This document shows positions 1 through 64,000 of a stretch of 64,000 nucleotides of DNA, in pieces. The translations under genes were made by a program, and so were the position numbers. Below the pieces are notes generated by a model. It was not told the DNA's origin and did no database searches. It worked only from the letters and a program-made list of their open reading frames with translations. Source of the stretch: Candidatus Sulfopaludibacter sp. SbA3 (GTDB lineage: Bacteria; Acidobacteriota; Terriglobia; Bryobacterales; Bryobacteraceae); NCBI GenBank assembly GCA_945890485.1, contig CAMDCN010000001.1, positions 310,001 through 374,000 on the forward strand, in the 5' to 3' direction. How positions within the stretch are numbered: position 1 is the first letter of the stretch; every line of letters begins with the position of its first letter.

Positions 1-479
1 TCGGAGAGCTCACGAACCAGCGAGAATCCGTTTCGGCCAGTAAAGAAACCGAGGGAACGGGCGTTGCGCACCGGACCGTGCATAATGACCGCTCCAAGCC
101 GCTGAGCGCGACTTCGGGCGACAACGGCATCGAGCATCGCCTGCGCCAACCCTTTTCCTTTGTAGTCGGGCCGCAATCCGATCTGATCCACCAGAACATA
201 GCCTTCGAGCGGAAGATGCGACGCCAATTCGGCAGATTCGGGCGTGAATTCCCCCTCCTCACCACCGACCGCGCGAAGGAAACCGACCACTACGCCGTCC
301 TCGACCGCAACGACCGAATATGCCGACGACGCGAACCGCCGGCTGTACTCCTCAGCCGTGGCAATGTACACCAGATAGCCGTCGGCCGATCGAGCAGACT
401 CCGGCTGAAACCGAACCGCTTCGGCGACCGCGGCGGCGCCGGGGCCATGCAAGGCAGTGGCGGGAAGGATGGTGAGCAT
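1..479 (-). CDS. GNAT-family N-acetyltransferase (partial, C-terminus beyond window)
   Basis: The reading frame starts at the ATG complementary to 477-479 and runs off the left edge without a stop, giving about 159 residues. The best evidence is the GNAT motif A region VDQIGLRPDYKGKGLAQAML at about residues 102-121. Its Y-K-G-K-G-L-A stretch is the acetyl-CoA pyrophosphate-binding loop (Q/R-x-x-G-x-G/A type). It is followed by a motif-B-like segment, 'NARSLGFFTGRNGF'. These enzymes transfer an acetyl group from acetyl-CoA to an amine; the substrate cannot be told from sequence. The start lies 2 bp after the stop of the secreted-protein gene on the same strand, so it may be the tail of the isc operon transcript. 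Confidence 0.85.
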   Translation of the reverse strand, partial: MLTILPATALHGPGAAAVAEAVRFQPESARSADGYLVYIATAEEYSRRFASSAYSVVAVEDGVVVGFLRAVGGEEGEFTPESAELASHLPLEGYVLVDQIGLRPDYKGKGLAQAMLDAVVARSRAQRLGAVIMHGPVRNARSLGFFTGRNGFSLVRELS

Positions 480-481
480 GA

Positions 482-847
482 TTACGGAAGCCGGGCGGCG
501 TTCACTTTCAGGGAACGATTGGTTCCCGTGTTGTCTAGATAACGAATGATCAATGCCATCGTCAGGATATCCCGCCGATCATCAAATCGCCCACGCAGTA
601 TCGAGATCACCTTCTTGCCCTGAGTGGAGGCATCGCCCGCCAAGTATCCATTCGTCAGGGTGTAGCTAAGGGACACCTTGGTGCCATCAGACAAAATCAC
701 GTTGGCCGACTTCTCGCCAAACACCACCGTGCCCAATCGCTGCCCCTTGTTCTCTTCCTCCAGTGACAATAGTTCCCACTTGCCTTCCACCGAAGCGGAA
801 AGAAGGGAAACCGCGCAAAGAAGCCAACAGAACAGCAGACGGGGCAT
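482..847 (-). CDS. Small secreted protein of unknown function
   Basis: This is a 121-residue protein with a clear Sec signal peptide (MPRLLFCWLLCAVSLLSASVEG, likely cut around residue 19-22). A small beta-rich mature domain with no recognised motif follows. The mature part reads like a lipocalin-type or 'DUF' beta-sandwich ('GKWELLSLEEENKGQRLGTV', then 'KVSLSYTLTNGYLAGDAS'), but this is only a shape impression. The gene sits 15 bp downstream of iscX on the same strand and 2 bp before the GNAT gene. It is probably read through from the isc operon, without an obvious role in Fe-S assembly. Confidence 0.75.
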   Translation of the reverse strand: MPRLLFCWLLCAVSLLSASVEGKWELLSLEEENKGQRLGTVVFGEKSANVILSDGTKVSLSYTLTNGYLAGDASTQGKKVISILRGRFDDRRDILTMALIIRYLDNTGTNRSLKVNAARLP

Positions 848-862
848 TTCTATTTAGAATAC

Positions 863-1078
863 TTAATTCTGAATATCTTTCCATTCCTCGAACCACGCCA
901 TTTGAATCGCTTCCAGTTTCCCTTCGTTCGATTTCATCGGGTCGTCTTCAAAGTCCGGTAAGGCCAACACCCATTCCCGCAGGTCGGTGAAGCGGACCTG
1001 CAGCGGATCCACGTCGGGATGGGCCTCGAGCAAGGAGAGACCGATGTCTTCAAAATCCTGCCAGGAGAGTTTTTTCAT
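863..1078 (-). CDS. iscX: Fe-S assembly protein IscX
   Basis: This is a 71-residue acidic protein with the hallmark IscX (YfhJ) layout: '[21 protein letters not shown]' near the start, '[20 protein letters not shown]' in the middle, and the C-terminal '[12 protein letters not shown]'. IscX is a small adaptor that binds IscS and modulates iron delivery or desulfurase activity. Its ATG overlaps the hscA stop (ATGA, 1075-1078), so the two are translationally coupled. In Proteobacteria a ferredoxin gene (fdx) normally lies between hscA and iscX; here there is no room for one. Confidence 0.93.
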
Positions 1079-2937
1079 TCGATTTTGGTCCCTTTGAGGG
1101 CGCCGCGAACGGCGCTATTCATCATCGTTTCGGCCAAACCGCGCGAGGCGTGATCGAGTGCTTCCATCTTACGCTGAATCAGCACGTAGTCGTCGCCGTG
1201 GTAGCTGAGCAGCAGTTCGTTGATGGCGAGGTCGACGGCAGCCTGCTCTTCAGCCGGCAGTTCGAACCACGCGTCGTTCTGCTTGGCCTTATCAACCGCC
1301 GCCAGGATCCGATCGGCTTCCACCCGTGCCTCCCGCACCTGCCGTTCTTTGAAATCCTCCTCGGCTTTGTCGAAGCTTTCGAGGATCATCGCCTCCACCT
1401 GCTCATCGGTCAGGCCGTAGCTCGGTTTAATCTCGACAGACTGCTCTCTGCCCGTTCGCAGATCCTTGGCCGACACGTTCAGAATTCCGTTGGCGTCGAT
1501 CAGAAAGCGGACTTCGATCCGAGCCATTCCGGCCATCACGGGGTCAATATCCTTCAGGTCGAAACGCGCCAGCGAACGGCAGTCCTTCGCCAGTTCCCGC
1601 TCTCCCTGCAGCACATGGATCAGCACGTTCCGCTGGCCGTCCACGGCAGTGGTGAACTGTTCGGTGGCCGAAGCCGGAATGGTCGAATTGCGGAGGATCA
1701 ACTTGCTGACGACCCCGCCCATGGTTTCAATACCCAGCGAAAGCGGCGTGACATCGAGGAGCAGTTGGTCCTCCACTTCACCGGACAGAATGCCCGCCTG
1801 GACCGCTGCGCCAAGCGCCACCACTTCGTCCGGGTTCAATTCGGTATGCGGTTCGGCCTTAAAAAGCGCCCGGACGGCCTGTCGAACCAGGGGGATCCGC
1901 GTCGATCCACCCACCAGCACAACCTCGTCGATCTGCTCCGGTGTCAAGCCGGCATCAGCCAGGCAGGAACGGCAAGGGGCGAGCGTCCGGTCGATGATCG
2001 GCGTGATGAGCTTGTCGAAAACATCTCGCGGCAAGTGGCGGCGGTACTCGCGTCCTTGATAATCAAAGGCGATGGTTGTCGCGGGAAGCGTGGATAGCTC
2101 GTGCTTGGCGTTGATCACCGAGCGGCGCAGGCGTTGTATCGCCTCGTTGTCCGTGCTTAGGTCGATGCCCCACTCGCTCGCGATATCCTCGAGGGCCACC
2201 CGTAACAGGAGGTTGTCGATATCGTCGCCGCCCAGGTGCGTATCGCCATTCGTGGCGAGCACTTCGAACAGGCCCTCTTGCAGTTTCAGAATCGAGATGT
2301 CAAACGTACCGCCGCCGAAGTCGTACACAGCGATGGTGCCGTTCTGCCGCTTGTCGAGGCCATAGGCGAGGGCGGCGGCGGTAGGTTCGTTCACCAGACG
2401 CAAGACTTCGAGTCCGGCAATGCGGCCAGCATCTTTGGTGGCCTGCCGCTGGGCATCGTTGAAATACGCAGGCACGGTGATGACCGCCTGCGTCACGGGT
2501 TCGCCAAGGAACGCTTCGGCGTTCTGCTTGAGCTGGCGGAGCACGTAGGCTCCCACCTCCGGGGCGGTCACCTCGCGGCCCCCGACGGAGAGGCGGATGA
2601 CGTTTTCGCTCCCTTCCGCCAGGGCGAAGGGAAGCAGGGAGAGTTCGCCCGCCACGTCCGCCGCGCCGCGGCCCATCAGCCGCTTAGCGGAGTAGACGGT
2701 GTTGTGCGGATCGGTCAGAAGCGCTTGCTGCGCCACGGCGCCAACGACGGGTTCGCCAGACGCCGGGAAATGCACGACGCTCGGTACAAGCGGGGAGCCA
2801 TCGGCGCCTGGGATGACCTTTGGCGCGGTCAGGTCGAGAAAGGCGATCAGGGAATTGGTAGTACCCAGGTCAATACCCACAACGCGGGGCGGGGAAGCTG
2901 GCGAATCGTCGCCGAAATCGATTTGAAGAACTGACAT
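1075..2937 (-). CDS. hscA: Fe-S protein assembly chaperone HscA (Hsp70 family)
   Basis: This is a 620-residue DnaK-like ATPase, close to the usual HscA length. The Hsp70 signatures are in place: 'GIDLGTTNS' near residue 21, '[14 protein letters not shown]' near 204 and '[14 protein letters not shown]' near 340. The substrate-binding domain follows ('[17 protein letters not shown]' onward), with the alpha-helical lid last. HscA uses ATP hydrolysis, stimulated by HscB, to release Fe-S clusters from IscU, whose LPPVK motif it binds. That motif is present in the neighbouring IscU. It starts 6 bp after the hscB stop and overlaps iscX by 4 bp. Confidence 0.96.
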
Positions 2938-2943
2938 GACGGT

Positions 2944-3486
2944 TTAGGAGAGAGCTTGTTGTGCGTCGCGCACGAGGTTTTCAATGTAGCGGCGCCGGTT
3001 GAGCAGCCCGCGCAAATCTTGGAGCGTTGCCGCATCCCGATTGGCATCATAGCGGACAAACAGCGCGTCCCGGTCCTGATCCAATTGGTCCCGTAAGGCG
3101 AGAAAACGATTGAGCGCACCGAGAATCTGATCGCGGGCATGCGTATCTCCGCTCCGCAGTTCTTCGAGCGCCATGTTGAGGTCGAAAACCTCTTCGAGCA
3201 GCTCCGGCGGGGGCGGATTGGTCCGACTGTCACCCGGTTCCATTCCTTGCAATTTCAGCAGATACTCCGCCCGCGAGATTGGATCTCGCAGGATACGCCA
3301 GGCGTCGTTCAGTTGGCTCGTGAAATCAAGTGCCCGCTGCTGTTCAGCGGCGGAGGCCCGGGCGAAACGGTCCGGATGGAACTGCTTACTCAAGACATAA
3401 AACTGGCGCTGAAGCTCCGGGAGATTCAGCGCCAGGGAACGGTCAATTCCGAATACAGCGAAGTAGTCGGAGGGTGAGTGACTCAT
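2944..3486 (-). CDS. hscB: Co-chaperone HscB (J-domain)
   Basis: This is a 180-residue protein with an N-terminal J domain ('SDYFAVFGIDRSLALNLPEL'), the essential HPD triad at residues 37-39, and a C-terminal helical domain that contacts IscU. It brings IscU to HscA and stimulates the HscA ATPase. The start chosen is the ATG at 3484-3486, not an upstream in-frame codon. It overlaps the iscA stop as ATGA, and the family begins within a few residues of the 'DYF' motif. Confidence 0.94.
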   Translation of the reverse strand: MSHSPSDYFAVFGIDRSLALNLPELQRQFYVLSKQFHPDRFARASAAEQQRALDFTSQLNDAWRILRDPISRAEYLLKLQGMEPGDSRTNPPPPELLEEVFDLNMALEELRSGDTHARDQILGALNRFLALRDQLDQDRDALFVRYDANRDAATLQDLRGLLNRRRYIENLVRDAQQALS

Positions 3487-3803
3487 GCCGTGAACGAGGT
3501 GCCGCAGCCACACGACTTTTTGGCATTGGGATTGTGGAACTCAAAACCGGACTGCATCAGGCTCTCATGGTAGTCGAGCGTCATGCCATCCAAGTAAATA
3601 AAACTCTTGGGGTCCACAAACACCTGCACGCCGTCGTAATCGAAAACCTTATCGGTCGGCCGTGGTTTGGTATCGAACTTGAACTGATAGCTCAGCCCGG
3701 AGCAGCCGCCGCCGAGCACGCCGAGCCGCAGCCCGCCCTGCACGCCCTGCTTTTCAAAGGCTTGGCGAATTTTGGTGACCGCTTTGGGAGTAACTTCAAT
3801 CAT
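3483..3803 (-). CDS. iscA: A-type Fe-S carrier IscA
   Basis: This is a 106-residue HesB/IscA family protein. The three conserved cysteines are present: C34 in 'GGGCSGLSY' and the C-terminal C98-G-C100 pair in 'KKSCGCGTSF'. Together they bind iron or a Fe-S cluster in the carrier protein. It acts after IscU, receiving iron or clusters and passing them to target apoproteins. The length is standard for IscA. It starts 2 bp after the iscU stop and overlaps hscB by 4 bp. Confidence 0.95.
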   Translation of the reverse strand: MIEVTPKAVTKIRQAFEKQGVQGGLRLGVLGGGCSGLSYQFKFDTKPRPTDKVFDYDGVQVFVDPKSFIYLDGMTLDYHESLMQSGFEFHNPNAKKSCGCGTSFTA

Positions 3804-3805
3804 AG

Positions 3806-4219
3806 TTAGTGAGCCTGCACGAGCGCAGAGACGTCCGCGCCCTGTTTCACTTTATAGTCGGTGATGGCGGCCTTGATGGCGTCTTCAGCAAGCACGGAGC
3901 AGTGAATCTTTACCGGCGGCAAAGCCAATTCATTCACAATGTCGGTGTTCTTGATGGCGAGCGCTTCATCGACGGTTTTGCCTTTCAGCCACTCGGTGGC
4001 CAGCGACGAGCTGGCGATGGCGGAGCCGCAGCCGAACGTCTTGAACTTCGCGTCATCGATAATGCCAGTCTCCGGATTCACTTTGATCTGGAGCTTCATC
4101 ACGTCGCCGCACTCAGGGGCGCCGACCATTCCGGTGCCTACATGCGAGTCGTTCTTGTCCATCGAGCCCACATTGCGCGGGTGGTTGTAGTGATCGAGTA
4201 CTTTATCAGAATAGGCCAT
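3806..4219 (-). CDS. iscU: Fe-S cluster scaffold IscU
   Basis: This is a 137-residue scaffold on which [2Fe-2S] clusters are built from IscS-derived sulfur. The cluster ligands are visible: C37 in 'APECGD' with D39, C64 in 'TFGCGSAIAS', and H106/C107 in 'KIHCSVLAEDA'. The HscA-recognition motif LPPVK is at residues 100-104, which matches the presence of hscA and hscB in the operon. A good ribosome-binding site (GGAG) lies in the 15-bp gap after iscS. Compare the second, LPPVK-less IscU-like protein at 23735-24085. Confidence 0.97.
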   Translation of the reverse strand: MAYSDKVLDHYNHPRNVGSMDKNDSHVGTGMVGAPECGDVMKLQIKVNPETGIIDDAKFKTFGCGSAIASSSLATEWLKGKTVDEALAIKNTDIVNELALPPVKIHCSVLAEDAIKAAITDYKVKQGADVSALVQAH

Positions 4220-4234
4220 GTTAGTCTCCGGGAA

Positions 4235-5446
4235 TTAATGAGCGGTCCATTGGACCTTGCTTAAGTCGATGCCTTCTTTAACCATTTCGTAAAGAGGCGA
4301 AAGTTCACGCAATTTCTTGACGACCGAGATCAGTTTGTCGGCGACGTAGTCGATTTCGGCGTCGGTATTGAAACGGCCCAAGCCGAATCGGATGGAGGTA
4401 TGCGCCATGTCATCGCCAAGGCCGAGTGCCTTCAGCACATAGCTGGGCTCGAGCGTCGCCGATGTACAGGCTGACCCTGAACTCACCGCGATATCGTCAA
4501 TTCCCATCAGAAGGCTTTCCCCTTCCACATAGGCAAAGCTCATGTTCAGGTTGTGGGGCAAACGATGCTCCATCGAACCGTTGATGAACACTTCGTCGAG
4601 AGCGACCTCAAACTTAGCCCGCAGACGGTCCCGCATGGCCTGGAGCCGCTTGGACTCTTCCGGCATCTCCGCCTGGGCGATCGCACAGGCTTCCCCGAGG
4701 CCAACAATCCCAGGAACATTTAACGTCCCCGAACGCATGCCCCGCTCGTGCCCGCCGCCGTCCATCTGGGCCGTCAGTTGCACCCGCGGCGATTTGCGAC
4801 GGACATACAGGGCTCCCACGCCCTTCGGTCCGTACATTTTATGACCGGTGATCGACATCAGGTCGACATTATCCGCAATCACGCTCACCGGAATCTTGCC
4901 CACAGCCTGCACGGCGTCGGTATGGAAGAGGACCCCGCGTTCCTTGGCGATCTTGCCAATCCCTGCAATCGGCTGGACTACGCCGATCTCATTGTTCGCG
5001 TACATGATGCTGATCAGAATCGTCTGATCCGTGATCGCATCGCGCAGCATGTCCAGGTCGATGCGGCCATCGCCCATGACGGGTAGATACGTCACCCGGC
5101 AGCCCTTCTTTTCCAGATGCTTGCAGGTGTCGAGCACGGCCTTGTGCTCGGTGGCGGCCGTGATGATGTGGTTGCCTTTCTCGGCGTACATCTCGGCGAC
5201 GCCCTTGATGGCGAGATTGTTCGATTCCGTGGCGCCACTCGTGAAGACGATCTCTTTGGAGTTGGCCCCAATCAGGGAGGCGATTTGACGCCGGGACTTT
5301 TCAACCGCCTCTTCAGCTTCCCAGCCGTAGGCATGGTTGCGGCTGGCCGCGTTGCCAAAATGTTCAGTGAAATACGGCAACATGGCCTGCAGAACCCGGG
5401 GGTCCAATTGCGTCGTTGCGTGGTTGTCGAAATAGATGGGTTTCAT
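4235..5446 (-). CDS. iscS: Cysteine desulfurase IscS
   Basis: This is a PLP enzyme that takes sulfur from cysteine as a persulfide and hands it to IscU. About 403 residues. The PLP lysine is in '[12 protein letters not shown]' (about K203) and the persulfide cysteine is in '[14 protein letters not shown]' (about C327). The C-terminus '[14 protein letters not shown]' matches IscS rather than SufS or NifS. The ATG at 5446 gives [13 protein letters not shown], in register with known IscS. An in-frame GTG at 5452 would instead overlap the iscR stop as GTGA and add two residues. Confidence 0.96.
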
Positions 5447-5448
5447 AG

Positions 5449-5919
5449 TCACTGGCGGTTAAGAACGGTCAAAGTAGAGGCGCCGGTCAGCGCCACGGGG
5501 ACTACTCCGGCGGCTTCGGTATCGGTGGCAAGATCTGCCATCGTCATCCGGGTGAGCAATCCAATAATGCCCTCATGGATGCGTCGCAAGGGATCGCGGA
5601 TCGAGCATTTCTTGTGATGCTCACAGTCGCCGTTTTCGGTAAAGCAAGAAGTCAGGAAGATCGGGCCATCGATGGCCCGCACGATATCAAAAGCGGTAAT
5701 CTCTTCAGGCGGACGGCTGAGGCGATAGCCGCCGTTCGAACCGTGCTCTGAGGCCAAGTATCCGCCGCGAACCAGAATTTGGAGAATCTTCGCCAATACC
5801 GGCGCGGGAAGCCCATAGTGCTCGGCAAGCTCCTTGGCACTGGCCGAACGGGGCCGGACAGCGGTGAGGTGCCGCATTGCGATCAGTCCGTAGTCGGCTT
5901 TTTTGGTGAGCTTCAGCAT
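5449..5919 (-). CDS. iscR: Fe-S cluster-sensing Rrf2-family regulator IscR
   Basis: This is a 156-residue Rrf2 protein with an N-terminal winged helix ('[18 protein letters not shown]'), then '[20 protein letters not shown]', and three cysteines at C92, C99 and C105. Their spacing is almost that of E. coli IscR (92, 98, 104), which bind a [2Fe-2S] cluster. Holo-IscR typically represses its own operon when Fe-S clusters are plentiful. The gene leads the isc operon and has a promoter and an IscR-like palindrome directly upstream. No Shine-Dalgarno sequence is visible before the ATG. Confidence 0.94.
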
Positions 5920-5931
5920 TAGGAGATGTAC

Positions 5932-5944
5932 GACTAAAAGAGTC
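5932..5944 (-). promoter_or_regulatory. Putative IscR type 1-like operator in the iscR leader
   Basis: GACT-AAAAG-AGTC is an inverted repeat with 4-bp arms around a 5-bp A/T-rich centre. It matches the core of the enterobacterial IscR type 1 site (GACT-RWWWY-AGTC) at 12 of 13 positions, and part of the flanks (AT on one side, TAT on the other) also fits. It lies between the -10 box and the iscR start, where a bound repressor would block transcription. Binding is inferred. Confidence 0.6.
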
Positions 5945-5953
5945 CTTTATTTG

Positions 5954-5983
5954 AGTTTAGCCGGACGGTTGGCCGGTTGTCAA
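5954..5983 (-). promoter_or_regulatory. Sigma70-type promoter of the isc operon
   Basis: On the minus strand, a perfect TTGACA (-35, complement of 5978-5983) is followed after 18 bp by TAAACT (-10, complement of 5954-5959). Transcription would begin near 5947, giving a leader of about 28 nt that contains the IscR-like palindrome. Confidence 0.65.
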
Positions 5984-6241
5984 GGCGTCTTGGTTAGCAA
6001 ATTGAACAACTTAAACTCGGTTAATTTTAGTCCGCGTTCAGTTGATGCTCGGGCCGTGACTTTGGATTCAAGCCCCAATCACAGAAAGATGGGCCCTATA
6101 GGAAGGACCGTTCTTGTCCGATAAATCAAGTAGGCGACGCGGGAGTACTACCTCAACTTCGGTATACTTCAGTGTCGGGTGCTAGCGCGACTAAGCCGAC
6201 ACTTTCGCCGTCTGATAACTCTCTGACATGTTTTCCGCCTG
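5984..6241. other. Intergenic region between the divergent isc operon and the sugar transferase gene
   Basis: No convincing coding frame is seen. The stretch should carry the promoter of the plus-strand sugar transferase gene, but I see no clear -35/-10 pair and no strong Shine-Dalgarno sequence before the ATG at 6242. The base composition is less GC-rich than the genes on either side. Confidence 0.5.
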
Positions 6242-7630
6242 ATGATCCGAATTTTCCGAGTGTTCTTTCCCGCCAGTGTCCTTGCGCTTTTGATCTCGGA
6301 AGCGGCGTTGATTCTCTTTTGCCTCGTTCTCGTATCGCTCTGGGTCAACGACCTCGATCCCGAATTTTATCTGGTAGAGCAGGGCGGACTGATGCGCATG
6401 TCTTTTGTTGTGATGAGCATGCTCGCCGGCCTGTATTTTCAGGATCTGTACAACAACTTGCGGGTGAGGAGCCGATTGCTGCTTGTGCAGCAACTCTCCA
6501 TGGCGATTGGGATCAGTTTTCTGTTTCAGGCCTTATTGACTTACCTCGACCCGGAGCTGATGCTTCCCCGATGGGTAATGATCTACGGGGCCCTTCTCAT
6601 GTTGATCCTGCTTCCGGCTTGGCGCTTGGCATTTCTGCGCTTGGCGCTTTCCGCGCTTGGGCAGGTAAAAATTCTATTCGTGGGCGGATCCACTGTCTTG
6701 GTGGAAATCGCCGAAAGGGTTGCCGCTCGTCCGGAGTTGGGATTACAGGTCGTCGGATACCTGGAAGACAGCGAAGGCCAACCGTTTGGCGCTGCGATTC
6801 CGAAACTTGGCCGCATCGATGATGTGAGCGCCGTGGCCGCCGAAGTGAAACCAGACCGAATTGTTGTGGGGATGTCGGAGCGTCGCACGCGAATGCCCGT
6901 TTATGACCTGCTGGATCTGAGACTCTCAGGAATCCTCGTCGTCGAAGCCTCTGCGCTTTATGAATCGACTTTCGGCCGGGTGTCCACTCGGGACCTTCGC
7001 CCATCTCAATTGATCTTTTCGAGCGAACTCGGCCCGGCGCCGGGAAGCGTAGCCATTCAGGCGATTTACTCGTGGTTGCTCGCACTCGTTGGCCTCATTC
7101 TGCTGTCGCCCATCATGTTGGTAGTGGCTATTTTGGTCCGATTGACCTCCAAAGGCCCAATCCTGCATCGGCAAACGCGCGTCGGATTAAATGACGCGCC
7201 ATTCACGGTGCTCAAATTCCGTTCGATGTACGCAGATGCCGAAGCGCGGACCGGAGCAGTCTGGGCAAAGAAAAACGATCCCCGGATCACGCCGATTGGC
7301 AAGTACCTCCGGCTATTCCGGTTGGATGAACTGCCGCAGTTCATCAATGTCTTGAAGGGGGAAATGAGTTTCGTCGGCCCGCGGCCGGAGCGCCCGGAGT
7401 TCGTCAAAGCCCTTTCGGAAAAAATTCCGTTCTATCGGCAGAGGCACTTCGTCAAGCCCGGGATCACCGGCTGGGCCCAGATCAATCACAAGTATGGGGA
7501 CACGGTCGAGGATACGATCACGAAATTGGAGTACGATCTGTACTACATCAAGCACATCTCGCCCTCTCTGGACGTCTACATTGTCCTGAACACGCTGAAG
7601 ACGGTCGTCCTTGGCCGCGGGGCACAGTAG
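6242..7630 (+). CDS. Polyprenyl-phosphate sugar transferase (exopolysaccharide initiating enzyme, EpsB/WbaP-like)
   Basis: This is a 462-residue membrane protein. About four N-terminal transmembrane helices lie in residues 1-130. A Rossmann-like CoA-binding-type domain follows ('VKILFVGGSTVLVEIAERV' near 142). The C-terminal bacterial sugar transferase domain spans about 265-462: one hydrophobic segment, 'TVLKFRSMYADAE', 'RLFRLDELPQFINVLKGEMS', 'FVGPRPERPEF' and 'FVKPGITGWAQI'. Such enzymes move a sugar-1-phosphate from a nucleotide sugar to undecaprenyl phosphate, the first step of exopolysaccharide or O-antigen assembly. The domain order fits the polyprenyl glycosylphosphotransferase family found in PEP-CTERM/EPS clusters. 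The sugar is unknown. Confidence 0.92.
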   Translation: MIRIFRVFFPASVLALLISEAALILFCLVLVSLWVNDLDPEFYLVEQGGLMRMSFVVMSMLAGLYFQDLYNNLRVRSRLLLVQQLSMAIGISFLFQALLTYLDPELMLPRWVMIYGALLMLILLPAWRLAFLRLALSALGQVKILFVGGSTVLVEIAERVAARPELGLQVVGYLEDSEGQPFGAAIPKLGRIDDVSAVAAEVKPDRIVVGMSERRTRMPVYDLLDLRLSGILVVEASALYESTFGRVSTRDLRPSQLIFSSELGPAPGSVAIQAIYSWLLALVGLILLSPIMLVVAILVRLTSKGPILHRQTRVGLNDAPFTVLKFRSMYADAEARTGAVWAKKNDPRITPIGKYLRLFRLDELPQFINVLKGEMSFVGPRPERPEFVKALSEKIPFYRQRHFVKPGITGWAQINHKYGDTVEDTITKLEYDLYYIKHISPSLDVYIVLNTLKTVVLGRGAQ

Positions 7631-7648
7631 GCCTTGGGGGACAAGAGA

Positions 7649-7677
7649 TTGACCTGGAGTCGCCAAGTCGTTAAACT
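7649..7677 (+). promoter_or_regulatory. Promoter of tRNA-Gly
   Basis: TTGACC (7649-7654), a 17-bp spacer, then TAAACT (7672-7677). The predicted start, near 7684, is about ten bases before the mature tRNA. The -10 box is identical to that of the isc promoter. Confidence 0.6.
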
Positions 7678-7694
7678 GAAGTTTCCTCATTTGA

Positions 7695-7769
7695 GCGGGG
7701 GTAACTCAATGGTAGAGTCACAGCCTTCCAAGCTGTTGGTTGCGAGTTCGAATCTCGTCTCCCGCTCCA
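7695..7769 (+). tRNA. tRNA-Gly (anticodon UCC)
   Basis: This is a complete 75-nt cloverleaf. The acceptor stem pairs GCGGGGG with CTCCCGC (one G-U). The D arm is ACTC/GAGT with the loop AATGGTA. The anticodon stem is ACAGC/GCTGT and the 7-nt loop CTTCCAA holds the anticodon TCC. The T arm is GCGAG-TTCGAAT-CTCGT. The discriminator is T and the 3' CCA is encoded (7767-7769). UCC reads the GGA and GGG glycine codons. Confidence 0.97.
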
Positions 7770-7821
7770 TCGCTTATTCTTCCGGCTGGCTTTTTTGAGT
7801 CGATAGGCGTACGTCCTCATC

Positions 7822-9231
7822 ATGCTTCTTTCGATTCTCGTGCCAGTCTACAACGAGCGGACTGTGGTCTTGGCGAGTCTGGCCAAGGTTCTCGAATCGC
7901 CGCTTCCAGAAGGGCTCGACCGGGAAATCATACTCGTCGATGACTGTTCGACTGACGGTACCGGCGAAATTCTGGATGAGTTTGTGCAATCCCGTCCCGA
8001 GATCCGGCTCTATCGCAAGCCCAAAAACGAGGGGAAGGGCGCGGCAATTCGGACCGCCTTGGGCATGGCCACGGGTGATTTCGTGCTGGTTCAGGACGCT
8101 GATCTCGAGTACGATCCTGCCGAGTACTCAACCCTGCTGAAACCCCTGCTCGAAGGTCGTGCCGACGCCGTTTTTGGCTCTCGCTATATGGCTGGCGAAC
8201 AGCGGCGCGTATTGCGGTTCTGGCACTCGATGATCAATCACACGATCACGCTGATCTGCAATATGTTCTCGGACCTGCATTGCACCGACATCGAGACCTG
8301 CTACAAAGTCTTCCGCACCGACCTGTTGAAGAGCATTCCGATTCGCTCCGACCGCTTCGGCTTCGAACCCGAAATCACGATGAAGACCTCGAAGCGGAAG
8401 CTCCGGGTCTACGAGGTGCCGATCAGCTACCATGGCCGGACCTTCGAGGAAGGCAAGAAGATCGGGTGGAAAGATGGCGTGAAGGCGTTGGGTGTCATTC
8501 TCTACTTCTGGTTGGTGGATGACCTCTATGCGGAGAATTACGGTCGCCAGCATCTGAACAATCTCACCGGGACGCCGCAGTACATCGCTTGGGCCACGGC
8601 GCTTTTGCGTCCTCACCTGGGCGATCGCATCGTCGAACTGGGAGCTGGAATCGGCGACTTCACTGGCCGCTTGATGGGGAGAAAGCTGGGCTATTACGCC
8701 TGTGAAAGCGAGGCGGTTTATCTTCATGCCTTGCGAAATCGGTTCCTGAAGACGCCCAGTGTGCAGGTCTTCGATTTGAAGTTGGAGAATCCAGCGGATT
8801 ATGATCAGGTGCCCGCCGGATACGACACGGCACTGGTGATCAACAGTCTGGAATTGGTGAAGGATCCCGCGGCGGTGATCCGGCGGCTTACGGAGAGGAT
8901 GGCGGCGGGTGGGCGTTTGGTCGCGCTCGTACCTCATGGCCCGGGGTTGTTCGGTTCGCTCGATCGGGAGCTTGGCCATCTCCGCCGGTTCAGCCGGGCG
9001 GACATCATCAAGCTTTATGAGGACGCCGGCCTGGAAGTGACGTCGCTGCAAACCTATAACCGGTTGGCCACTTTGGCTTGGTGGACCAACTCACGACTGC
9101 TCGGCAGCCGCCGTATTTCCCGGATCACCCTGAAACTCTTTGATAAGACGGTTTGGCTCTGGCGGCTCATCGATCGGATGATTCCTTTGCCCGGCCTTAG
9201 CCTGATCGCGGTGGGCAGGAAGCGCAAGTGA
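7822..9231 (+). CDS. Fusion of GT2 glycosyltransferase and SAM-dependent methyltransferase
   Basis: This is a 469-residue two-domain protein. The N-terminal 240 residues are a family 2 glycosyltransferase of the dolichol-phosphate-mannose-synthase type: 'SILVPVYNERTVV', D40-D41 in 'ILVDDCSTDGTG', and the DxD-like 'QDADLEYDP' at 91-99. The C-terminal part, from about residue 255, is a class I methyltransferase with motif I 'DRIVELGAGIGDFTGRL', and later 'ALVINSLELVKDPAAVIRRL'. It probably modifies a lipid-linked or surface sugar; both substrates are unknown. It heads an operon whose next gene starts within its stop codon (GTGA). Confidence 0.9.
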   Translation: MLLSILVPVYNERTVVLASLAKVLESPLPEGLDREIILVDDCSTDGTGEILDEFVQSRPEIRLYRKPKNEGKGAAIRTALGMATGDFVLVQDADLEYDPAEYSTLLKPLLEGRADAVFGSRYMAGEQRRVLRFWHSMINHTITLICNMFSDLHCTDIETCYKVFRTDLLKSIPIRSDRFGFEPEITMKTSKRKLRVYEVPISYHGRTFEEGKKIGWKDGVKALGVILYFWLVDDLYAENYGRQHLNNLTGTPQYIAWATALLRPHLGDRIVELGAGIGDFTGRLMGRKLGYYACESEAVYLHALRNRFLKTPSVQVFDLKLENPADYDQVPAGYDTALVINSLELVKDPAAVIRRLTERMAAGGRLVALVPHGPGLFGSLDRELGHLRRFSRADIIKLYEDAGLEVTSLQTYNRLATLAWWTNSRLLGSRRISRITLKLFDKTVWLWRLIDRMIPLPGLSLIAVGRKRK

Positions 9232-10226
9232 AAGCGCTGCTGCTCGATTACCGCGAGCGGCGAGTACGCCTGAGTGATGTCCCGGAACCACCACCCGGCG
9301 AAGTCCGGCTGCGAATTTTGGAGTGCGGCACCTGTGGAACGGATCGCGACCTGGCCGCGTTCGCATTCGGGGCGCCACCCGCCGGAGAACCCTATCTGAT
9401 TCTTGGCCATGAAGCGGTTGCCGAAGTGGCCGAATCCTCGACTCCCGAGCTGCCCAAGGGCACGATCGTCGTCCCGGCCGTCCGGCGAGCCTGTACGGGC
9501 CCGTGCGTCTCCTGTGCTCGCGGCCGACGCGACCTGTGCACAACCGGAACCTACCAGGAGCGAGGAATCTTCGGACTGCATGGCTATTGTGCGGAGTGGG
9601 CCGTGGACCACGCCGAGGATCTGTTCGCTATTCCGGCGAGTCTGGCCGAGGTCGCCGTCCTGGTTGAACCGATGAGCGTCGTCGAGAAGGCCTGTGACGT
9701 GGCTGTGCGCCTCCACCCCGGCGAACCGGCGCATCTGCTCGTGCTGGGAGCAGGAGCGGTTGGCATGTTGGCCGCATGGGCCGGCGTCCAGCGAGGCTGG
9801 AGCGTCACTGTCGTATCCCGCGAACCGGAGGATGGCAGGCGAGCCCGATTGCTGCGGATGGGTGGTGTCGCCTATCGAACAGACTTGCCTGATATGGTTG
9901 CCGATGTGGTGGTGGAGGCTTGCGGCTCCGCCGAGTTGGCAGCGGCCGCGGTCGGTTGCCTGAAACCTCTGGGCGTGATGATCGTGCTGGGCGCTCGCAA
10001 TGAGACGGTGCGCTTGCCGTTTCTGGATTTGATTGTTGGCAACCGGACGATCACCGGAAGCGTCAACGCCGGCCCCGACCATTTCCGGCAGGCCATCGCG
10101 TCGCTGGAGACCCTTGATCCGTCTTTGCTAAAGCCAATGATCGAACGAAGGCCACTCGCCCGTGCGCTTGAATCGCTCGCCGCGCCGGTTAGCGATGCAA
10201 TTAAGGTGGTCCACGCCTTACACTAG
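9228..10226 (+). CDS. Zinc-dependent medium-chain dehydrogenase (glucose/sorbitol dehydrogenase-like)
   Basis: This is a 332-residue MDR-superfamily enzyme. The catalytic-zinc region is 'ECGTCGTDRD' and 'ILGHEAVAEVAE'. The structural-zinc lobe is 'CTGPCVSCARGRRDLC' (C-x3-C-x2-C-x7-C). The Rossmann motif is 'LLVLGAGAVGMLAAWAG'. The 'TYQERGIFGLHGYCAEW' stretch resembles microbial NAD(P)-glucose dehydrogenases. It oxidises or reduces an alcohol group, probably of a sugar, since it lies between a glycosyltransferase and a sugar isomerase. The start is GTG, overlapping the previous stop by 4 bp. Confidence 0.86.
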   Translation: MKALLLDYRERRVRLSDVPEPPPGEVRLRILECGTCGTDRDLAAFAFGAPPAGEPYLILGHEAVAEVAESSTPELPKGTIVVPAVRRACTGPCVSCARGRRDLCTTGTYQERGIFGLHGYCAEWAVDHAEDLFAIPASLAEVAVLVEPMSVVEKACDVAVRLHPGEPAHLLVLGAGAVGMLAAWAGVQRGWSVTVVSREPEDGRRARLLRMGGVAYRTDLPDMVADVVVEACGSAELAAAAVGCLKPLGVMIVLGARNETVRLPFLDLIVGNRTITGSVNAGPDHFRQAIASLETLDPSLLKPMIERRPLARALESLAAPVSDAIKVVHALH

Positions 10227-10233
10227 GAGTTCC

Positions 10234-11064
10234 ATGAGTTATCCGTTTCGGCAGGCAATATGTAATGAGGTGTTTGAAGGGTGGGATTTCGCGGAGCAGT
10301 GTCGAACGATTAAACGGCTCGGCTACGAAGGGATCGAAATCGCTCACTTCACTTTGGCGGAGGACCCCGCCTCCATCAGCCCCACGCGGCGGAAGGAACT
10401 GGTCGACATCATGTCGAGCGAGGGTCTCGAATTCGTCGGCCTGCATTGGCTGATGGTGGCGCCCAAAGGGTTGCACGTGACCACACCGGACGCGGCGCTG
10501 CGGACGCGGAGTTGGCTGCATATCGCCAGCCTGATCGATCTGTGCGGAGACCTCGGTGGCGGAAAGATGATTTTCGGCTCGCCGGCGCAGCGGAAATCGA
10601 CTGGCGGCTCGACGAAAGAGGAGGCGACCGCGCGGTACGTGGACGGACTGCGTCAAGCTGCCAGCCACGCGGAATCGCGCGGCGTGACCCTGCTGATGGA
10701 GCCGCTCTCGCCAAACGATACCGATGTGCTGAATACTCTCGAAGAAGCCTCCGGATACGTCGCGGCAATCGGTAGCCCGGCGATTCAGACGATGTACGAC
10801 TCGCATAACGCGGTCATGGAAGCGGAACCGCATGAAGTGCTGGTGGACCGCTACTTCGATATCATCAAGCACGTTCATGTCAACGAAATGGACGGCAAGC
10901 ATCCTGGCACCGGCAATTGGGACTTCAAGCCGGTGCTGCGTGTCCTGGCGGCCAAGGGCTATACCGGCTGGATTTCGATGGAAGCCTTCGATTTTAAGGC
11001 GGGCGCCGAGCGCATCGCCGATGACTCCTTGCGGTACTTGGAAGCGGAAATCAAAAAACTATGA
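10234..11064 (+). CDS. Sugar phosphate isomerase/epimerase (xylose isomerase-like TIM barrel)
   Basis: This is a 276-residue AP-endonuclease-2/xylose-isomerase-like barrel. Metal-site residues are visible in order: E in 'GYEGIEIAHF', E in 'LLMEPLSPND', D/H in 'TMYDSHNAV', 'HVHVNEMDGKHPGTGNWDF', and a final E in 'WISMEAFDF'. This resembles D-tagatose 3-epimerase and hydroxypyruvate isomerase relatives. The start at 10234 is set by an AGGAG Shine-Dalgarno sequence at 10225-10229, though the frame stays open upstream. The next gene overlaps its stop as ATGA. Confidence 0.86.
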   Translation: MSYPFRQAICNEVFEGWDFAEQCRTIKRLGYEGIEIAHFTLAEDPASISPTRRKELVDIMSSEGLEFVGLHWLMVAPKGLHVTTPDAALRTRSWLHIASLIDLCGDLGGGKMIFGSPAQRKSTGGSTKEEATARYVDGLRQAASHAESRGVTLLMEPLSPNDTDVLNTLEEASGYVAAIGSPAIQTMYDSHNAVMEAEPHEVLVDRYFDIIKHVHVNEMDGKHPGTGNWDFKPVLRVLAAKGYTGWISMEAFDFKAGAERIADDSLRYLEAEIKKL

Positions 11065-12005
11065 GACCGAAATTCGTAGTCACGGGTGGGGCCGGGTTTA
11101 TCGGCTCGTCGATCGTACGCGCCTTGTTGGCCGAAGGCGCCGGTCGCGTTGCGATTGTCGACAATCTGGCTAGCGGCAAGTTATCGAATCTTGAAGAGGT
11201 GCGGGACCACGTCGAAACGCACGTATCCGATATTCGCGACTATGACGAAATGAAGGATATCTTCGCCGGCGCCGAGGTGGTGTGGCATCTGGCGGCAATT
11301 CCGTCGGTACCCCGGTCAATTGCCGATCCGGTGCCATCGCACGACGTGAACATCAACGGTACGTTTGCCGTTCTGCGCGCCGCGCAGCAGGCGGGTGTGA
11401 AACGGGTGGTTTACGCCGCGTCGAGTTCCGCCTACGGCGACACGGAGGTGTTGCCGAAAGTCGAGTCGATGATCCCGCGGCCGAAGTCTCCGTACGCGCT
11501 GCAGAAGCTCGTTGGCGAATACTACTGCAACCTTTTCACCGAAAATTTTGGCCTCGAAACGGTAGCTCTGCGTTTCTTCAACGTGTACGGACCGCGCCAG
11601 GACCCATCGAGCCCCTATTCTGGCGTGTTGTCGCTCTTCATGAAACATCTGCTGGCCCGGACCCAGCCGACCCTGTTTGGGGATGGAAACCAGAGCCGGG
11701 ACTTCACCTATGTCGAAGATGTCGCCGGGCTCTGCATCAAGGCCGCGCGAGCACCCGGAGTGGCGGGGAAAATGTACAACGCCGGTAACGGTGGCCGTTA
11801 CACGCTGAATCAGCTCTGGTCTATGCTGCAAGAGATGGAGGGCGTATCGTTGCCGCCGCTCTACGGTCCCCCCCGGGCAGGCGACGTGCGGGATTCCCAA
11901 GCAGACACAACAGCAGCGATCCGCGAACTAGGGCACGCTCCCCGGTTTACCATGGAAGAAGGTCTGCGGGCCACGCTTGCTTGGTACCGGACTGCAATGG
12001 CATGA
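11061..12005 (+). CDS. NAD-dependent sugar epimerase/dehydratase (GalE/WbpP-like)
   Basis: This is a 314-residue extended-SDR enzyme. The NAD-binding motif is '[17 protein letters not shown]' at residues 7-23. '[15 protein letters not shown]' follows, then the catalytic Ser in '[10 protein letters not shown]' and the YxxxK motif 'YALQK'. The substrate part includes '[19 protein letters not shown]' and '[11 protein letters not shown]'. This pattern is typical of UDP-glucose/UDP-GlcNAc 4-epimerases. It likely supplies a nucleotide sugar to the surface-polysaccharide genes of this operon. It starts with ATGA overlap and ends with ATGA overlap into nuoB. Confidence 0.9.
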
Positions 12006-12571
12006 ACTTTCCCATTCAGAGTCAATTCGAACGAAACTTTCTGACGACCTCGGTCGACTATGTTTTCAATTGGGCGCGCAAGTCCTCCGTGTGGCCACTC
12101 ACATTTGGCCTGGCGTGCTGCGCCATTGAGATGATCGCCTCGAGCGCCTCCCGCTTCGATATCGCGCGCTTCGGCTCCGAGGTGTTCCGGCCCAGCCCAA
12201 GGCAAAGCGACCTGATGATCGTGGCCGGCACTGTTTCTCTGAAGATGGCTCCGGTTGTGAAGCGGATTTGGGACCAGATGCCTGAGCCAAAGTGGTGCAT
12301 CTCGATGGGAGCTTGTTCGAGTGTCGGCGGGCCATTCAATACCTACAGCGTTTTGCAGGGAATTGACCGGATTGTGCCAGTTGACGTCTATGTGACTGGC
12401 TGCCCGCCGCGTCCAGAGAATCTGTTCTACGCCCTGCTGAAACTGCAGGACAAGATCGACGCAACGCCCAATCTGATCCGCCGGCCAACCGAGGTCCACC
12501 TACACGAAGAGATGCTGGCCGATTTCAAACGGCGGGTGATGGTGGCGCAGGTGCAGAGCCCGGTGGCGTAA
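12002..12571 (+). CDS. nuoB: NADH-quinone oxidoreductase subunit B (orphan)
   Basis: This is a 189-residue NuoB/PSST subunit, which holds cluster N2 of respiratory complex I. All four ligands are present with canonical spacing: C39-C40 in 'GLACCAIEM', C105 in '[11 protein letters not shown]' and C134 in '[10 protein letters not shown]'. The start is the ATG overlapping the epimerase stop (ATGA at 12002-12005). No other nuo gene is in the window. Here nuoB sits inside a sugar-modification operon, between an epimerase and pgeF. It may be a second copy, or complex I genes may be scattered in this genome. Confidence 0.93.
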
Positions 12572-13167
12572 TGGTGACGGCGCCGCCGCTTGCGGCGTTC
12601 GCATGGCTCCGGCACGGATTCGGAACGCGGAACAGCGAACCGCTAACCGGTCGCGTGGCGACGTTGCGGCAAACCCATTCCGACCTCGTCTGGTCGGTCC
12701 GGCAATCGGTGGGTTGCCTGGGCGACGGGGATGCGATGATTACGGACGAACCGGGTCTGTTATTGGCAATTCGCACCGCCGATTGCGTCCCGATCCTGCT
12801 GGCCGATCCGGTGCGAAAGGTGGTGGCGGCTGTCCACGCTGGTTGGCGGGGTACAGTTGCGGGGATTTTGACCCAGACGGTGGGGCAAATGAGCACTGAT
12901 TACGGAACGAACCCATTGGATGTCGTCGCGGCGATTGGCCCCGCGATCGGGCCGTGCTGCTTCGAAGTTGGCGCGGACGTGCCGTTGCCGGTGGTCGATC
13001 GAAAGGCGAACCTGTGGGTGGCGAACCGGAAGCAGTTGGAGCAGACGGGTGTTGGGAGTATCTGGGTAGCGGAACAGTGCACGATGTGCGAACCGGAGAC
13101 GTTTTTCTCGTTCCGCCGAGCGAAGGATACCGGACGAATGGTATCTGCCATTGGAATCCGGGATTAG
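12571..13167 (+). CDS. pgeF: Peptidoglycan editing factor PgeF / YfiH-LACC1 family
   Basis: This is a 198-residue YfiH-family protein. The conserved metal and active site residues are present: H36 in 'LRQTHSDLV', C72 in 'RTADCVPILLAD' and H89 in 'VHAGWRG'. 'GPAIGPCCFEVG' and the C-terminal 'FFSFRRAKDTGRM' also fit. Members of the family have been reported as purine nucleoside phosphorylases/oxidoreductases and as editing factors that remove wrongly incorporated serine from peptidoglycan precursors. The start codon overlaps the nuoB stop (TAATG). It is somewhat shorter than E. coli YfiH, mainly at the N-terminus. Confidence 0.88.
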   Translation: MVTAPPLAAFAWLRHGFGTRNSEPLTGRVATLRQTHSDLVWSVRQSVGCLGDGDAMITDEPGLLLAIRTADCVPILLADPVRKVVAAVHAGWRGTVAGILTQTVGQMSTDYGTNPLDVVAAIGPAIGPCCFEVGADVPLPVVDRKANLWVANRKQLEQTGVGSIWVAEQCTMCEPETFFSFRRAKDTGRMVSAIGIRD

Positions 13168-13170
13168 ACG

Positions 13171-13203
13171 AAAAAAGCCCCGCAACGGGAAAGTTGCGGG
13201 GCT
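13171..13203 (-). terminator. Rho-independent terminator shared by convergent pgeF and the DksA-like gene
   Basis: An 11-bp perfect stem (AGCCCCGCAAC with GTTGCGGGGCT, 13176-13186 and 13193-13203) closes a 6-nt loop. Six A residues at 13171-13176 become a U tract when read on the minus strand, so it best terminates the DksA-like gene. The hairpin alone may also slow transcription from pgeF. Confidence 0.85.
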
Positions 13204-13259
13204 GAAATGCGGTGTCGTTTCGTAAGAGGGAAGAACTCGACGCGGGCTCGCCGCTCCAG

Positions 13260-13640
13260 TTAGGCGGAGACGAGCATGTCGTCGAAGGTTTCGTCCTGAA
13301 CGAACTGTTTGCGGTCGTATTGTTCCTGGCACTCGATACAATACGGGGTCCACGGTACTGCATTGAGGCGTTTCACGCTGATGTCCTCTTCGCAGTGCAG
13401 ACAAACGCCGAACTGGCCGTGGTCAATGCGTTGGATTGCGGCGCGGACATTGCGCAACAATGCCGATTCCCGGTCCAGCGTGCGAATAGCGAACTCGCGC
13501 TCAGAGGCGCGCTGCACTTCGTCGAGCGCATCCGGGCTCTTTTCGATTTCGATTCCTTCGCGATTGCGGAGGAGATAGGTCAACTCGGCCTGCTTGGCTT
13601 CGAGCGTCTCGCGGTACTTCTTGATTTCTGCGTTCGTCAT
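13260..13640 (-). CDS. DksA/TraR-family zinc-finger protein
   Basis: This is a 126-residue protein with an N-terminal helical hairpin and a C4 zinc finger: C80, C83, C101 and C104 (C-x2-C-x17-C-x2-C). An acidic tip, 'SPDALDEV' (D37, D40), lies between the helices and resembles the DxxDxA tip that DksA inserts into the RNA polymerase secondary channel. It is shorter than E. coli DksA (151 residues). Its probable role is as a transcription factor acting directly on RNA polymerase, perhaps with ppGpp. The Shine-Dalgarno sequence AGAGGGAGAA precedes the ATG. Confidence 0.87.
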   Translation of the reverse strand: MTNAEIKKYRETLEAKQAELTYLLRNREGIEIEKSPDALDEVQRASEREFAIRTLDRESALLRNVRAAIQRIDHGQFGVCLHCEEDISVKRLNAVPWTPYCIECQEQYDRKQFVQDETFDDMLVSA

Positions 13641-14109
13641 GGTGATTCTCCCTCTGTTGAATTTTTGGTAGCGGTGATTGTTTTGAGCTTTAAAGCCTCG
13701 GGGTAACGAAGCTTTCTGGACTAAGAGACGCTGGAACCAAGGAAAAGGTTCAAGTTTCTGAATAAAATTTTCTGCGCGTGCTAGACGCAGATTTCAACTC
13801 CCGGCGACCCAATCGGCGTTGGGGCCTTGTCGTGTCAGTGAAACGACATTCAGCGATACAGCAAGGATGGAGTCCGCCAAAAGAGTATATCACCAACGTC
13901 AAGCAATTCCAGTGCCAACTACATCTAAAGGCGAATTTGACAGCTCGAATGGTGCAAACTTTCTCTCGGAAGGCCAAATCCGCGAACTGCAGGACTTTAT
14001 CGGCAACTTTTCGATGGAACGTTAGTACTTTCCTCAGACGAGAATTCTCGCCCGTGGTTCCAGAATTATTTCTGTTGTTCCAATATTGGACGATTTGGGG
14101 CAGCGTGGA
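13641..14109. other. Intergenic region with a possible small ORF and short palindromes
   Basis: This is about 470 bp of lower GC without a convincing gene. A plus-strand frame from ATG 13867 to TAG 14025 would encode 52 residues ('...FLSEGQIRELQDFIGNF...'), but it lacks spaced Shine-Dalgarno support. A 12-bp perfect palindrome, CGAGAATTCTCG, lies at 14039-14050, about 60 bp past the stop of the convergent-side membrane protein gene. The dksA-like promoter must lie at the left end, but no clear boxes were found. Confidence 0.4.
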
Positions 14110-15894
14110 TCATTTGCGTCCAATTGTGCCGAAAGCCAAGCCGAGTTCCCGGTTGTCGGGTGGTTGTTTGAACGCCGGGCTGGCGGTTAGTTCCAATCGG
14201 AGTTCCCCAACGTTCCAGAGCCGCTCGGGCAGTGTGAGCTCACCTTGGCAGCGGTCCCGCGGCAGGCCGAGAACGCCGATGACCTGACCTTGATGGCGGA
14301 TCGTCAATGTGACGGGCCCCGGACGCGGCTCGGCTTCCGAACGGTAGCATTCGACGAACAGGATCTTTCCAGCGCCACCGAGAGTGATCTCCGCGTTCGG
14401 ATGCATCCAGCGGAACCCATATTCAATCGGCTCCCATCCGCGACCAACCTGCGAGGCGAGAAACGGACGACTGAGTTCGACGACCGGCGCGAGGTCGCGG
14501 GCCCACTGGAGTGCCGCTACTTCACGGTAGTAGCCGGTAATGTTTCGCAACGGCTTCCCGCCGGCGGCATACACAAGCGCCTGGCCGGAGGCGAGGGCGC
14601 CGCGGGCCTCCGGGCGAGGCAATATGTGGCGGAACGGATCGCCGTACTCCGGATGGGAATCGATATTGCTTTCGCTGCCGGGGACGAGGTAGACCTTGGC
14701 TCCCGGGATGAGGCGGAACGGGTCGTCGAGCACGATATTCCAGAACTGATCGGAGTTGATGCCGGAGAGGAGGATCGTTTTGCCCGGGTGGAGCGCCACC
14801 GCCTGTTCGACCCCGCGGACGAGCACTCGCGCCGATTCCGCCTGCTTCCGGTTGTAGAGCAGGATCTCCTGCGAGAGCAGATACGACCCGGTGCCATAAG
14901 CGATCAGAGGCAGGGCCATGAGGTGCGGCCGGCGGGACGCGGCGACGCCAAATGCCAGAGCCAGTCCCGCGGCCGGGACCACCAGATAGTAGTCCGTGAT
15001 GTGGTTGGGGAGGAGCAGGACCGGTCCGAGGCAGATGACGAACCAGGCGCAACCATACGCCATCAACCAATCGCGTTCGAGGAAAAGAACCAGAACGAAC
15101 CCGGCCAGGGCGAAGAGCGTCGCACCTAGAAAGTACGGGGTGAGAGGTGTGAGCGACCAGGGGATATAGGAACCCATCGACATCAGGACATACTGTCCCA
15201 GCGTCTGGAGAATCGAGAGGGGATTGGCGTTGATGGCGTAGACAGGGCTGGTGTTCGGTACGGCGAAATAACGGTTGACCACCGCGTAGGCGGCGCTCGC
15301 CGCGAACAGCGGCACGGTGGATCGCCAACGCTCGGGATAGCGCAGCAGCGCCAGTACCGGATAGACGACGTTTAACTCCAAAACGCCAAAGCCAAGGAGA
15401 AAGAAGACCCACTCCCCAACGCGCCGGCCCGCATGGCGGAACGAAAGCGCCGCAAAGACGCAGGTAGGCCAGAAGATTTGATTCATCGCGCTGGCCCAAG
15501 TCAGGGGCTGGGCCAGCGACGAGTGGAGCGTCCAAAAAAGGGCCGCGGTCACAGCGGCGGCGCGAGAGGAGGTCCACTGGTATACCAAGCGCGCGAAAAG
15601 GACGAGGTTGGCGCAATGGATGAGAAAAATGGCGATGCGGAGGGGCTTCGCGTTGAGCCCGAACAGCGAGTAGCTTAAGAGAAACGGTAAGCGGTCGCTG
15701 AGCGGCCGGATGGTTCCTTGGGCTTTGGGGGCGAAGAGAGCGTCAAGCAGGGAAGGGAAGTCAACGATTCCCAGCCCCACGCCGAGCCAGGCGAAATCGT
15801 CGCGGGCGAACCAGACGACAAACGATTGGCGGTAGACCAGCAGGCTGACAAGCGGGGCGAGGAGGAGCCAACCCCAACGGCGTAGCCAGGTCAT
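14110..15894 (-). CDS. GT-C-like polytopic membrane protein with C-terminal extracellular domain
   Basis: This is a 594-residue protein. The N-terminal 360 or so residues contain about nine to ten transmembrane helices and an early acidic pair in 'WFARDDFAWLGVG', as in GT-C glycosyltransferases that use lipid-linked sugars. The last 125 residues are soluble. They closely resemble the lipoprotein encoded just upstream: both contain 'SQ-x2-RG' near the start, 'GPV-x-L' in the middle and 'RELGL-x-F' near the end. The start overlaps the lipoprotein stop by 4 bp. A related protein lies at 59022-60275. The sugar donor and acceptor are unknown. Confidence 0.8.
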   Translation of the reverse strand: MTWLRRWGWLLLAPLVSLLVYRQSFVVWFARDDFAWLGVGLGIVDFPSLLDALFAPKAQGTIRPLSDRLPFLLSYSLFGLNAKPLRIAIFLIHCANLVLFARLVYQWTSSRAAAVTAALFWTLHSSLAQPLTWASAMNQIFWPTCVFAALSFRHAGRRVGEWVFFLLGFGVLELNVVYPVLALLRYPERWRSTVPLFAASAAYAVVNRYFAVPNTSPVYAINANPLSILQTLGQYVLMSMGSYIPWSLTPLTPYFLGATLFALAGFVLVLFLERDWLMAYGCAWFVICLGPVLLLPNHITDYYLVVPAAGLALAFGVAASRRPHLMALPLIAYGTGSYLLSQEILLYNRKQAESARVLVRGVEQAVALHPGKTILLSGINSDQFWNIVLDDPFRLIPGAKVYLVPGSESNIDSHPEYGDPFRHILPRPEARGALASGQALVYAAGGKPLRNITGYYREVAALQWARDLAPVVELSRPFLASQVGRGWEPIEYGFRWMHPNAEITLGGAGKILFVECYRSEAEPRPGPVTLTIRHQGQVIGVLGLPRDRCQGELTLPERLWNVGELRLELTASPAFKQPPDNRELGLAFGTIGRK

Positions 15895-16418
15895 CGAAGG
15901 TAGAGACCAGACTTGATGAAGATGAGCCCCAACTCCCGGGGGTCAACCGTACCAGGCGGCAGCGCCTTGTCGAGGGAGAACTCGACGGTGATGGTCTCCG
16001 TGGTCAGGGCGGCAGCGGGAATTGCATAGCTCACGCTGTGGTCACCGGTCTGGGCGAGCGGTTGTTCACCGAGCGAGGTGCCGCCGGCGGTGGCGGAGAG
16101 CTTAACGGGGCCGGTGGACTTATAAATCACATCGGGAAGCACCAGGTCGCATTTTAGAACCGCCCCCTTTTCCTTGGCTTGGGCGGGAACCAGAAAGCGG
16201 ATGGCGAACTTAGGCATGGTCCATCGCCACGTGCCGCTTTCGAGTTCGTAGAAGCCGCGCACGAGTTGGGAGGTGACGCGCGAGTCGTTGGCGGGGACCA
16301 CCTCACTGAGGGTGGCCTCATTGTCGTCGACCAGTACCTCGCTTCGCGGCTTTCGGGTTTTACAGGAGCCGCCCGCCAACAAAGCGACCAGGGCAAGGGT
16401 GCCGATTAATCTCCGCAT
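15891..16418 (-). CDS. Lipoprotein of unknown function
   Basis: This is a 175-residue protein starting at the ATG complement of 16416-16418; an upstream TTG is possible. The signal peptide ends in a lipobox, LAGGSC, so it is probably anchored in a membrane facing the periplasm. The mature domain (from 'SQLVRGFYELESGTWRW' to 'DPRELGLIFIKSGLYLR') is homologous by eye to the C-terminal domain of the membrane protein in the next gene. It overlaps the 3' end of the molybdopterin oxidoreductase gene by 13 bp. Its role is probably carbohydrate- or partner-binding, which is inference only. Confidence 0.75.
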   Translation of the reverse strand: MRRLIGTLALVALLAGGSCKTRKPRSEVLVDDNEATLSEVVPANDSRVTSQLVRGFYELESGTWRWTMPKFAIRFLVPAQAKEKGAVLKCDLVLPDVIYKSTGPVKLSATAGGTSLGEQPLAQTGDHSVSYAIPAAALTTETITVEFSLDKALPPGTVDPRELGLIFIKSGLYLR

Positions 16419-18436
16419 TTCTCTACTTGGACGAGGCAACTATAAAACGTAGCGCCCGCGCCGATGTCGGTCAAGCGTTCGCTCACCAGAGCGTTGATAT
16501 TGAGCCCACCCGGTTGGCGTTTGGGCCAGCGCAGGCTCGGCGAACTCACGGTGCCGGGCCCGACCACGCCATCCACCGCAGCGCGAAGGACCAGGCTGGC
16601 GCGACTATTGAACACGCGGACGCTATCGCCCGTTGCGATGCCGCGGGAGGCAGCGTCCGCGGAGTTAACGTGGAGCACGGCGGTTTGCTGATCGACATCG
16701 GTTCGGTTGCCGAAGGTCGAGTTCATGCTGTCGTGATTTTTGGGGCTGAGGAACTCCAGTGGGAAGCGGGACCGGAGGCCAGCATTGCCATGCCGGGACT
16801 CGACAGGAGGGACGTAGTCGAGCCCAGCGGGACTCAGGTCCGCTTTGCCATCGGCATGGCCGTAGCCACCGTCTTTGAAAGGCTGGAAGAGACCCTCGCC
16901 AAGGTTCAGGCGGATCGAGTGCTCTTCGTCCAGCCGTTCCAGCGTGATGCCTTCAAGATGCTTGTGGCCGCTCGACAGGATGCCGCGGATCATGTCGTCT
17001 TCGCTTTCCGTGAAGGCGGCTTCGGTGAAGCCCATTCGGAGGGCGAGTTCGCGGAAGATCTGTACGTTGGACCGCGCCTCACCGGGCGGCGGTAGAGCCG
17101 GCCGAGCGAGTTGCACGTAATGGTGGCCGTAAGCGCCGTAGATATCCGTATGCTCTAAGAACGTGGTCGTCGGCAGCACGAGGTCGGCGTAGTCGGCGGT
17201 GTCGGTTTGGAACTGTTCGACGACGACGGTGAAGAGATCCTCGCGGCGGAGTCCACGGAGAACGGCGCTTTGGTCCGGGGCAACAGCGGCTGGGTTCGAA
17301 CAGTAAACGAAGAGCGACTTCACGGGCGGATCGTCCACGCGGGTGAGCGCGGAGCCCAGTTCCGACATGTTGAGCATTCGTGTGGGGCCGGGCTGGAGCT
17401 CCGGCATTTCGAGCGCGACCCGGTTGAAGTTAAAAGCTTGGGATGTCGACAACTGCATGCCGCCGCCGATGTGCCGCCAGGCGCCGGTGATGACGGGGAG
17501 CATGGCGATGGCGCGCACGGCAGCGCCCCCGCGCTCGCTGCGTTGCACGCCGTAGTTCAGGCGAATGACGGATGGCTTCGTTTCGCCGTAGGCGTGTGCG
17601 AGCGCGACGATTTCGGCTTCCGGAATGCCGGTGCAGGCGGCGACCTTCTCTGGCGTGTACTCCTGGACGGACTCGCGGAGTTCGGTCCAGCCATTGGAGT
17701 GGGCGTCGAGATATTCCTGGTCGAACTGGCCGTTAGCAAAGAGCAGATGCATCAGGCCGAGGGCGAGCGCGAGGTCGGAGCCGGGGTTGATGCGGATATG
17801 CTGATCGGCGAGCGAAGCGGTCTTGGTGCGGACGGGATCAATGACGATGAACTTGGCGCCGCGGCGGCGAGCTTCAACGATGAACGGCCACAAGTGGACA
17901 TTGGTCGTGAGGATGTTGGCGCCCCAGGCGATGATGAGCTTCGAGTGGACGAAGGCTTCGGGGTCAATGCCATACCGGATGCCCTGGGTCGCCATCAGCC
18001 CGGCGGTGCCGGCGGAAGCGCAGATGGTGCGATCGAGCCGGCTGGCGCCGAGGCGGTGGAAGAAACGGCGGTCCATGCCGTTGGCCTGGAGCAGGCCCAT
18101 GGATCCGCCGTACGAATAGGGAAGAATGGCTTCAGCGCCGTGACTGGCAATGATGGAGCGAAAGCGATCGGTGATGGTGGTGAGCGCTTCGTCCCAGGAG
18201 ATGGGTTCGAAGCGCCCTTCCCCTTTGGCGCCGATGCGACGGAGGGGAGTGGTCAGCCTTTGCGGAGAGTATTCGCGATCGAGGTAGCGCGCCACTTTTC
18301 CGCACAGGAACCCTTGGGTTACCGGGTGGCCCGGGGTGCCCTGAATCCGGGTGGCGCGGCCATCCTCAATCTTGAGAACGAGGCCGCACGCATCCGGACA
18401 ATCGAGAGCGCAAACGGAGTGCCGAGTCTCAGCCAT
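16406..18436 (-). CDS. Molybdopterin oxidoreductase (DMSO reductase superfamily)
   Basis: This is a 676-residue catalytic subunit. An N-terminal 4Fe-4S site is formed by C9, C13, C17 and C45 (C-x3-C-x3-C-x27-C). Molybdopterin-binding regions include 'LIIAWGANILTTNVH', 'FIVIDPVRTKTA' and the C-terminal MGD-binding domain ('VNSADAASRGIATGDSVRVF'). C139 in 'TICASAGTAG' sits where formate dehydrogenases carry the Sec/Cys molybdenum ligand, so a cysteine ligand is likely. No twin-arginine signal is present, so it is probably cytoplasmic. No partner Fe-S or membrane subunit is adjacent. The substrate is unknown. Confidence 0.88.
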   Translation of the reverse strand: MAETRHSVCALDCPDACGLVLKIEDGRATRIQGTPGHPVTQGFLCGKVARYLDREYSPQRLTTPLRRIGAKGEGRFEPISWDEALTTITDRFRSIIASHGAEAILPYSYGGSMGLLQANGMDRRFFHRLGASRLDRTICASAGTAGLMATQGIRYGIDPEAFVHSKLIIAWGANILTTNVHLWPFIVEARRRGAKFIVIDPVRTKTASLADQHIRINPGSDLALALGLMHLLFANGQFDQEYLDAHSNGWTELRESVQEYTPEKVAACTGIPEAEIVALAHAYGETKPSVIRLNYGVQRSERGGAAVRAIAMLPVITGAWRHIGGGMQLSTSQAFNFNRVALEMPELQPGPTRMLNMSELGSALTRVDDPPVKSLFVYCSNPAAVAPDQSAVLRGLRREDLFTVVVEQFQTDTADYADLVLPTTTFLEHTDIYGAYGHHYVQLARPALPPPGEARSNVQIFRELALRMGFTEAAFTESEDDMIRGILSSGHKHLEGITLERLDEEHSIRLNLGEGLFQPFKDGGYGHADGKADLSPAGLDYVPPVESRHGNAGLRSRFPLEFLSPKNHDSMNSTFGNRTDVDQQTAVLHVNSADAASRGIATGDSVRVFNSRASLVLRAAVDGVVGPGTVSSPSLRWPKRQPGGLNINALVSERLTDIGAGATFYSCLVQVEKCGD

Positions 18437-18442
18437 GCTCCA

Positions 18443-20347
18443 TTATAGGTTGGGCACCGGCGCAAGAGCCATGGCCGCGTAGGCGGTGGCGTGGGCGGAG
18501 ATCCACTGGTCATGGCCGTAGGGGAAGCCGCCCTCGAAGTAGGGCTGGAACTTCGGCGAGCGGCTGGCGACATGCCAGGAGCCGTCAGCGCGCTGCGTCC
18601 GGACGAGATAGGCCGCGCCACTCTTGTAGGCCGGGCTTGTAGCGGTCATCGCTCCGGATTCGTGTAGTGCCCAGAGGGCGAAGCCGGTGGCGTAGGCGTC
18701 AGCAGCGAGGTAGGCGTTTTGCGAGAAGCCGCCATTCTTTTGCTGCAGCGCGAGGAGGCACTGGGCAGCCGCTTGGACTTCTGCCCGCGAGGCCCCGGAC
18801 CAATGGAGGCCAAGCACCTTTTCGGCGTGTTCGTAGGCGGTGCGGGGCTCGGCGGCGAGTAGGAAGCTGCGGGCCTTGGCGATGCGCTGCTCCAGCTCCG
18901 GTTGGCGGCCGGCGAGGGGATAAGCGCGCAGAGCGCGGACGGCCCACGCGGTGCGGCCGATGGGGGACTCTTCCGCAGGCGGGCGAGGGATGCCGGCGGT
19001 CTGGTGCCAGGAGCCGTTGGGAAGTTGAGCGAGAGCGAGATAGTGAACCAGGGTGTCGGTGACGAGGTCGGCGGGATATTTGGCGGCGGCCATGCCGGAG
19101 AGGTAGTTCATCGCCGTATCGCTGACGCCGCCGAAATCGAAGCCCTGCATGACTTGCGGAATTTCCGGGGCCATGGGGACGGCGATCTCTCGGCCGAGTT
19201 GGCGGCGGCGGGACTCGTTGACGGGAAGACCGGCGGCGTGGAGCGACTCGAAGGCGAGGGCCGTGGCTACGTGGTTGTGGCAGGCGCCGCAGCCGGACTG
19301 AGCAAAAAACGAAGCCGTCGATTTGTCGAGGAGGCCGAGGGCGCGTTGGGCTGCCGCCTGCGCCGAAGCGGCGGGGGCGGGAAGCGGCAGTTCGACCGCA
19401 GGAGCTGTGCCGCGCGGCGCGTCCTTGACGAGGGCCAAGACTTCGGGGTGCTGCGAACGGTGGGCCCAATCGGCGGCGGTATCGCCGGAGGTCATCTTTA
19501 ACTCCAGCTTCGCTCCGCGGGCGATGAGCAGTTTGGCCGTGGTGATCTTCGGGTGTTCGGTAGAGAGGGCGAACATCAATGCCGTCATGCCGCGCACGTC
19601 CTGCTGATTCGGGTTGGCGCCGGCATCGAGCAGAAGCTGGACCATTTCCGGAGAGGCGGCCGCGCTGGCCATCATGAGCGGGGTGATGCCTTTGAGGGCG
19701 ATGTCGCCGTGCTTCACGCGGCCGAGGAAGGTGTTGGCTGCATTGACGTCGGCGCCCTTTGCCAGGAGCGTTTTAGCCGATGCTAGATTGTTCGAGACGG
19801 CGGCGAGATGGAGGGGCGTGAAGCCGGCGCCGTCGGTCCCGTCGGCGACTTGGAAGCCTTGGCTGAGAAGGGGGTTGGGATCGGCGAATCCGGACGGCAA
19901 CAGGAGGTTGAAGCCGCGAACGTCGCGAGCCTTTGGGTTAGCGCCGTGCTTCAGGAACAGCGGCACGGCGGCGGAGCCGGAGGGACTGCTGGCGGCGATC
20001 AGTAGCGGGGTTCGTTTTTGCCTGGTGGCGGCATCCGGTGCGGCGCCTTTGCTGAGCAGATACTGGGCGCGGGCGGGATCCCAGGCGGCGTAGTGGAGCG
20101 GGGTGGCATCGCGGGGGTCTTTCGCGTTGACATCGGCGCCGCGATCGACGAGGATTCCGATGGCTTCGAGGCTGCCGAAGGCGGCGGCATAGTGGAGAGG
20201 CGTGAGGCCGTAGCGGCCGGGGGCAGTGACCGCTTCTTTGGGCGCCGAGCGGAGGGCGTCGAGTTGGTTGAGCCGGACGGCGGTGAAGAGGTCTTGCGAC
20301 ACCGCGGGGAGCGAGGCGAGAAGGAGCAGAGAGAGGGAGCGCAGCAT
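18443..20347 (-). CDS. Secreted ankyrin-repeat protein with a CxxCH haem motif and terpene-cyclase-like toroid
   Basis: This is a 634-residue protein from the ATG complement of 20345-20347, which gives a proper signal peptide (MLRSLSLLLLASLPAVSQ). Residues 20-310 hold about seven ankyrin repeats ('GLTPLHYAAAFGSLEAIGIL', 'GADVNAKDPRDATPLHYAA'). After a Pro/Ala linker comes C353-G-A-C356-H357, a c-type haem attachment motif in 'SGCGACHNHV'. Residues 365-634 carry alpha/alpha-toroid repeats with QW-like turns ('LPNGSWHQTAG', 'QKNGGFSQNA', 'RADGSWHVAS'), as in squalene-hopene cyclase and prenyltransferase folds. Catalytic function is not evident. It is the first gene of this minus-strand group, 6 bp before the oxidoreductase start. 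Confidence 0.82.
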   Translation of the reverse strand: MLRSLSLLLLASLPAVSQDLFTAVRLNQLDALRSAPKEAVTAPGRYGLTPLHYAAAFGSLEAIGILVDRGADVNAKDPRDATPLHYAAWDPARAQYLLSKGAAPDAATRQKRTPLLIAASSPSGSAAVPLFLKHGANPKARDVRGFNLLLPSGFADPNPLLSQGFQVADGTDGAGFTPLHLAAVSNNLASAKTLLAKGADVNAANTFLGRVKHGDIALKGITPLMMASAAASPEMVQLLLDAGANPNQQDVRGMTALMFALSTEHPKITTAKLLIARGAKLELKMTSGDTAADWAHRSQHPEVLALVKDAPRGTAPAVELPLPAPAASAQAAAQRALGLLDKSTASFFAQSGCGACHNHVATALAFESLHAAGLPVNESRRRQLGREIAVPMAPEIPQVMQGFDFGGVSDTAMNYLSGMAAAKYPADLVTDTLVHYLALAQLPNGSWHQTAGIPRPPAEESPIGRTAWAVRALRAYPLAGRQPELEQRIAKARSFLLAAEPRTAYEHAEKVLGLHWSGASRAEVQAAAQCLLALQQKNGGFSQNAYLAADAYATGFALWALHESGAMTATSPAYKSGAAYLVRTQRADGSWHVASRSPKFQPYFEGGFPYGHDQWISAHATAYAAMALAPVPNL

Positions 20348-20450
20348 GGGGCACCTAGAAAGGAATTTCTGTCCCCCAGATAGGCGCAAGTTTACAGAGG
20401 AAAGGCTCAGGCGGCTTGATGCGAAGTTTGGGCGGGTGTAGGCTGAAGCC

Positions 20451-21062
20451 ATGCGGACTGCTTTGCTGTTGGGATTGGTGATGGCGGCGGGGATGTGGGC
20501 TCAGCGGCCGCAGGCGCCAAGGTTTCCGCAGCACTCGACGGGTTGGCCGGCGGTGTTGCCGCCGCAGGTGCAGAACCACGGGACGGGATTAGCGGCTTCG
20601 GTGTCAGGCCGGCCAATTCCGTTGGGGCCACCTCGAGGGGCTCGGCCGTTCTATCCGATCGCCACGCCGATCTGGTATCCGCCGGTGCAGCAGCAACCGA
20701 TTTACTGGGTGCAGCCGCAGCAGCAACTGCCGGTGACCGTGGTGCAGCAGCAGCATGCGCCGGTGGTGACGACGAATCCGAATTACGTGCCCGATACGGC
20801 CAAGCCGGTGATGAAGGAGTATTTCGCGGAGAGCCGACCGTACGAAGCGGCCGAAACGAAGAAAGCCGTTGCCTCGGTGACCTTGATTGCCTTGAAGGAC
20901 GGAACGTTAGTGCAGGCCGTGGCCTACTGGTACGAAGGCGCGATGATGCACTACGTGAAGCCGGACCATAAGGTGGCGAGCACTCCGCTTACGCTGGTGG
21001 ACAAAGAGTCGACGGAGCGGTTCAACCGGGAGCGAGGCCTTTCGTTTAGAATGCCGGAATGA
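20451..21062 (+). CDS. Secreted Pro/Gln-rich protein of unknown function
   Basis: This is a 203-residue protein with a signal peptide (MRTALLLGLVMAAGMWAQ). A long Pro/Gln/Tyr-rich segment follows (residues 20-115, including 'WYPPVQQQPIYWVQPQQQ'). It ends with a small beta-rich domain ('VTLIALKDGTLVQAVAYWYE') that resembles domains in acidobacterial envelope proteins. It is divergent from the ankyrin-haem gene with 103 bp between the starts. The next gene overlaps its stop as ATGA, so the two are likely coupled. No enzymatic motif is seen. Confidence 0.75.
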   Translation: MRTALLLGLVMAAGMWAQRPQAPRFPQHSTGWPAVLPPQVQNHGTGLAASVSGRPIPLGPPRGARPFYPIATPIWYPPVQQQPIYWVQPQQQLPVTVVQQQHAPVVTTNPNYVPDTAKPVMKEYFAESRPYEAAETKKAVASVTLIALKDGTLVQAVAYWYEGAMMHYVKPDHKVASTPLTLVDKESTERFNRERGLSFRMPE

Positions 21063-22282
21063 CCCGGCGATCTTTACTGCTCTCGCTGCTGCAGAAGCGG
21101 CCTCGAATTCTGCTGCGCACGGGATGGCAGACCCGAAACATTGGCGATGTCTGCTTCACGCCGGCGATGCTGACGGCGCTGCAGCGCTACGTCCCCGAGG
21201 CGGACGTGACGTGCTGGGTGAAGAACGCTAGCGATGACGTGCGAAGGATGATCCGGCGGGACTTTCCCAACTTTCGCGAAGTAAGCGGCGACATCGGCGA
21301 TGCGCCCGTGAAGCAGGCGTTCGAGGAAATGGACCTGTTCCTGTACAACTCGGGCATGGTGATCAACTACGGGTTCGTCTATCAGCAGGCAACGAGCTGG
21401 GATGCCGTAATTGGCTCGCTGTTGCCGCTGTACCGTGCGAAGGAGTTGGGGAAGCCGTACGGCATCTATGCGCAGACGTTCGACGCCTTCGCCGAACCAA
21501 GCCCGATGGTGGTGCGGCGGGTGCTGAGCGAGGCTTCGTTCGTCTATACGCGGGATACGATTTCGCTGGACGTGCTACGCGGCGCCGGGGTGAAGCCACC
21601 GGCGATGGACTTCGCGCCGGACATCGCACTGCAATTCCGGCAGCGGGACGATGCCCGGGCGAAGGCCTATCTGCAGAGTGCGGGACTGGAGCCGGGGAAG
21701 TTTCTGATGTCGATTGGGCACTACGCCGTGCTGACTCGGCCGAGCGTGAAGGATCGCGGACCGGAGCACTGTGCGCGAATGCGGGCGGTGATCGAACGCT
21801 GGGTGCGGGAGACGGGCTTGCCGGTGCTGCTCGCCCCGGAGGACGACCGGGAGATGGCGCTGAACAAAGAGGCGCTGCTGGACCCGCTGCCGGCCGCCGT
21901 GAAGGCAAAGGTGAAGCTGCGAGAGACGTTCTGGCTGCCGGATGAGGCGCTGAGCGTGGCGCTCGCGTCGCGGACGATGTTCAACATGGAGCCGCATTTG
22001 AACCTGATGGCGCTGGCCAACGGTTTGCCCTGCCTGCACTGCTTCGACTACGCCTTCGGCAAAAAGGCGCAGATGTTCGCTGACTTCGGGATGGGCAAGT
22101 GGGCCTTCGATTTGAACAGAGCTTCCGCGGCTGAAATGGGCGATGCGCTGCTGGCCGTACACAAGGACTACGCCGGGGCGCAGCGCTACCGGGAGCAGGG
22201 CATGAAGCAGGTGGAGGCGAAGACGGCGGCCGCCTTCGGGGTGATGCGAAAGGCGCTCGGTCTAGGAGCCGCTCGCGGCTGA
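21059..22282 (+). CDS. Polysaccharide pyruvyl transferase family protein
   Basis: This is a 407-residue protein with the layout of the PS_pyruv_trans family: the N-terminal 'WQTRNIGDVCFTPAMLTALQ' (compare the N-x-GD motif), 'YNSGMVINYG', and 'PAMDFAPDIALQF' in the centre. A C-terminal GT-B-like half contains 'LPVLLAPEDDREM' and 'MFNMEPHLNLMALANGLPCL'. Such enzymes attach pyruvate ketals to surface polysaccharides using phosphoenolpyruvate, although many members are untested. Its 3' end overlaps the convergent mutT gene by 21 bp. Confidence 0.82.
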   Translation: MTRRSLLLSLLQKRPRILLRTGWQTRNIGDVCFTPAMLTALQRYVPEADVTCWVKNASDDVRRMIRRDFPNFREVSGDIGDAPVKQAFEEMDLFLYNSGMVINYGFVYQQATSWDAVIGSLLPLYRAKELGKPYGIYAQTFDAFAEPSPMVVRRVLSEASFVYTRDTISLDVLRGAGVKPPAMDFAPDIALQFRQRDDARAKAYLQSAGLEPGKFLMSIGHYAVLTRPSVKDRGPEHCARMRAVIERWVRETGLPVLLAPEDDREMALNKEALLDPLPAAVKAKVKLRETFWLPDEALSVALASRTMFNMEPHLNLMALANGLPCLHCFDYAFGKKAQMFADFGMGKWAFDLNRASAAEMGDALLAVHKDYAGAQRYREQGMKQVEAKTAAAFGVMRKALGLGAARG

Positions 22283-22690
22283 GCGGGCATGGCCGCGGGC
22301 CAAGCGGCGGACGAAATCGACGTCGCCATCAAGGAAGTCATACGAAGGCAGTTTGGCGGGGCTCTCCCAGATCATTTGCTCAAAGATCTGGTTGTGCAGT
22401 TCGCCGGCGAAGGTGGTGACGCGGAAAAAGATCAGCAGAATCGGGGTTCGACCGGAGTACTGGAATTCATAGCGGCCGATCTCTTCGCCGATATCGGCGG
22501 TGATGTCGAGCTCTTCCTGCAATTCCCGGCGTAGCGCTTCGCGGGGCTCTTCGTCGGGTTCCACTTTGCCGCCAGGGAACTCCCATTTCAGCGCATGACG
22601 GTCCGTGCTCTTGCGTTGGCAGATCAGCACCTGACGGTCAGCCCGCTCGATGACGGCGGCGACTACCCGGATTTCGCTGCGAGGTTTCAT
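22262..22690 (-). CDS. mutT: Nudix hydrolase, 8-oxo-dGTP diphosphatase (MutT-like)
   Basis: This is a 142-residue Nudix protein. The Nudix box is complete at the metal ligands: 'GGKVEPDE' followed by 'REALRRELQEEL', fitting G-x5-E-x7-R-E-U-x-E-E. The last glycine of the box is replaced by Asp. 'WEFPGGK' is typical of MutT proteins that hydrolyse oxidised dGTP to protect DNA. The start at 22690 overlaps the stop of the thioredoxin-like gene (ATGA). The longer open frame upstream is not used because it would run inside that gene. Confidence 0.88.
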   Translation of the reverse strand: MKPRSEIRVVAAVIERADRQVLICQRKSTDRHALKWEFPGGKVEPDEEPREALRRELQEELDITADIGEEIGRYEFQYSGRTPILLIFFRVTTFAGELHNQIFEQMIWESPAKLPSYDFLDGDVDFVRRLARGHARSAASGS

Positions 22691-23703
22691 CCGCGACCCT
22701 CCAGGCAACTGCCAAAAGTGAAGGCAAACAGTTGGAGACCGGTGGTGTAGGAGCGCAGTTCCAACAGAGCCGTTTCGAACATCGAGCGATTCACCACGCG
22801 GTACATGCGGGGACGGTCTACGAGGAGGAAGGTCTGACCGTTGGCATCGAGGTGGATATCCGCGCCGCGAACCTCGTCCCGGAGCGGCGCACCATTTTCG
22901 GTGACGTCGATACGGCCTTGAGGCAGCGAGAGGGACGGACAAAGGACAAGGTTCACTTCGGCTGCCGAGTATAACAGGCAGAGGCGCGAGGGATCGGACT
23001 TGTCGCGGGAGCCGACGGTGAGGCAATCCGGCAGCGAGTTCCAGAGGCCGGAGAGTTCGGGGGTATCGGCCTGGGGACCGGCTCCGAGGTCGTAGCGGTG
23101 GAGGTCGTCTTCCTTAAAGCCATCGGCATTGGCAAGGCGCCCGCGGCGATGGCCGAGGTAGATTTCCGGGCTGGGCTGTGGGCAGAAGGCGAGGGCCCCC
23201 GGCTCGTCGAGCGCACGAACTAGCGGCAGGGTTGGGGGCAACGCGAGTTGAGGATCCTGCTCGTGAAGAAGTTCCTGGATCGCCTCTTCGGTCTCGGTAT
23301 AAGCACCTTCGCCGAAGTGAGCGTAGCGCATGTAGCCTTCGCCATCGATGAGGTACTTGGTCGGCCAATAGCGATTGGCGAACTGCTTCCAAACGGCGTA
23401 GTCGTTGTCGAGCATGACGGGGTAGTCGATGCCGAGTTCGGAGAGGGCACGTTCGACGACTTCGGGCGCGCGGGAAAAATAAAACTCAGGGGCGTGGATA
23501 CCGAGGACGTGCACACCATAGGGCCGGTAGCGGCGGTGCCACGCGGTAATGTAGGGGAGAGTCCGCAGGCAGTTGACGCATGTGAAATCCCAGAAATCGA
23601 GCAGCACGATACTGCCCCGAAACTGACGTAGGGTCAGCGGGGGAGAGTTCAGCCACACGGGGCCGATCTCGGGCGCGTGCACGCTCTGAGGATCGATGCG
23701 CAT
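22687..23703 (-). CDS. Thioredoxin-like (TlpA/DipZ-type) protein with C-terminal beta domain
   Basis: This is a 338-residue protein. The N-terminal redoxin domain carries C42-V-N-C45 in 'DFTCVNCLRTLPYI', then 'WPTKYLIDGEGYMRYAHFGEG' with the cis-proline-like region. The C-terminal half (about 160-338) is beta-rich and resembles the carbohydrate-binding-like tail of DipZ ('AAEVNLVLCP', 'ADIHLDANGQTFLLVDRPRM'). No signal peptide or transmembrane helix is visible, so it may act in the cytoplasm. It is divergent from an IscU-like gene, 31 bp away. Confidence 0.8.
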   Translation of the reverse strand: MRIDPQSVHAPEIGPVWLNSPPLTLRQFRGSIVLLDFWDFTCVNCLRTLPYITAWHRRYRPYGVHVLGIHAPEFYFSRAPEVVERALSELGIDYPVMLDNDYAVWKQFANRYWPTKYLIDGEGYMRYAHFGEGAYTETEEAIQELLHEQDPQLALPPTLPLVRALDEPGALAFCPQPSPEIYLGHRRGRLANADGFKEDDLHRYDLGAGPQADTPELSGLWNSLPDCLTVGSRDKSDPSRLCLLYSAAEVNLVLCPSLSLPQGRIDVTENGAPLRDEVRGADIHLDANGQTFLLVDRPRMYRVVNRSMFETALLELRSYTTGLQLFAFTFGSCLEGRG

Positions 23704-23734
23704 TAAGCTTAGGAAAAGACCTTAAGAGTATCTC

Positions 23735-24085
23735 ATGTATAGCGCACAGCTCCTCGACCACTTTCAATCGCCACGTTTCGCCGGGGAATTAGCGGCTCCA
23801 GCCGTGACCGTGCGTGTAGAGAACCCAATCTGCGGGGACATTTTGCAGCTTTCTGTTTTGTGGGAAGGAGAGGTGGCCCGGGAGGCGGCTTTTAAGACGC
23901 GGGGGTGCGCGGCTTCGATTGCTGCAGGGTCGGCTCTGGCGGAGTGGCTGACGGGTAGGTCGAGGGACGAGGTGAGCAGCTTTTCAACCGCGGTGATTGA
24001 GGACGCACTGGGCGGATTGCCGAACGAGTCGAAGCACGCTGCGGTGCTCTGCGCCGATGCGGTGAAGGCGCTCCTGCGGGCTTAG
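23735..24085 (+). CDS. IscU/NifU-N-like Fe-S scaffold protein (second copy)
   Basis: This is a 116-residue NifU N-terminal-type protein. The three cluster cysteines are retained: C33 in 'NPICGDIL' with D35, C58 in 'TRGCAASIAAGS' and C106 in 'AVLCADAV'. The LPPVK motif that HscA recognises is missing ('GGLPNESKHA' in its place), and the protein is shorter than IscU (137 residues). It may serve another assembly route or a specific client. It overlaps the convergent RNase R gene by 4 bp. SufU-like function is the main alternative. Confidence 0.85.
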   Translation: MYSAQLLDHFQSPRFAGELAAPAVTVRVENPICGDILQLSVLWEGEVAREAAFKTRGCAASIAAGSALAEWLTGRSRDEVSSFSTAVIEDALGGLPNESKHAAVLCADAVKALLRA

Positions 24086-26388
24086 TACTTCTTCTTTTTC
24101 TTGCGGGGTGGGCGGTGCTCCCACAGGCTGAAGGTGAGCCGGCGTTCGACGCCATCGACCCGATCCAGGACGACGCGGATGGTATCGCCGATGGAGAACT
24201 CGCGGCGGGTCTTCTCCCCGATGAGGCGGCGGGCGCCTTCGATGAAGCGGAATCGTTCGCCGGGCAAAGCGTCGATGGGCAGCAGGCCTTCGATGAACAG
24301 GTCCGTGAGTTCGACGAACATGCCGAACTTGGTAACCGAGATGATGACGCCATCGAACTCGTCGCCGACGCGGTCGATCATGAACTGCACCTTTTTCCAT
24401 TCAACGAGTTCGCGTTCGGCTTCGGCGGCGCGGCGTTCCGTGAACGAGCAGTCGGTGGCGATCTCTTCGAGCTGCTCCTCCGTCCAAACGGCTCCCTGGC
24501 CGTCGAACAAGCCACCGAGGATGCGGTGGATCATCAGATCGGGATAGCGGCGGATGGGCGACGTGAAGTGCGTGTAGGTATCGGCGGCGAGGGCGAAGTG
24601 GCCAACATTTTCATGGGAGTAGCGGGCCTGCTTGAGCGAACGCAACATGAGGAAGCTGAGGATGCGCTCCTCCGCGGAGCCGTCGAGCTTGGCGATGAGC
24701 TTCTGGTAGGCGCGGGAGGTGACCTGGATGCGTTCGTCGGCGAGGATGAGATCGCGGCGTTCCTTGCGTCCGTCGCGGCGGCGTTCCACCACCTTGTGCT
24801 TCTTCACCGGAATGGCGGCGAAGCCAAGTGAGTAGCCGAACTGGGCGGCTACCTCCTCAAATTCGGCGACCTTCTTGAAATCAGGGGTCTCGTGAATACG
24901 ATAGATACCGGGAATGCCGGCCGCTTCAATGTGCGCCGCGACGGCTTCATTGGCGGCGAGCATGAACTCTTCGATTAAGCGATGGGCGATATTGCGGGGG
25001 GCGCGGGTGACGCCGACCATGAAGCCGTGTTCGTCAAACTCGATCAACGGTTCGGGCAGGTCGAAGTCGATGGAGCCCCGCTTGACGCGCTTGCGGTTAA
25101 GGACGAGCGCGAGTTCGCGCATGTTTTCAAAATGGGGCACCAGGGCAACGTACTGGGTTCGTTCCGCTTCGTCGCCGTCGAGAATTTTGTGGACGGCGGT
25201 GTAGGTCATGCGGGCCGCCGAACGGATGACGCCGCGGTGGAAGGTTTGGGCGACGACATCGCCGGTGCGATCGAGTTCGAGTTCGGCGGAGAGGACGAGG
25301 CGGTCCTGGTTCGGGACCAGCGAGCAGAGGTTGGTGGATAGCTCGTGCGGGAGCATGGGGACGGCACGGTCCGGGAAGTAGACGCTGGTGCCACGGAAGA
25401 TGGCTTCCTTGTCGATAGGGCTGCCGGGTTGGACGTAGTGGCTGACGTCAGCGATGTGGACGTCGAGCTTCCAGTGGCCGTTGGCAAGGGGTTCGACATA
25501 GATGGCGTCGTCGAAGTCGCGGGCGGTTTCGCCGTCGATGGTGACGATGGGGAGGTGGCGATAGTCGCGGCGGCGGGCGATCTCGTCGGCCGGGATTTCG
25601 GGGGGAATGGCGCGGGCCTGCGCGAGGACGGAGTCAGGGAACGTGTGCGGCAGGTGGTGCTTGCGGATGGTGATTTCGACATCGAGGCCGAAGTCGCCTT
25701 CGCGGCCGAGCACTTCTATGACGCGGCCGATGCCGTCTTCGTGTTCGGTGGGGAACTCGAGGACTTCGACGTCGACGATGGCGCCGTTCATGTCCTCGGC
25801 GGTGCGGTATTCGCGCACGGCGGGGCCGGTGCGGTCAGCCGCAGCGGAACGGGGAATTTCGTAGCCGTCCGGAATGAAGAGCCATTGATGAATGCGGTCG
25901 TCGTGAGGCTTGACCCAGTTGCCGCGGTTGCGAACGCGGAACTCGCCGACGACGGTGGCGTGAGCGCGGCTGAGGATCTGGAGGATTTCGCCGTCGGCTT
26001 TGCCGTCACGGCCGATGAAGCCGATCTGCACCAGGACGCGATCGCCGTGCATGGCGGCGGTGACGAACTTGGCGGGGATGAAGATGTCGCCGACGAGACC
26101 TTCAATCTTGTGGGCGGGGGCGACGAAGCCGTAGCCGTCGCGATGCATGCTGAGGCGGCCAGTGGCGAACTCGCGGCTCCCTTTCGCCGCGACGTACTGG
26201 CCGGTGCGGAATTCGATGAGGTCGCCCTTGCTAGTGAGGCGGAGGAGGGTCTCTTCGAGGGCTTGGCGCTGGTCGCCGCGGGCGGAGAGTTCGCGAACAA
26301 GGTTCTTGAAACTGGCGCGGCTGTGAGGGAGGCGCTGAATGCGGTCGAGCACTTCGCGGTCGGACAGGTAGAATGAGGGAGTTTCCAA
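24082..26388 (-). CDS. rnr: Ribonuclease R (RNB-family exoribonuclease)
   Basis: This is a 768-residue 3'-5' exoribonuclease. In order it holds an N-terminal winged helix, cold-shock OB domains ('HRDGYGFVAPAHKIEGLVGD'), the RNB catalytic domain ('VTIDGETARDFDDAIYVEPL' with its metal-binding aspartates, 'SHYVQPGSPIDKEA'), the 'HFTSPIRRYPDLMIHR' signature and a C-terminal S1 domain. A basic tail, PRKKKKKY, ends it. It degrades structured RNA. The ATG at 26386-26388 lies only 5 bp from the start of the divergent kinase gene, so its promoter would have to lie inside that gene. Confidence 0.95.
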   Translation of the reverse strand: METPSFYLSDREVLDRIQRLPHSRASFKNLVRELSARGDQRQALEETLLRLTSKGDLIEFRTGQYVAAKGSREFATGRLSMHRDGYGFVAPAHKIEGLVGDIFIPAKFVTAAMHGDRVLVQIGFIGRDGKADGEILQILSRAHATVVGEFRVRNRGNWVKPHDDRIHQWLFIPDGYEIPRSAAADRTGPAVREYRTAEDMNGAIVDVEVLEFPTEHEDGIGRVIEVLGREGDFGLDVEITIRKHHLPHTFPDSVLAQARAIPPEIPADEIARRRDYRHLPIVTIDGETARDFDDAIYVEPLANGHWKLDVHIADVSHYVQPGSPIDKEAIFRGTSVYFPDRAVPMLPHELSTNLCSLVPNQDRLVLSAELELDRTGDVVAQTFHRGVIRSAARMTYTAVHKILDGDEAERTQYVALVPHFENMRELALVLNRKRVKRGSIDFDLPEPLIEFDEHGFMVGVTRAPRNIAHRLIEEFMLAANEAVAAHIEAAGIPGIYRIHETPDFKKVAEFEEVAAQFGYSLGFAAIPVKKHKVVERRRDGRKERRDLILADERIQVTSRAYQKLIAKLDGSAEERILSFLMLRSLKQARYSHENVGHFALAADTYTHFTSPIRRYPDLMIHRILGGLFDGQGAVWTEEQLEEIATDCSFTERRAAEAERELVEWKKVQFMIDRVGDEFDGVIISVTKFGMFVELTDLFIEGLLPIDALPGERFRFIEGARRLIGEKTRREFSIGDTIRVVLDRVDGVERRLTFSLWEHRPPRKKKKKY

Positions 26389-26393
26389 AACGT

Positions 26394-26876
26394 ATGGACC
26401 TACTTAATGTTCCCATCAATTTTCCCGCTGATGCCAACGTCATTATCGGGCAGAGCCACTTCATCAAGACGGTGGAGGATATCTATGAAGCGATCGTGAA
26501 CACGAACCCGACGATGGAGTTCGGGATTGCGTTCAATGAAGCTTCCGGGCCGTGCCTGACGCGGTTCGATGGCAATGACCAAGCGTTGATTGATTGCGCT
26601 ATCGACAACGCGCAGCGGATCGGGGCCGGGCATTTGTTCGTGGTAGTGATGCAGAAGGGGTTCCCCATCAACGTGCTGGCCCGGATCAAAGAGGTGCCGG
26701 AGGTGGTGAACATCTTTTGCGCAACAGCGAATCCGTTGAGCGTGATTGTGGCGCAGGGGGAGACGGGGCGGGGTGTTTTGGGCGTGATTGATGGCTTTTC
26801 GCCGAAGCGGGTGGAGAACGAAGAAGACATTGCCGCGCGGAAAGCGTTTCTGCGGAAGATTGGGTACAAACGATGA
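26394..26876 (+). CDS. Adenosine-specific kinase family protein (DUF355)
   Basis: This is a 160-residue protein of the 'adenosine-specific kinase' family, first described from archaea. Recognisable stretches are 'DANVIIGQSHFIKTVEDIYE', 'FGIAFNEASGPCLTRFDGND', 'GAGHLFVVVMQKGFPINVL', 'VPEVVNIFCATANP' and 'QGETGRGVLGVIDGFSPKRV'. Family members bind adenine nucleotides; the physiological reaction is uncertain. The start at 26394 follows a GAGGGAG Shine-Dalgarno sequence about 10 nt upstream. The following epimerase gene overlaps as ATGA. Confidence 0.85.
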   Translation: MDLLNVPINFPADANVIIGQSHFIKTVEDIYEAIVNTNPTMEFGIAFNEASGPCLTRFDGNDQALIDCAIDNAQRIGAGHLFVVVMQKGFPINVLARIKEVPEVVNIFCATANPLSVIVAQGETGRGVLGVIDGFSPKRVENEEDIAARKAFLRKIGYKR

Positions 26877-27883
26877 TTCGGACAATTGAAGATTTAGAAG
26901 ACCTGCTTTCGCTGCCGAGCGAGGCCGACATTGCGGCGATGGCCAAGCTTGACGGGGATCTGATGATCCTGGGCGTGGGCGGGAAGATGGGGCCGACGCT
27001 AGCGATGCGGGCGCGGCGGGCGATGGATCAGGCCGGCGTCCGGCGCCGCGTTTACGGCGTGGCGCGGTTCTCCGATCTGGATACGCGGGACCGGTTGGCG
27101 GCAGCGGGCGTGGAATGTCTGCAGGCCGATCTGCTGGATCGCGCGCAAGTGGAATCGTTGCCGGAGTGCGAATACATCATCCACGCCGCGGGACGGAAGT
27201 TCGGGTCGGCCGCGGATCCGTCGCTGACGTGGGCGATGAACGTGTTGGTGCCGGCGATCGTTTGTGAACGGTTCCGGACGTCAAAGATCGTCGCCTTTTC
27301 GAGCGGGAATGTGTATTCGTTTTCGCGATACGGGGCGACGGAACAGGACGCGCCCGTGCCGGTTGGCGAATACGCCTGGACGGGCCTTGGGCGGGAGCGG
27401 ATGTTCGAGTATCACGCCAAACGGCTGGGCACGCCGACCGTTCTGCTGCGGCTGAACTATGCGCAGGACTTGCGCTATGGGGTGCTGCTGGAAATTGGCA
27501 CGAAGGTGTTTGAGCGGCGGCCGGTGGACGTGACCATGGGCGCGGTGAACGCCATTTGGCAGGGCGACGCGAACTCGGTGGCGCTACGCGCGTTTCCGTA
27601 CGCAGCGTCGCCGGCAGCAGTGATCAATCTCGCCGGCCCGGAAACGTTGAGTGTGCGGACGGTGGCCAAAGCGTTCGGCAAGCATTTCGGAGTGACGCCG
27701 GAGTTCACGGGCGAAGAGGCGCCGGAGTCGCTTTTGAATGACGCTGGCAAGTGTCAACGACTGTTCGGCTATCCGAGTGTGACGCCGGACGAGATGATTG
27801 AATGGATGGCGCAATGGATCGGCATGGGCGGCGCAACGCATGGTAAGCCGACCGGATTTATGACCAGGGACGGGAAATTTTAG
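26873..27883 (+). CDS. NAD(P)-dependent epimerase/dehydratase family protein
   Basis: This is a 336-residue extended-SDR protein. It has a nucleotide-binding loop 'LMILGVGGKMGPTLAMRA', 'YIIHAAGRKFG' and 'KIVAFSSGNVYSF'. The active-site Tyr/Lys spacing is replaced by 'YAWTGLGRERMFEYH', so the canonical YxxxK is absent and catalysis may be altered. It lies between an adenosine-specific kinase (4-bp overlap) and a DapA-like aldolase (2-bp gap). The substrate is unknown, perhaps a sugar acid or a nucleotide-linked compound. Confidence 0.8.
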   Translation: MIRTIEDLEDLLSLPSEADIAAMAKLDGDLMILGVGGKMGPTLAMRARRAMDQAGVRRRVYGVARFSDLDTRDRLAAAGVECLQADLLDRAQVESLPECEYIIHAAGRKFGSAADPSLTWAMNVLVPAIVCERFRTSKIVAFSSGNVYSFSRYGATEQDAPVPVGEYAWTGLGRERMFEYHAKRLGTPTVLLRLNYAQDLRYGVLLEIGTKVFERRPVDVTMGAVNAIWQGDANSVALRAFPYAASPAAVINLAGPETLSVRTVAKAFGKHFGVTPEFTGEEAPESLLNDAGKCQRLFGYPSVTPDEMIEWMAQWIGMGGATHGKPTGFMTRDGKF

Positions 27884-27885
27884 AT

Positions 27886-30160
<2,275 letters not shown>

Positions 30161-30167
30161 CCGTTCG

Positions 30168-31223
30168 CTAAAGCAGTTTCTCTACCATCTGGAGAAACTC
30201 GGCGGCGACGACCGGTTGATCAAACTGCTGTACCCGGGCAAAGCCCTCCTGGCCAATCGTGGTCCGGAGGGCCGGGTCGGCCGCGAGTCGCGTCAGTTGC
30301 TCGGCGAGTGAGGCCGGGCTGTCCGGGTCGGCAAGCAGCGCGTGGGGCGCCACTTCGGGAACGGCGGCGGCGCGGACGGCGACGATGGGTTTCGCCGCGG
30401 CCATGGCTTCGAGAAACACGACGCCGAAGCCTTCTTGCACGGATGGGAGGCAAAAGACGTCGCACTGCTGATACTCGATAGCGAGCTGAGATGGTTCCGC
30501 ATTGCCGAGCCAATGGACTGCGCATTCCAAGCCAAGTTCGCTTGTGAGCTGGCGCAGTCGGTTCGCCTCGGCGCCGTCGCCGACGATGCGCAACTGGATA
30601 TTGTCGATGGAGCGCCGGGCAAGGGCAATCGCACGTAGCAGCATGTTCACGCGCTTCCGGGGAAAGAAGCGGCAGACACAGAGAACGGTGAAATGGCGCG
30701 GGTCAGGCTGGGCGGGATTCTTGCGGAACGATTCCTTCCATAGGGCGAGGTTGATGGGCTCGGGAATCACCTGAACTGGGGCGCAAGGGCCATAGAGACT
30801 GGTGATGCGCCCGGCGGAGTACGCGCTGCTCGTGGTCACCCGGTTGGCTCGCTGAACGTGCCGGCGCTCCCAGCGGCTTTGCAGCCCAAGGAGAAGGCGA
30901 TTGATTCCCCGCTCGTGGATCCGTTCGTCGGCGATGACCCCTTTTACGGCGGCCAGATGGGGCGGGCCGCTTGTGCCGGCGAGGCGATAGCCGTCGAGAT
31001 CGTAGCCGATCGTGGCGTCACAATCGCTCCGGTCCAAGGTCGTGATCCATCGATTGAAGAGATACCGCTCCGCCGTGAAGTTTGGCAGGCGGGAACGCGG
31101 ACCGATGACTTCGACGGTGGCGCCCGCGGCTCGCAGGCCATTCACCAAGCTATTCAGGCCGGAGAAGGTGCCGCTCCCTTGCACCACATTAAACGGCGTG
31201 GCCGTATAGAAACGGAGCTTCAA
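30168..31223 (-). CDS. Glycosyltransferase family 4 (GT-B)
   Basis: This is a 351-residue GT4 enzyme. The N-terminal half has 'GSGTFSGLNSLVNGLRAAG'. The C-terminal nucleotide-sugar site has 'TVLCVCRFFPRKRVNMLLRA', 'QLRIVGDGAEANRLRQL' and the E-x7-E motif region 'CLPSVQEGFGVVFLEAMAAA'. It transfers a sugar from an activated donor to a glycan or lipid acceptor in the cytoplasm. Its start codon overlaps the stop of the upstream dipeptide epimerase gene by 4 bp. Confidence 0.9.
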   Translation of the reverse strand: MKLRFYTATPFNVVQGSGTFSGLNSLVNGLRAAGATVEVIGPRSRLPNFTAERYLFNRWITTLDRSDCDATIGYDLDGYRLAGTSGPPHLAAVKGVIADERIHERGINRLLLGLQSRWERRHVQRANRVTTSSAYSAGRITSLYGPCAPVQVIPEPINLALWKESFRKNPAQPDPRHFTVLCVCRFFPRKRVNMLLRAIALARRSIDNIQLRIVGDGAEANRLRQLTSELGLECAVHWLGNAEPSQLAIEYQQCDVFCLPSVQEGFGVVFLEAMAAAKPIVAVRAAAVPEVAPHALLADPDSPASLAEQLTRLAADPALRTTIGQEGFARVQQFDQPVVAAEFLQMVEKLL

Positions 31224-32302
31224 GCGCGGAGCCGGGATTCCGTCAGACCGAGACCGTTTCCAGAGGGGAGGGTCAGCTTGCCCTTGACTACGCGCACCCC
31301 GGTGAAGGGATCGTTGGCGATGAGCAGGTTCCCATCGAGGTCGGCGTAATCAACGAGCGGTGAAAGCTGAGCGGCGGCGGTGATGGCGACTGAGCTGGAG
31401 ATCATGCAGCCAAGCATCGTCTTCAGGCCAAGGCTGCGGGAGATCTGGATCATGCGGTAGCCCTGCAGAAGGCCGCCGGCTTTATCGATCTTGATATTAA
31501 CGCCATCGTAAGCTTGGGCCAGTTTGGGGATGTCGGCGGGCCGCAGGCAGGCCTCGTCGGCGATGATCGGGATGTGGACGCGCTGGCGCACGTAGCGGGT
31601 CTCCTCGACCATGTGGGCGGGCATGGGCTGCTCGATAAATTCGACGCCCATCTTTTCGAGCCAGTTGATCTTGCGTACGGCTTCGTCTTTATCCTTCCAG
31701 CCTTCGTTGGCGTCGACGCGGAGCGGTTTCTTCGTGACGCTGCGAACGGCCTCGATAACCTCGTCGTCGTTCGTCAGCCCGACCTTGATCTTGAGCACAG
31801 GATAGGCTTCGGCCTCACGGACCTTTTGCCGGATGACTTCGGCTTTGTCGATACCGATCGAAAATGTTGTCAGCGGCGCGTCTTTCGGATCGAGTCCCCA
31901 GAGCGCATGAACAGGCAGGCCGCGGTTCTGGGCGACCCAATCATGAATGGCAATATCGATCGCAGCTTTGGCGGCCCAATCGGCGTCACTCTGGCGGAGA
32001 ACCCAGTCGATGACTTTGCCAAACTGGCGGAGATCCATCCGCGAAAGTTCCGGAGCGAGCCGGTTGACGAAAGCAACACCGGATTCGGCGGATTCGCCGT
32101 AGCGCAAAATGCCGGCACCTTCACCGCGCCCGATGATGCCACCCTGGTGAATGGATGTGTAGAGAACGTCGCGGTAAGTGCTCGAGCTCATCACCGTCGT
32201 CCAGGTGTGTTTCAACTGGAGCCGCTGCGCGTTGGCACGAAGCGGATGGACCTCGGCGAGGACCGGGAGGGCGGCGAGCCCGAGCAGCGACCGACGAGTC
32301 AT
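31220..32302 (-). CDS. Exported dipeptide epimerase (enolase superfamily, MLE subgroup)
   Basis: This is a 360-residue enolase-superfamily enzyme. The MLE-type catalytic set is complete: K171-I-K173, metal ligands D197 ('RVDANEGW'), E224 ('FIEQPMPAH') and D249 ('IIADEACLRP'), and K271 ('NIKIDKAGG'). This matches L-Ala-D/L-Glu epimerases, which recycle peptidoglycan peptides. The N-terminus TRRSLLG plus a hydrophobic stretch ending in ANA is a twin-arginine-type signal, so it is probably exported folded. That is unusual for a family that is normally cytoplasmic. Confidence 0.87.
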   Translation of the reverse strand: MTRRSLLGLAALPVLAEVHPLRANAQRLQLKHTWTTVMSSSTYRDVLYTSIHQGGIIGRGEGAGILRYGESAESGVAFVNRLAPELSRMDLRQFGKVIDWVLRQSDADWAAKAAIDIAIHDWVAQNRGLPVHALWGLDPKDAPLTTFSIGIDKAEVIRQKVREAEAYPVLKIKVGLTNDDEVIEAVRSVTKKPLRVDANEGWKDKDEAVRKINWLEKMGVEFIEQPMPAHMVEETRYVRQRVHIPIIADEACLRPADIPKLAQAYDGVNIKIDKAGGLLQGYRMIQISRSLGLKTMLGCMISSSVAITAAAQLSPLVDYADLDGNLLIANDPFTGVRVVKGKLTLPSGNGLGLTESRLRA

Positions 32303-32303
32303 C

Positions 32304-32729
32304 TTATTTTGCGCAGTGCTGAGCGAAGGCGTTCTTCAACTCTTCAGCAATCAGGAACATGTCGCGGCTTTCGATCTGATGGCGGTGCATCATGTAAACC
32401 GGCTTGCCATCTTTGAAAATGGCGACCGACGGGGAACTGGGAGGCAGGGGCGAAAGATGTTCGCGAACCCGTGCCACGGCTTCCACATCGCCACCGGCGA
32501 AAACGGTAGCGGCGACATCCGGCTTGACCGGAGAATCCGCAAGGGCCCGAACGATTCCGGGGCGAGCCTTTCCAGCCGCGCAACCGCAAACGGAGTTCAC
32601 AACCATCATCACGGTGCCTTTGCCGGGAGCAAGCAAGGCGTCGACTTCTTCGGGGGTGCGGGTTTCGACGATGCCGTGGTTGGTCAGGTCTTGCCGCATG
32701 ATGCCAATGAGATGCTCTGGATATTGCAT
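32304..32729 (-). CDS. BrxA/BrxB-family bacilliredoxin (YphP/YqiW)
   Basis: This is a 141-residue thioredoxin-fold protein with the signature C48-G-C50 in 'VVNSVCGCAAGKARPG'. The C-terminal 'PSVAIFKDGKPVYMMHRHQI' also matches the YphP/YqiW family. In Firmicutes these remove bacillithiol from proteins; the thiol used here is unknown. The start at 32729 (MQYPEHLIGIM) matches the family N-terminus. A longer frame upstream is ignored. It is followed by the dipeptide epimerase gene, 1 bp away. Confidence 0.88.
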   Translation of the reverse strand: MQYPEHLIGIMRQDLTNHGIVETRTPEEVDALLAPGKGTVMMVVNSVCGCAAGKARPGIVRALADSPVKPDVAATVFAGGDVEAVARVREHLSPLPPSSPSVAIFKDGKPVYMMHRHQIESRDMFLIAEELKNAFAQHCAK

Positions 32730-32885
32730 ACCTCTAATATAGCGAATGGCTGCTATGCGGAAAGCACCAAAGCCAATCGGGCGGTGGTTGAAATCCACCA
32801 GGGGGCAGGGAAGTGCCGTGTTGAAACTATTGGAGTTATTGGTTGGCCCTCCGAGTGCAATATTGTATCGCGGGAGGAACCAGCC

Positions 32886-35294
32886 ATGTTCCGCAATTTA
32901 CTTCCGGCGCTCGTATTGACCGTCCTGACCACGGGCGGCGCGGGGGCCCAAGACGATGTGCAAGAGCAGGGGCGCGGGGTCGCTCGCGTGAGCCTGATCT
33001 CCGGAGACGTGTCCGTCCGCCGGGGTGATACGAACGAATGGGTGGCGGCCGCCATCAACGCACCGCTGATGACCGAGGACCGCGTGCTGACGGCTGCGGG
33101 ATCGCGGACGGAGGTGCAGTTCGACGCGAGTAACTTCGCGCGGCTGGCCGACGGAGCGGAGTTACGTTTGGCCGATATTGAGAACCGGCGCTACCTGGTC
33201 CGGCTAGCATCGGGAACGATGACTTGGCGCGTGTTGCGCGACCGGACGGCGGAGGTCGAAATTTCGACTCCGAGCATTTCGGTTCGGCCGATGAAGAAAG
33301 GGATCTACCGGGTGACGGTGCTTGGCGATGGCTCTACGGAGGTGACGGTACGCAGCGGCGAAGCGGAGATCTTCACGCCGCAAGGGACGGAGCGGCTGCG
33401 GAGCGGCAAGACCTTACTCGCTCGCGGAGAGGCTTCGTCGCCGGAGTTCCGCAGCGACAACGCGATTCCGATGGATGACTTTGACCGTTGGAGCCAGAGC
33501 CGCGACCGCGACCTGGAGCGCAGCCAAGGCTACCGATACGTCAGCCGGGACGTTTACGGCGTGGAGGATCTGGACGGCCATGGGCGGTGGGTGAACACTC
33601 CGGAGTATGGGCAGGTGTGGGTGCCGCAGACGAGCGCCGGCTGGGCGCCGTACCGGAACGGCCGTTGGAGTTGGATGGATTATTACGGTTGGTCGTGGGT
33701 GAGCTACGACCCGTGGGGCTGGGCTCCGTATCACTATGGCCGCTGGTTTAACCAGGTGGGCATCGGGTGGTGCTGGTGGCCGGGCCGGATGAACACGCGC
33801 CACTATTGGAGCCCGGCGCTGGTGGGCTTCTTTGGTTGGGGCGGGGGACGGGGTCTGAACGTGGGCATCGGCGTCGGGTTTGGCAACTGGGGTTGGGTTC
33901 CGCTGGCTCCGTTTGAGCGTTATAGCCCGTGGTACGGGCGTGGCTACTACGGCGGTTACCGCAACGCGGGTTATGTCAACAACAGCGTGAACATCACCAA
34001 TATCAACGTCACCAATGTGTACCGGAATGCGCGGTTTAACGACGGAGTGACCGTGATCAACGGCCAGGATTTTGGCCGCGGATCGGTGAAACATATCCGC
34101 TACGACCGGAACCAATTGAACAACGCTTCGTTCGTCCGGGGCCAACTGCCCGCGACGCCGGGACGGGAGAGCCTGCGGTGGAGCGACCGGGCCGTGAATA
34201 CGCAGCCGGGGGCTTCGCGGGGCGATGACCGCTTCTTCAGCCGGTCGCAGCCTTCACGGATTGACCGGGTTCCTTTTGAGAATCAACGCGCGGCGATGCA
34301 GGATGTTTCCCGGCGAACGTTTGGCGGCGAGAATGGTGCCAATGCGACCGGACGAGGAGGCGAGTTCCGGGGCACCGTCAGCCGGGGCGACAACCCTGCG
34401 GGTGGCGGCAATATCATGGAACGCGGTGGCGCGCGGGCCGAACAGCCTGCAGGCCGCGGCGATGCGGGCGGCGGGGCGACCCGAGCGGACTTTGCCGGGG
34501 GCGGCGCGAATACGCGGGGCGAGGTGAACCGCGGCGGCGACACCGGAAGTTGGCGGCGGTTCGGCGATACAGGCGCGGCCGGCGCCGGCGCCTCTCGCGC
34601 TGACTTCAATCAGGGCGGGCAGGCGGCTGGTGCCGGGGCGGCGACCCGTGGCGAAATCAACCGGGGCGGCGACACGGGCGGCTGGCGGCGGTTCGGCGAT
34701 GCGGGCACCCGCAGCGATACCTCCGGCGGATCTGGCGCGACTTCGCGTGGTGATATGAATCGGGGCAGCGATAATAGCGGCTGGCGGCGCTTTGGCGATG
34801 CGGGCGGTTCTCGTGGTTCGACCGGAAGCTCGGGCGCAACCTCGCGGGGCGAAGTAAACCGTGGCGGAGACTCGGGCGGATGGAACCGGCTGGGGGGTAC
34901 GTCGCGGGGGGATATGAGCGGCGGCGCGACCTCGCGTAGCAGCGACGGTTGGAACCGGTCCGGCAGTTCGCGGAGCGGAGGCAGCTCGTCGCCGACCATT
35001 CCGGATCGCGGCAGCCGTGACCGGGGCAGCTTCGGAAGCTCGATCGAAAGGAACGGCGGCGGCATGCGGTCGACGATTCCAGATCGCGGTAGCCGTGGCG
35101 GCGGTTTCGGCGGCGGCCGGATGAGTGGTCCCGTAGTGCGGGAACGCTCGTCGGGCGGCGGCGGCAGCATCGGAGGGATGTCCCGCGGTGGTGGAGGCGG
35201 TAGTGTACGCGGCGGCGATTCCGGTGGTGGTTCGCGTGGGGGTGGTGGAGGCAGCGTTGGCCGCTCTGGTGGCGGCGGCGGTAGAAACAAGTAA
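32886..35294 (+). CDS. Large secreted FecR-domain protein with Trp-rich and Gly/Arg/Ser repeat regions
   Basis: This is an 802-residue exported protein. The signal peptide is MFRNLLPALVLTVLTTGGAGA. A FecR-type beta domain covers about 30-175 ('RVSLISGDVSVRRGDTNEWV'). A Trp/Tyr-rich segment covers about 205-330 ('NGRWSWMDYYGWSWVSYDPW', of the DUF6600 type), then an Asn-rich part. From about 440 to the end it is a low-complexity Gly/Arg/Ser tail with partly regular 33-residue repeats ('NRGGDTGGWRRFGDAG'). A GGAGG Shine-Dalgarno sequence at 32873-32877 sets the start. No anti-sigma membrane helix or sigma factor is nearby, so an envelope or surface role is more likely than signalling. Confidence 0.85.
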   Translation: MFRNLLPALVLTVLTTGGAGAQDDVQEQGRGVARVSLISGDVSVRRGDTNEWVAAAINAPLMTEDRVLTAAGSRTEVQFDASNFARLADGAELRLADIENRRYLVRLASGTMTWRVLRDRTAEVEISTPSISVRPMKKGIYRVTVLGDGSTEVTVRSGEAEIFTPQGTERLRSGKTLLARGEASSPEFRSDNAIPMDDFDRWSQSRDRDLERSQGYRYVSRDVYGVEDLDGHGRWVNTPEYGQVWVPQTSAGWAPYRNGRWSWMDYYGWSWVSYDPWGWAPYHYGRWFNQVGIGWCWWPGRMNTRHYWSPALVGFFGWGGGRGLNVGIGVGFGNWGWVPLAPFERYSPWYGRGYYGGYRNAGYVNNSVNITNINVTNVYRNARFNDGVTVINGQDFGRGSVKHIRYDRNQLNNASFVRGQLPATPGRESLRWSDRAVNTQPGASRGDDRFFSRSQPSRIDRVPFENQRAAMQDVSRRTFGGENGANATGRGGEFRGTVSRGDNPAGGGNIMERGGARAEQPAGRGDAGGGATRADFAGGGANTRGEVNRGGDTGSWRRFGDTGAAGAGASRADFNQGGQAAGAGAATRGEINRGGDTGGWRRFGDAGTRSDTSGGSGATSRGDMNRGSDNSGWRRFGDAGGSRGSTGSSGATSRGEVNRGGDSGGWNRLGGTSRGDMSGGATSRSSDGWNRSGSSRSGGSSSPTIPDRGSRDRGSFGSSIERNGGGMRSTIPDRGSRGGGFGGGRMSGPVVRERSSGGGGSIGGMSRGGGGGSVRGGDSGGGSRGGGGGSVGRSGGGGGRNK
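34515..34965 (+). repeat. Degenerate 99-bp tandem repeats encoding R-G-[DE]-x-N-R-G units
   Basis: Copies of a unit reading 'RGE(V/I)NRGGDTGGWRRFGD' start at 34515, 34647, 34746 and 34845, with a decayed copy near 34908. The last three intact steps are exactly 99 bp apart. The repeat lies in frame in the FecR-domain protein gene. Confidence 0.75.
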
Positions 35295-35308
35295 GCGTCG
35301 CGACAAGG

Positions 35309-35335
35309 AACGGCTCCGCAAGGAGCCGTTTCGCT
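35309..35335 (+). terminator. Rho-independent terminator after the FecR-domain gene
   Basis: A 9-bp perfect stem (AACGGCTCC / GGAGCCGTT, 35309-35317 and 35322-35330) closes a stable GCAA tetraloop. It is followed by a short T run interrupted by CG. It lies 15 bp after the stop codon. Confidence 0.7.
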
Positions 35336-35416
35336 GTGTAGAATTAGAGGTTTTGGATCCGGTGGTTTGGCTGCCGCATCCGAGTTTACATAATATCCAT
35401 TCTGCGAAGTTCGGTA

Positions 35417-36103
35417 TTGCGCATTTCTGTCATCATTCCCACCCTCAACGAGGCGGTCGCTCTGCCTGCGATCTTGGCGGCTCTCGAACGAGTTGACGGG
35501 TTGGCGGAGGTCATCGTGGCCGATGGCGGTAGTGAAGACGGAACACCGGGCTTGGCGATAACGAGAGCCATCCTCGTCACGTCGGTGGCGGGCCGGGGCC
35601 AGCAGCAGGCCGCCGGTGCGGCCATGGCCACGGGCGAGGTCTTCTGGTTTCTCCATGCGGATTGCACCCCGGCGCCGGAGTCGTCGCGGGCGATTCAAGA
35701 GGCGTTGGCTGACCCGGCGGTCGGCGGCGGGCATTTTTCACTTCGCTTCGGCGGCGATGGCCGCGGCGCACGGATGTTGACGCGAATTTATCCTTGGCTG
35801 CGCTGTCTGGGGCTTTGCTACGGCGATTCCGGCATCTTCGTCCGGCGCGAGGTCTATGAGGCCGCCGGTGGCTTCCGGCCCATGCCCCTGTTCGAGGACG
35901 TCGACCTGGTTCGGCGGTTGCGGCGGTTGCGGCGGTTCCGCCGGCTGGATTGCACCTTGACGGCCTCGGCGAGACGATTTGAGCATCGCAATTTTGCCGG
36001 GATGTTCGCGCAGTGGACCGGACTGCAGATTTTATATTGGCTAGGTGTTTCGCCTGGTTGGCTGGCGCGGCGGTACGCGTTGGTAAGGGAGCGTTCGCGA
36101 TGA
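35417..36103 (+). CDS. TIGR04283-type glycosyltransferase family 2
   Basis: This is a 228-residue GT2 enzyme: 'ISVIIPTLNEAVALPAILAA', 'EVIVADGGSEDGT', 'VFWFLHADCTP' (DxD-like) and 'GDSGIFVRREVYEAAGGF' with 'PLFEDVDLVRRL'. This is the TIGR04283 pattern, often found beside selenium- or rSAM-related genes, though none is here. The start is TTG at 35417, since no ATG or GTG fits the conserved N-terminus. An arginine-rich stretch at about residues 170-180 comes from short tandem TTGCGGCGG repeats. The next gene overlaps its stop as ATGA. Confidence 0.87.
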   Translation: MRISVIIPTLNEAVALPAILAALERVDGLAEVIVADGGSEDGTPGLAITRAILVTSVAGRGQQQAAGAAMATGEVFWFLHADCTPAPESSRAIQEALADPAVGGGHFSLRFGGDGRGARMLTRIYPWLRCLGLCYGDSGIFVRREVYEAAGGFRPMPLFEDVDLVRRLRRLRRFRRLDCTLTASARRFEHRNFAGMFAQWTGLQILYWLGVSPGWLARRYALVRERSR

Positions 36104-37044
36104 TATTGGTCACCGGTGGAACGGGGACGGTGGGACGGGAGATGCTCCCAGTTTTGGAGCGGCTGCTGCCAGGTGAGAAGATTCATCTGCTTCGCCGGCC
36201 GGGCGCGGATATCCGCTTGCCGGGACTGGGGCTTTCGAGCGAGGAACGAGCGGAGCTACAGCGGCAAGTCCGCGTGATCATCCACTGTGCAGCCGAGATT
36301 CGGTTCAACCTACCGCTCGACGAAGTACGGGAGACCAATCTGGACGGCACACGGCGGATGCTGGAATTCGCGCACGGCTGCCCCCGGCTCGATCGGTTCG
36401 CCCACGTCAGCACGCTCTACATCGCCGGCCGGAGGGAGGGTTGGGTGCGCGAGGAGCCGATCGCGAATACCGAGGGGTATTTCAACACCTACACTCACTC
36501 CAAGCATGAGGCCGAAGCGCTGGTGCTGGCCGAGAAGAAGTTGCCGGTGTCGATCCACCGGCTCAGCTCCGTGATCGGCGGCGGCGGCCATGTGGAGCAG
36601 GTTTTGCGGCTGATTCCGTTCAGTTCGGAGATTCCGATCCTGCCCGGAAAGCCGGAGGTGCCGGTGGATCTGGTAAGCGCGGAATGGACCGGGCGGGCGT
36701 TGGCTCTCCTTGTGGCCCGACATTTTGAGGTGGGAGCGATTCGGCATATTTGCGCGGGGCCGGAATTGGCGCCGACGTTTGGCGAGCTGCTGGATGTTGC
36801 GTTCGCCGGCGGCGGACGGCGACCACGACTGGTATCGGCGTCGAAGTTCGAGTGGGCTCTGAAGGCGGTGTCGGAACGAACAACGGGATGGCGGGCGATG
36901 GCCGGTCTGGCGACGTTTCTACCGCATCTTTCGGTGTCGCAGCCATTTGACCCGGGCGTAACCGGGGAGTTACTACGCCGCGAGGGATTGGTTCCGGCGC
37001 ATGGCCGGGAGCTGATGGCGGCTACCTTAGCAGCGATGGTTTAG
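36100..37044 (+). CDS. SDR-type NAD-dependent epimerase/reductase (thioester-reductase-like)
   Basis: This is a 314-residue extended SDR. It has 'MILVTGGTGTVGREMLPVLE' at the N-terminus, 'VIIHCAAEIRFNLPLDEVRE' (typical of NAD_binding_4/thioester-reductase-like proteins), 'FAHVSTLYIAGRREG' and the active-site 'YTHSKHEAE' (Y-x3-K). It probably reduces or epimerises a lipid- or sugar-linked substrate, perhaps with the glycosyltransferase it is coupled to. The start at 36100 overlaps the GT stop. Its 3' end overlaps the convergent binding-protein gene by 4 bp. Confidence 0.85.
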   Translation: MILVTGGTGTVGREMLPVLERLLPGEKIHLLRRPGADIRLPGLGLSSEERAELQRQVRVIIHCAAEIRFNLPLDEVRETNLDGTRRMLEFAHGCPRLDRFAHVSTLYIAGRREGWVREEPIANTEGYFNTYTHSKHEAEALVLAEKKLPVSIHRLSSVIGGGGHVEQVLRLIPFSSEIPILPGKPEVPVDLVSAEWTGRALALLVARHFEVGAIRHICAGPELAPTFGELLDVAFAGGGRRPRLVSASKFEWALKAVSERTTGWRAMAGLATFLPHLSVSQPFDPGVTGELLRREGLVPAHGRELMAATLAAMV

Positions 37045-37952
37045 GATTGCAGGTCCGCGGCGTTTTCCCGGGTGAAGCGGCGGACGGGTAGGTCGAGCCG
37101 GTGAGCCGGAACCTCGCCGCGAAGCTTCAGCACCAGTGAGCGGACTGCCTCGTAGCCGATCTTGTCCGGATCCTGCACGAGCATGACATCGAGCGTGCCG
37201 CCGTGCAGCGCTGAGCGGTGGATGTCGCTGTTGTCGAAGCTGACCACTTTCACTTGGCCCGCGCGGCCCCGGCTTTCGACGGCTTGGATGATTCCGATGG
37301 AGGCGGCCTCGCTTGATCCGAACATCGCATCCAGGCGGGGGTGAGCGGTGAGAATGTTTTCTGCCGCGGCGCGAGACCGAGCCCGGTCGCCCATGCCGAA
37401 CTGGCGGGCAACCAGGCGGACGGCAGGGAACTCGCGTTCGAGCGTTTCCTGAAAACCGCGTTCGCGCAGGCCCGTCGATGCCCCGCCCGGCTTCTGCATG
37501 ACGATGGCGACACTTCCCTGCCCTTTGATCAACCGGCCGATCTCGCGGGCCGCCTGGCGGCCGGCCGCATGGTTGTCCGTGGCGACGAAGGTGACATAGT
37601 CTTCGAGGTTGACGGCGGAATCAAACACGCTGAAGGGGATTCCAGCCGCCGTCGCGCGCTGGAGCGGGGCGACCAGGGCCCGCTCGTCGGTCGCCGAAAT
37701 CGCGAGGGCGTCCACCCGTTGCGCGATGAAGGCGTCAACAATCTGAATCTGGCGCGAATGTTCTGTCTCTTCGTTCGGTCCGTTCCAGAGAACCTGGACG
37801 CCGAACTCCTTCGCCGCGCGGTCGACGCCCGCATGGATGGAAACAAAGAACAGATGTGCGGTCGCCTTCGGCACGACGGCTATGCGCGGAAGCGTGGCGC
37901 GTCCGCAGGAAGCCAAAAGACAACCGGCTAACAGGTGGCGACGGGGCAGCAC
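37041..37952 (-). CDS. Periplasmic-binding-protein-like (sugar-type) lipoprotein without transporter partners
   Basis: This is a 303-residue type I periplasmic binding protein of the ribose/LacI class: 'LFFVSIHAGVDRAAKEFGV', 'AFIAQRVDALAISATDERAL', 'VATDNHAAGRQAAREIGRLI', and 'VKVVSFDNSDIHRSALHGG' near the end. The N-terminus MLPRRHLLAGCLLASC joins a twin-arginine-like pair to a lipobox ending in Cys. No ABC permease or ATPase gene is nearby. It could feed a transporter elsewhere or act as a sensor. The ligand is unknown. Confidence 0.83.
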   Translation of the reverse strand: MLPRRHLLAGCLLASCGRATLPRIAVVPKATAHLFFVSIHAGVDRAAKEFGVQVLWNGPNEETEHSRQIQIVDAFIAQRVDALAISATDERALVAPLQRATAAGIPFSVFDSAVNLEDYVTFVATDNHAAGRQAAREIGRLIKGQGSVAIVMQKPGGASTGLRERGFQETLEREFPAVRLVARQFGMGDRARSRAAAENILTAHPRLDAMFGSSEAASIGIIQAVESRGRAGQVKVVSFDNSDIHRSALHGGTLDVMLVQDPDKIGYEAVRSLVLKLRGEVPAHRLDLPVRRFTRENAADLQS

Positions 37953-37967
37953 CCCGCTAGCATACGC

Positions 37968-38495
37968 CTAAACGGTGCGCTGGAAATCGACCTCGTCCTT
38001 CCAGGCTTCGAGCGTGTTGTAGACGATGGGGCAATAGGTCGCCCGATCCGGCATCTCCCACATCCGCCAGACTAAAGAGCCAGGGCCGCTCGTGAGATGC
38101 GGGAAGTGGCGGCAGGCCGTGGGGCGGTGGCGATAGATGAGGCACTCGTTACCGTTCAAGAAAACGCAACTGCCGTCCTCATGGCGTTTGAGAATCATCC
38201 CTTCGTCTTCAGATTCTTCAACGCAGTCGCGAAGAAAATCCTTGAGACGCATCCCGGCGCCTTTGGCCACGGCCTCCACTTCCCTTTCCTGCAGCCGGGC
38301 GGTCGCGTTGCGGCAGCAGTTGGCGCAGGCCTTGCAATCGGTTTTCTTCTCGATCGCGTCCGCAATATTCTTCAATTTGCGTTCGACGAAGACGTGTCGT
38401 TTGAGATGCATGCGCAGGCGCGCGTTCTCGTCGCGTTTTTGCTCGCCGAGGCGTTTGATCTGGACGAGGTCGGTAACGAGAGGGCGTTCGCTCAT
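37968..38495 (-). CDS. YkgJ-family cysteine cluster protein
   Basis: This is a 175-residue protein rich in conserved cysteines: 'DCKACANCCRNA', 'DCVEES', 'GSCVFLNGNECLIYRHRPTACRHFP' and 'TYCPI'. This is the YkgJ/CxxCxxCC pattern thought to bind zinc or an Fe-S cluster. The N-terminus is a helical extension. Function is unknown across the family. The start at 38495 is set by the intergenic space; the longer open frame upstream would run through purC. Divergent from purC by 30 bp. Confidence 0.82.
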   Translation of the reverse strand: MSERPLVTDLVQIKRLGEQKRDENARLRMHLKRHVFVERKLKNIADAIEKKTDCKACANCCRNATARLQEREVEAVAKGAGMRLKDFLRDCVEESEDEGMILKRHEDGSCVFLNGNECLIYRHRPTACRHFPHLTSGPGSLVWRMWEMPDRATYCPIVYNTLEAWKDEVDFQRTV

Positions 38496-38500
38496 ACCTC

Positions 38501-38506
38501 TATAAT
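38501..38506 (+). promoter_or_regulatory. Possible -10 box for purC
   Basis: A perfect TATAAT hexamer lies in the 30-bp gap between the divergent ykgJ-like and purC starts. There is no recognisable -35 at the right distance. Transcription would give a leader of only about 13 nt, without a Shine-Dalgarno sequence. Confidence 0.3.
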
Positions 38507-38525
38507 GAAGTATTCCTGACTGCTT

Positions 38526-39413
38526 ATGAGTTTGCTCATTGAAAGCCATCTTCCCGGGGTAAAGCTCCTCCGTCGCGGTAAAGTTCGTGACGTCTACGAA
38601 GTGACGCCAACCGAACTGCTGATGGTCGCCACCGACCGCGTATCCGCCTTCGACGTGATCCTGGGCAGCGGCATCCCTGACAAGGGACGCGTGCTGACCC
38701 AGATCTCGCTGTTCTGGTTTGATTTCCTGAAGGATGTCGTACCGAACCACGTGATCAGCACGAATGTCGATGAGTTTCCGGAGTCGCTGCAACCGTTCCG
38801 CGATCAACTCGAAGGCCGGTCGATGTTCATCCATCTGGCGAAGATGGTGGACGTGGAGTGCGTGGCGCGCGGCTATCTTTCGGGATCCGGCTGGAAGGAG
38901 TATCAGCAGGTTGGGACAATCTGCGGTCTGCCTCTGCCCCCTGGATTACGCGAGGGAGACCGGCTGCCGGCTCCTATCTTTACTCCGGCAACGAAGGCGC
39001 AGACGGGCCACGATGAGAATATTCCATTCGAACAGGTAGTCGAAAGCGTGGGCCCGAAGCTGGCGACGCAGTTGCGCGATCTGACCCTGAAGATTTACGA
39101 CCGGGCGGCGGCGTACGCCGAGACGCGCGGGATTATCCTGGCCGACACGAAGTTCGAGTTCGGCTTTGTGGACGGGCGGCTGGTAGTGGCCGACGAGGTA
39201 TTGACGCCCGATAGCTCGCGCTTCTGGCCGCGCGCCACCTACAAGCCCGGCGGACCGCAACCTTCCTACGACAAGCAGTACGTGCGGGACTATCTCGAAA
39301 CACTCGACTGGAACAAGCAGGCGCCCGGTCCGGAGCTGCCCGAAGAGGTGGTCGCCCGGACGCGAGAGAAGTACATGGAAGCCTATCGGGTGTTGACCGG
39401 CAAAAAGCTGTGA
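38526..39413 (+). CDS. purC: SAICAR synthase
   Basis: This is a 295-residue phosphoribosylaminoimidazole-succinocarboxamide synthase of the longer (yeast/actinobacterial-like) type: '[12 protein letters not shown]', '[20 protein letters not shown]', '[18 protein letters not shown]', '[20 protein letters not shown]' and '[20 protein letters not shown]'. It joins aspartate to CAIR in purine synthesis using ATP. It leads an operon with cvpA (GTGA overlap), a phosphatase, an FAD oxidoreductase and an Nramp-like transporter. Confidence 0.96.
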
Positions 39414-39964
39414 ACCTGCTGGACCTGGTCTTTGGCCTGATCCTGCTCGTGTCGGTGTACTCGGGATTGGTGAAGGGTTTCGCGCGCATTGGCATTGGCA
39501 TGGCCGCGATGATCCTCGCCTTCCTGTTGGCCGCGCTGTACTATCCCGAAGCCAGCCGGCCGCTGCGGGAGTATACGAGCTCGGTGGGAGTGGCGCATTT
39601 CCTGGGATTTATCGCCATTTTCGCCGGAGTCATGATTGCTGGCGCGTTGATCGGCCACGCGGCGACACGTTTTTTCAAGATGGTTGGGCTGTCCTGGCTG
39701 AACCGCGGATTGGGCGGCGCGGTGGGACTGGTTCGTGGGGTGCTGATGGCGATCATCGTGCTAATGGCGGCAAACGCGTTTCTGCCCGGCGACCCACCGT
39801 CGCTGGTTGTGCAGTCGCGGCTGGCGCCGTATCTGCTCGACTCTTCGCGGGTTCTGTCAAATGTGATGCCCGCGGATTTTAAGCAGGAGTTCCTGAAGAA
39901 TTACGAGAAGGCGAAGAAGGCGTGGTTCCATCCGTTCCGCGACCAGATTCGCCGGTTGGAATAA
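39410..39964 (+). CDS. cvpA: CvpA family membrane protein
   Basis: This is a 184-residue protein with four predicted transmembrane helices, beginning '[20 protein letters not shown]', typical of CvpA (colicin V production). It also has the conserved '[19 protein letters not shown]' near residue 105. CvpA genes commonly sit with purine genes (purF in E. coli), as here with purC. CvpA has been linked to envelope homeostasis; its mechanism is unknown. GTG start overlapping the purC stop. Confidence 0.88.
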
Positions 39965-39970
39965 CGAACA

Positions 39971-40618
39971 ATGCATCTGTTGATTTTTGATTTGGACGGA
40001 ACGCTGGTTGATTCGAAGCAGGACCTGATCGACTCGGTGAACGCGACGCGCGGCTATATGAACCTATCGCCGCTGCCGGGAGAACTGGTGGCGAAATATG
40101 TGGGCCGGGGCGCGCAGGCGTTGGTCCGGAGTGCGTTGGGAGAAACGGCGCCGGAAGCCGACGTCGAGCGGGCGCACACGTTTTTCATTAAGTACTACGG
40201 CGAGCACATGTTGGATAAGACCGTGCTCTACGATGGTGTCCGGGAGGCGCTCGACCGGTTGCGGACGAAGGGGCATACGTTGGCTGTGTTGACGAACAAG
40301 CCGGTGAAGTTCTCTGAACGCATGATGGCGCGATTGGGCTTGGAGCAGCACTTCGTCCGGATCTACGGCGGCAATAGTTTTGAGCCGAAGAAGAAACCGG
40401 ATCCGGTGGGCATTTTGACGTTGTTGGGCGAGACGGGGATCAGCAAGGCCAAGACGATCATGGTGGGCGATTCGTCCGTGGACATCCGCACGGCGCGCAA
40501 CGCCGGCGTGCAGGCCTGCGGGTGCGCCTGGGGTTTTCAACCGGAGACGTTTACGGCAGAACCGCCGGACTTCCTGATTGATCACATGAGCCAGTTGGTA
40601 GAGAGGATAGAATCGTAG
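39971..40618 (+). CDS. gph: HAD-family phosphoglycolate phosphatase
   Basis: This is a 215-residue HAD hydrolase. Motif I is 'LLIFDLDGTLVDSKQDLIDS' with the nucleophile D7 and acid D9. Motif II is 'LAVLTNKPVKFSER'. The motif III Lys is in 'FEPKKKPDP', and motif IV is 'IMVGDSSVDIRTARNAG'. The helical cap of 60 residues and 'KPDP' fit phosphoglycolate phosphatase or pyrophosphatase PpaX-like enzymes; the true substrate may differ. It lies 6 bp after cvpA. Confidence 0.88.
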   Translation: MHLLIFDLDGTLVDSKQDLIDSVNATRGYMNLSPLPGELVAKYVGRGAQALVRSALGETAPEADVERAHTFFIKYYGEHMLDKTVLYDGVREALDRLRTKGHTLAVLTNKPVKFSERMMARLGLEQHFVRIYGGNSFEPKKKPDPVGILTLLGETGISKAKTIMVGDSSVDIRTARNAGVQACGCAWGFQPETFTAEPPDFLIDHMSQLVERIES

Positions 40619-40621
40619 ACT

Positions 40622-42523
40622 GTGTTTCTTTCGATTCTGGCCGCGACCATTTTCACTGTAGTCGACGTTGAGAAGGTGCCCGTCAACGGGGATCCGCAGG
40701 TGGCTGTATTACGGCTGGAGGCTCCGGCGCAGCCGAGGGCAATGGCATGCGATGTCCTGGTGGCCGGCGCGGGCATGGGCGGCGTCGCCGCTGCGATGCG
40801 GGCGGCGGACCGGGGTCGCACGGTATGCCTGACGGAAGAGTCTTCGTGGGTGGGTGGCCAAGCGACGGCGGGCGGCGTTTCCGCTTTGGATGAGCACAAG
40901 TTCATCGAGATCACCGGTGCGCCGCTGACGTACTTGCAGTTCCGGCAGAAGATCCGCGGGGCCTACGGGGGAACGGCCAATCCGGGAGGTTGCTACGTCT
41001 CTTCGTTGTGCTTTGAGCCGCGGGTAGCCGTCAAGATTCTCGATGAAATGCTGGCCGTGCGGAGCAACATTAAACTGCTGCGGCGGACGAAAGTGGTGGA
41101 GTTAACGCGCGAGGGAAACCGGATTACGTCGGCGCTGGCGGTGAACCTGGAGACGCGCGAGTTCGTCCGGATCACGCCAGGCTGGGTGCTCGATGCGACC
41201 GAACTCGGCGACCTGCTGCCGCTGGCAAAGGTGCCCTACGTCGTCGGTTCCGAAGCGCGCAGCGAAACCGGCGAACCGCACGCGGCGGAAAAGCCCAATC
41301 CCGCATGCGTGCAGAGCTTCACCTATCCGTTCGTGATTGAGTCGCGGCCCGGCGAAAACCATGCGCTGCCAAAGTTGCCGGAACACGACGCGATCGTGAA
41401 GCGGCAGAATTTCAGCCTGCGCATGAACTATCCGGCCGAGTATGGCTGGCGGGGCGAAGTGCTCTATAGCATGTACGGCGACGATGCACCGGTGCCGAAC
41501 AACATGTCGCCCCGTCCGTTTTTCTCGTGGCGCCGGGTGAAGAGTCCGAATGTCGCGCTGATGAACTGGCCGCGCCAAGACTATCACGAAGAGTCGATTC
41601 TCGACCGGACCCCGGCCGACCAAGCGCGAATTCTGCAGCAGGCTAAACGGACTTCGTACGCGTTTCTGGCCTGGTTGCACCATGACCTGGGGCATCCGGA
41701 AATGAAGTTTCTCCCCGAACAAATGGGCACGGCCGACGGGCTTTCGATGTACCCCTATATTCGCGAAAGCCGCCGCATTGTGGCGAAAGAGACGGTGCGG
41801 GAGCAGGACATCGTCGCCGAATTTCAGCCCGGCTTGCGGGCCCGGCACTTCCCTGCCTCGGCCGGCACCGGTTTCTACATGGTGGACATTCACCCGTGCG
41901 GCGCCAATGAAAAGGGCCGGATGATGATGCCGAGGCCCTTTCAAATCCCGGTTGGTTCGTTGCTGCCCAAAGATCCAATCGAGAACTTTCTGCCCGCGGG
42001 CAAGAACATCGGGGTGACCCATTTGACGAACGGCGCCTATCGGCTACACCCGATTGAATGGAACGTCGGGGAGGCGGCCGCAATTCTGGCGACCCTGGCT
42101 CCGGGCCAGACGCTCGACCGCGAATTGACGCGCGCGGGTATTCCGGTGTTCTGGTTCGACGACCTCGCACCGTCCCATCCGCGCTTCGCGGCGATTCAGT
42201 TGGCGGCGCAGCGGGGGCTTTATCCGGTGAGCACGCACGATCTGCACGCCTCGCCCGATGCGCCGGTGTCTCGCGGCGAAGCGGCGCAAATCCTGGCGGC
42301 GCTGTTCGCGATTCCGGCCGAACGCCAGGCCGCGATCACCATGGCCGTGGAGCAGGGCTGGATGGGGGTCGACCATCGCAACTGGTTCCATGCCGACCTG
42401 CCCATGCTCTGGACCGATTGGCGCCTGAAACAGTTCCCCCGCCAGTTCCCTGCCCTGCCCACGAAGACCGGCCCCGTAACCCGTGGGGAACTAGCGCAGT
42501 ACCTTGCAAATGCAATACAGTAA
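40622..42523 (+). CDS. FAD-dependent oxidoreductase with C-terminal SLH-like repeats
   Basis: This is a 633-residue protein. The dinucleotide motif is 'DVLVAGAGMGGVAAAMRAAD' at about 44-63, followed by 'SSWVGGQATAGGVSALDEH', as in the FAD_oxidored family sometimes labelled xanthan lyase. 'CVQSFTYPFVIESRPGEN', 'SMYPYIRESRRIVAKET' and 'LPAGKNIGVTHLTNGAYRLH' also belong to that family. The last 110 residues hold two S-layer-homology-like copies ('PVSRGEAAQILAALF' and 'PVTRGELAQYLANAI'), suggesting a surface or wall link. The N-terminal hydrophobic stretch (FLSILAATIFTVV) may be a signal. The start is GTG, 3 bp after gph. Confidence 0.83.
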   Translation: MFLSILAATIFTVVDVEKVPVNGDPQVAVLRLEAPAQPRAMACDVLVAGAGMGGVAAAMRAADRGRTVCLTEESSWVGGQATAGGVSALDEHKFIEITGAPLTYLQFRQKIRGAYGGTANPGGCYVSSLCFEPRVAVKILDEMLAVRSNIKLLRRTKVVELTREGNRITSALAVNLETREFVRITPGWVLDATELGDLLPLAKVPYVVGSEARSETGEPHAAEKPNPACVQSFTYPFVIESRPGENHALPKLPEHDAIVKRQNFSLRMNYPAEYGWRGEVLYSMYGDDAPVPNNMSPRPFFSWRRVKSPNVALMNWPRQDYHEESILDRTPADQARILQQAKRTSYAFLAWLHHDLGHPEMKFLPEQMGTADGLSMYPYIRESRRIVAKETVREQDIVAEFQPGLRARHFPASAGTGFYMVDIHPCGANEKGRMMMPRPFQIPVGSLLPKDPIENFLPAGKNIGVTHLTNGAYRLHPIEWNVGEAAAILATLAPGQTLDRELTRAGIPVFWFDDLAPSHPRFAAIQLAAQRGLYPVSTHDLHASPDAPVSRGEAAQILAALFAIPAERQAAITMAVEQGWMGVDHRNWFHADLPMLWTDWRLKQFPRQFPALPTKTGPVTRGELAQYLANAIQ

Positions 42524-42528
42524 CGCAG

Positions 42529-43908
42529 ATGGCTTCGCCTGTAATGTCTAAACCCATACTCAAAGATCCCTACGCTTACCACGATGAGGATGTCGCCGAG
42601 CCGCCGCGGACATTCTGGCAGATTCTGAAACGCATCGGCCCCGGTATGATTCTCGCGGCCTCTATCGTCGGTTCCGGAGAACTGATCGCGACAACCTCGC
42701 TGGGCGCCGAAGTTGGCTATGTCGCCCTTTGGATCATCATCATCAGTTGCGTGCTGAAACCTGCGATCCAGTCCGAGATGGGCCGATTCACGATCGCCAC
42801 GGGAAAGACCGGCCTCGGTTCGTTCAACCTGGTGCCCGGGCCGCGGCTCGGGGTGAGCTGGGTGGTTTGGATGTGGGCGTTCATGGTGCTGGTCACCATG
42901 TTTCAGATTGGCGCCATGTTCGCAGGCGTGGCCCAGGTGCTGAATACGCTGGTGCCGGGCGTGACGATTTCGGCGTGGGTTATTGGACTGCTCGGCTTGT
43001 CGCTGTGGCTGTTGCTGGGCGGCGGCTATGAGCGGGTGGAGCATCTGGCGACCTTCAAGGTGGGCCTGTTCACGATGATCACCCTGCTCTGCGCAATGGT
43101 GCTGGTCAGCAAGCCGGATTATTTCACCGTCGCTTCGCTGATGGAAGGATTGAGCTTCAAACTCCCGGGCGAAGGGTTGGCGACGGCGGTGGCGGTATTC
43201 GGCATCACCGGCGTCGGCGCGGCGGAGCTGTTCATGTACCCGTACTGGTGCGTGGAGAAAGGCTACGCACGGTACACCGGCGTGCGCGACGATTCTCCAG
43301 TGTGGAAGAGCCGGGCGCTCGGTTGGGTGAAGGTCATGAACACGGATATCGTGGCGTCGATGATCGTGTATACGGTGGCGACGCTTGCGTTCTATCTCTT
43401 AGGTGCCGGAGTGTTGCATAGCCAGGGATTGGTTCCGGCGGGCAATGAGATGATCGCCGTGCTGTCAAAAATGTATACGGAGACGCTGGGCTCCTGGGCG
43501 CTGTGGGTATTTTACGTCGGCGCCTGCGCTACCTTGTACGGGACAATTTTCGCGGCCACCGCAGCCAACAGCAGAGTGTATTCGGATATGGCATGTCTGC
43601 TTGGCGCCTTCGACCGGGGCGACTACGCCGCGCGTGTAAAATGGCGCAACCGCTTTGTTTGCATACTGTTATTGATCCCCGTCGGGCTGTATTTCTTGAA
43701 GGTCGACCCAAGCCGCATGGTCAAAATCGGCGGAGTTGCGCAGGCCATGATGTTGCCGGTGATCGCCATCTCGGTGCTGTACCTTCGGTACAAACACATG
43801 CCACCTGAGGTAAAAACGGGTATGCCGTTTACAATCACCCTGTGGACAGCCTGCGCCTTCACAATCTTTATGATGGGGTACTATACAATTCGGCTAGTTT
43901 GGGGGTAA
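42529..43908 (+). CDS. Divergent Nramp-family transporter
   Basis: This is a 459-residue membrane protein with 11-12 predicted transmembrane helices of the Nramp (Mn/Fe transporter) family. The first helix has 'RIGPGMILAASIVGSGEL', aligned with canonical 'GPAFIAAIAYMDPGNF', so the metal-binding DPGN becomes GSGE. The canonical helix-6 'MPHN' region is replaced by 'AAELFMYPYWC'. The substrate therefore may not be Mn2+/Fe2+. The ATG at 42529 was chosen, with an internal ATG at 42544 as an alternative. Five bases separate it from the FAD enzyme gene, and a terminator follows. Confidence 0.85.
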   Translation: MASPVMSKPILKDPYAYHDEDVAEPPRTFWQILKRIGPGMILAASIVGSGELIATTSLGAEVGYVALWIIIISCVLKPAIQSEMGRFTIATGKTGLGSFNLVPGPRLGVSWVVWMWAFMVLVTMFQIGAMFAGVAQVLNTLVPGVTISAWVIGLLGLSLWLLLGGGYERVEHLATFKVGLFTMITLLCAMVLVSKPDYFTVASLMEGLSFKLPGEGLATAVAVFGITGVGAAELFMYPYWCVEKGYARYTGVRDDSPVWKSRALGWVKVMNTDIVASMIVYTVATLAFYLLGAGVLHSQGLVPAGNEMIAVLSKMYTETLGSWALWVFYVGACATLYGTIFAATAANSRVYSDMACLLGAFDRGDYAARVKWRNRFVCILLLIPVGLYFLKVDPSRMVKIGGVAQAMMLPVIAISVLYLRYKHMPPEVKTGMPFTITLWTACAFTIFMMGYYTIRLVWG

Positions 43909-43997
43909 TATACTGCTAGACAATCGTGGGGTATCCCCCCTCAAGTCGTCGACTGGTCGGCCGAAACCGTCCCCGAAACGGCCCGGTTCCTGACCCT

Positions 43998-44040
43998 ACC
44001 GGTGAGTATCTTCCTCCGAGTACTCACCGGTTTTTCTTTT
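43998..44040 (+). terminator. Rho-independent terminator of the purC operon
   Basis: An 11-bp perfect stem (ACCGGTGAGTA / TACTCACCGGT, 43998-44008 and 44021-44031) with a 12-nt loop is followed by TTTTTCTTTT. The T tract touches the stop codon of the convergent FAD reductase gene. Confidence 0.93.
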
Positions 44041-45011
44041 CAGCCAGGCCGCGTGAGGGCAAACAGCCACCGTCCCGGGATCCAGGGGGCCAATAGGGAA
44101 CCGAGCCCAGCGGCGACCGCGCCGCGAAACACACTGGCCACAAACAGTGGGCGACTCAGTCGCCGAAGGACAGCCTGCCGGTAAACGTCAGGCGATTGGC
44201 CGGTCGCCGCCGCCGTGCCGGCCATTCGTCCGGTTTCCAAGGCGTTCAACATCCCGGCGCCAGTGAAGGGGTCAATGAAGGAGAATGCGTCTCCGGCGGC
44301 GAACACATCCGGCGGCTGTGTTCGCCGGCCATAGACCAATGGCCCCGTGGTGAGCCAATTCATGGTTCGCCTCAGGGGCTGGGTTCGCTCTCGCAAGGCG
44401 GGAGACAGTTCCAGCAGGGCTTCATAGGAGAAGTCGAGGCGGCGGAGGAGCGATTCGGGGGCGAGGCCGCACACGTTTGTAATGCCATCCTCCACCGGAT
44501 TGACCCCGACGTAGAATTGGTCCCCGAAATAGAGTTCCACGGCATCGCCAGCCGGGCCGGAAAAATGAGTCTTAAAGCCGAAGATGCGGTCGCCGGAGGC
44601 GGCGCCGGACTGCCGGCCGGTAGCGAGAACACAACCCGGCGAACTGGCTCGCCGCTCAGGCACAAAGTTTGTACCTTGGTTCCCTGCCGCCTCGCGGAGT
44701 AACTGGTCGAACCGCAGACGGCTGAGCCCGATTGCGGGTTCTGGCAGGCGGTCCGCACAAACGCGACGGCCAAAGTGGACCCGCATCGAATACATCAGTG
44801 CCGGCCGGCAGGCGTCCGCTTGTGCCCATACGCCAAGTAGGTCTAACGAATCGCGGACCTCCGGACTAAGAAACTCCCCGCACACGCGGTGTCGAGCGGC
44901 GCGGGCGGGGTCATAGATCGTCGCACCGCGCTGGGACGCCGTGGCAGCAAGCCCGGCTGCGCAACCGGCCAAGCCGCCACCGAGAATCGTGATCCTATTC
45001 GAGTCCGCCAT
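44040..45011 (-). CDS. NAD(P)/FAD-dependent oxidoreductase (geranylgeranyl-reductase-like)
   Basis: This is a 323-residue flavoprotein. The FAD-binding motif is 'ITILGGGLAGCAAGLAA' at 8-24. 'HRVCGEFLSPEVRDSL' is a hallmark of the geranylgeranyl reductase/FixC group. The second FAD motif is 'DVFAAGDAFSFIDPFTGAGM'. Such proteins reduce or hydroxylate lipids, isoprenoids or polyketides. It overlaps the end of the upstream TPR-protein gene by 17 bp, so it is probably cotranscribed. The substrate is unknown. Confidence 0.83.
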   Translation of the reverse strand: MADSNRITILGGGLAGCAAGLAATASQRGATIYDPARAARHRVCGEFLSPEVRDSLDLLGVWAQADACRPALMYSMRVHFGRRVCADRLPEPAIGLSRLRFDQLLREAAGNQGTNFVPERRASSPGCVLATGRQSGAASGDRIFGFKTHFSGPAGDAVELYFGDQFYVGVNPVEDGITNVCGLAPESLLRRLDFSYEALLELSPALRERTQPLRRTMNWLTTGPLVYGRRTQPPDVFAAGDAFSFIDPFTGAGMLNALETGRMAGTAAATGQSPDVYRQAVLRRLSRPLFVASVFRGAVAAGLGSLLAPWIPGRWLFALTRPG

Positions 45012-46629
45012 CCGCCAGTTTGATGCCGGGCTTGGGATCGCGGCTCAACAACTGTTGCAAGCCTCGTTCGGCCCGGTCCATCGCTGGAAATTCCTCAAGA
45101 GCGATGCGATACGCCTTTTCGGCTTCCTTACGCTTGCCGGCTTTCGCGGCGGCATCGGCCAATGCCACAGCAACGGGTCGGGGATAGTAGGGCGGCTCGT
45201 TGTAGCGCAGGGAACGTTCCGCCATCGAAACGTCAGAGAGAATCTTAAGTCCCCGCGACACTTTGCCGGAGGCGAAAGTGATCTGTCCGTGCAATTCTTG
45301 TTCAGCGACGCCCAGCTCTTTCGGGTACTTGGCCTTGTTCTTTGCCTCGAAGTCCAAAAGTGCGGCGCGCATTCCGCTCGCTTCGATGCGTGCCTTCTCC
45401 ACATCGCCTTTGGCGACGTAAGCGAGGGCTCGAGCCCAGTGCGTCCAGGCCTGCTCTCGGGGTTTGGCGATCACGGGTAACGTAGCTGGGTCGAGCAGAG
45501 CATCCCAGCGTTCTCCCCAGACCAGGGTCCGCATCAAAGCGAACCAGCCTTGACGGTAGGCCGTCCGGGCGTTGTCGAGTTGTTTGGCTTCGGCCTCGGA
45601 CTCCTTGAAAGTCAGCAGTTCACGAGCGGAGACCAACGCTTCGTCGTAATGGCCGGCTGCGGCCTGGACAACCGCAAGATAGTGGATGTTGTGGCCGTGA
45701 TGAAGATTGCCGTAGCCAGGATCGGCCTTCATGTAGGCGCGTTCCAAATTGCCCGCTGTCACAAAACTGGTCGCGGCTTCTTTCAGCTTGCCGGTTTGGG
45801 AGTAAATATGACCCGGCATGTGTAGCGCGTGCGGAATTTCCGGCACCAGAGCGGCGTACTGCTCGCAACTTGCCCATGCATCTTTGGCAAAGGACGATCC
45901 TTCCCATCCGTGGATAACATAGTGGTGAACTCCGGGATGATTCGGAGCTCGGACGGCGAGCTCTTTCAAGATGCGCACCGCTTCCATCGATCCGGGACGG
46001 GGCTGCCGATTCGGGGTGAGAAACCCGTCCATCAGATGGAGCGCTAGGTAGGTCGGGGCCTCTATTTCATCCGGGTATTTAGCAATAATCTCGCGTAGTC
46101 CGGCAACATATGCCGCGTCGGCGGCCGCGTCATCGAGCGGATATTGACGTCGAGCGGCAATCGCGTCGATATAAGCGCGCTCCCGATCCGACCCGTTCTT
46201 GGCTAGAGCCTTGGCCTTCTGTGCGGCGTCCAAAGCACGCTGCAATGGCGGCGTCATCCCTTTGGGCGCGGCATTTTTGTCGCGGATCAATTGAAAATGG
46301 GGACGGTAGTCGCCGGCGGCGACCATCGCCACTCCCCACCAGGGCATCGGCGCGTCCGGGTCCAGAGCAGCCGCTTGTAAGAAGCTGCGCTCTGCCTCCC
46401 GGGCCCAAAAGGAATGCATCTGGGCGACACCTTGATCAAAGAACTTCTGTGCTTCGGCGCTTCGAGTAGTAATCGGAAAAGGCGACGAGCCCTGCCCAGT
46501 CATTAACTTAGCAGGCAGGGCGGGAGCGCCATTCGATGGAACAACGCAGTGGCTGGGAGTGGCGGTCTGCGCGTGCAGACTGAACAGCATCGAAAAGCCG
46601 ACGAAAAGGTTGGCGCGCATACGAACCAT
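44995..46629 (-). CDS. Secreted TPR-repeat protein
   Basis: This is a 544-residue protein from the ATG at 46629, chosen for a GAGGG ribosome site 6 nt upstream. A signal peptide (ANLFVGFSMLFSLHAQT) leads into tetratricopeptide-like helices: 'AQKFFDQGVAQMHSFWAREA', 'ALDPDAPMPWWGVAMVAAGD', 'HPGVHHYVIHGWEGSSFAKD', 'AGNLERAYMKADPGYGNLHH'. The HxxH-type clusters ('HALHMPGHIYSQTGK', 'HHGHNIHYLAV') recur in this environmental family but have no assigned chemistry. It overlaps the FAD reductase gene by 17 bp. Confidence 0.8.
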   Translation of the reverse strand: MVRMRANLFVGFSMLFSLHAQTATPSHCVVPSNGAPALPAKLMTGQGSSPFPITTRSAEAQKFFDQGVAQMHSFWAREAERSFLQAAALDPDAPMPWWGVAMVAAGDYRPHFQLIRDKNAAPKGMTPPLQRALDAAQKAKALAKNGSDRERAYIDAIAARRQYPLDDAAADAAYVAGLREIIAKYPDEIEAPTYLALHLMDGFLTPNRQPRPGSMEAVRILKELAVRAPNHPGVHHYVIHGWEGSSFAKDAWASCEQYAALVPEIPHALHMPGHIYSQTGKLKEAATSFVTAGNLERAYMKADPGYGNLHHGHNIHYLAVVQAAAGHYDEALVSARELLTFKESEAEAKQLDNARTAYRQGWFALMRTLVWGERWDALLDPATLPVIAKPREQAWTHWARALAYVAKGDVEKARIEASGMRAALLDFEAKNKAKYPKELGVAEQELHGQITFASGKVSRGLKILSDVSMAERSLRYNEPPYYPRPVAVALADAAAKAGKRKEAEKAYRIALEEFPAMDRAERGLQQLLSRDPKPGIKLADGGLE

Positions 46630-46667
46630 ACTACGCCCTCGCAGGTGCAAAGGAAACTGAGGCCCAA

Positions 46668-47204
46668 CTACGAGTTTTGCTGCTGCGCGAGATAGGTCTC
46701 CCGAAGGCTAAACTCAAAATGCTGGACAACGTCGATCAGGCCGGAAATATCAGCAGGCTGCCAGCCGCAAGCGTGGATGAAGAGCTGGCAATGAGCGCGC
46801 CAAATCGACTTGCGGAACTGCCATTCCAAGCGGAGCAGGGTCTCCACGTGGTCGGATTGGTCCTCGGTGGCGTGCAGAATAGCCTGCTTGGCGCCAAAGC
46901 TTAGCCGGCGAAAGTCAGCCTGGAGGTCTTGCAGATATAAGCGGAAGAGTTGCCGCCGCTCAGCCCGAAACTTTCTAATAGAGCCGTTGGCCCCTAAGTT
47001 TTGGCGCTGCAGGAAGGCATCGTCGGTTCCGCTCAGCAGGCGACGCATGGGCAGATAACGAAAAGCCGAGAAATTCTCGAACCACTCGGGGTCAAACCCG
47101 GCGTTAGCTCGCGAGTTTTGATCTGTCCGGGCATAAAGCCGATACAGAAGTGCTACAAAAACGATACTCCCAACGACACCAATCAGAACCGGGAACAAAA
47201 TCAT
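46668..47204 (-). CDS. Membrane-anchored protein of unknown function
   Basis: This is a 178-residue protein with one N-terminal transmembrane helix (MILFPVLIGVVGSIVFVALL). A helical, charged cytoplasmic-type domain follows ('RKFRAERRQLFRLYLQDLQA', 'LLRLEWQFRKSIWRAHCQLF'). The start at 47204 puts the anchor at the very N-terminus, behind a GAGGTGG Shine-Dalgarno-like sequence; an upstream in-frame start would add 45 residues. Similar small anchored proteins are frequent in Acidobacteriota. No function can be assigned. Confidence 0.7.
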   Translation of the reverse strand: MILFPVLIGVVGSIVFVALLYRLYARTDQNSRANAGFDPEWFENFSAFRYLPMRRLLSGTDDAFLQRQNLGANGSIRKFRAERRQLFRLYLQDLQADFRRLSFGAKQAILHATEDQSDHVETLLRLEWQFRKSIWRAHCQLFIHACGWQPADISGLIDVVQHFEFSLRETYLAQQQNS

Positions 47205-47374
47205 AACCGTATCCACCTCAAGCCTCGGTAGGCGAACCGTCTGACGAGCGGCGTCGTCGAACCGTAATTCGCCCTGAGTTGGAACACTCCCGTTCAGGCA
47301 CTTTCTAGCAAGTGTAAAGCCAACCGCGAGGGAAAGCAACGGGCGTTTTTCGGATTATCTCAAGAATATTTGAA

Positions 47375-48154
47375 TCACTTTACGACACGCAGCAGGGCCC
47401 GGTTTAGCGCTTCCAATTGGGCGAAAATCCAACCGCTTTCAGCGGTGCTGGGAGAATCCTCCTTCCTGGCGGCCTCGCCGGCTGGCTGCAATAAGACCGC
47501 CCACGCCACGAGACAAAGAGCGCCCATCGCCATAATGCAGTGATTCACCTGATCGGTGACCTCTTTGCCCGTCAGGTTGCGATAGAGATGGGCAACCGTC
47601 ATCAACAGGAAGAACACGAACGCCAAGGTTGTGTGCAAGATCGTATTCCGGGACGTCGGGACCGGAAACCAAGTCAAAATCGCGGTGAGCAACAAGAGGA
47701 ATAAGGTCAAACCCCCCGTTACCACCCGATGGGCAGCCGTGACGTACAGGATGGGAACCGCGCCAGCGTGGTTGATGGAATGAAGGTCGGGCTGGACGGT
47801 GGCCACGGACAGAACTATCGAGCCGATCATTCCATAAAGCAGAACCTGTTGGCCGACCCGGGCAATTCCGCGGAATCTCGCTAGTGACTTCGCGTGGATT
47901 TCACGGACCATGACGATGTAGAAGATCCATAGGACCGGCTGCAACACCAGAAAAAAGAGCGCCTGCATATTGGACTTCAATCGAAAGCCCGCTACGGTTA
48001 AGGCGACTCCGCAAAGGCACTCCGCCACCAGGTAGGCAACAAAGCCTTTGTATGCGGGAGCGAGGCCCCGTCTCCAGAGCAGCAGCGCAAGCGTTCCGGC
48101 ACCAAGGCTGGTTCCCAAGCTAAGCCATAAATCGAGTGCAAAATAAGCAGGCAT
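47375..48154 (-). CDS. Seven-helix integral membrane protein of unknown function
   Basis: This is a 259-residue protein with about seven transmembrane helices, starting 'YFALDLWLSLGTSLGAGTLA'. A charged C-terminal tail follows ('AARKEDSPSTAESGWIFAQL'). This matches a family common in Solibacter-like genomes but without known function. It has no catalytic motif that I recognise. It lies 170 bp upstream of the anchored protein gene on the same strand, which may form a loose unit with it. Confidence 0.72.
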   Translation of the reverse strand: MPAYFALDLWLSLGTSLGAGTLALLLWRRGLAPAYKGFVAYLVAECLCGVALTVAGFRLKSNMQALFFLVLQPVLWIFYIVMVREIHAKSLARFRGIARVGQQVLLYGMIGSIVLSVATVQPDLHSINHAGAVPILYVTAAHRVVTGGLTLFLLLLTAILTWFPVPTSRNTILHTTLAFVFFLLMTVAHLYRNLTGKEVTDQVNHCIMAMGALCLVAWAVLLQPAGEAARKEDSPSTAESGWIFAQLEALNRALLRVVK

Positions 48155-48304
48155 GCGGGGCCGGGAAATGGACCTAAACGGAGTGTACCATTACTACCAC
48201 CGCGGAACGGAAGGGAATCGGAAGCGACCGCGATCACATCCAGCATGCCTGCCAAACAATCTGAAGACGACCGATGGCACGCCCTCAGACCAAAATTGGT
48301 GGAC

Positions 48305-49081
48305 TTACGCGGCAAGGCTTTCGCGCAGAACGGCTAGGCGATCGAAAGAATTACGCACGCGGCTACCCAAAGCCAACTTGGTCGATTCATCGACCAGCTG
48401 GAACTCTTCACAGGGGTAGCATTTCGGAATTGGAAGAATGTTGGCCTCGGCGAATTCGGCGCCAGCAAACGGCGGCTCTTCGCACGGATAGCACTTCGGG
48501 ATCGGAAGAATATTGGTCTCGGCTACTTCAGCGCCGGCGAATGGCGGCTCCTCGCACGGATAGCACTTCGGAATCGGAAGGATATTGCTCTCGGCGACTT
48601 CGGCTCCAGCGAATGGCGGCTCCTCGCACGGATAGCACTTCGGAATCGGAAGGATGTTAGTCTCGGCTACTTCGGCGCCGGCGAATGGCGGCTCTTCGCA
48701 GGGGTAGCACTTCGGGATCGGAAGGATGTTGGTCTCGGCGACTTCAGCGCCGGCGAATGGCGGCTCCTCGCACGGGTAGCACTTCGGGATCGGAAGGATA
48801 TTGGCCTCGGCGACTTCAGCGCCGGCGAATGGCGGCTCCTCGCACGGATAGCACTTCGGAATCGGAAGAATGTTGGCCTCGGCTACTTCAGCGCCGGCGA
48901 ACGGCGGCTCCTCGCACGGATAGCACTTCGGAATCGGAAGGATATTGGTCTCGACGACTTCGGCGCCGGCGAATGGAGGCTCTTCACAGGGGTAACACTT
49001 CGGAATTGGTAGAATCTCTTGGGCGTTAAGAGATACGGCGCCAATAAAAGCGAGAATGGCAGATAGAATAAAGCTTTTCAT
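48305..49081 (-). CDS. Secreted protein of nine 24-residue CYPC repeats
   Basis: This is a 258-residue protein. A signal peptide (MKSFILSAILAFIGAVSLNA) is followed by eight full copies and one half copy of a 24-residue unit starting ILPIPKCYPCEEPPFAG and ending AEVAE-[T/A/S]-N (residues 23-226). It closes with a 32-residue tail that looks helical (from 'FQLVDESTKLALG'). Each unit carries one C-Y-P-C pair, so there are 18 cysteines in all. The DNA copies differ mostly at synonymous sites, which points to selection on the peptide. Two readings fit: an exported metal- or thiol-binding repeat protein, or a precursor cut into several peptides. I do not recognise this family. The start is chosen to give the signal peptide. 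Confidence 0.8.
   Translation of the reverse strand: MKSFILSAILAFIGAVSLNAQEILPIPKCYPCEEPPFAGAEVVETNILPIPKCYPCEEPPFAGAEVAEANILPIPKCYPCEEPPFAGAEVAEANILPIPKCYPCEEPPFAGAEVAETNILPIPKCYPCEEPPFAGAEVAETNILPIPKCYPCEEPPFAGAEVAESNILPIPKCYPCEEPPFAGAEVAETNILPIPKCYPCEEPPFAGAEFAEANILPIPKCYPCEEFQLVDESTKLALGSRVRNSFDRLAVLRESLAA
48404..49015 (-). repeat. Tandem array of 72-bp coding repeats
   Basis: Units begin at 48404, 48476, 48548, 48620, 48692, 48764, 48836, 48908 and 48980 (the last about 36 bp), with an exact 72-bp period and no spacers. The array stays in frame in the CYPC protein. Differences between units are mainly third-codon changes. Confidence 0.95.
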
Positions 49082-49483
49082 GGGAGATATGATTCCTTTC
49101 CTGTTTCGGGATTTGGGTTTAGAGTAGAGTCCAGGGCAGTCACGCCCGCTAATCAAATTCGATACTGTAGATCGCACCGCTACAGGCTTCCCCTATGGAA
49201 CGGGGAGCCATGGATCCGGAAGTACTAGTAGATCTATCCGACAAGCTCCACTATTTGTGGTAGGTGCCGATGATCCGACTACAACTCCTTGCAGTTTCTT
49301 GCGATGAAGCGAGTTTAGACCGAATAGGACTCCTAGGAAGAAAGCCCTAGACTCTTTCGGAATCTAGAACAGGGACTAGTCAAAATTTGGAACCGGAGTG
49401 GTTGCCGCCGGCCGGGGAGTGGACCGGAATTTGAAATCACGCAATTGGTGCTAAACGATAAGAAATAAGGTAGACTAAGGTCG
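49082..49483. other. Intergenic region between divergent CYPC-repeat and unknown-ORF genes
   Basis: No open frame looks coding. A weak AAAGGA ribosome-site-like stretch lies upstream of the repeat gene on the minus strand, and a GGGC/GCCC inverted pair lies at about 49134-49147. Promoters for both divergent genes must be here, but no strong -35/-10 pair could be named. Confidence 0.4.
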
Positions 49484-49497
49484 AGGTTCGCGAACCT
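49484..49497 (+). promoter_or_regulatory. 14-bp perfect palindrome abutting a start codon
   Basis: AGGTTCGCGAACCT is a perfect dyad ending one base before the ATG at 49498. It could be an operator or could fold in the mRNA and cover the ribosome site. The neighbouring HTH-S24-like regulator is a candidate ligand, but this is speculation. Confidence 0.5.
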
Positions 49498-49956
49498 ATG
49501 CGTGTAGCCCGGCCCAAGAGCTTGCTTGAACGTGATGCCCGGGAGGACCTCTGGCTCCACACGCTCTCGCAGATCCCTACGCAATTCGGAAAACTGCAGT
49601 ATTTGTCATCTCTCAGAGATCCAAATACCGGGACCTACGAGCACCATGGGCTTTCGTTGCTATTCGGCGAGAAAGAAGCAACCAAGGCGATGCGCCAAAA
49701 CCACAAACGCATCTTCGTTGAATGGTTAAACCTGGACTTGGCGAGTCAACAGGCAGATTTGACTGAGTACCTAGCCTCCGTCGGCGGACCAATGCCGGAT
49801 ATCCTTGCTTCGTGGGAACTTCTCGAACCCTGGAAACAATACATACCTGCCGGGGTCATGGCCTCGGAAAAGGCGCTCTATTCAGCGGACTTGAGGACGC
49901 TGGTTAGCCTGTTGCAGACCCGTTGCGCCGCCGGCGCCCCTGGTCGAGGCGCATAG
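49498..49956 (+). CDS. Conserved unknown protein of acidobacterial type
   Basis: This is a 152-residue soluble protein ('EDLWLHTLSQIPTQFGKLQY', 'LASLRDPNTGTYEHHGLSLL'-like centre, 'HKRIFVEWLNLDLASQQADL'). I recall similar proteins from Acidobacteriota, with the same 'DLWxxTLxQIP' and 'YEHHGL' features, but none of known function. The 3' end overlaps the convergent regulator gene by about 50 bp. A palindrome sits directly before the ATG, and no separate Shine-Dalgarno sequence is visible. It is typical of one-gene units with a regulator beside them. Confidence 0.7.
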   Translation: MRVARPKSLLERDAREDLWLHTLSQIPTQFGKLQYLSSLRDPNTGTYEHHGLSLLFGEKEATKAMRQNHKRIFVEWLNLDLASQQADLTEYLASVGGPMPDILASWELLEPWKQYIPAGVMASEKALYSADLRTLVSLLQTRCAAGAPGRGA

Positions 49957-50749
49957 CCACTCCCGTAACCTGGCCGATTACGTCGATCTCGTCCGGAAAA
50001 AGAAAGACTTGGGGATTGCACATCGAGGCCGGATGTGGCTGCAACACCAGGCGATTTCCGTCCAGATTGCACCATCCGCATGCGTAGCCTTCGCGGTGCT
50101 CCAGGAAATAGATCGGCCGGTCAAACTCATTTGTCCAGCCTGATGAAACAATCTTCCTCTTTGTTTCATCCAGAAGCAGCAAGGAGCCTGGCTGCAAAAG
50201 TGGGTACATCGACCAGTCTTCCGACCCAACGAACGCATAGCGATGAGTCTTCAAGTCCAGTCCGTGCAACAACATCAACGGCAGTTTTCCCCACCGTTGA
50301 ATCATGCGGCTCAGGTAGGTGGTCTTGGTCAGGTCCAGGCCCGGATCCAAAGCCAGCGGCAGCAGCACATCGCCGTGGTTGTGCGGCTGGAAATTGATAG
50401 CGTGCGTCTTTTCGAGCTCAATCGACGCAGCGTCCGCAGGCAGGTGCGAGAGGTCCACCCCGTACCACTGCAGAACTTCCAAGACGTCGAGCCGATAGAT
50501 TGTACAAAGTGTGTAGAGCCGGAAAACTGTAGGGACGGTCCCCTTGTTTTCAATGTCCGAGAGGCGCGATAGCGCTACGATGAACTCGTCATTCTGATGC
50601 CGCTCCGCAATCCGAAGGCTGGCATCTTCAACGTCCCGATACCGCAAATTGAGACGTTCCCTTACCCGCTTTAATTTCTGTCCAGCTTCCTCCATGATTT
50701 GACCGTTCCCGGCTAGACCAGGAAGTACCCGAATCGGGCGGTTAGACAT
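49904..50749 (-). CDS. XRE-type HTH regulator with S24-like domain lacking the catalytic lysine
   Basis: This is a 281-residue protein. Residues 20-90 form an XRE-type helix-turn-helix ('GQKLKRVRERLNLRYRDVED', 'ALSRLSDIENKGTVPTVFRL'). The C-terminal part resembles LexA/CI-type S24 domains: 'FVGSEDWSMYPLLQPGSLLL' has S180 at the nucleophile position. At the spacing expected for the lysine base (about residue 217) there is 'FLEHREGYACGW', without lysine. It is therefore probably a sensor or binding domain, not a self-cleaving protease. GAAGGGAG precedes the ATG, so the long form starting MSNRPIRV was kept. Palindromes lie upstream. Confidence 0.8.
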   Translation of the reverse strand: MSNRPIRVLPGLAGNGQIMEEAGQKLKRVRERLNLRYRDVEDASLRIAERHQNDEFIVALSRLSDIENKGTVPTVFRLYTLCTIYRLDVLEVLQWYGVDLSHLPADAASIELEKTHAINFQPHNHGDVLLPLALDPGLDLTKTTYLSRMIQRWGKLPLMLLHGLDLKTHRYAFVGSEDWSMYPLLQPGSLLLLDETKRKIVSSGWTNEFDRPIYFLEHREGYACGWCNLDGNRLVLQPHPASMCNPQVFLFPDEIDVIGQVTGVAMRLDQGRRRRNGSATG

Positions 50750-50762
50750 AGGACTCCCTTCT

Positions 50763-50774
50763 ATGGTGTACCAT
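50763..50774 (-). promoter_or_regulatory. Short inverted repeat in the regulator leader
   Basis: ATGGT-GT-ACCAT is a two-arm inverted repeat in the 5' leader of the HTH-S24-like gene, between its -10 box and start codon. It could be an autoregulatory site; this is not proven. Confidence 0.35.
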
Positions 50775-50797
50775 CTACCGTGAGGAAGACTAACCGG

Positions 50798-50806
50798 AGT
50801 ATATCA
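50798..50806 (-). promoter_or_regulatory. Extended -10 promoter of the HTH-S24-like regulator
   Basis: On the minus strand TGA-TATACT gives an extended -10 element (TGnTATAAT type). No clear -35 is seen, which is normal for this promoter class. The transcript would start near 50791. Confidence 0.5.
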
Positions 50807-50843
50807 GCGCGATTGATCAGATGGAATGGAAAAAAAGCAATTT

Positions 50844-50861
50844 TGTTCTGAATTCAGAACA
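50844..50861. promoter_or_regulatory. 18-bp perfect palindrome, candidate operator
   Basis: TGTTCTGAATTCAGAACA reads identically on both strands. It lies about 53-70 bp upstream of the predicted start of the HTH-S24 gene transcript and about 230 bp before the divergent ubiX. Its length and two-fold symmetry are typical of HTH-dimer operators. The binding protein is unknown. Confidence 0.6.
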
Positions 50862-51088
50862 GAAATTTCGCTAACCTGCTGTTTTTGAAAATTCCGTTAT
50901 CCGCATCACTTTCGGAATATTGATCCTACCCGAACGCCGCGGTGATGTCCCCGATCTTGCTCGATGTTGCAATATAAAGAGTTGAGCCGGTTGGCAGGCG
51001 TACCAGCCTTTGCCAGTCTGGTACGATATCTGATGCCGTTTGTTCTAATTGTGGAAACTGAAACGGTTGGTCGTTAGGAGTGATCGGT
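50862..51088. other. Intergenic region upstream of ubiX, with a hairpin
   Basis: An inverted repeat, CGTACCAG / CTGGTACG, with an 11-nt loop lies at 50999-51025. It is followed by no T run, so it is not a terminator. The region should hold the promoter of ubiX, but no clear boxes were found. A minus-strand 79-residue frame here looks non-coding. Confidence 0.4.
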
Positions 51089-51658
51089 TTGAGAGTAATT
51101 ATTGGGGTGACGGGCGCTAGCGGTTCAGTGCTTGGATATCGACTCCTCGAGAAACTGCGAGCCACGGAACAGGTGGAAACTCACTTGATCATGACGCGCT
51201 CCGCCGAGCGAACGGCTTGGCTTGAGATGGGTTTACGGGTGAACGAATTCCGCGATCTAGCTGACTACTGCCATCCGGTAGAAGAGATCGGTGCCACGCT
51301 GGCAAGCGGCAGCTTCTTGACCCACGGAATGGTGGTGGCGCCGTGCTCGGTCCATTCGATGTCCGCTATTGCCCATGGGATTACCGACAATTTGCTCACG
51401 CGGGCCGCGGACGTCGTATTGAAAGAAAGACGCAGACTGATCCTGATGGTCCGGGAGATGCCTTTCCACTTGGGCCACCTCCGTTCGATGACCGCCTTGG
51501 CCGAAATGGGGGCGGTGATCGCTCCACCGATTCCTGGCTTCTACGGCAATCCGAAAACCGCCATGGACTTGGTGGATCATTGTGTCGACCGGGTGATCGA
51601 TTTACTCGGAATTCCAAATCCAGAGGCAAAGCGATGGGACGGAAGCAGCAGCCGGTAA
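51089..51658 (+). CDS. ubiX: Flavin prenyltransferase UbiX
   Basis: This is a 189-residue flavoprotein of the UbiX/Pad1 family: 'IIGVTGASGSVLGYRLLEKL' (FMN-binding start), 'FLTHGMVVAPCSVHSMSAIA', 'GITDNLLTRAADVVLKERRR', 'LILMVREMPFHLGHLRSM' and 'APPIPGFYGNP'. It joins dimethylallyl phosphate to FMN, making the prenylated cofactor used by UbiD decarboxylases. The TTG at 51089 was chosen because AGGAG (51076-51080) lies 8 nt before it. The GTG at 51080 would overlap that ribosome site. No ubiD is in the window; pheA follows and overlaps. Confidence 0.9.
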   Translation: MRVIIGVTGASGSVLGYRLLEKLRATEQVETHLIMTRSAERTAWLEMGLRVNEFRDLADYCHPVEEIGATLASGSFLTHGMVVAPCSVHSMSAIAHGITDNLLTRAADVVLKERRRLILMVREMPFHLGHLRSMTALAEMGAVIAPPIPGFYGNPKTAMDLVDHCVDRVIDLLGIPNPEAKRWDGSSSR

Positions 51659-52482
51659 CGGCATCATTCCAGGGAGAACGCGGCGCATTCAGCGAGGAAG
51701 CAGCCCGCCTCCTGCTGGGGCCGGACGTGGAGGTGGTTCCCTGCCCCCGATTTCAACAGGTGTTCGAACGACTGGCCAGCGGGGAAGTCGATCGGGCGGT
51801 GGTACCGATTGAAAATACCCTTCATGGCTCGGTACACGAAAACTACGATCATCTCCTGAACTTTCACCTTCCCATTCGCAGAGAAGTGAATCTACGGATC
51901 GTGCACAACTTGATCAGCGCTCCAGAGATGACCTTCGCCAAGATCCGCAAGGTATACTCCCACCCGGTCGCGATCAACCAATGTTTACAGTTTTTCGCTG
52001 ACCATCCCGAGATCGAACGCGAGACCTACTACGACACGGCCGGCAGCGTCAAAATGATTATGGAGAATCGCCCCCCCGGCGTGGCGGCCATCGCCTCGGC
52101 CGCCGCGGCAGCGTTCTATGGCGCCAAAATTTTGAAGCGCTCGATAGAGGATGACCGCCGAAACTTCACTCGCTTCTTCCTCCTGTCCCGGCCTGGCGAG
52201 GCGGAACCGGAGGCGACCGTCCGGGAATGGAAAACCTCCATCGCCTTCACCCTCCGCAATGTTCCAGGCGCCTTGTTTCGCGCAATGTCCGCGTTCGCCT
52301 TAAGAGATTTGAGTTTGACCAAAATCGAATCGCGGCCTTTGCGTGGAAAGCCCTGGGAATATCTTTTTTACGCTGATTTCCTGGGACGCGCTGACGATCC
52401 GGTCTCGCAGCGGGCACTCAACCATCTGCAGGAATTTACCGATTCCTTTCAGCTCCTTGGCAGTTATCCGAAGAGCGCTTGA
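51634..52482 (+). CDS. pheA: Prephenate dehydratase
   Basis: This is a 282-residue enzyme that turns prephenate into phenylpyruvate for phenylalanine synthesis. The catalytic domain has 'ASFQGERGAFSEEAARLLLG', 'VPIENTLHGSVHENYDHL' and the 'RNFTRFFLL' TRF motif. The C-terminal ACT domain ('TLRNVPGALFRAMSAFALRD') contains ESRP, which is the phenylalanine-binding feedback site. There is no chorismate mutase domain. AGAGG is 7 nt before the ATG at 51634, overlapping the end of ubiX by 25 bp. Confidence 0.95.
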   Translation: MGRKQQPVTASFQGERGAFSEEAARLLLGPDVEVVPCPRFQQVFERLASGEVDRAVVPIENTLHGSVHENYDHLLNFHLPIRREVNLRIVHNLISAPEMTFAKIRKVYSHPVAINQCLQFFADHPEIERETYYDTAGSVKMIMENRPPGVAAIASAAAAAFYGAKILKRSIEDDRRNFTRFFLLSRPGEAEPEATVREWKTSIAFTLRNVPGALFRAMSAFALRDLSLTKIESRPLRGKPWEYLFYADFLGRADDPVSQRALNHLQEFTDSFQLLGSYPKSA

Positions 52483-52494
52483 GCCCAGAATTGT

Positions 52495-53436
52495 ATGAAC
52501 CATCCGGTGGAAGACTGCATTGTCATTGGCGCCGGCCTTGCCGGCTTGGCGGCCGCGAGAACGTTGGAGAATGCTGGACTGAGCGTGCTCCTCCTCGACA
52601 AAGGCCGCCGAGTGGGCGGCAGGATGGCATCCCGGCACTTTCAGGGTGCGCATTTCGATTATGGCGCGCAATTTTTCTCCGCTCGGGATCCGGAGTTCCG
52701 GCGTGTGATTGACGGCTTCCTGGGAACCGCTGTCGCGAGCCCCTGGTTCGACCGGGATGGCGAGACGCGCTACTGCTCGCCGTTAGGGATGAATGCCCTA
52801 CCCCAGTTCTTGGCTGATGGTTTGCGAATCCGATGCGAGGTGACGGTTGCCGCGATTCGTCGCGATCAGCATTTATGGCGCATTGTGACCGAGAATGGCG
52901 AGGTCTACTCGACCGAAATTCTAGTCCTCACAACGCCCGTTCCTCAAGCGCTTGATCTTTTGGAGTTTAGCGAGCAGGTGCGTAACGACTTGGGCGCCAT
53001 TGAGTATCATCGTTGCCTGGCCATAATGGCAGTTCTGGAGGGCGACTCCGCCATCCCCGCGCCGGGCTTTCTCCGGGTGACGCAGGAGCCGCTCCAAACG
53101 CTATCCGACAATCGACAGAAGGGCCTTGAAGGAGATGCCACGGGTGTGACGATCCTGGCCAGTCCCGCCTTCAGCCTGCTCCATTGGGATGTTCCGAAGG
53201 AGGAGGTTGCCAGCCAACTCCTGGCAGCCGCGGCGCCGTGGCTCGGGTCGCCTGTCACGCATTGGCGTTATCACCGTTGGCGCTACAGCCAGCCGGTGCA
53301 AACCTTCGACGGCCGATACTATGGCGTCGAAGGGAGCCCGCTCCTAGTCCTGGCGGGTGATGCCTTTGGCGGTCCTCGCGTGGAGGGCGCTTTCCTCTCT
53401 GGCATCGCCGCCGCGAACTGGCTGCTGGCAAAATAA
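52495..53436 (+). CDS. FAD-dependent amine oxidase-like protein (renalase-like)
   Basis: This is a 313-residue flavoprotein. The FAD motif is 'CIVIGAGLAGLAAARTLENA' at 8-27, followed by the amine-oxidase/renalase features 'LLDKGRRVGGRMASRHF' and 'HFDYGAQFFSARDPEFRRVI'. The C-terminal FAD region is 'PLLVLAGDAFGGPRVEGAFL'. Bacterial renalase relatives oxidise misreduced NAD(P)H isomers, but this group also has other roles. It starts 12 bp after pheA, probably in one operon. Its 3' end is 1 bp from the convergent hydrolase gene. Confidence 0.87.
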   Translation: MNHPVEDCIVIGAGLAGLAAARTLENAGLSVLLLDKGRRVGGRMASRHFQGAHFDYGAQFFSARDPEFRRVIDGFLGTAVASPWFDRDGETRYCSPLGMNALPQFLADGLRIRCEVTVAAIRRDQHLWRIVTENGEVYSTEILVLTTPVPQALDLLEFSEQVRNDLGAIEYHRCLAIMAVLEGDSAIPAPGFLRVTQEPLQTLSDNRQKGLEGDATGVTILASPAFSLLHWDVPKEEVASQLLAAAAPWLGSPVTHWRYHRWRYSQPVQTFDGRYYGVEGSPLLVLAGDAFGGPRVEGAFLSGIAAANWLLAK

Positions 53437-53437
53437 A

Positions 53438-55081
53438 TTATTCGATGACGGCCAAGCTCGCCACGGTTCGCGGCCCCATCCGAAGCTCGTTCACCATCGC
53501 GCCGCTCGGATCGATCTCCAGGAGCCTCCGGCCGGTGTAGTCGCTAATCAGCAAATTGCCGTTCGGGAACATCGCGATACCCGAGGCCCAACCCATCTTA
53601 ATATCGCTCTTGCTTCCACCGATGGACCGAACCACGGCACCCTGGGGATTGACGACCACAACTTCACCCGGATCCGAGAGGCTCAAAATGGTGTTCCCAT
53701 CGGCAAGCCGCAAAGCCTGATACAAGCGGCGTTTGTCCTTTTCGGGGGCTTGCCATTCCCAGATCTGCTTGCCGTCTTTACTGATCTCGATGACCTTTGC
53801 GACCGCCTCAACGCAAATCAGAGTCGTTCCCGCGGTGGTTCGCCGCACGTTACGCATCCGCATGTTGGCCAGATCATCGGACGTATAGTTCCACACCCGA
53901 TTGCCGCCCTTATCGACCTCCATCACCCGGCCTGCTTTTGCGTCGCCGATTAAGGTATTTCCATTGGGCAAGCGTTGGGCAGCCAGCGGATGTTCGAGAC
54001 CGTCGCAGCACTCCCAGACACGTTTCCCGAACCGGTCCACCTCGTACACTTTTTTCTCCGGGGCGACCGTATACAGAATGTTGCCACCTGGCAGCGGCTG
54101 CGCGTCGTGCCCACGGCCATTGGGCAGGCGGAGGTACTCCTTGCCGCTTGGCCAATCCATAAGCACCACTTCGCCTTTCATCCCGTGGTCCGAGATCAAA
54201 ATCTTCCGTTGAGCCGCGGGACGCAGCTGCTTCTCGAACCAGGCCATCAAGCGAGCCTCCGCCCGAGCGAGATCCGCATCCTTGAATCCGTGGCCGGCCC
54301 CCTCGATGGTCTCCAATTCGTGAACCGCCCCGGCGGCCTTCATGCGTTCGTCCAACCACCGGCTCTGCTCATAGGCGACGTAGGTGTCCTTTGTGCCGTG
54401 TACGGTCAGAATGGGCGGCGCATGCGGAGTGACATAGTACAAAGGACTGGCGACGAGATGCTGTTTGCGATTGTGGGCCAAATCGTTGCCGATCCACTGG
54501 GGCAGAACATCTTTGGCATCCACACTGGCATCGTAAGATTTTGTGAAGTCGGTCGGTCCGTAAAAATTAACAACTGCTTGCACCTTACTCGATTGATCGA
54601 GGTTTTGGCCAGTGCCATCGAAAGAGGACATCTCGCCGGTGAGTCCCAACATGAGAGCCAGGTGGCCGCCGGCGGAGCCGCCGGTAGTTCCAATGTGATC
54701 TGGATTGAGATCGTACTTCCGAGCGTTTGCCCGCAGAAACCGTACGGCTGCCTTGGCGTCTTCCACTGCTGCCGGAAACTGGTGCCGGGGGGCTAGACGA
54801 TAGGAAGCAGTGGCCGCAACAAACCCTTTTTGGGCCAATTTGATGCAAAGGCGGTGGTAGCTCGCCCGGGATCCGGCGCGGAATCCGCCGCCATGAATCG
54901 CCAGAACCGCGGGGTGCGGGCCGCCACCCTTCGGCCGGAATATGTCCATCGCCACCCGTTCGCCCACTCGGGAATATTCGACGTCAAAGTCGAGCACCAC
55001 GTCGTCCGGCACCACGGGAGGAATCGGCTTCGGGGGTTGAGCGAAAGCCAAAGTGGCAACGAAAAAGACGGCGAGGCGCAT
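53438..55081 (-). CDS. Secreted alpha/beta-hydrolase fused to an NHL/PQQ-like propeller
   Basis: This is a 547-residue exported protein with a signal peptide (MRLAVFFVATLAFA). Residues 25-290 form an alpha/beta-hydrolase of the HSL/BD-FAE type, with HGGGF (63-67) as the oxyanion hole, S136 in GGSAGG, D232 in 'HGTKDTYV' and H264 in 'GAGHGF'. Residues 295-547 form a beta-propeller with repeats of the type 'LPNGNTLIGDA' and 'LADGNTILSL'. It likely cleaves an ester outside the cytoplasm, possibly of plant-polymer origin. The start at 55081 leaves out six upstream codons without a signal. Confidence 0.85.
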   Translation of the reverse strand: MRLAVFFVATLAFAQPPKPIPPVVPDDVVLDFDVEYSRVGERVAMDIFRPKGGGPHPAVLAIHGGGFRAGSRASYHRLCIKLAQKGFVAATASYRLAPRHQFPAAVEDAKAAVRFLRANARKYDLNPDHIGTTGGSAGGHLALMLGLTGEMSSFDGTGQNLDQSSKVQAVVNFYGPTDFTKSYDASVDAKDVLPQWIGNDLAHNRKQHLVASPLYYVTPHAPPILTVHGTKDTYVAYEQSRWLDERMKAAGAVHELETIEGAGHGFKDADLARAEARLMAWFEKQLRPAAQRKILISDHGMKGEVVLMDWPSGKEYLRLPNGRGHDAQPLPGGNILYTVAPEKKVYEVDRFGKRVWECCDGLEHPLAAQRLPNGNTLIGDAKAGRVMEVDKGGNRVWNYTSDDLANMRMRNVRRTTAGTTLICVEAVAKVIEISKDGKQIWEWQAPEKDKRRLYQALRLADGNTILSLSDPGEVVVVNPQGAVVRSIGGSKSDIKMGWASGIAMFPNGNLLISDYTGRRLLEIDPSGAMVNELRMGPRTVASLAVIE

Positions 55082-55150
55082 GACTTCGCACGATATCACA
55101 GAAATCGCATAGTTTCTTCGCTCTGCCGCGGTTCGTCCACGGTTGGCCCG

Positions 55151-55179
55151 TTGACACTTCGATTTAGGTCCCCTATACT
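55151..55179 (+). promoter_or_regulatory. Sigma70-type promoter of rpsA
   Basis: TTGACA (55151-55156), a 17-bp spacer and TATACT (55174-55179) form one of the best promoter matches in the window. It starts a leader of about 115 nt in front of rpsA. Confidence 0.75.
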
Positions 55180-55195
55180 TCTGAAGTATCTGATC

Positions 55196-55221
55196 CCCAA
55201 CGCTTTATTGTTTTCGTTGGG
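55196..55221 (+). promoter_or_regulatory. Hairpin in the rpsA leader
   Basis: A 7-bp stem, CCCAACG / CGTTGGG (55196-55202 and 55215-55221), with a 12-nt U-rich loop is followed by ATATTTTC. It could act in S1 autoregulation or weak attenuation. Such control is known for E. coli rpsA, but the sequence relation is not shown. Confidence 0.4.
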
Positions 55222-55301
55222 ATATTTTCAAACTCGGCAGGCTGGTTGGCAGTGTTCCACGGGATAGCACACTGTTTACACGCCCCGCCCGGAGAGATGG
55301 C

Positions 55302-57146
55302 ATGGGACTTAACCCCGACAGTCTGACACCGAACGATCCCGTTTCCGGTGCTGAAAATCGCCCGGCCCCCGGGCCTGCCGCCGTCCCGGAGTTGCCGGGT
55401 CAACCCTCTACGGGTCCGGAGGTCGTCGAGGAGGAGGAAGAAACCTTCTCCATGGACGATGTGCTGGCGAGCGAAGGACTCGACGAGTACGGACAATATG
55501 CGATGCCCGAAGACGGCGAAGTCCTGCGGGGCTACGTCGTTAAGGTCACGGATAAAGAAGTCCTCGTAGATATCGGCGCGAAATCCGAAGGCGCTCTGCC
55601 GATATCGCAGTTGCCCACGGTCGATGGCAAGATTACCGTCAAACCGGGCGATACCCTCGAGGTTATCGTCGAGCGCGGCCAACTGACGCCTGAAGGCTAT
55701 GTGATGCTCTCGCACCACAAAGCCTCGAACAACAAGGCGTGGGACGCACTCGATGAAGCGTTGAAGAACAACGAGATCATCACCGGCAAGGTAACTGGCC
55801 GGACCAAGGGCGGTCTGATGGTGGATGTGGGTGTCGAAGCCTTCATGCCCGGTTCTCAGGTGGACGTGCGTCCGGTCTACAACGTCGAAGGGTTTATCGG
55901 CCAGGAGATCCCGGTCCGTGTCGTCAAGCTCAATCGGCGGCGGGGCAACGTGGTCGTCTCTCGCAAGATGGCGATTGAGGAAGACGTCAACGCGAAGAAA
56001 TCAGTATTGCTGGACCAGGTTCATGAGGGCGGCGACGTTCGCGGAACCGTGAAGAACCTCACCGAATATGGTGCGTTTATCGACCTCGGTGGAATTGACG
56101 GCTTGCTGCACGTAAGCGACATGAGCCACGGCAGAGTGACGCATCCGAGCGAAGTGGTGCAGGTCGGGCTCGAGTTGACGCTCCGCGTTCTGAAGTTTGA
56201 CCGGGAAAAGGAACGGATTTCCCTCGGCTTGAAGCAGATGCTGCCGGATCCGTGGGAGACCGTACTCGAGCGTTATCAGCCCGGCACGCGAGTCATCGGC
56301 CGCGTCGTCAGCGTGACAGATTACGGCTCGTTTGTAGAGTTGGAAGCCGGTGTTGAAGGACTCATTCACATCTCCGAAATGACTTGGTCCCGGCGAATGA
56401 AACATCCGTCGAAGGTCGTCAAGCCGGGCGATCAGGTGGAAAGCGTTGTGCTTGAGGTGAAATCGCGGGACCGCCGGATTTCGCTGGGCATAAAGCAATT
56501 GGAAGCGGATCCATGGACGACGGTAGCCGCGCGTTATGCCATCGGCAGTGTGGTCGAAGGCCGGGTGCGCAAGTTGTCGGACTTCGGGGCTTTCATTGAG
56601 ATCGAAGAGGGCATCGACGGCTTGGTGCATGTCTCGGACCTCTCGTGGACCAAGCACATTAAGCACCCCTCGGAACTTCTCAAGAAGGGTCAAATCGTGC
56701 AAGCGGTGATTCTGCAGATCGACGCTCCCACGCGTCGGCTCTCCCTAGGCATGAAGCAATTGCAGCCGGATGCTTGGGAGTCGTTCTTCCAGTCCCATCA
56801 GGTGGGCGACTTGGTCAAGGGGCGCGTTTGCCGGGCGTCTACGTTTGGGATGTTCGTTGAAGTGGCTCCGGGAGTGGAAGCGCTTTGCCATAACTCGGAG
56901 GTTCCTGGCTTCCAACGCGGACAGGAGACCAAAGGGCCAGCTCTGCCGGTGAACGAAGAGTACGTATTTAAAGTGATTCGCCTGAACGTCGGCGAGAAGA
57001 AAATCGGCTTAAGCCTGAAGGCGGTAGCCGAGGACGAAGAGAAGAACCGCCTGGCGGACTACCAGAAGCAAGCCGCCGCGGCAACGTCGACGATTGAGGA
57101 GGCGCTTCGCAATGATGAGGCCGCACCGGCGGCAGACGGCGAATAG
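55302..57146 (+). CDS. rpsA: 30S ribosomal protein S1
   Basis: This is a 614-residue protein with six S1 RNA-binding domains. They begin near residues 69 ('GEVLRGYVVKVTDKEVLVDI'), 150 ('GKVTGRTKGGLMVDVGVE'), 240 ('GTVKNLTEYGAFIDLGGIDG'), 325 ('GRVVSVTDYGSFVELEAGVE'), 415 ('GRVRKLSDFGAFIEIEEGID') and 500 ('GRVCRASTFGMFVEVAPGVE'). The N-terminus has an acidic, Pro-rich extension of about 60 residues. S1 brings mRNA to the 30S subunit. The HU-like gene follows, 23 bp later, as in many bacteria. Confidence 0.96.
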   Translation: MGLNPDSLTPNDPVSGAENRPAPGPAAVPELPGQPSTGPEVVEEEEETFSMDDVLASEGLDEYGQYAMPEDGEVLRGYVVKVTDKEVLVDIGAKSEGALPISQLPTVDGKITVKPGDTLEVIVERGQLTPEGYVMLSHHKASNNKAWDALDEALKNNEIITGKVTGRTKGGLMVDVGVEAFMPGSQVDVRPVYNVEGFIGQEIPVRVVKLNRRRGNVVVSRKMAIEEDVNAKKSVLLDQVHEGGDVRGTVKNLTEYGAFIDLGGIDGLLHVSDMSHGRVTHPSEVVQVGLELTLRVLKFDREKERISLGLKQMLPDPWETVLERYQPGTRVIGRVVSVTDYGSFVELEAGVEGLIHISEMTWSRRMKHPSKVVKPGDQVESVVLEVKSRDRRISLGIKQLEADPWTTVAARYAIGSVVEGRVRKLSDFGAFIEIEEGIDGLVHVSDLSWTKHIKHPSELLKKGQIVQAVILQIDAPTRRLSLGMKQLQPDAWESFFQSHQVGDLVKGRVCRASTFGMFVEVAPGVEALCHNSEVPGFQRGQETKGPALPVNEEYVFKVIRLNVGEKKIGLSLKAVAEDEEKNRLADYQKQAAAATSTIEEALRNDEAAPAADGE

Positions 57147-57169
57147 CGTCGAGGAGACCTTCGAATTTT

Positions 57170-57487
57170 ATGGCAATGACGAAAGCGGATTTGATCGAAG
57201 AGGTGTCGAAAGTGGTGGAGATGACCCGGAAGGATTCCGAGGTGATCGTCGAAGCCATTTTTGACAGTGTTGTGCGCAGTTTGCGACAAGGGGACAAGAT
57301 CGAAATCCGTGGCTTTGGGAGTTTTCGTACCCGGCAACGGCAGCCTAGGGTCGGCCGGAATCCGAAGACGGGTGCGCGCGTCGAGGTGCCGGCTAAGCGT
57401 ATTCCGTACTTCAAACCGTCGAAAGAGTTGAAGGATATCGTCAACGGCGGGGAAAGCTCCGACGATTTCGACCACGACGACGAATAG
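57170..57487 (+). CDS. HU/IHF-family DNA-bending protein
   Basis: This is a 105-residue HU/IHF protein: 'TKADLIEEVSKVVEMTRKDS', 'IEIRGFGSFRTRQRQPRVGR', then the 'NPKTGARVEVPAKRIPYFKP' DNA-binding arm with its intercalating Pro, and an acidic tail. It bends and packs DNA. Its place after rpsA recalls ihfB in Proteobacteria, but the sequence alone does not split HU from IHF. GAGGAG lies upstream; the first of two close ATG codons was used. Confidence 0.92.
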   Translation: MAMTKADLIEEVSKVVEMTRKDSEVIVEAIFDSVVRSLRQGDKIEIRGFGSFRTRQRQPRVGRNPKTGARVEVPAKRIPYFKPSKELKDIVNGGESSDDFDHDDE

Positions 57488-57498
57488 ATGGGATCGGG

Positions 57499-57990
57499 AT
57501 GGACCGTCTTTGGAGTCCGTGGCGCTATCAGTACGTGAGCAGCGGGCCTGCTCCTTCCGGCTGCGTGTTTTGCCGGAAAGCTGAGGTTGGAAAGGAGGAG
57601 GAAAACTTAGTTCTGCATCGCGGGGCGCATTGTTACGTCCTGCTGAACTTGTATCCCTATACCAACGGCCATTTGATGATTGCTCCCTACGAGCACGTCG
57701 ATACGTTGTCTGGTGCTTCGGTAGCTGCCGCCACGGAAATGATGGAGCTGGCCAGAATCGCCGAGAAGGCGCTCCGGCAGGTGTATCAACCGGGCGGTAT
57801 CAACTTGGGGATGAATCTGGGTGAGTGTGCCGGGGCCGGAGTCGCGGGCCACATTCACATGCATATGCTGCCCCGATGGTTCGGTGACGCCAATTTTATG
57901 TCGGTGGTAGGCGAGACCCGAGTTTTGATGGAAGAGCTTCCGGTAACGTGGAAGCGTCTGCGGGAAGCGTTGGCGACGCTTACTTCTTAG
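57499..57990 (+). CDS. HIT-family nucleotide hydrolase/phosphorylase
   Basis: This is a 163-residue HIT-domain protein with the triad H118-I-H120-M-H122 in 'GHIHMHMLPRW'. The N-terminus 'MDRLWSPWRYQYV' and 'GCVFCRK' (a zinc-site-like CxxC) match bacterial Ap4A phosphorylase-like HIT proteins. It probably splits dinucleoside polyphosphates or AMP conjugates, with H120 as the nucleophile. It starts 11 bp after the HU gene and overlaps the convergent TPR gene at the 3' end. Confidence 0.9.
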   Translation: MDRLWSPWRYQYVSSGPAPSGCVFCRKAEVGKEEENLVLHRGAHCYVLLNLYPYTNGHLMIAPYEHVDTLSGASVAAATEMMELARIAEKALRQVYQPGGINLGMNLGECAGAGVAGHIHMHMLPRWFGDANFMSVVGETRVLMEELPVTWKRLREALATLTS

Positions 57991-58885
57991 CCGGGGCGCA
58001 GAGCCCTTTCGCCAGGTCCGTCTCGGCCCCTATCAGCCCGAAGGCGCTCCAGTTCTCTTCATTGACGATTCGCTGCAGGAGCTCGCAGGCGCGCTCGGTT
58101 CGCCCTTCCAGCTTATGAAAAACCGCGACGCCGTAGCCGATCGTGGAGATGGCATTGGCATTGTGCGGGTTTTCGAGGGCCTGTGCTTCCGTCCGTAACC
58201 CTTTATAGAAAAGCAACGCTTTCAGATAGGAGGTGTTCTCCTTCACCGTCATCGATTCAGTGATCCGTTCGAGCAACTGTTTTGCCTCCGGCTGCTTCCC
58301 TGCCCTACGGAGTGCGCGGTAGGTCCAATCGGTTAGCGCAACGCGGGAGTCGTCATCGAGTGCATAGCAACTCCTCCAGCCCTCGGGCATCCCCCGTAGA
58401 AAGTCTGGCTTCGCCTTGTCGCCCATCGCCAGACAGCGATTGTACTCACGCGCGGCATGGTTGTAGTCGCCCCGCAGGTAGTAGGCGAGCCCTAAGTGGT
58501 AGGCAACATCGAAGCTGGCAGGAGCAAGTTCGGCTGCCGTCTTCAAGTCGACTAACGCCGCATCGAAGCGGCGAATAGAGATGAGCCGATGACCACGAAA
58601 GCGCGGGAAACGCACGTCTTCCGGAAACGCCTGCATCCCACGGGTGTAAATCGGAATCGACTCAGCGAAACGAAGAAACTGGTCGCGCGCTCGGGCCGCA
58701 CCCAACAATAGATCCGCCTTTTCGCCCCCATCGAGCAGCGCCTTGTCTGCCTTCGCGATGACGCCAGTGGAATCGGGCCGGGCAAAATAGGCTTTCCCAA
58801 GGGGGGAATAGACTTCGGGTTCCGTTCGCTGCGCGAACGAACCGAGCGAACACAGAATACCGAGCCAGAGCCATCTCCCTTGCAT
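57980..58885 (-). CDS. Secreted TPR-containing protein
   Basis: This is a 301-codon gene for a protein with a signal peptide (MQGRWLWLGILCSLGSFAQ) and TPR-like helices: 'AAELAPASFDVAYHLGLAYY', 'RGDYNHAAREYNRCLAMGDK', 'RRAGKQPEAKQLLERITESM'. The start at 58885 excludes an N-terminal extension without conserved features. Family and function are unknown, but the pattern fits the other exported TPR proteins at 44995 and 60272. Its 3' end overlaps the HIT gene by 11 bp. Confidence 0.78.
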   Translation of the reverse strand: MQGRWLWLGILCSLGSFAQRTEPEVYSPLGKAYFARPDSTGVIAKADKALLDGGEKADLLLGAARARDQFLRFAESIPIYTRGMQAFPEDVRFPRFRGHRLISIRRFDAALVDLKTAAELAPASFDVAYHLGLAYYLRGDYNHAAREYNRCLAMGDKAKPDFLRGMPEGWRSCYALDDDSRVALTDWTYRALRRAGKQPEAKQLLERITESMTVKENTSYLKALLFYKGLRTEAQALENPHNANAISTIGYGVAVFHKLEGRTERACELLQRIVNEENWSAFGLIGAETDLAKGLCAPAKK

Positions 58886-59021
58886 TGTCTCTTTAGACTC
58901 TACCCGATATTGTTCCGCCTTGGGTATCAGAGCGGTTGTTGATGTGTTTAAATAGTCGCAATCTGGTTTGGGTTCCAACGCGGGCAGTCAGGGGTGACGG
59001 CCGGCGACGGGAAAGTTTGTA

Positions 59022-60275
59022 ATGGGAATGAATACTACCGCTTGGCGATCGCCCTGGCTGTGGCTGGGATTGTTTTGTTTAGGTCTGTTGACGTACGGCC
59101 GCGCATTGACGCTGCCACTGATGAGCGATGACTACCTGCAGATCCAGCTCGGCCGGGACTATGGCCCGCTCTCGCAGTGGCCAGCGCTAGCTAATGACGC
59201 CCTATATCGGTGCCGAGCGACATCAATCGTTCTGACCAACTGGACCCAGCATACGCTCGGGTTGGATCCCATCTGGTATAACCTCACCGGCCTGTTCATT
59301 CACTTTGTGAACTGTTGCCTGGTCGTCAGCCTGGGGATTTGGCGGCCCATCGGCTTCGTTTCGTCAATTCCCGCCGCGTGCATCTTTGCGTTTCTCGAAC
59401 GGCCGCACGAAGCGGTCATCTGGTACGCCGCGTTGCCCGAATTGTTGGTGTTCACGTTCACGATCGCGGCATTGGTAGCGTGGATTCAGCACTGCCAAAC
59501 CGGGCGCTGGTCCTGGTTCGCGGCGAGTAGCATAGCGTTTGCGCTTGCCCTGCTTTCGAAGGAATCGTCGGTTGTCTTCGTGCCACTCGCGTTTCTGATC
59601 GCTGGCTGGCGGCGCGAGCTTTGGATACGCTTGGCTCCGGCGGTAGCCGTCTCCCTTTGGTACTTCCTCTCCATTCACGGCGCGCGCGATACGCATCTGC
59701 ATTTCAACGATGGAACGTTTTCGCTCTCCGCCCCCTTCTGGACCACGGAACTCCGCACCATCGCCCGGCTGCTTGGCGTTTGGGGCGCGGCGGCCCTGAT
59801 CATCCTGATTGCCTGGAAGCGCGATTGGCAGTTTCTCGCTGGATGCTTCGTCTGGATGGTGATTACGTTGCTCCCCTACAGCTTCCTGACCTATCAAGGG
59901 ATGGCGCCGAGCCGGCATACGTACCTGGCGGCGGTCGGTCAAGCCTTTCTGGTTGCGGCCGCCTGGCTGACATTGCGGGAGCGGTTTCCCCGCCACCCCC
60001 GCTGGTTGGCCGCGATCGCAATAGTCTGCGTACTCCAACAGGCCTCCTACATCTGGAGCTATAAACATAATCAGTTCGTCGAGCGCGCCATGCCGACCGA
60101 GCGGTTGCTCGCCGCCGCGAAGGGCCACCGGGGCGCCATCCAGGTCCGTTGCTTTCCGTACCCCCGCGTGGTCGCCGAACTCGCCCTCTTGGTAACAGCA
60201 GCGCCAGGAGTCTGGCTCGCCAAAGAGAACGAAGCGGCGCCGTTCGAACTCGACTTCTGCGCTAAGCCTGACTAA
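59022..60275 (+). CDS. GT-C-like polytopic membrane protein
   Basis: This is a 417-residue membrane protein with about ten transmembrane helices and the early motif 'LPLMSDDYLQIQLGRDY', where the DD pair mimics the acidic residues of GT-C glycosyltransferases. 'SIVLTNWTQHTLGLDPIWYN' and 'HEAVIWYAALPELLVFTF' resemble the N-terminal half of the protein at 14110-15894. It lacks that protein's C-terminal domain. It may transfer sugars from a lipid carrier outside the membrane. Its 3' end overlaps the convergent TPR gene by 4 bp. Confidence 0.78.
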   Translation: MGMNTTAWRSPWLWLGLFCLGLLTYGRALTLPLMSDDYLQIQLGRDYGPLSQWPALANDALYRCRATSIVLTNWTQHTLGLDPIWYNLTGLFIHFVNCCLVVSLGIWRPIGFVSSIPAACIFAFLERPHEAVIWYAALPELLVFTFTIAALVAWIQHCQTGRWSWFAASSIAFALALLSKESSVVFVPLAFLIAGWRRELWIRLAPAVAVSLWYFLSIHGARDTHLHFNDGTFSLSAPFWTTELRTIARLLGVWGAAALIILIAWKRDWQFLAGCFVWMVITLLPYSFLTYQGMAPSRHTYLAAVGQAFLVAAAWLTLRERFPRHPRWLAAIAIVCVLQQASYIWSYKHNQFVERAMPTERLLAAAKGHRGAIQVRCFPYPRVVAELALLVTAAPGVWLAKENEAAPFELDFCAKPD

Positions 60276-61441
60276 ATGGAAGCAGGACGCCGGTAGGGAG
60301 AGTTCAGGTAGCGCTTCGATTCCCGGCCCGCGTCGGACTCTGGCGCGCCGCTAACGGCCTGTTGGTAGGCGGCCATAGCCTGAGCTCGTTTCCCCAATAA
60401 ATCGTAGGCCTGACCCAGACGCATCCAGGCGTTCATCGCCGTGTTCACGTCCAGGTTCGCCGTCGCCGCCGTCACCTTGGTCAGGTTCTCGATCGCCGTG
60501 GGATACTCGCGATACCAGAACAGCAGATTGCCACGAGCATATTGAATCTTGCCGGCCGGCAGGTTCTTGAACCCCGCCGCGCCCTCCCGCTTCAACTGGT
60601 CCATGCGCGCCAAAACGGCCAGGGCCTCATCCTTCTGCCCCAAGTCTCCATGCATTTGCACCAGTTCCAGGCGATAGAGATAGTTTCGCGGGAACAGCCG
60701 AATCAGTTCGTTCAGCAATGGCACGGCCTTCTCTGGATGGCGATCCCGGCGATAGGCCACAGCCAGGGCAATCATCGCGTCGATCTTGTTCTTGTCTCCC
60801 TTGGCCGCGACCATCTCGACCGTCCGCAAGCCCCCTTCCTTATCGCCGCGAAACCCGATCAGGAAGCCCAACAGCTTCCAGGTGAAAGGCAAGCTGCCGA
60901 CGATGTAGTCGTGGACGCCCTGAACGAGATAGGCGTCGGTGCGCTTCGGTTCGGCCTCGGTGACCTGCATCGAGAGCTTGCGCGAAAGGGTGAACTGCTT
61001 CAACGATTCGCGCCAGAGTTTTCGGATGAGGAAGTTGTAGTTCGCCTGCAGCCCATGCGCCACACTGAGCAGGTAGATGGCGTCGATATCTTTCGGGTTG
61101 GCGCGGAGGCGGGCCTCGCACAAGGCGATCGCTGTGGCGATGGCTTTGTCGAAGCGATTCTGTTCCGCTTCCGAGGCCACGATCTTGCCGCGATGGAAGA
61201 AGGGATTATTACCGGTCACCAGTTCGCTTTCGAGTGCGCCCGCGCGATCCATCTCGCGGTACAAAATCGCTTGTGCCAGATGGTTGTAACCAGCCGGATC
61301 GTTGGGCCGCGCGGCGACCTCTTTTTCAAAGATCGCGATCGCCGGCTCGTACTCCAGGCTATAAAAATGGTCAAAGCCCGGGCTGACGGTCTGCGCCGGC
61401 AGTAAACAGGGTACAAGCAACGCAAGCCGCAAAAGGTTCAT
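60272..61441 (-). CDS. Secreted TPR-repeat protein
   Basis: This is a 389-residue protein with a signal peptide (MNLLRLALLVPCLLPAQ) and TPR-like repeats: 'YEPAIAIFEKEVAARPNDPA', 'AEQNRFDKAIATAIALCEAR', 'AYRRDRHPEKAVPLLNELIR', 'YPTAIENLTKVTAATANLDV'. The frame stays open far upstream, inside queG, but the ATG at 61441 overlaps the queG stop (ATGA) and gives a signal peptide, so it was chosen. It is probably a cotranscribed envelope protein of unknown role. Confidence 0.82.
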   Translation of the reverse strand: MNLLRLALLVPCLLPAQTVSPGFDHFYSLEYEPAIAIFEKEVAARPNDPAGYNHLAQAILYREMDRAGALESELVTGNNPFFHRGKIVASEAEQNRFDKAIATAIALCEARLRANPKDIDAIYLLSVAHGLQANYNFLIRKLWRESLKQFTLSRKLSMQVTEAEPKRTDAYLVQGVHDYIVGSLPFTWKLLGFLIGFRGDKEGGLRTVEMVAAKGDKNKIDAMIALAVAYRRDRHPEKAVPLLNELIRLFPRNYLYRLELVQMHGDLGQKDEALAVLARMDQLKREGAAGFKNLPAGKIQYARGNLLFWYREYPTAIENLTKVTAATANLDVNTAMNAWMRLGQAYDLLGKRAQAMAAYQQAVSGAPESDAGRESKRYLNSPYRRPASI

Positions 61442-62454
61442 AGTCGCGCCAAAGCCCAGCGGGCATGCTCCTCTATCACCATATCGCCACTGGCGGCCAG
61501 CCGTTCGAGCGGTGCGCGAAAGCGGGGCAGCGCGGCATTGCCCATCGCGATGCAAACGTTGCGCAGGAAACCTTGGTAGCGCGTCCGTTCCACAGGCGTT
61601 CCGGCAAATAGGGCGGAAAACTCCTCGCGGGTCAACGCGGCCATCCGCTCCAGCGGCGGGTCGATCTCGGCATCGAACGCCGGCAACGCGGCGGCCCGGC
61701 GGTTCCACGGGCACACGTCCTGGCAGATGTCGCAGCCAAACAGGTGCCGGCCCATCGGAGTTCGTAGCTCCTCCGGCACGGGCCCCTTCAGTTCGATATT
61801 CAGATACGCGATGCAGAGCCGCGCGTCGAGTTCGAAACGGCCGTCGCGCGGCGCCAGCGCCGCCGTCGGACAGGCGTCGATGCACCGGGTACACGTTCCG
61901 CAGCGATCCGGCGGCGCCGCGTCGGCAGCCAGGTCGAGCGACCAGATCACCTCGCCCAGAAAGAACCAGGAGCCCTGCTGCTGGTTGATCAAACACGTGT
62001 TCTTGCCGATCCAACCCAGCCCCGCCAACCGGGCAAGCGACCGCTCCAGCACCGGAGCCGTGTCGACGCAAATCTTGTAGGCAAACGGCTCGTGCCGGGT
62101 CAGCCCCGCAACCAGCCGTTCCAGGCCCGCTCGCAGAGTATCGTGATAGTCAGCGCCCCAGGCATACCGCGAGATCCATCCGCGCTCGGCATCCGAGAAC
62201 GCTGTCGAATACGGCTCCGGAGTGTTATATAGCTGACCGACGACCAGGACACTCCGTGCCTCGGGTAGCAGCGTTCGTACGTCGGCGCGCTTTACTGCCC
62301 GATGATCGGTCAAGTATCCCATCCGGCCGACCAGACCACGCTGCACCCAATCCATGTAGCCATCGTGATCCGCGTATGGCCCCATCGGAGCAATGCCAGC
62401 GAGCGCAAACCCGCACGCCGCCGCCTCCTGCCTCACCATCTCCGCCGTGATCAT
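61438..62454 (-). CDS. queG: Epoxyqueuosine reductase
   Basis: This is a 338-residue QueG, the last enzyme of queuosine tRNA modification; it reduces epoxyqueuosine to queuosine. The N-terminal cobalamin-binding domain has 'DTAPVLERSLARLAGLGWIG'. Two 4Fe-4S sites are visible: 'CGTCTRCIDACPTAAL', and 'FGCDICQDVCPWNRRA'. A C-terminal HEAT-like stretch ('FLRNVCIAMGNAALPRF') completes it. The start at 62454 overlaps the stop of the upstream gene as ATGA. Confidence 0.94.
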   Translation of the reverse strand: MITAEMVRQEAAACGFALAGIAPMGPYADHDGYMDWVQRGLVGRMGYLTDHRAVKRADVRTLLPEARSVLVVGQLYNTPEPYSTAFSDAERGWISRYAWGADYHDTLRAGLERLVAGLTRHEPFAYKICVDTAPVLERSLARLAGLGWIGKNTCLINQQQGSWFFLGEVIWSLDLAADAAPPDRCGTCTRCIDACPTAALAPRDGRFELDARLCIAYLNIELKGPVPEELRTPMGRHLFGCDICQDVCPWNRRAAALPAFDAEIDPPLERMAALTREEFSALFAGTPVERTRYQGFLRNVCIAMGNAALPRFRAPLERLAASGDMVIEEHARWALARL

Positions 62455-63962
62455 TGGGCTTTGACGTCGACCGTTTTCGTCTCGCGCTCTTCCACCTTCA
62501 CGCTGACGCCACGGTCTGGCAGCGAACCCAAGTACTCGTCGTCCATCCACGCGCCGGCCTCAACCTTGGTGAGCGCGTACAGCGAGTAACTCCCCGGCGC
62601 GACACCGGGCAAAACGAACCGGCCGTCCGCATCGGCTTCGGCTGCCCTATAGCGGCTACGCCGATTGGCCGCGTCAACCGCCGGTACCAACGCCACCACG
62701 GCGCCGGGTGCAGTCCGGCCTTCCACCTTTGCGCCTTGCAACGAGACGACCCAGGTCGTCTCCACGGTCTGCCCCGCGGCGCCCGACAGGTCGAGCGTCC
62801 CTTCGCGTTCGCCAAGCAGGACGGACTTCAGAAAAGCCCCTGGCGGCAGACGATACACGTTGGGGCTGTAGCGCCCCGGCGTCAACGGGCCAATAGAGAA
62901 CGCGCCGTCGGTCCCCGTTCGCGACGAACCACCGCCACCCACCATGTCTTCGGCCGATTCGATGGCAATGCCGAGTGTGGTCATGTCCACCGCTCCTTCA
63001 CCCTCGACCCGTAGCCGCCCACGCACCGTAACGCCAGGCTGCATGGTGACGACCACATCGTCGATGTCCCGGCTCACGTCGACCAGCATCCGGGCTTGCA
63101 ATGGCTGTCCGTTGTTGTTGTAGGAACCGGTAATGTCGTACTGTCCCGGCACTAACCCGTTGATGGTGAACCGGCCTCCGGGATCACGGATCTGCACTTG
63201 CGCGCCACTCTCAAAAACGGTAGCGCCAACGCCGCGAGTGGTCAGCGTGAGAGAGGTGTTCGTGAGGGGCGTGTTCGTCACTCCATTCATCAAGCGGCCG
63301 GTCATGCGGTAACCGGGCGACGGGCGCAAGCTGATGTTGATGCCGCGCTGCTCCTGACCGGCGGCTAGCGTCAACAGAGTAGCTTTGCCTGGTTCGGTAG
63401 CGGCTGGAAAAAACGTAGGCGGATACAACTGAGGATCGCCGGGCACCCGTTGGGCCGCTGCGCGAATCAAGTAGGCCTGCGGCTGCAGACCGTAAAGTCG
63501 ATACTGGCCGCGATCATCGGTCGTCCCGGTCGAAACGAGGACAAGCTGCTTTCGCCCCCCCACATAGGCGCGGCGCAGCAGCGTGATCTGGCCGGCGACA
63601 ATGGGGTCGCCGGCCTCATCCGTTACGGTCCCGCTGATGGAGCCGCCCGGGTATAGCTTGATCTGGATCACTGCGGGCTGCTCACCGGGCTTCAGATCAA
63701 TGGACACGTCCGCGTTGCCTTCCGTGAAGAAGCCGGGCCGGGCTGCACGGATCATCAAACGCCCAGGCGGCATCTCAGGCAGGCGGAAGCGGCCAAGCGA
63801 ATCGGTCACGATGGGCTCGGTTGGGCGCGCTACGCTGAGCACCTGCAGGCTCACGCGCCGCAACGGTTCCCCGGTTAACGCGTTCACTACGGTGCCTTCG
63901 ATTGGCCGGGGCAGTTGCCCCCACGCTAAGCAGGCGAGTCCCAATCCAATCCAGATGCGCAC
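62451..63962 (-). CDS. Secreted carboxypeptidase-regulatory-like (CarboxypepD_reg) domain protein
   Basis: This is a 503-residue exported protein starting from GTG at 63962. The signal sequence is IWIGLGLACLAWG. The rest is a string of beta-sandwich Ig-like domains: 'IEGTVVNALTGEPLRRVSLQ', 'GSISGTVTDEAGDPIVAGQI', 'TVRGRLRVEGEGAVDMTTLG', 'DADGRFVLPGVAPGSYSLYA'. Such repeats are abundant in Acidobacteriota envelope proteins and often adjoin TonB-type receptors, but no TonB domain follows here. The gene is complete, although no ribosome site is clear in the 38 bp to the window edge. Confidence 0.83.
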   Translation of the reverse strand: MRIWIGLGLACLAWGQLPRPIEGTVVNALTGEPLRRVSLQVLSVARPTEPIVTDSLGRFRLPEMPPGRLMIRAARPGFFTEGNADVSIDLKPGEQPAVIQIKLYPGGSISGTVTDEAGDPIVAGQITLLRRAYVGGRKQLVLVSTGTTDDRGQYRLYGLQPQAYLIRAAAQRVPGDPQLYPPTFFPAATEPGKATLLTLAAGQEQRGINISLRPSPGYRMTGRLMNGVTNTPLTNTSLTLTTRGVGATVFESGAQVQIRDPGGRFTINGLVPGQYDITGSYNNNGQPLQARMLVDVSRDIDDVVVTMQPGVTVRGRLRVEGEGAVDMTTLGIAIESAEDMVGGGGSSRTGTDGAFSIGPLTPGRYSPNVYRLPPGAFLKSVLLGEREGTLDLSGAAGQTVETTWVVSLQGAKVEGRTAPGAVVALVPAVDAANRRSRYRAAEADADGRFVLPGVAPGSYSLYALTKVEAGAWMDDEYLGSLPDRGVSVKVEERETKTVDVKAQ

Positions 63963-64000
63963 GATCTTTATGGTACCTGACTGGTCCGGAACCGTTCATC

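Follow-up and report, generated by a model that had tools for sequence, protein, structure and literature searches.

We describe here a locus of Acidobacteriota, a phylum hard to study, in which the gene for a repeated exported peptide lies beside the gene for a seven-helix membrane protein (TM7). The precursor encoded in the window (the whole stretch of 64,000 nucleotides of DNA that was analysed) is a member of a wide group of tiny exported peptides of this phylum, usually encoded just upstream of a 7-TM gene. Searches with the precursor, TM7, and the neighbouring single-helix (1-TM) and 152-aa proteins each failed to turn up a family, a solved relative or a defence-system model, and of the four neighbouring proteins at the locus none could be named by family beyond a helix-turn-helix (HTH). 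The literature matches listed held nothing on a peptide-7TM locus, most subscription journals lying outside that search, and reported no peptide signalling in Acidobacteriota. We therefore regard the peptide-TM7 module as new, with a function that we infer: the precursor gene is quite possibly a multi-copy source of a short exported peptide, the ligand for the 7-TM protein encoded directly downstream.

Repeat units of the precursor and its relatives

The precursor gene (48305..49081, minus strand), delineated from its open reading frame, repeats and relatives, encodes 258 aa from an ATG at 49081 to a stop at 48305-48307. Open reading frame, core spacing and repeat finder all agree with the earlier note on the signal peptide, the eight full units and one half unit, their coordinates and their strand. 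The signal-peptide-like N-terminus, as read from the sequence, spans residues 1-20 (49022..49081, minus strand) and reads MKSFILSAILAFIGAVSLNA followed by Q. Repeat finding and codon comparison delimit eight full units of 72 bp or 24 aa (48440..49015, minus strand; ILPIPKCYPCEEPPFAGAEVxExN, with F for V at position 20 in unit 8) and a ninth, half unit (ILPIPKCYPCEE; 48404..48439, minus strand); after the ninth core comes a non-repeated C-terminal tail of 32 aa (48308..48403, minus strand). The cores start at residues 23, 47, 71, 95, 119, 143, 167, 191 and 215, with a constant spacing of 24, and Tandem Repeats Finder reports 72 bp x 8.2 copies with 89% matches, 0% indels and a score of 879. The 18 evenly spaced cysteines in C-x-x-C pairs were correctly counted, every one lying in CYPC.

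Comparison of the eight full units shows 19 variable codons out of 24, 16 of them with synonymous changes alone. Residues change at positions 20 (V/F), 21 (A/V) and 23 (T/A/S), so the earlier claim of changes at about four positions was right that they are few, and the number is three. With a mean pS of 0.426 and a mean pN of 0.024 (ratio 0.057), the silent sites of the units have drifted while the peptide sequence was held. The 10-residue core within the arrays of seven other congeners likewise has pN of 0 to 0.066 and pS of 0.13 to 0.81, which bears out the proposal that the amino acid sequence of each unit is kept by selection. Between the window and a close relative (G009), silent divergence across six neighbouring genes is 0.585 to 0.735, higher than that between units; the units of one array are therefore probably younger than the split of these species, or homogenised.

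No named family was found for the precursor, in line with the earlier note, which knew of none with this unit: no Pfam or NCBIfam match exceeded the curated cut-off, the sole matches being DUF6229 (E 0.088) and an ATP-grasp RiPP target (E 1.7), respectively, both below it. In the data searched there was no homologue of known function, the CxPC core was kept in the family, and dN/dS was far below 1. Exact 8-residue core patterns had no match in a first scan of genome_contigs, and a degenerate scan returned 10 loci, on MAG contigs of Acidobacteria, Acidobacteriales or Bryobacterales. A viral origin found no support, the exact core pattern being absent from viral_contigs.

A search of 101 genomes for genus relatives (the window's own included), after which the loci were read, found relatives of the precursor in G035, which belongs to a different genus (g18), as well as in 12 of the 18 congeners; low-E matches in other genera were a mixed set. 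Congener units include IIPVPNCYPCDDPPVTVASAQ, ILPVPDCWPCADDSRNTVAVASPK, ILPVPECWPCDDVRTVASSK and LLPVPDCFPCIEEDKGGSLTLASTK, with a longer unit carrying a second motif (GLPKCYPIC or GLPKCYPNC) in G010, G016 and G017. The kept core is P-[IVL]-P-x-C-[YFWG]-P-C, with rare exceptions (one CWLC in G003, one CLPC in G012). Spacer length and sequence vary between species and little within one array, and the next core is usually preceded by K, R, Q or N. Repeat number varies between species, as a comparison of congener arrays confirmed. Since the assemblies of G001, G006, G009, G012 and G015 end inside the precursor gene (contig ends L025/L038, L026, L027/L040, L028 and L032/L039), their unit numbers are minima, and because assemblies break in the repeat, public MAGs will under-report this gene. 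In all eight contigs of g1 and g18 that span it, the precursor gene occupies one orthologous place, in the order UbiX, HTH, 152-aa, precursor, TM7, 1-TM protein (the L037 precursor included); the labels UbiX, PheA and TPR for flanking genes are our presumption. Four congeners (G007, G011, G013 and G014), two of them 95% complete, have neither a precursor match (E below 0.1) nor a TM7 match, and a joint loss is possible.

Across the family, Bryobacteraceae to judge by the contig titles of the degenerate scan, a DNA pattern for P[ILVM]PxC[YFW-like]PC matched 67 of 200 genomes, and a reversed-pattern control gave, among the matches listed, 10 matches in 9 genomes. Forty regions were fetched, of which 25 were carried on and 15 dropped before neighbours were counted, most because the core lay outside any signal-peptide reading frame and two for want of the scripted motif; one dropped region (L145) was later found to carry TM7 and a different repeat. 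One of the 25 (L128) was a chance match. The other 24 loci comprise 20 single-unit precursors of 36 to 53 residues and four with two or three units, and in a family set found through TM7 all 15 precursors carry a single unit and have a short mature part. One single-unit example, MKRFAIALILALQFGAIANVATA followed by EIPFPQCWPCPDDVR, sits in a row of near-identical genes. Such rows are an alternative to multi-unit precursors; sets of two to four small, nearly identical precursor genes at intervals of about 135-240 bp occur at L115, L118, L122, L124, L125, L127, L209, L210 and L307. Precursors end in Lys or Arg at 16 of the 20 single-unit loci, as do 11 of the 15 TM7-first peptides, counted by eye and with a locus of mixed ends scored as no. 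As far as sequence can tell, the signal-peptide-like precursors of 36-53 aa at single-unit loci would qualify as the short exported peptides of pheromone systems. Relatives in which one unit appears to form the whole mature part favour the alternative, raised earlier, of a precursor cut into several identical peptides.

The seven-helix neighbour and its companions

TM7 (47375..48154, minus strand; 259 aa), characterised from neighbour, profile and model data, has a predicted N-out/C-in topology and a GPCR/rhodopsin-like helix arrangement, and belongs to no Pfam or NCBIfam family. It answers the expectation that a conserved partner gene stands beside homologues of the precursor, and lies a median of 116 nt downstream of the peptide gene. 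Profile matches were found in 166 of 200 family genomes, in 77 of 151 genomes of a class sample and in 39 of 247 genomes of a phylum sample, 13 of these outside the class. The window's genome has one clear copy and, outside the window, one weak relative (G000:C8:129053-129643, L251; E 4.5e-7). The matches in genus g70 (L154, L155, L159 and L162) have one stop inside the matched stretch and possibly read past the true C-terminus.

At E <= 0.1, no Pfam family occurred in more than one member and no NCBIfam family in more than two members of a 33-member alignment (A2), nor any Pfam family in more than one member of a 48-member alignment (A4); one of the 48 weakly matches Pfam Fung_rhodopsin (E 0.0098). 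AlphaFold2, run on the 33-sequence alignment, predicts seven long helices with a further one at the C-terminus (pLDDT 85.5, pTM 0.82). Foldseek returned no match to this model at E <= 0.001; its top rows hold PTH1R, a viral rhodopsin and other receptors, and lower down also designed and unrelated helical proteins. VIA-align ranks LYCHOS (13.7), the CGRP receptor (13.1), FZD7, a class T GPCR, a sweet-receptor subunit, adhesion GPCRs and bacteriorhodopsins. These fold lists hold mainly 7-TM receptors and rhodopsins, and the absence of other families from them proves nothing. Microbial rhodopsins have a retinal-binding Lys in helix 7. Because the profile of 48 sequences matches no PDB chain at E <= 1, and because no Lys stands in the invariant or 90%-conserved columns of A2 or A4, the predicted likeness to GPCRs and rhodopsins is a lead on helix arrangement and not on homology.

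The numbers of Lys/Arg per loop fit the N-out, C-in topology (inner 2.18, 2.12, 1.36 and 5.03; outer 0.21, 0.85, 0.85 and 0.76), and the periplasmic face was assigned by this positive-inside reading. The predicted inner half is the more conserved (0.480 vs 0.381): 23 of the 25 most conserved positions are inner, as are 148 of 258 positions overall, and 8 of 257 circular shifts are as extreme. Between G000 and G009, pN is 0.154 for TM7 and 0.139 for the 1-TM protein, vs 0.041-0.089 for the XRE, UbiX, 152-aa and TPR genes. Co-divergence of the peptide with the TM7 periplasmic face found no support (partial Mantel p 0.41); peptide distance follows the inner and not the outer face, a correlation that may be no more than phylogeny. 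Residues 163-170, in the inner loop predicted to join helices 5 and 6, read FPVPTSRN; the P-V-P motif of this loop is frequent in the family and is similar to the P-[IVL]-P with which the exported core begins.

Beyond TM7 lies the 1-TM gene (46668..47204, minus strand), identified by neighbour counts and a model and encoding 178 aa from the ATG at 47204 (a longer start at 47339 is possible), with one N-terminal helix, presumably a membrane anchor, and a helical domain. Its structure model is confident and gave no informative fold match. On the other side, the conserved 152-aa gene (49498..49956, plus strand; neighbour counts and family searches) is transcribed divergently from the precursor across an intergenic region (49082..49497), read from the sequence as the presumed control region; a scan for sigma-70-like promoters from 46600 to 49600 found none. 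Convergent with the 152-aa gene is that of an XRE-type HTH regulator (49904..50749, minus strand; 281 aa), recognised by HTH_31 and neighbour counts. HTH_31 was detected in 18 of 22 members of its family at E <= 0.1 (best 2e-7), and the Pfam scan of these 22 listed HTH families, one stray DUF and no TPR, though a diverged TPR could escape Pfam. Its C-terminal half carries a conserved block, YIGxxDWxMYPLLxPGS ... RPIYFLEHRDGYACxWC ... LQPHP, which we take to resemble LexA/S24-type domains; no Pfam S24 match was listed. Searches of solved structures with the HTH and 152-aa families gave nothing useful, the 152-aa family had weak SH3 matches (E 0.007 to 0.03), and five proteins of the window had no PADLOC match at E <= 0.01.

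Linkage of peptide and TM7 across the class

Among the 25 loci found through the peptide, a TM7 homologue directly follows in 21, a 1-TM homologue adjoins TM7 in 19 (L120 and L121 having it on the opposite strand), and the HTH gene and the 152-aa gene are each found in 20. In L120 and L121, peptide and TM7 stand together, with HTH and 152-aa absent from the stretch examined. Companions were counted at loci of at least 4 kb, with E <= 1e-5 stated for other families of the class. HTH, 152-aa and 1-TM genes were found in 8/12, 8/12 and 12/12 loci of the g1/g18 set, where several contigs end in the precursor gene, in 18/21, 18/21 and 20/21 of the rest of the family, in 21/37, 22/37 and 11/37 in other families of the class, and each in 0/5 in the f11/extra set and 0/12 outside the class. 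Gene order differs between families (in L182 and L188-L190 it is peptide, TM7, 1-TM-like, 152-aa and then convergent HTH), so the association is not merely an unbroken ancestral order. Peptide and TM7 are the core of the module, and HTH, 152-aa and 1-TM are frequent companions.

With TM7 as the starting point, 18 of 22 family loci (one of the 22 already known via its peptide) have a gene for an exported peptide upstream, as do 15 of 20 further family loci picked regardless of peptide and 31 of 39 testable loci from other families of the class, for which 40 matches had been fetched, one with too little upstream DNA; these TM7-first counts are detector output judged by eye. A fixed detector, requiring a hydrophobic stretch, an early Lys/Arg, a Pro-rich remainder and an ATG start, was positive for 88 of 121 TM7 genes vs 56 of 350 other genes at the same loci (odds ratio 14, p 6e-30). 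With any start allowed it was positive for 93 vs 81, and an earlier setting lacking the Pro criterion gave 86 vs 87, or 71 vs 32 with ATG only. As loci found through the peptide inflate the detector figures, the TM7-first counts weigh more. Internal tandem units occurred in 30 of 93 Pro-rich candidates beside TM7 vs 1 of 81 controls, the 30 not all being independent because 11 belong to the window's genus or to g18.

Other families of the class encode a Pro-rich peptide, often Cys-free and again often repeated. ADGGxPxPPxP-like peptides of two to four units occur in L192, L190, L179, L214, L194, L185, L177 and L219, DVPNPGPH four times in L186, NMPVFPTPPAVKTA five times in L243 and LAMSPASPHPVPPPA seven times in L267, and an MPxPxCxPDDPNxCG-like peptide is found in f11, sometimes as tandem genes. 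The window's own family adds ALNRTDDLFPCPDGDCKT, three times in L166, and AYIPPPPCITDPVNPCRLE, twice in L171. Outside the class, a clear peptide stands beside TM7 in two genomes (L246 and L247) and weaker candidates in L253 and L260; the remaining outside-class loci inspected held no convincing peptide.

A proposed ligand and receptor, and other readings

If peptide and TM7 are ligand and receptor, the precursor would be exported via its signal peptide, which is seen in the sequence and suggests the route, and 24-residue units with a PIPKCYPC core would be released, each probably closed by a Cys-Cys disulfide. A released unit would bind the variable periplasmic face of TM7 (that face as assigned by the positive-inside reading), and the more conserved cytosolic face may then pass the signal on to the helical partner with its presumed membrane anchor, to the 152-aa protein and HTH regulator, or to both, as gene linkage suggests. 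Many units per precursor would raise the dose, and a need for all units to fit one receptor would account both for purifying selection among the copies and for the change seen from species to species. The repeat, selection on its units, the class-wide linkage, recurrent multi-unit precursors, the seven-helix model and the more conserved inner face are supported by the data themselves, and the ligand-receptor reading fits best because of this linkage, the predicted export of the peptide, the multi-unit precursors, unit selection with fast change between species, and the conserved inner face and faster amino-acid change of TM7. Weighing this fit against the failed co-divergence test holds our confidence in signalling just short of even. 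It is a somewhat doubtful further step to see a bacterial counterpart of the fungal alpha-factor layout, in which species-specific, often multi-copy exported precursors of Acidobacteriota would be sensed by an adjacent GPCR-like 7-TM receptor, unrelated in sequence to known receptors, as a class-wide peptide language.

Receptors of alpha-factor systems are 7-TM proteins. Repeat precursors of the alpha-factor type and the KEX2-processed repeat proteins (KEPs) of fungi are the subject of PMC6339444 and PMC7329392, and resemble ours in being secreted precursors with one signal peptide and several near-identical units. Unlike them, the window's precursor is bacterial and without a dibasic site, its gene adjoins the 7-TM gene, and its locus has an HTH regulator and not a known G-protein pathway. 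RRNPP systems of Bacillota pair a peptide with an XRE-type cytosolic receptor. Like these systems (PMC12445099), our locus places a short exported peptide gene close to an HTH regulator. It differs in that the constant neighbour is a 7-TM protein, the phylum is another, the peptides form arrays, and Pfam lists no TPR in the 22 HTH members, a diverged one being able to escape. Agr-type systems consist of AgrD, AgrB and AgrC. They share a small peptide gene beside a polytopic membrane protein, whereas no Cys stands in the invariant or 90%-conserved columns of TM7, which matches no kinase family, and the peptide here begins like a signal peptide. Several core peptides within one precursor are also found in multi-core RiPPs, for instance microviridins (PMC5934393). 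The conserved genes of our locus, however, include no modification enzyme, and its precursor has a signal-peptide-like start and not a cytosolic leader. Should the pair be ligand and receptor, the phylum would gain cell-cell signalling whose ligands are readable from the genome and accessible to synthesis, and prokaryotes a case of a multi-copy peptide precursor with a 7-TM sensor; even if the pair works otherwise, it offers a large set of small exported peptides whose function can be tested via a constant neighbour.

The same peptide-TM7 linkage would also be seen if the peptide were no intercellular message and instead an envelope-internal partner of TM7, serving as a small regulatory subunit, as a sensor in the periplasm for stress or the state of the cell wall, or as a substrate that TM7 itself processes or transports. 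TM7 occurs in most family genomes, as expected of a housekeeping function, the conserved locus genes include neither an exporter nor a maturation enzyme, and the peptide does not co-diverge with the TM7 outer face. We nevertheless think this unlikely, as arrays of near-identical units with many unit sequences (30/93), and equally the rows of near-identical small genes, are easier to reconcile with a product that is released and acts by its dose than with a stoichiometric subunit; the fold lists show receptors and rhodopsins and not transporters or proteases, though such lists exclude nothing. A small exported peptide followed by a membrane protein is also a usual bacteriocin-immunity layout, and the peptide is the most variable part of the locus. 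That the units are antimicrobial, with TM7 as immunity protein, is improbable even so, given TM7 in 166/200 family genomes and one orthologous locus in 8/8 spanning contigs of g1 and g18, a linked HTH regulator and 152-aa gene that accompany TM7 in other families too, and the want of a PADLOC match at E <= 0.01 for five proteins of the window.

Eighteen evenly spaced Cys, and a CxPC kept in most family peptides, would suit an uncut multivalent exported protein, acting in metal or redox chemistry through nine CYPC pairs or as a surface or matrix repeat. We give this little credence: one unit with a short mature part is found in 20/24 and 15/15 of the family sets, and in many relatives the peptide at the same place is Cys-free (ADGG and PNPGPH types) or has a differently spaced pair. 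Metal or disulfide chemistry, suggested in the earlier note, was rejected as a general function, since the CxxC pair, or Cys altogether, is often missing from the peptides encoded beside TM7 elsewhere in the class (ADGGxPxPPxP, DVPNPGPH and NMPVFPTPPAVK types). Tandem arrays grow and shrink easily, and unit number varies between congeners, as a recent slippage product without a selected sequence would have it. That origin, already doubted from the sequence, can be virtually discounted and was rejected, with pS 0.43 vs pN 0.024 between units (pN/pS 0.057) and the core shared by other species in different codons. Other short, low-scoring tandem repeats lie in the window at 34622-34706, 35908-35937 and 6622-6660.
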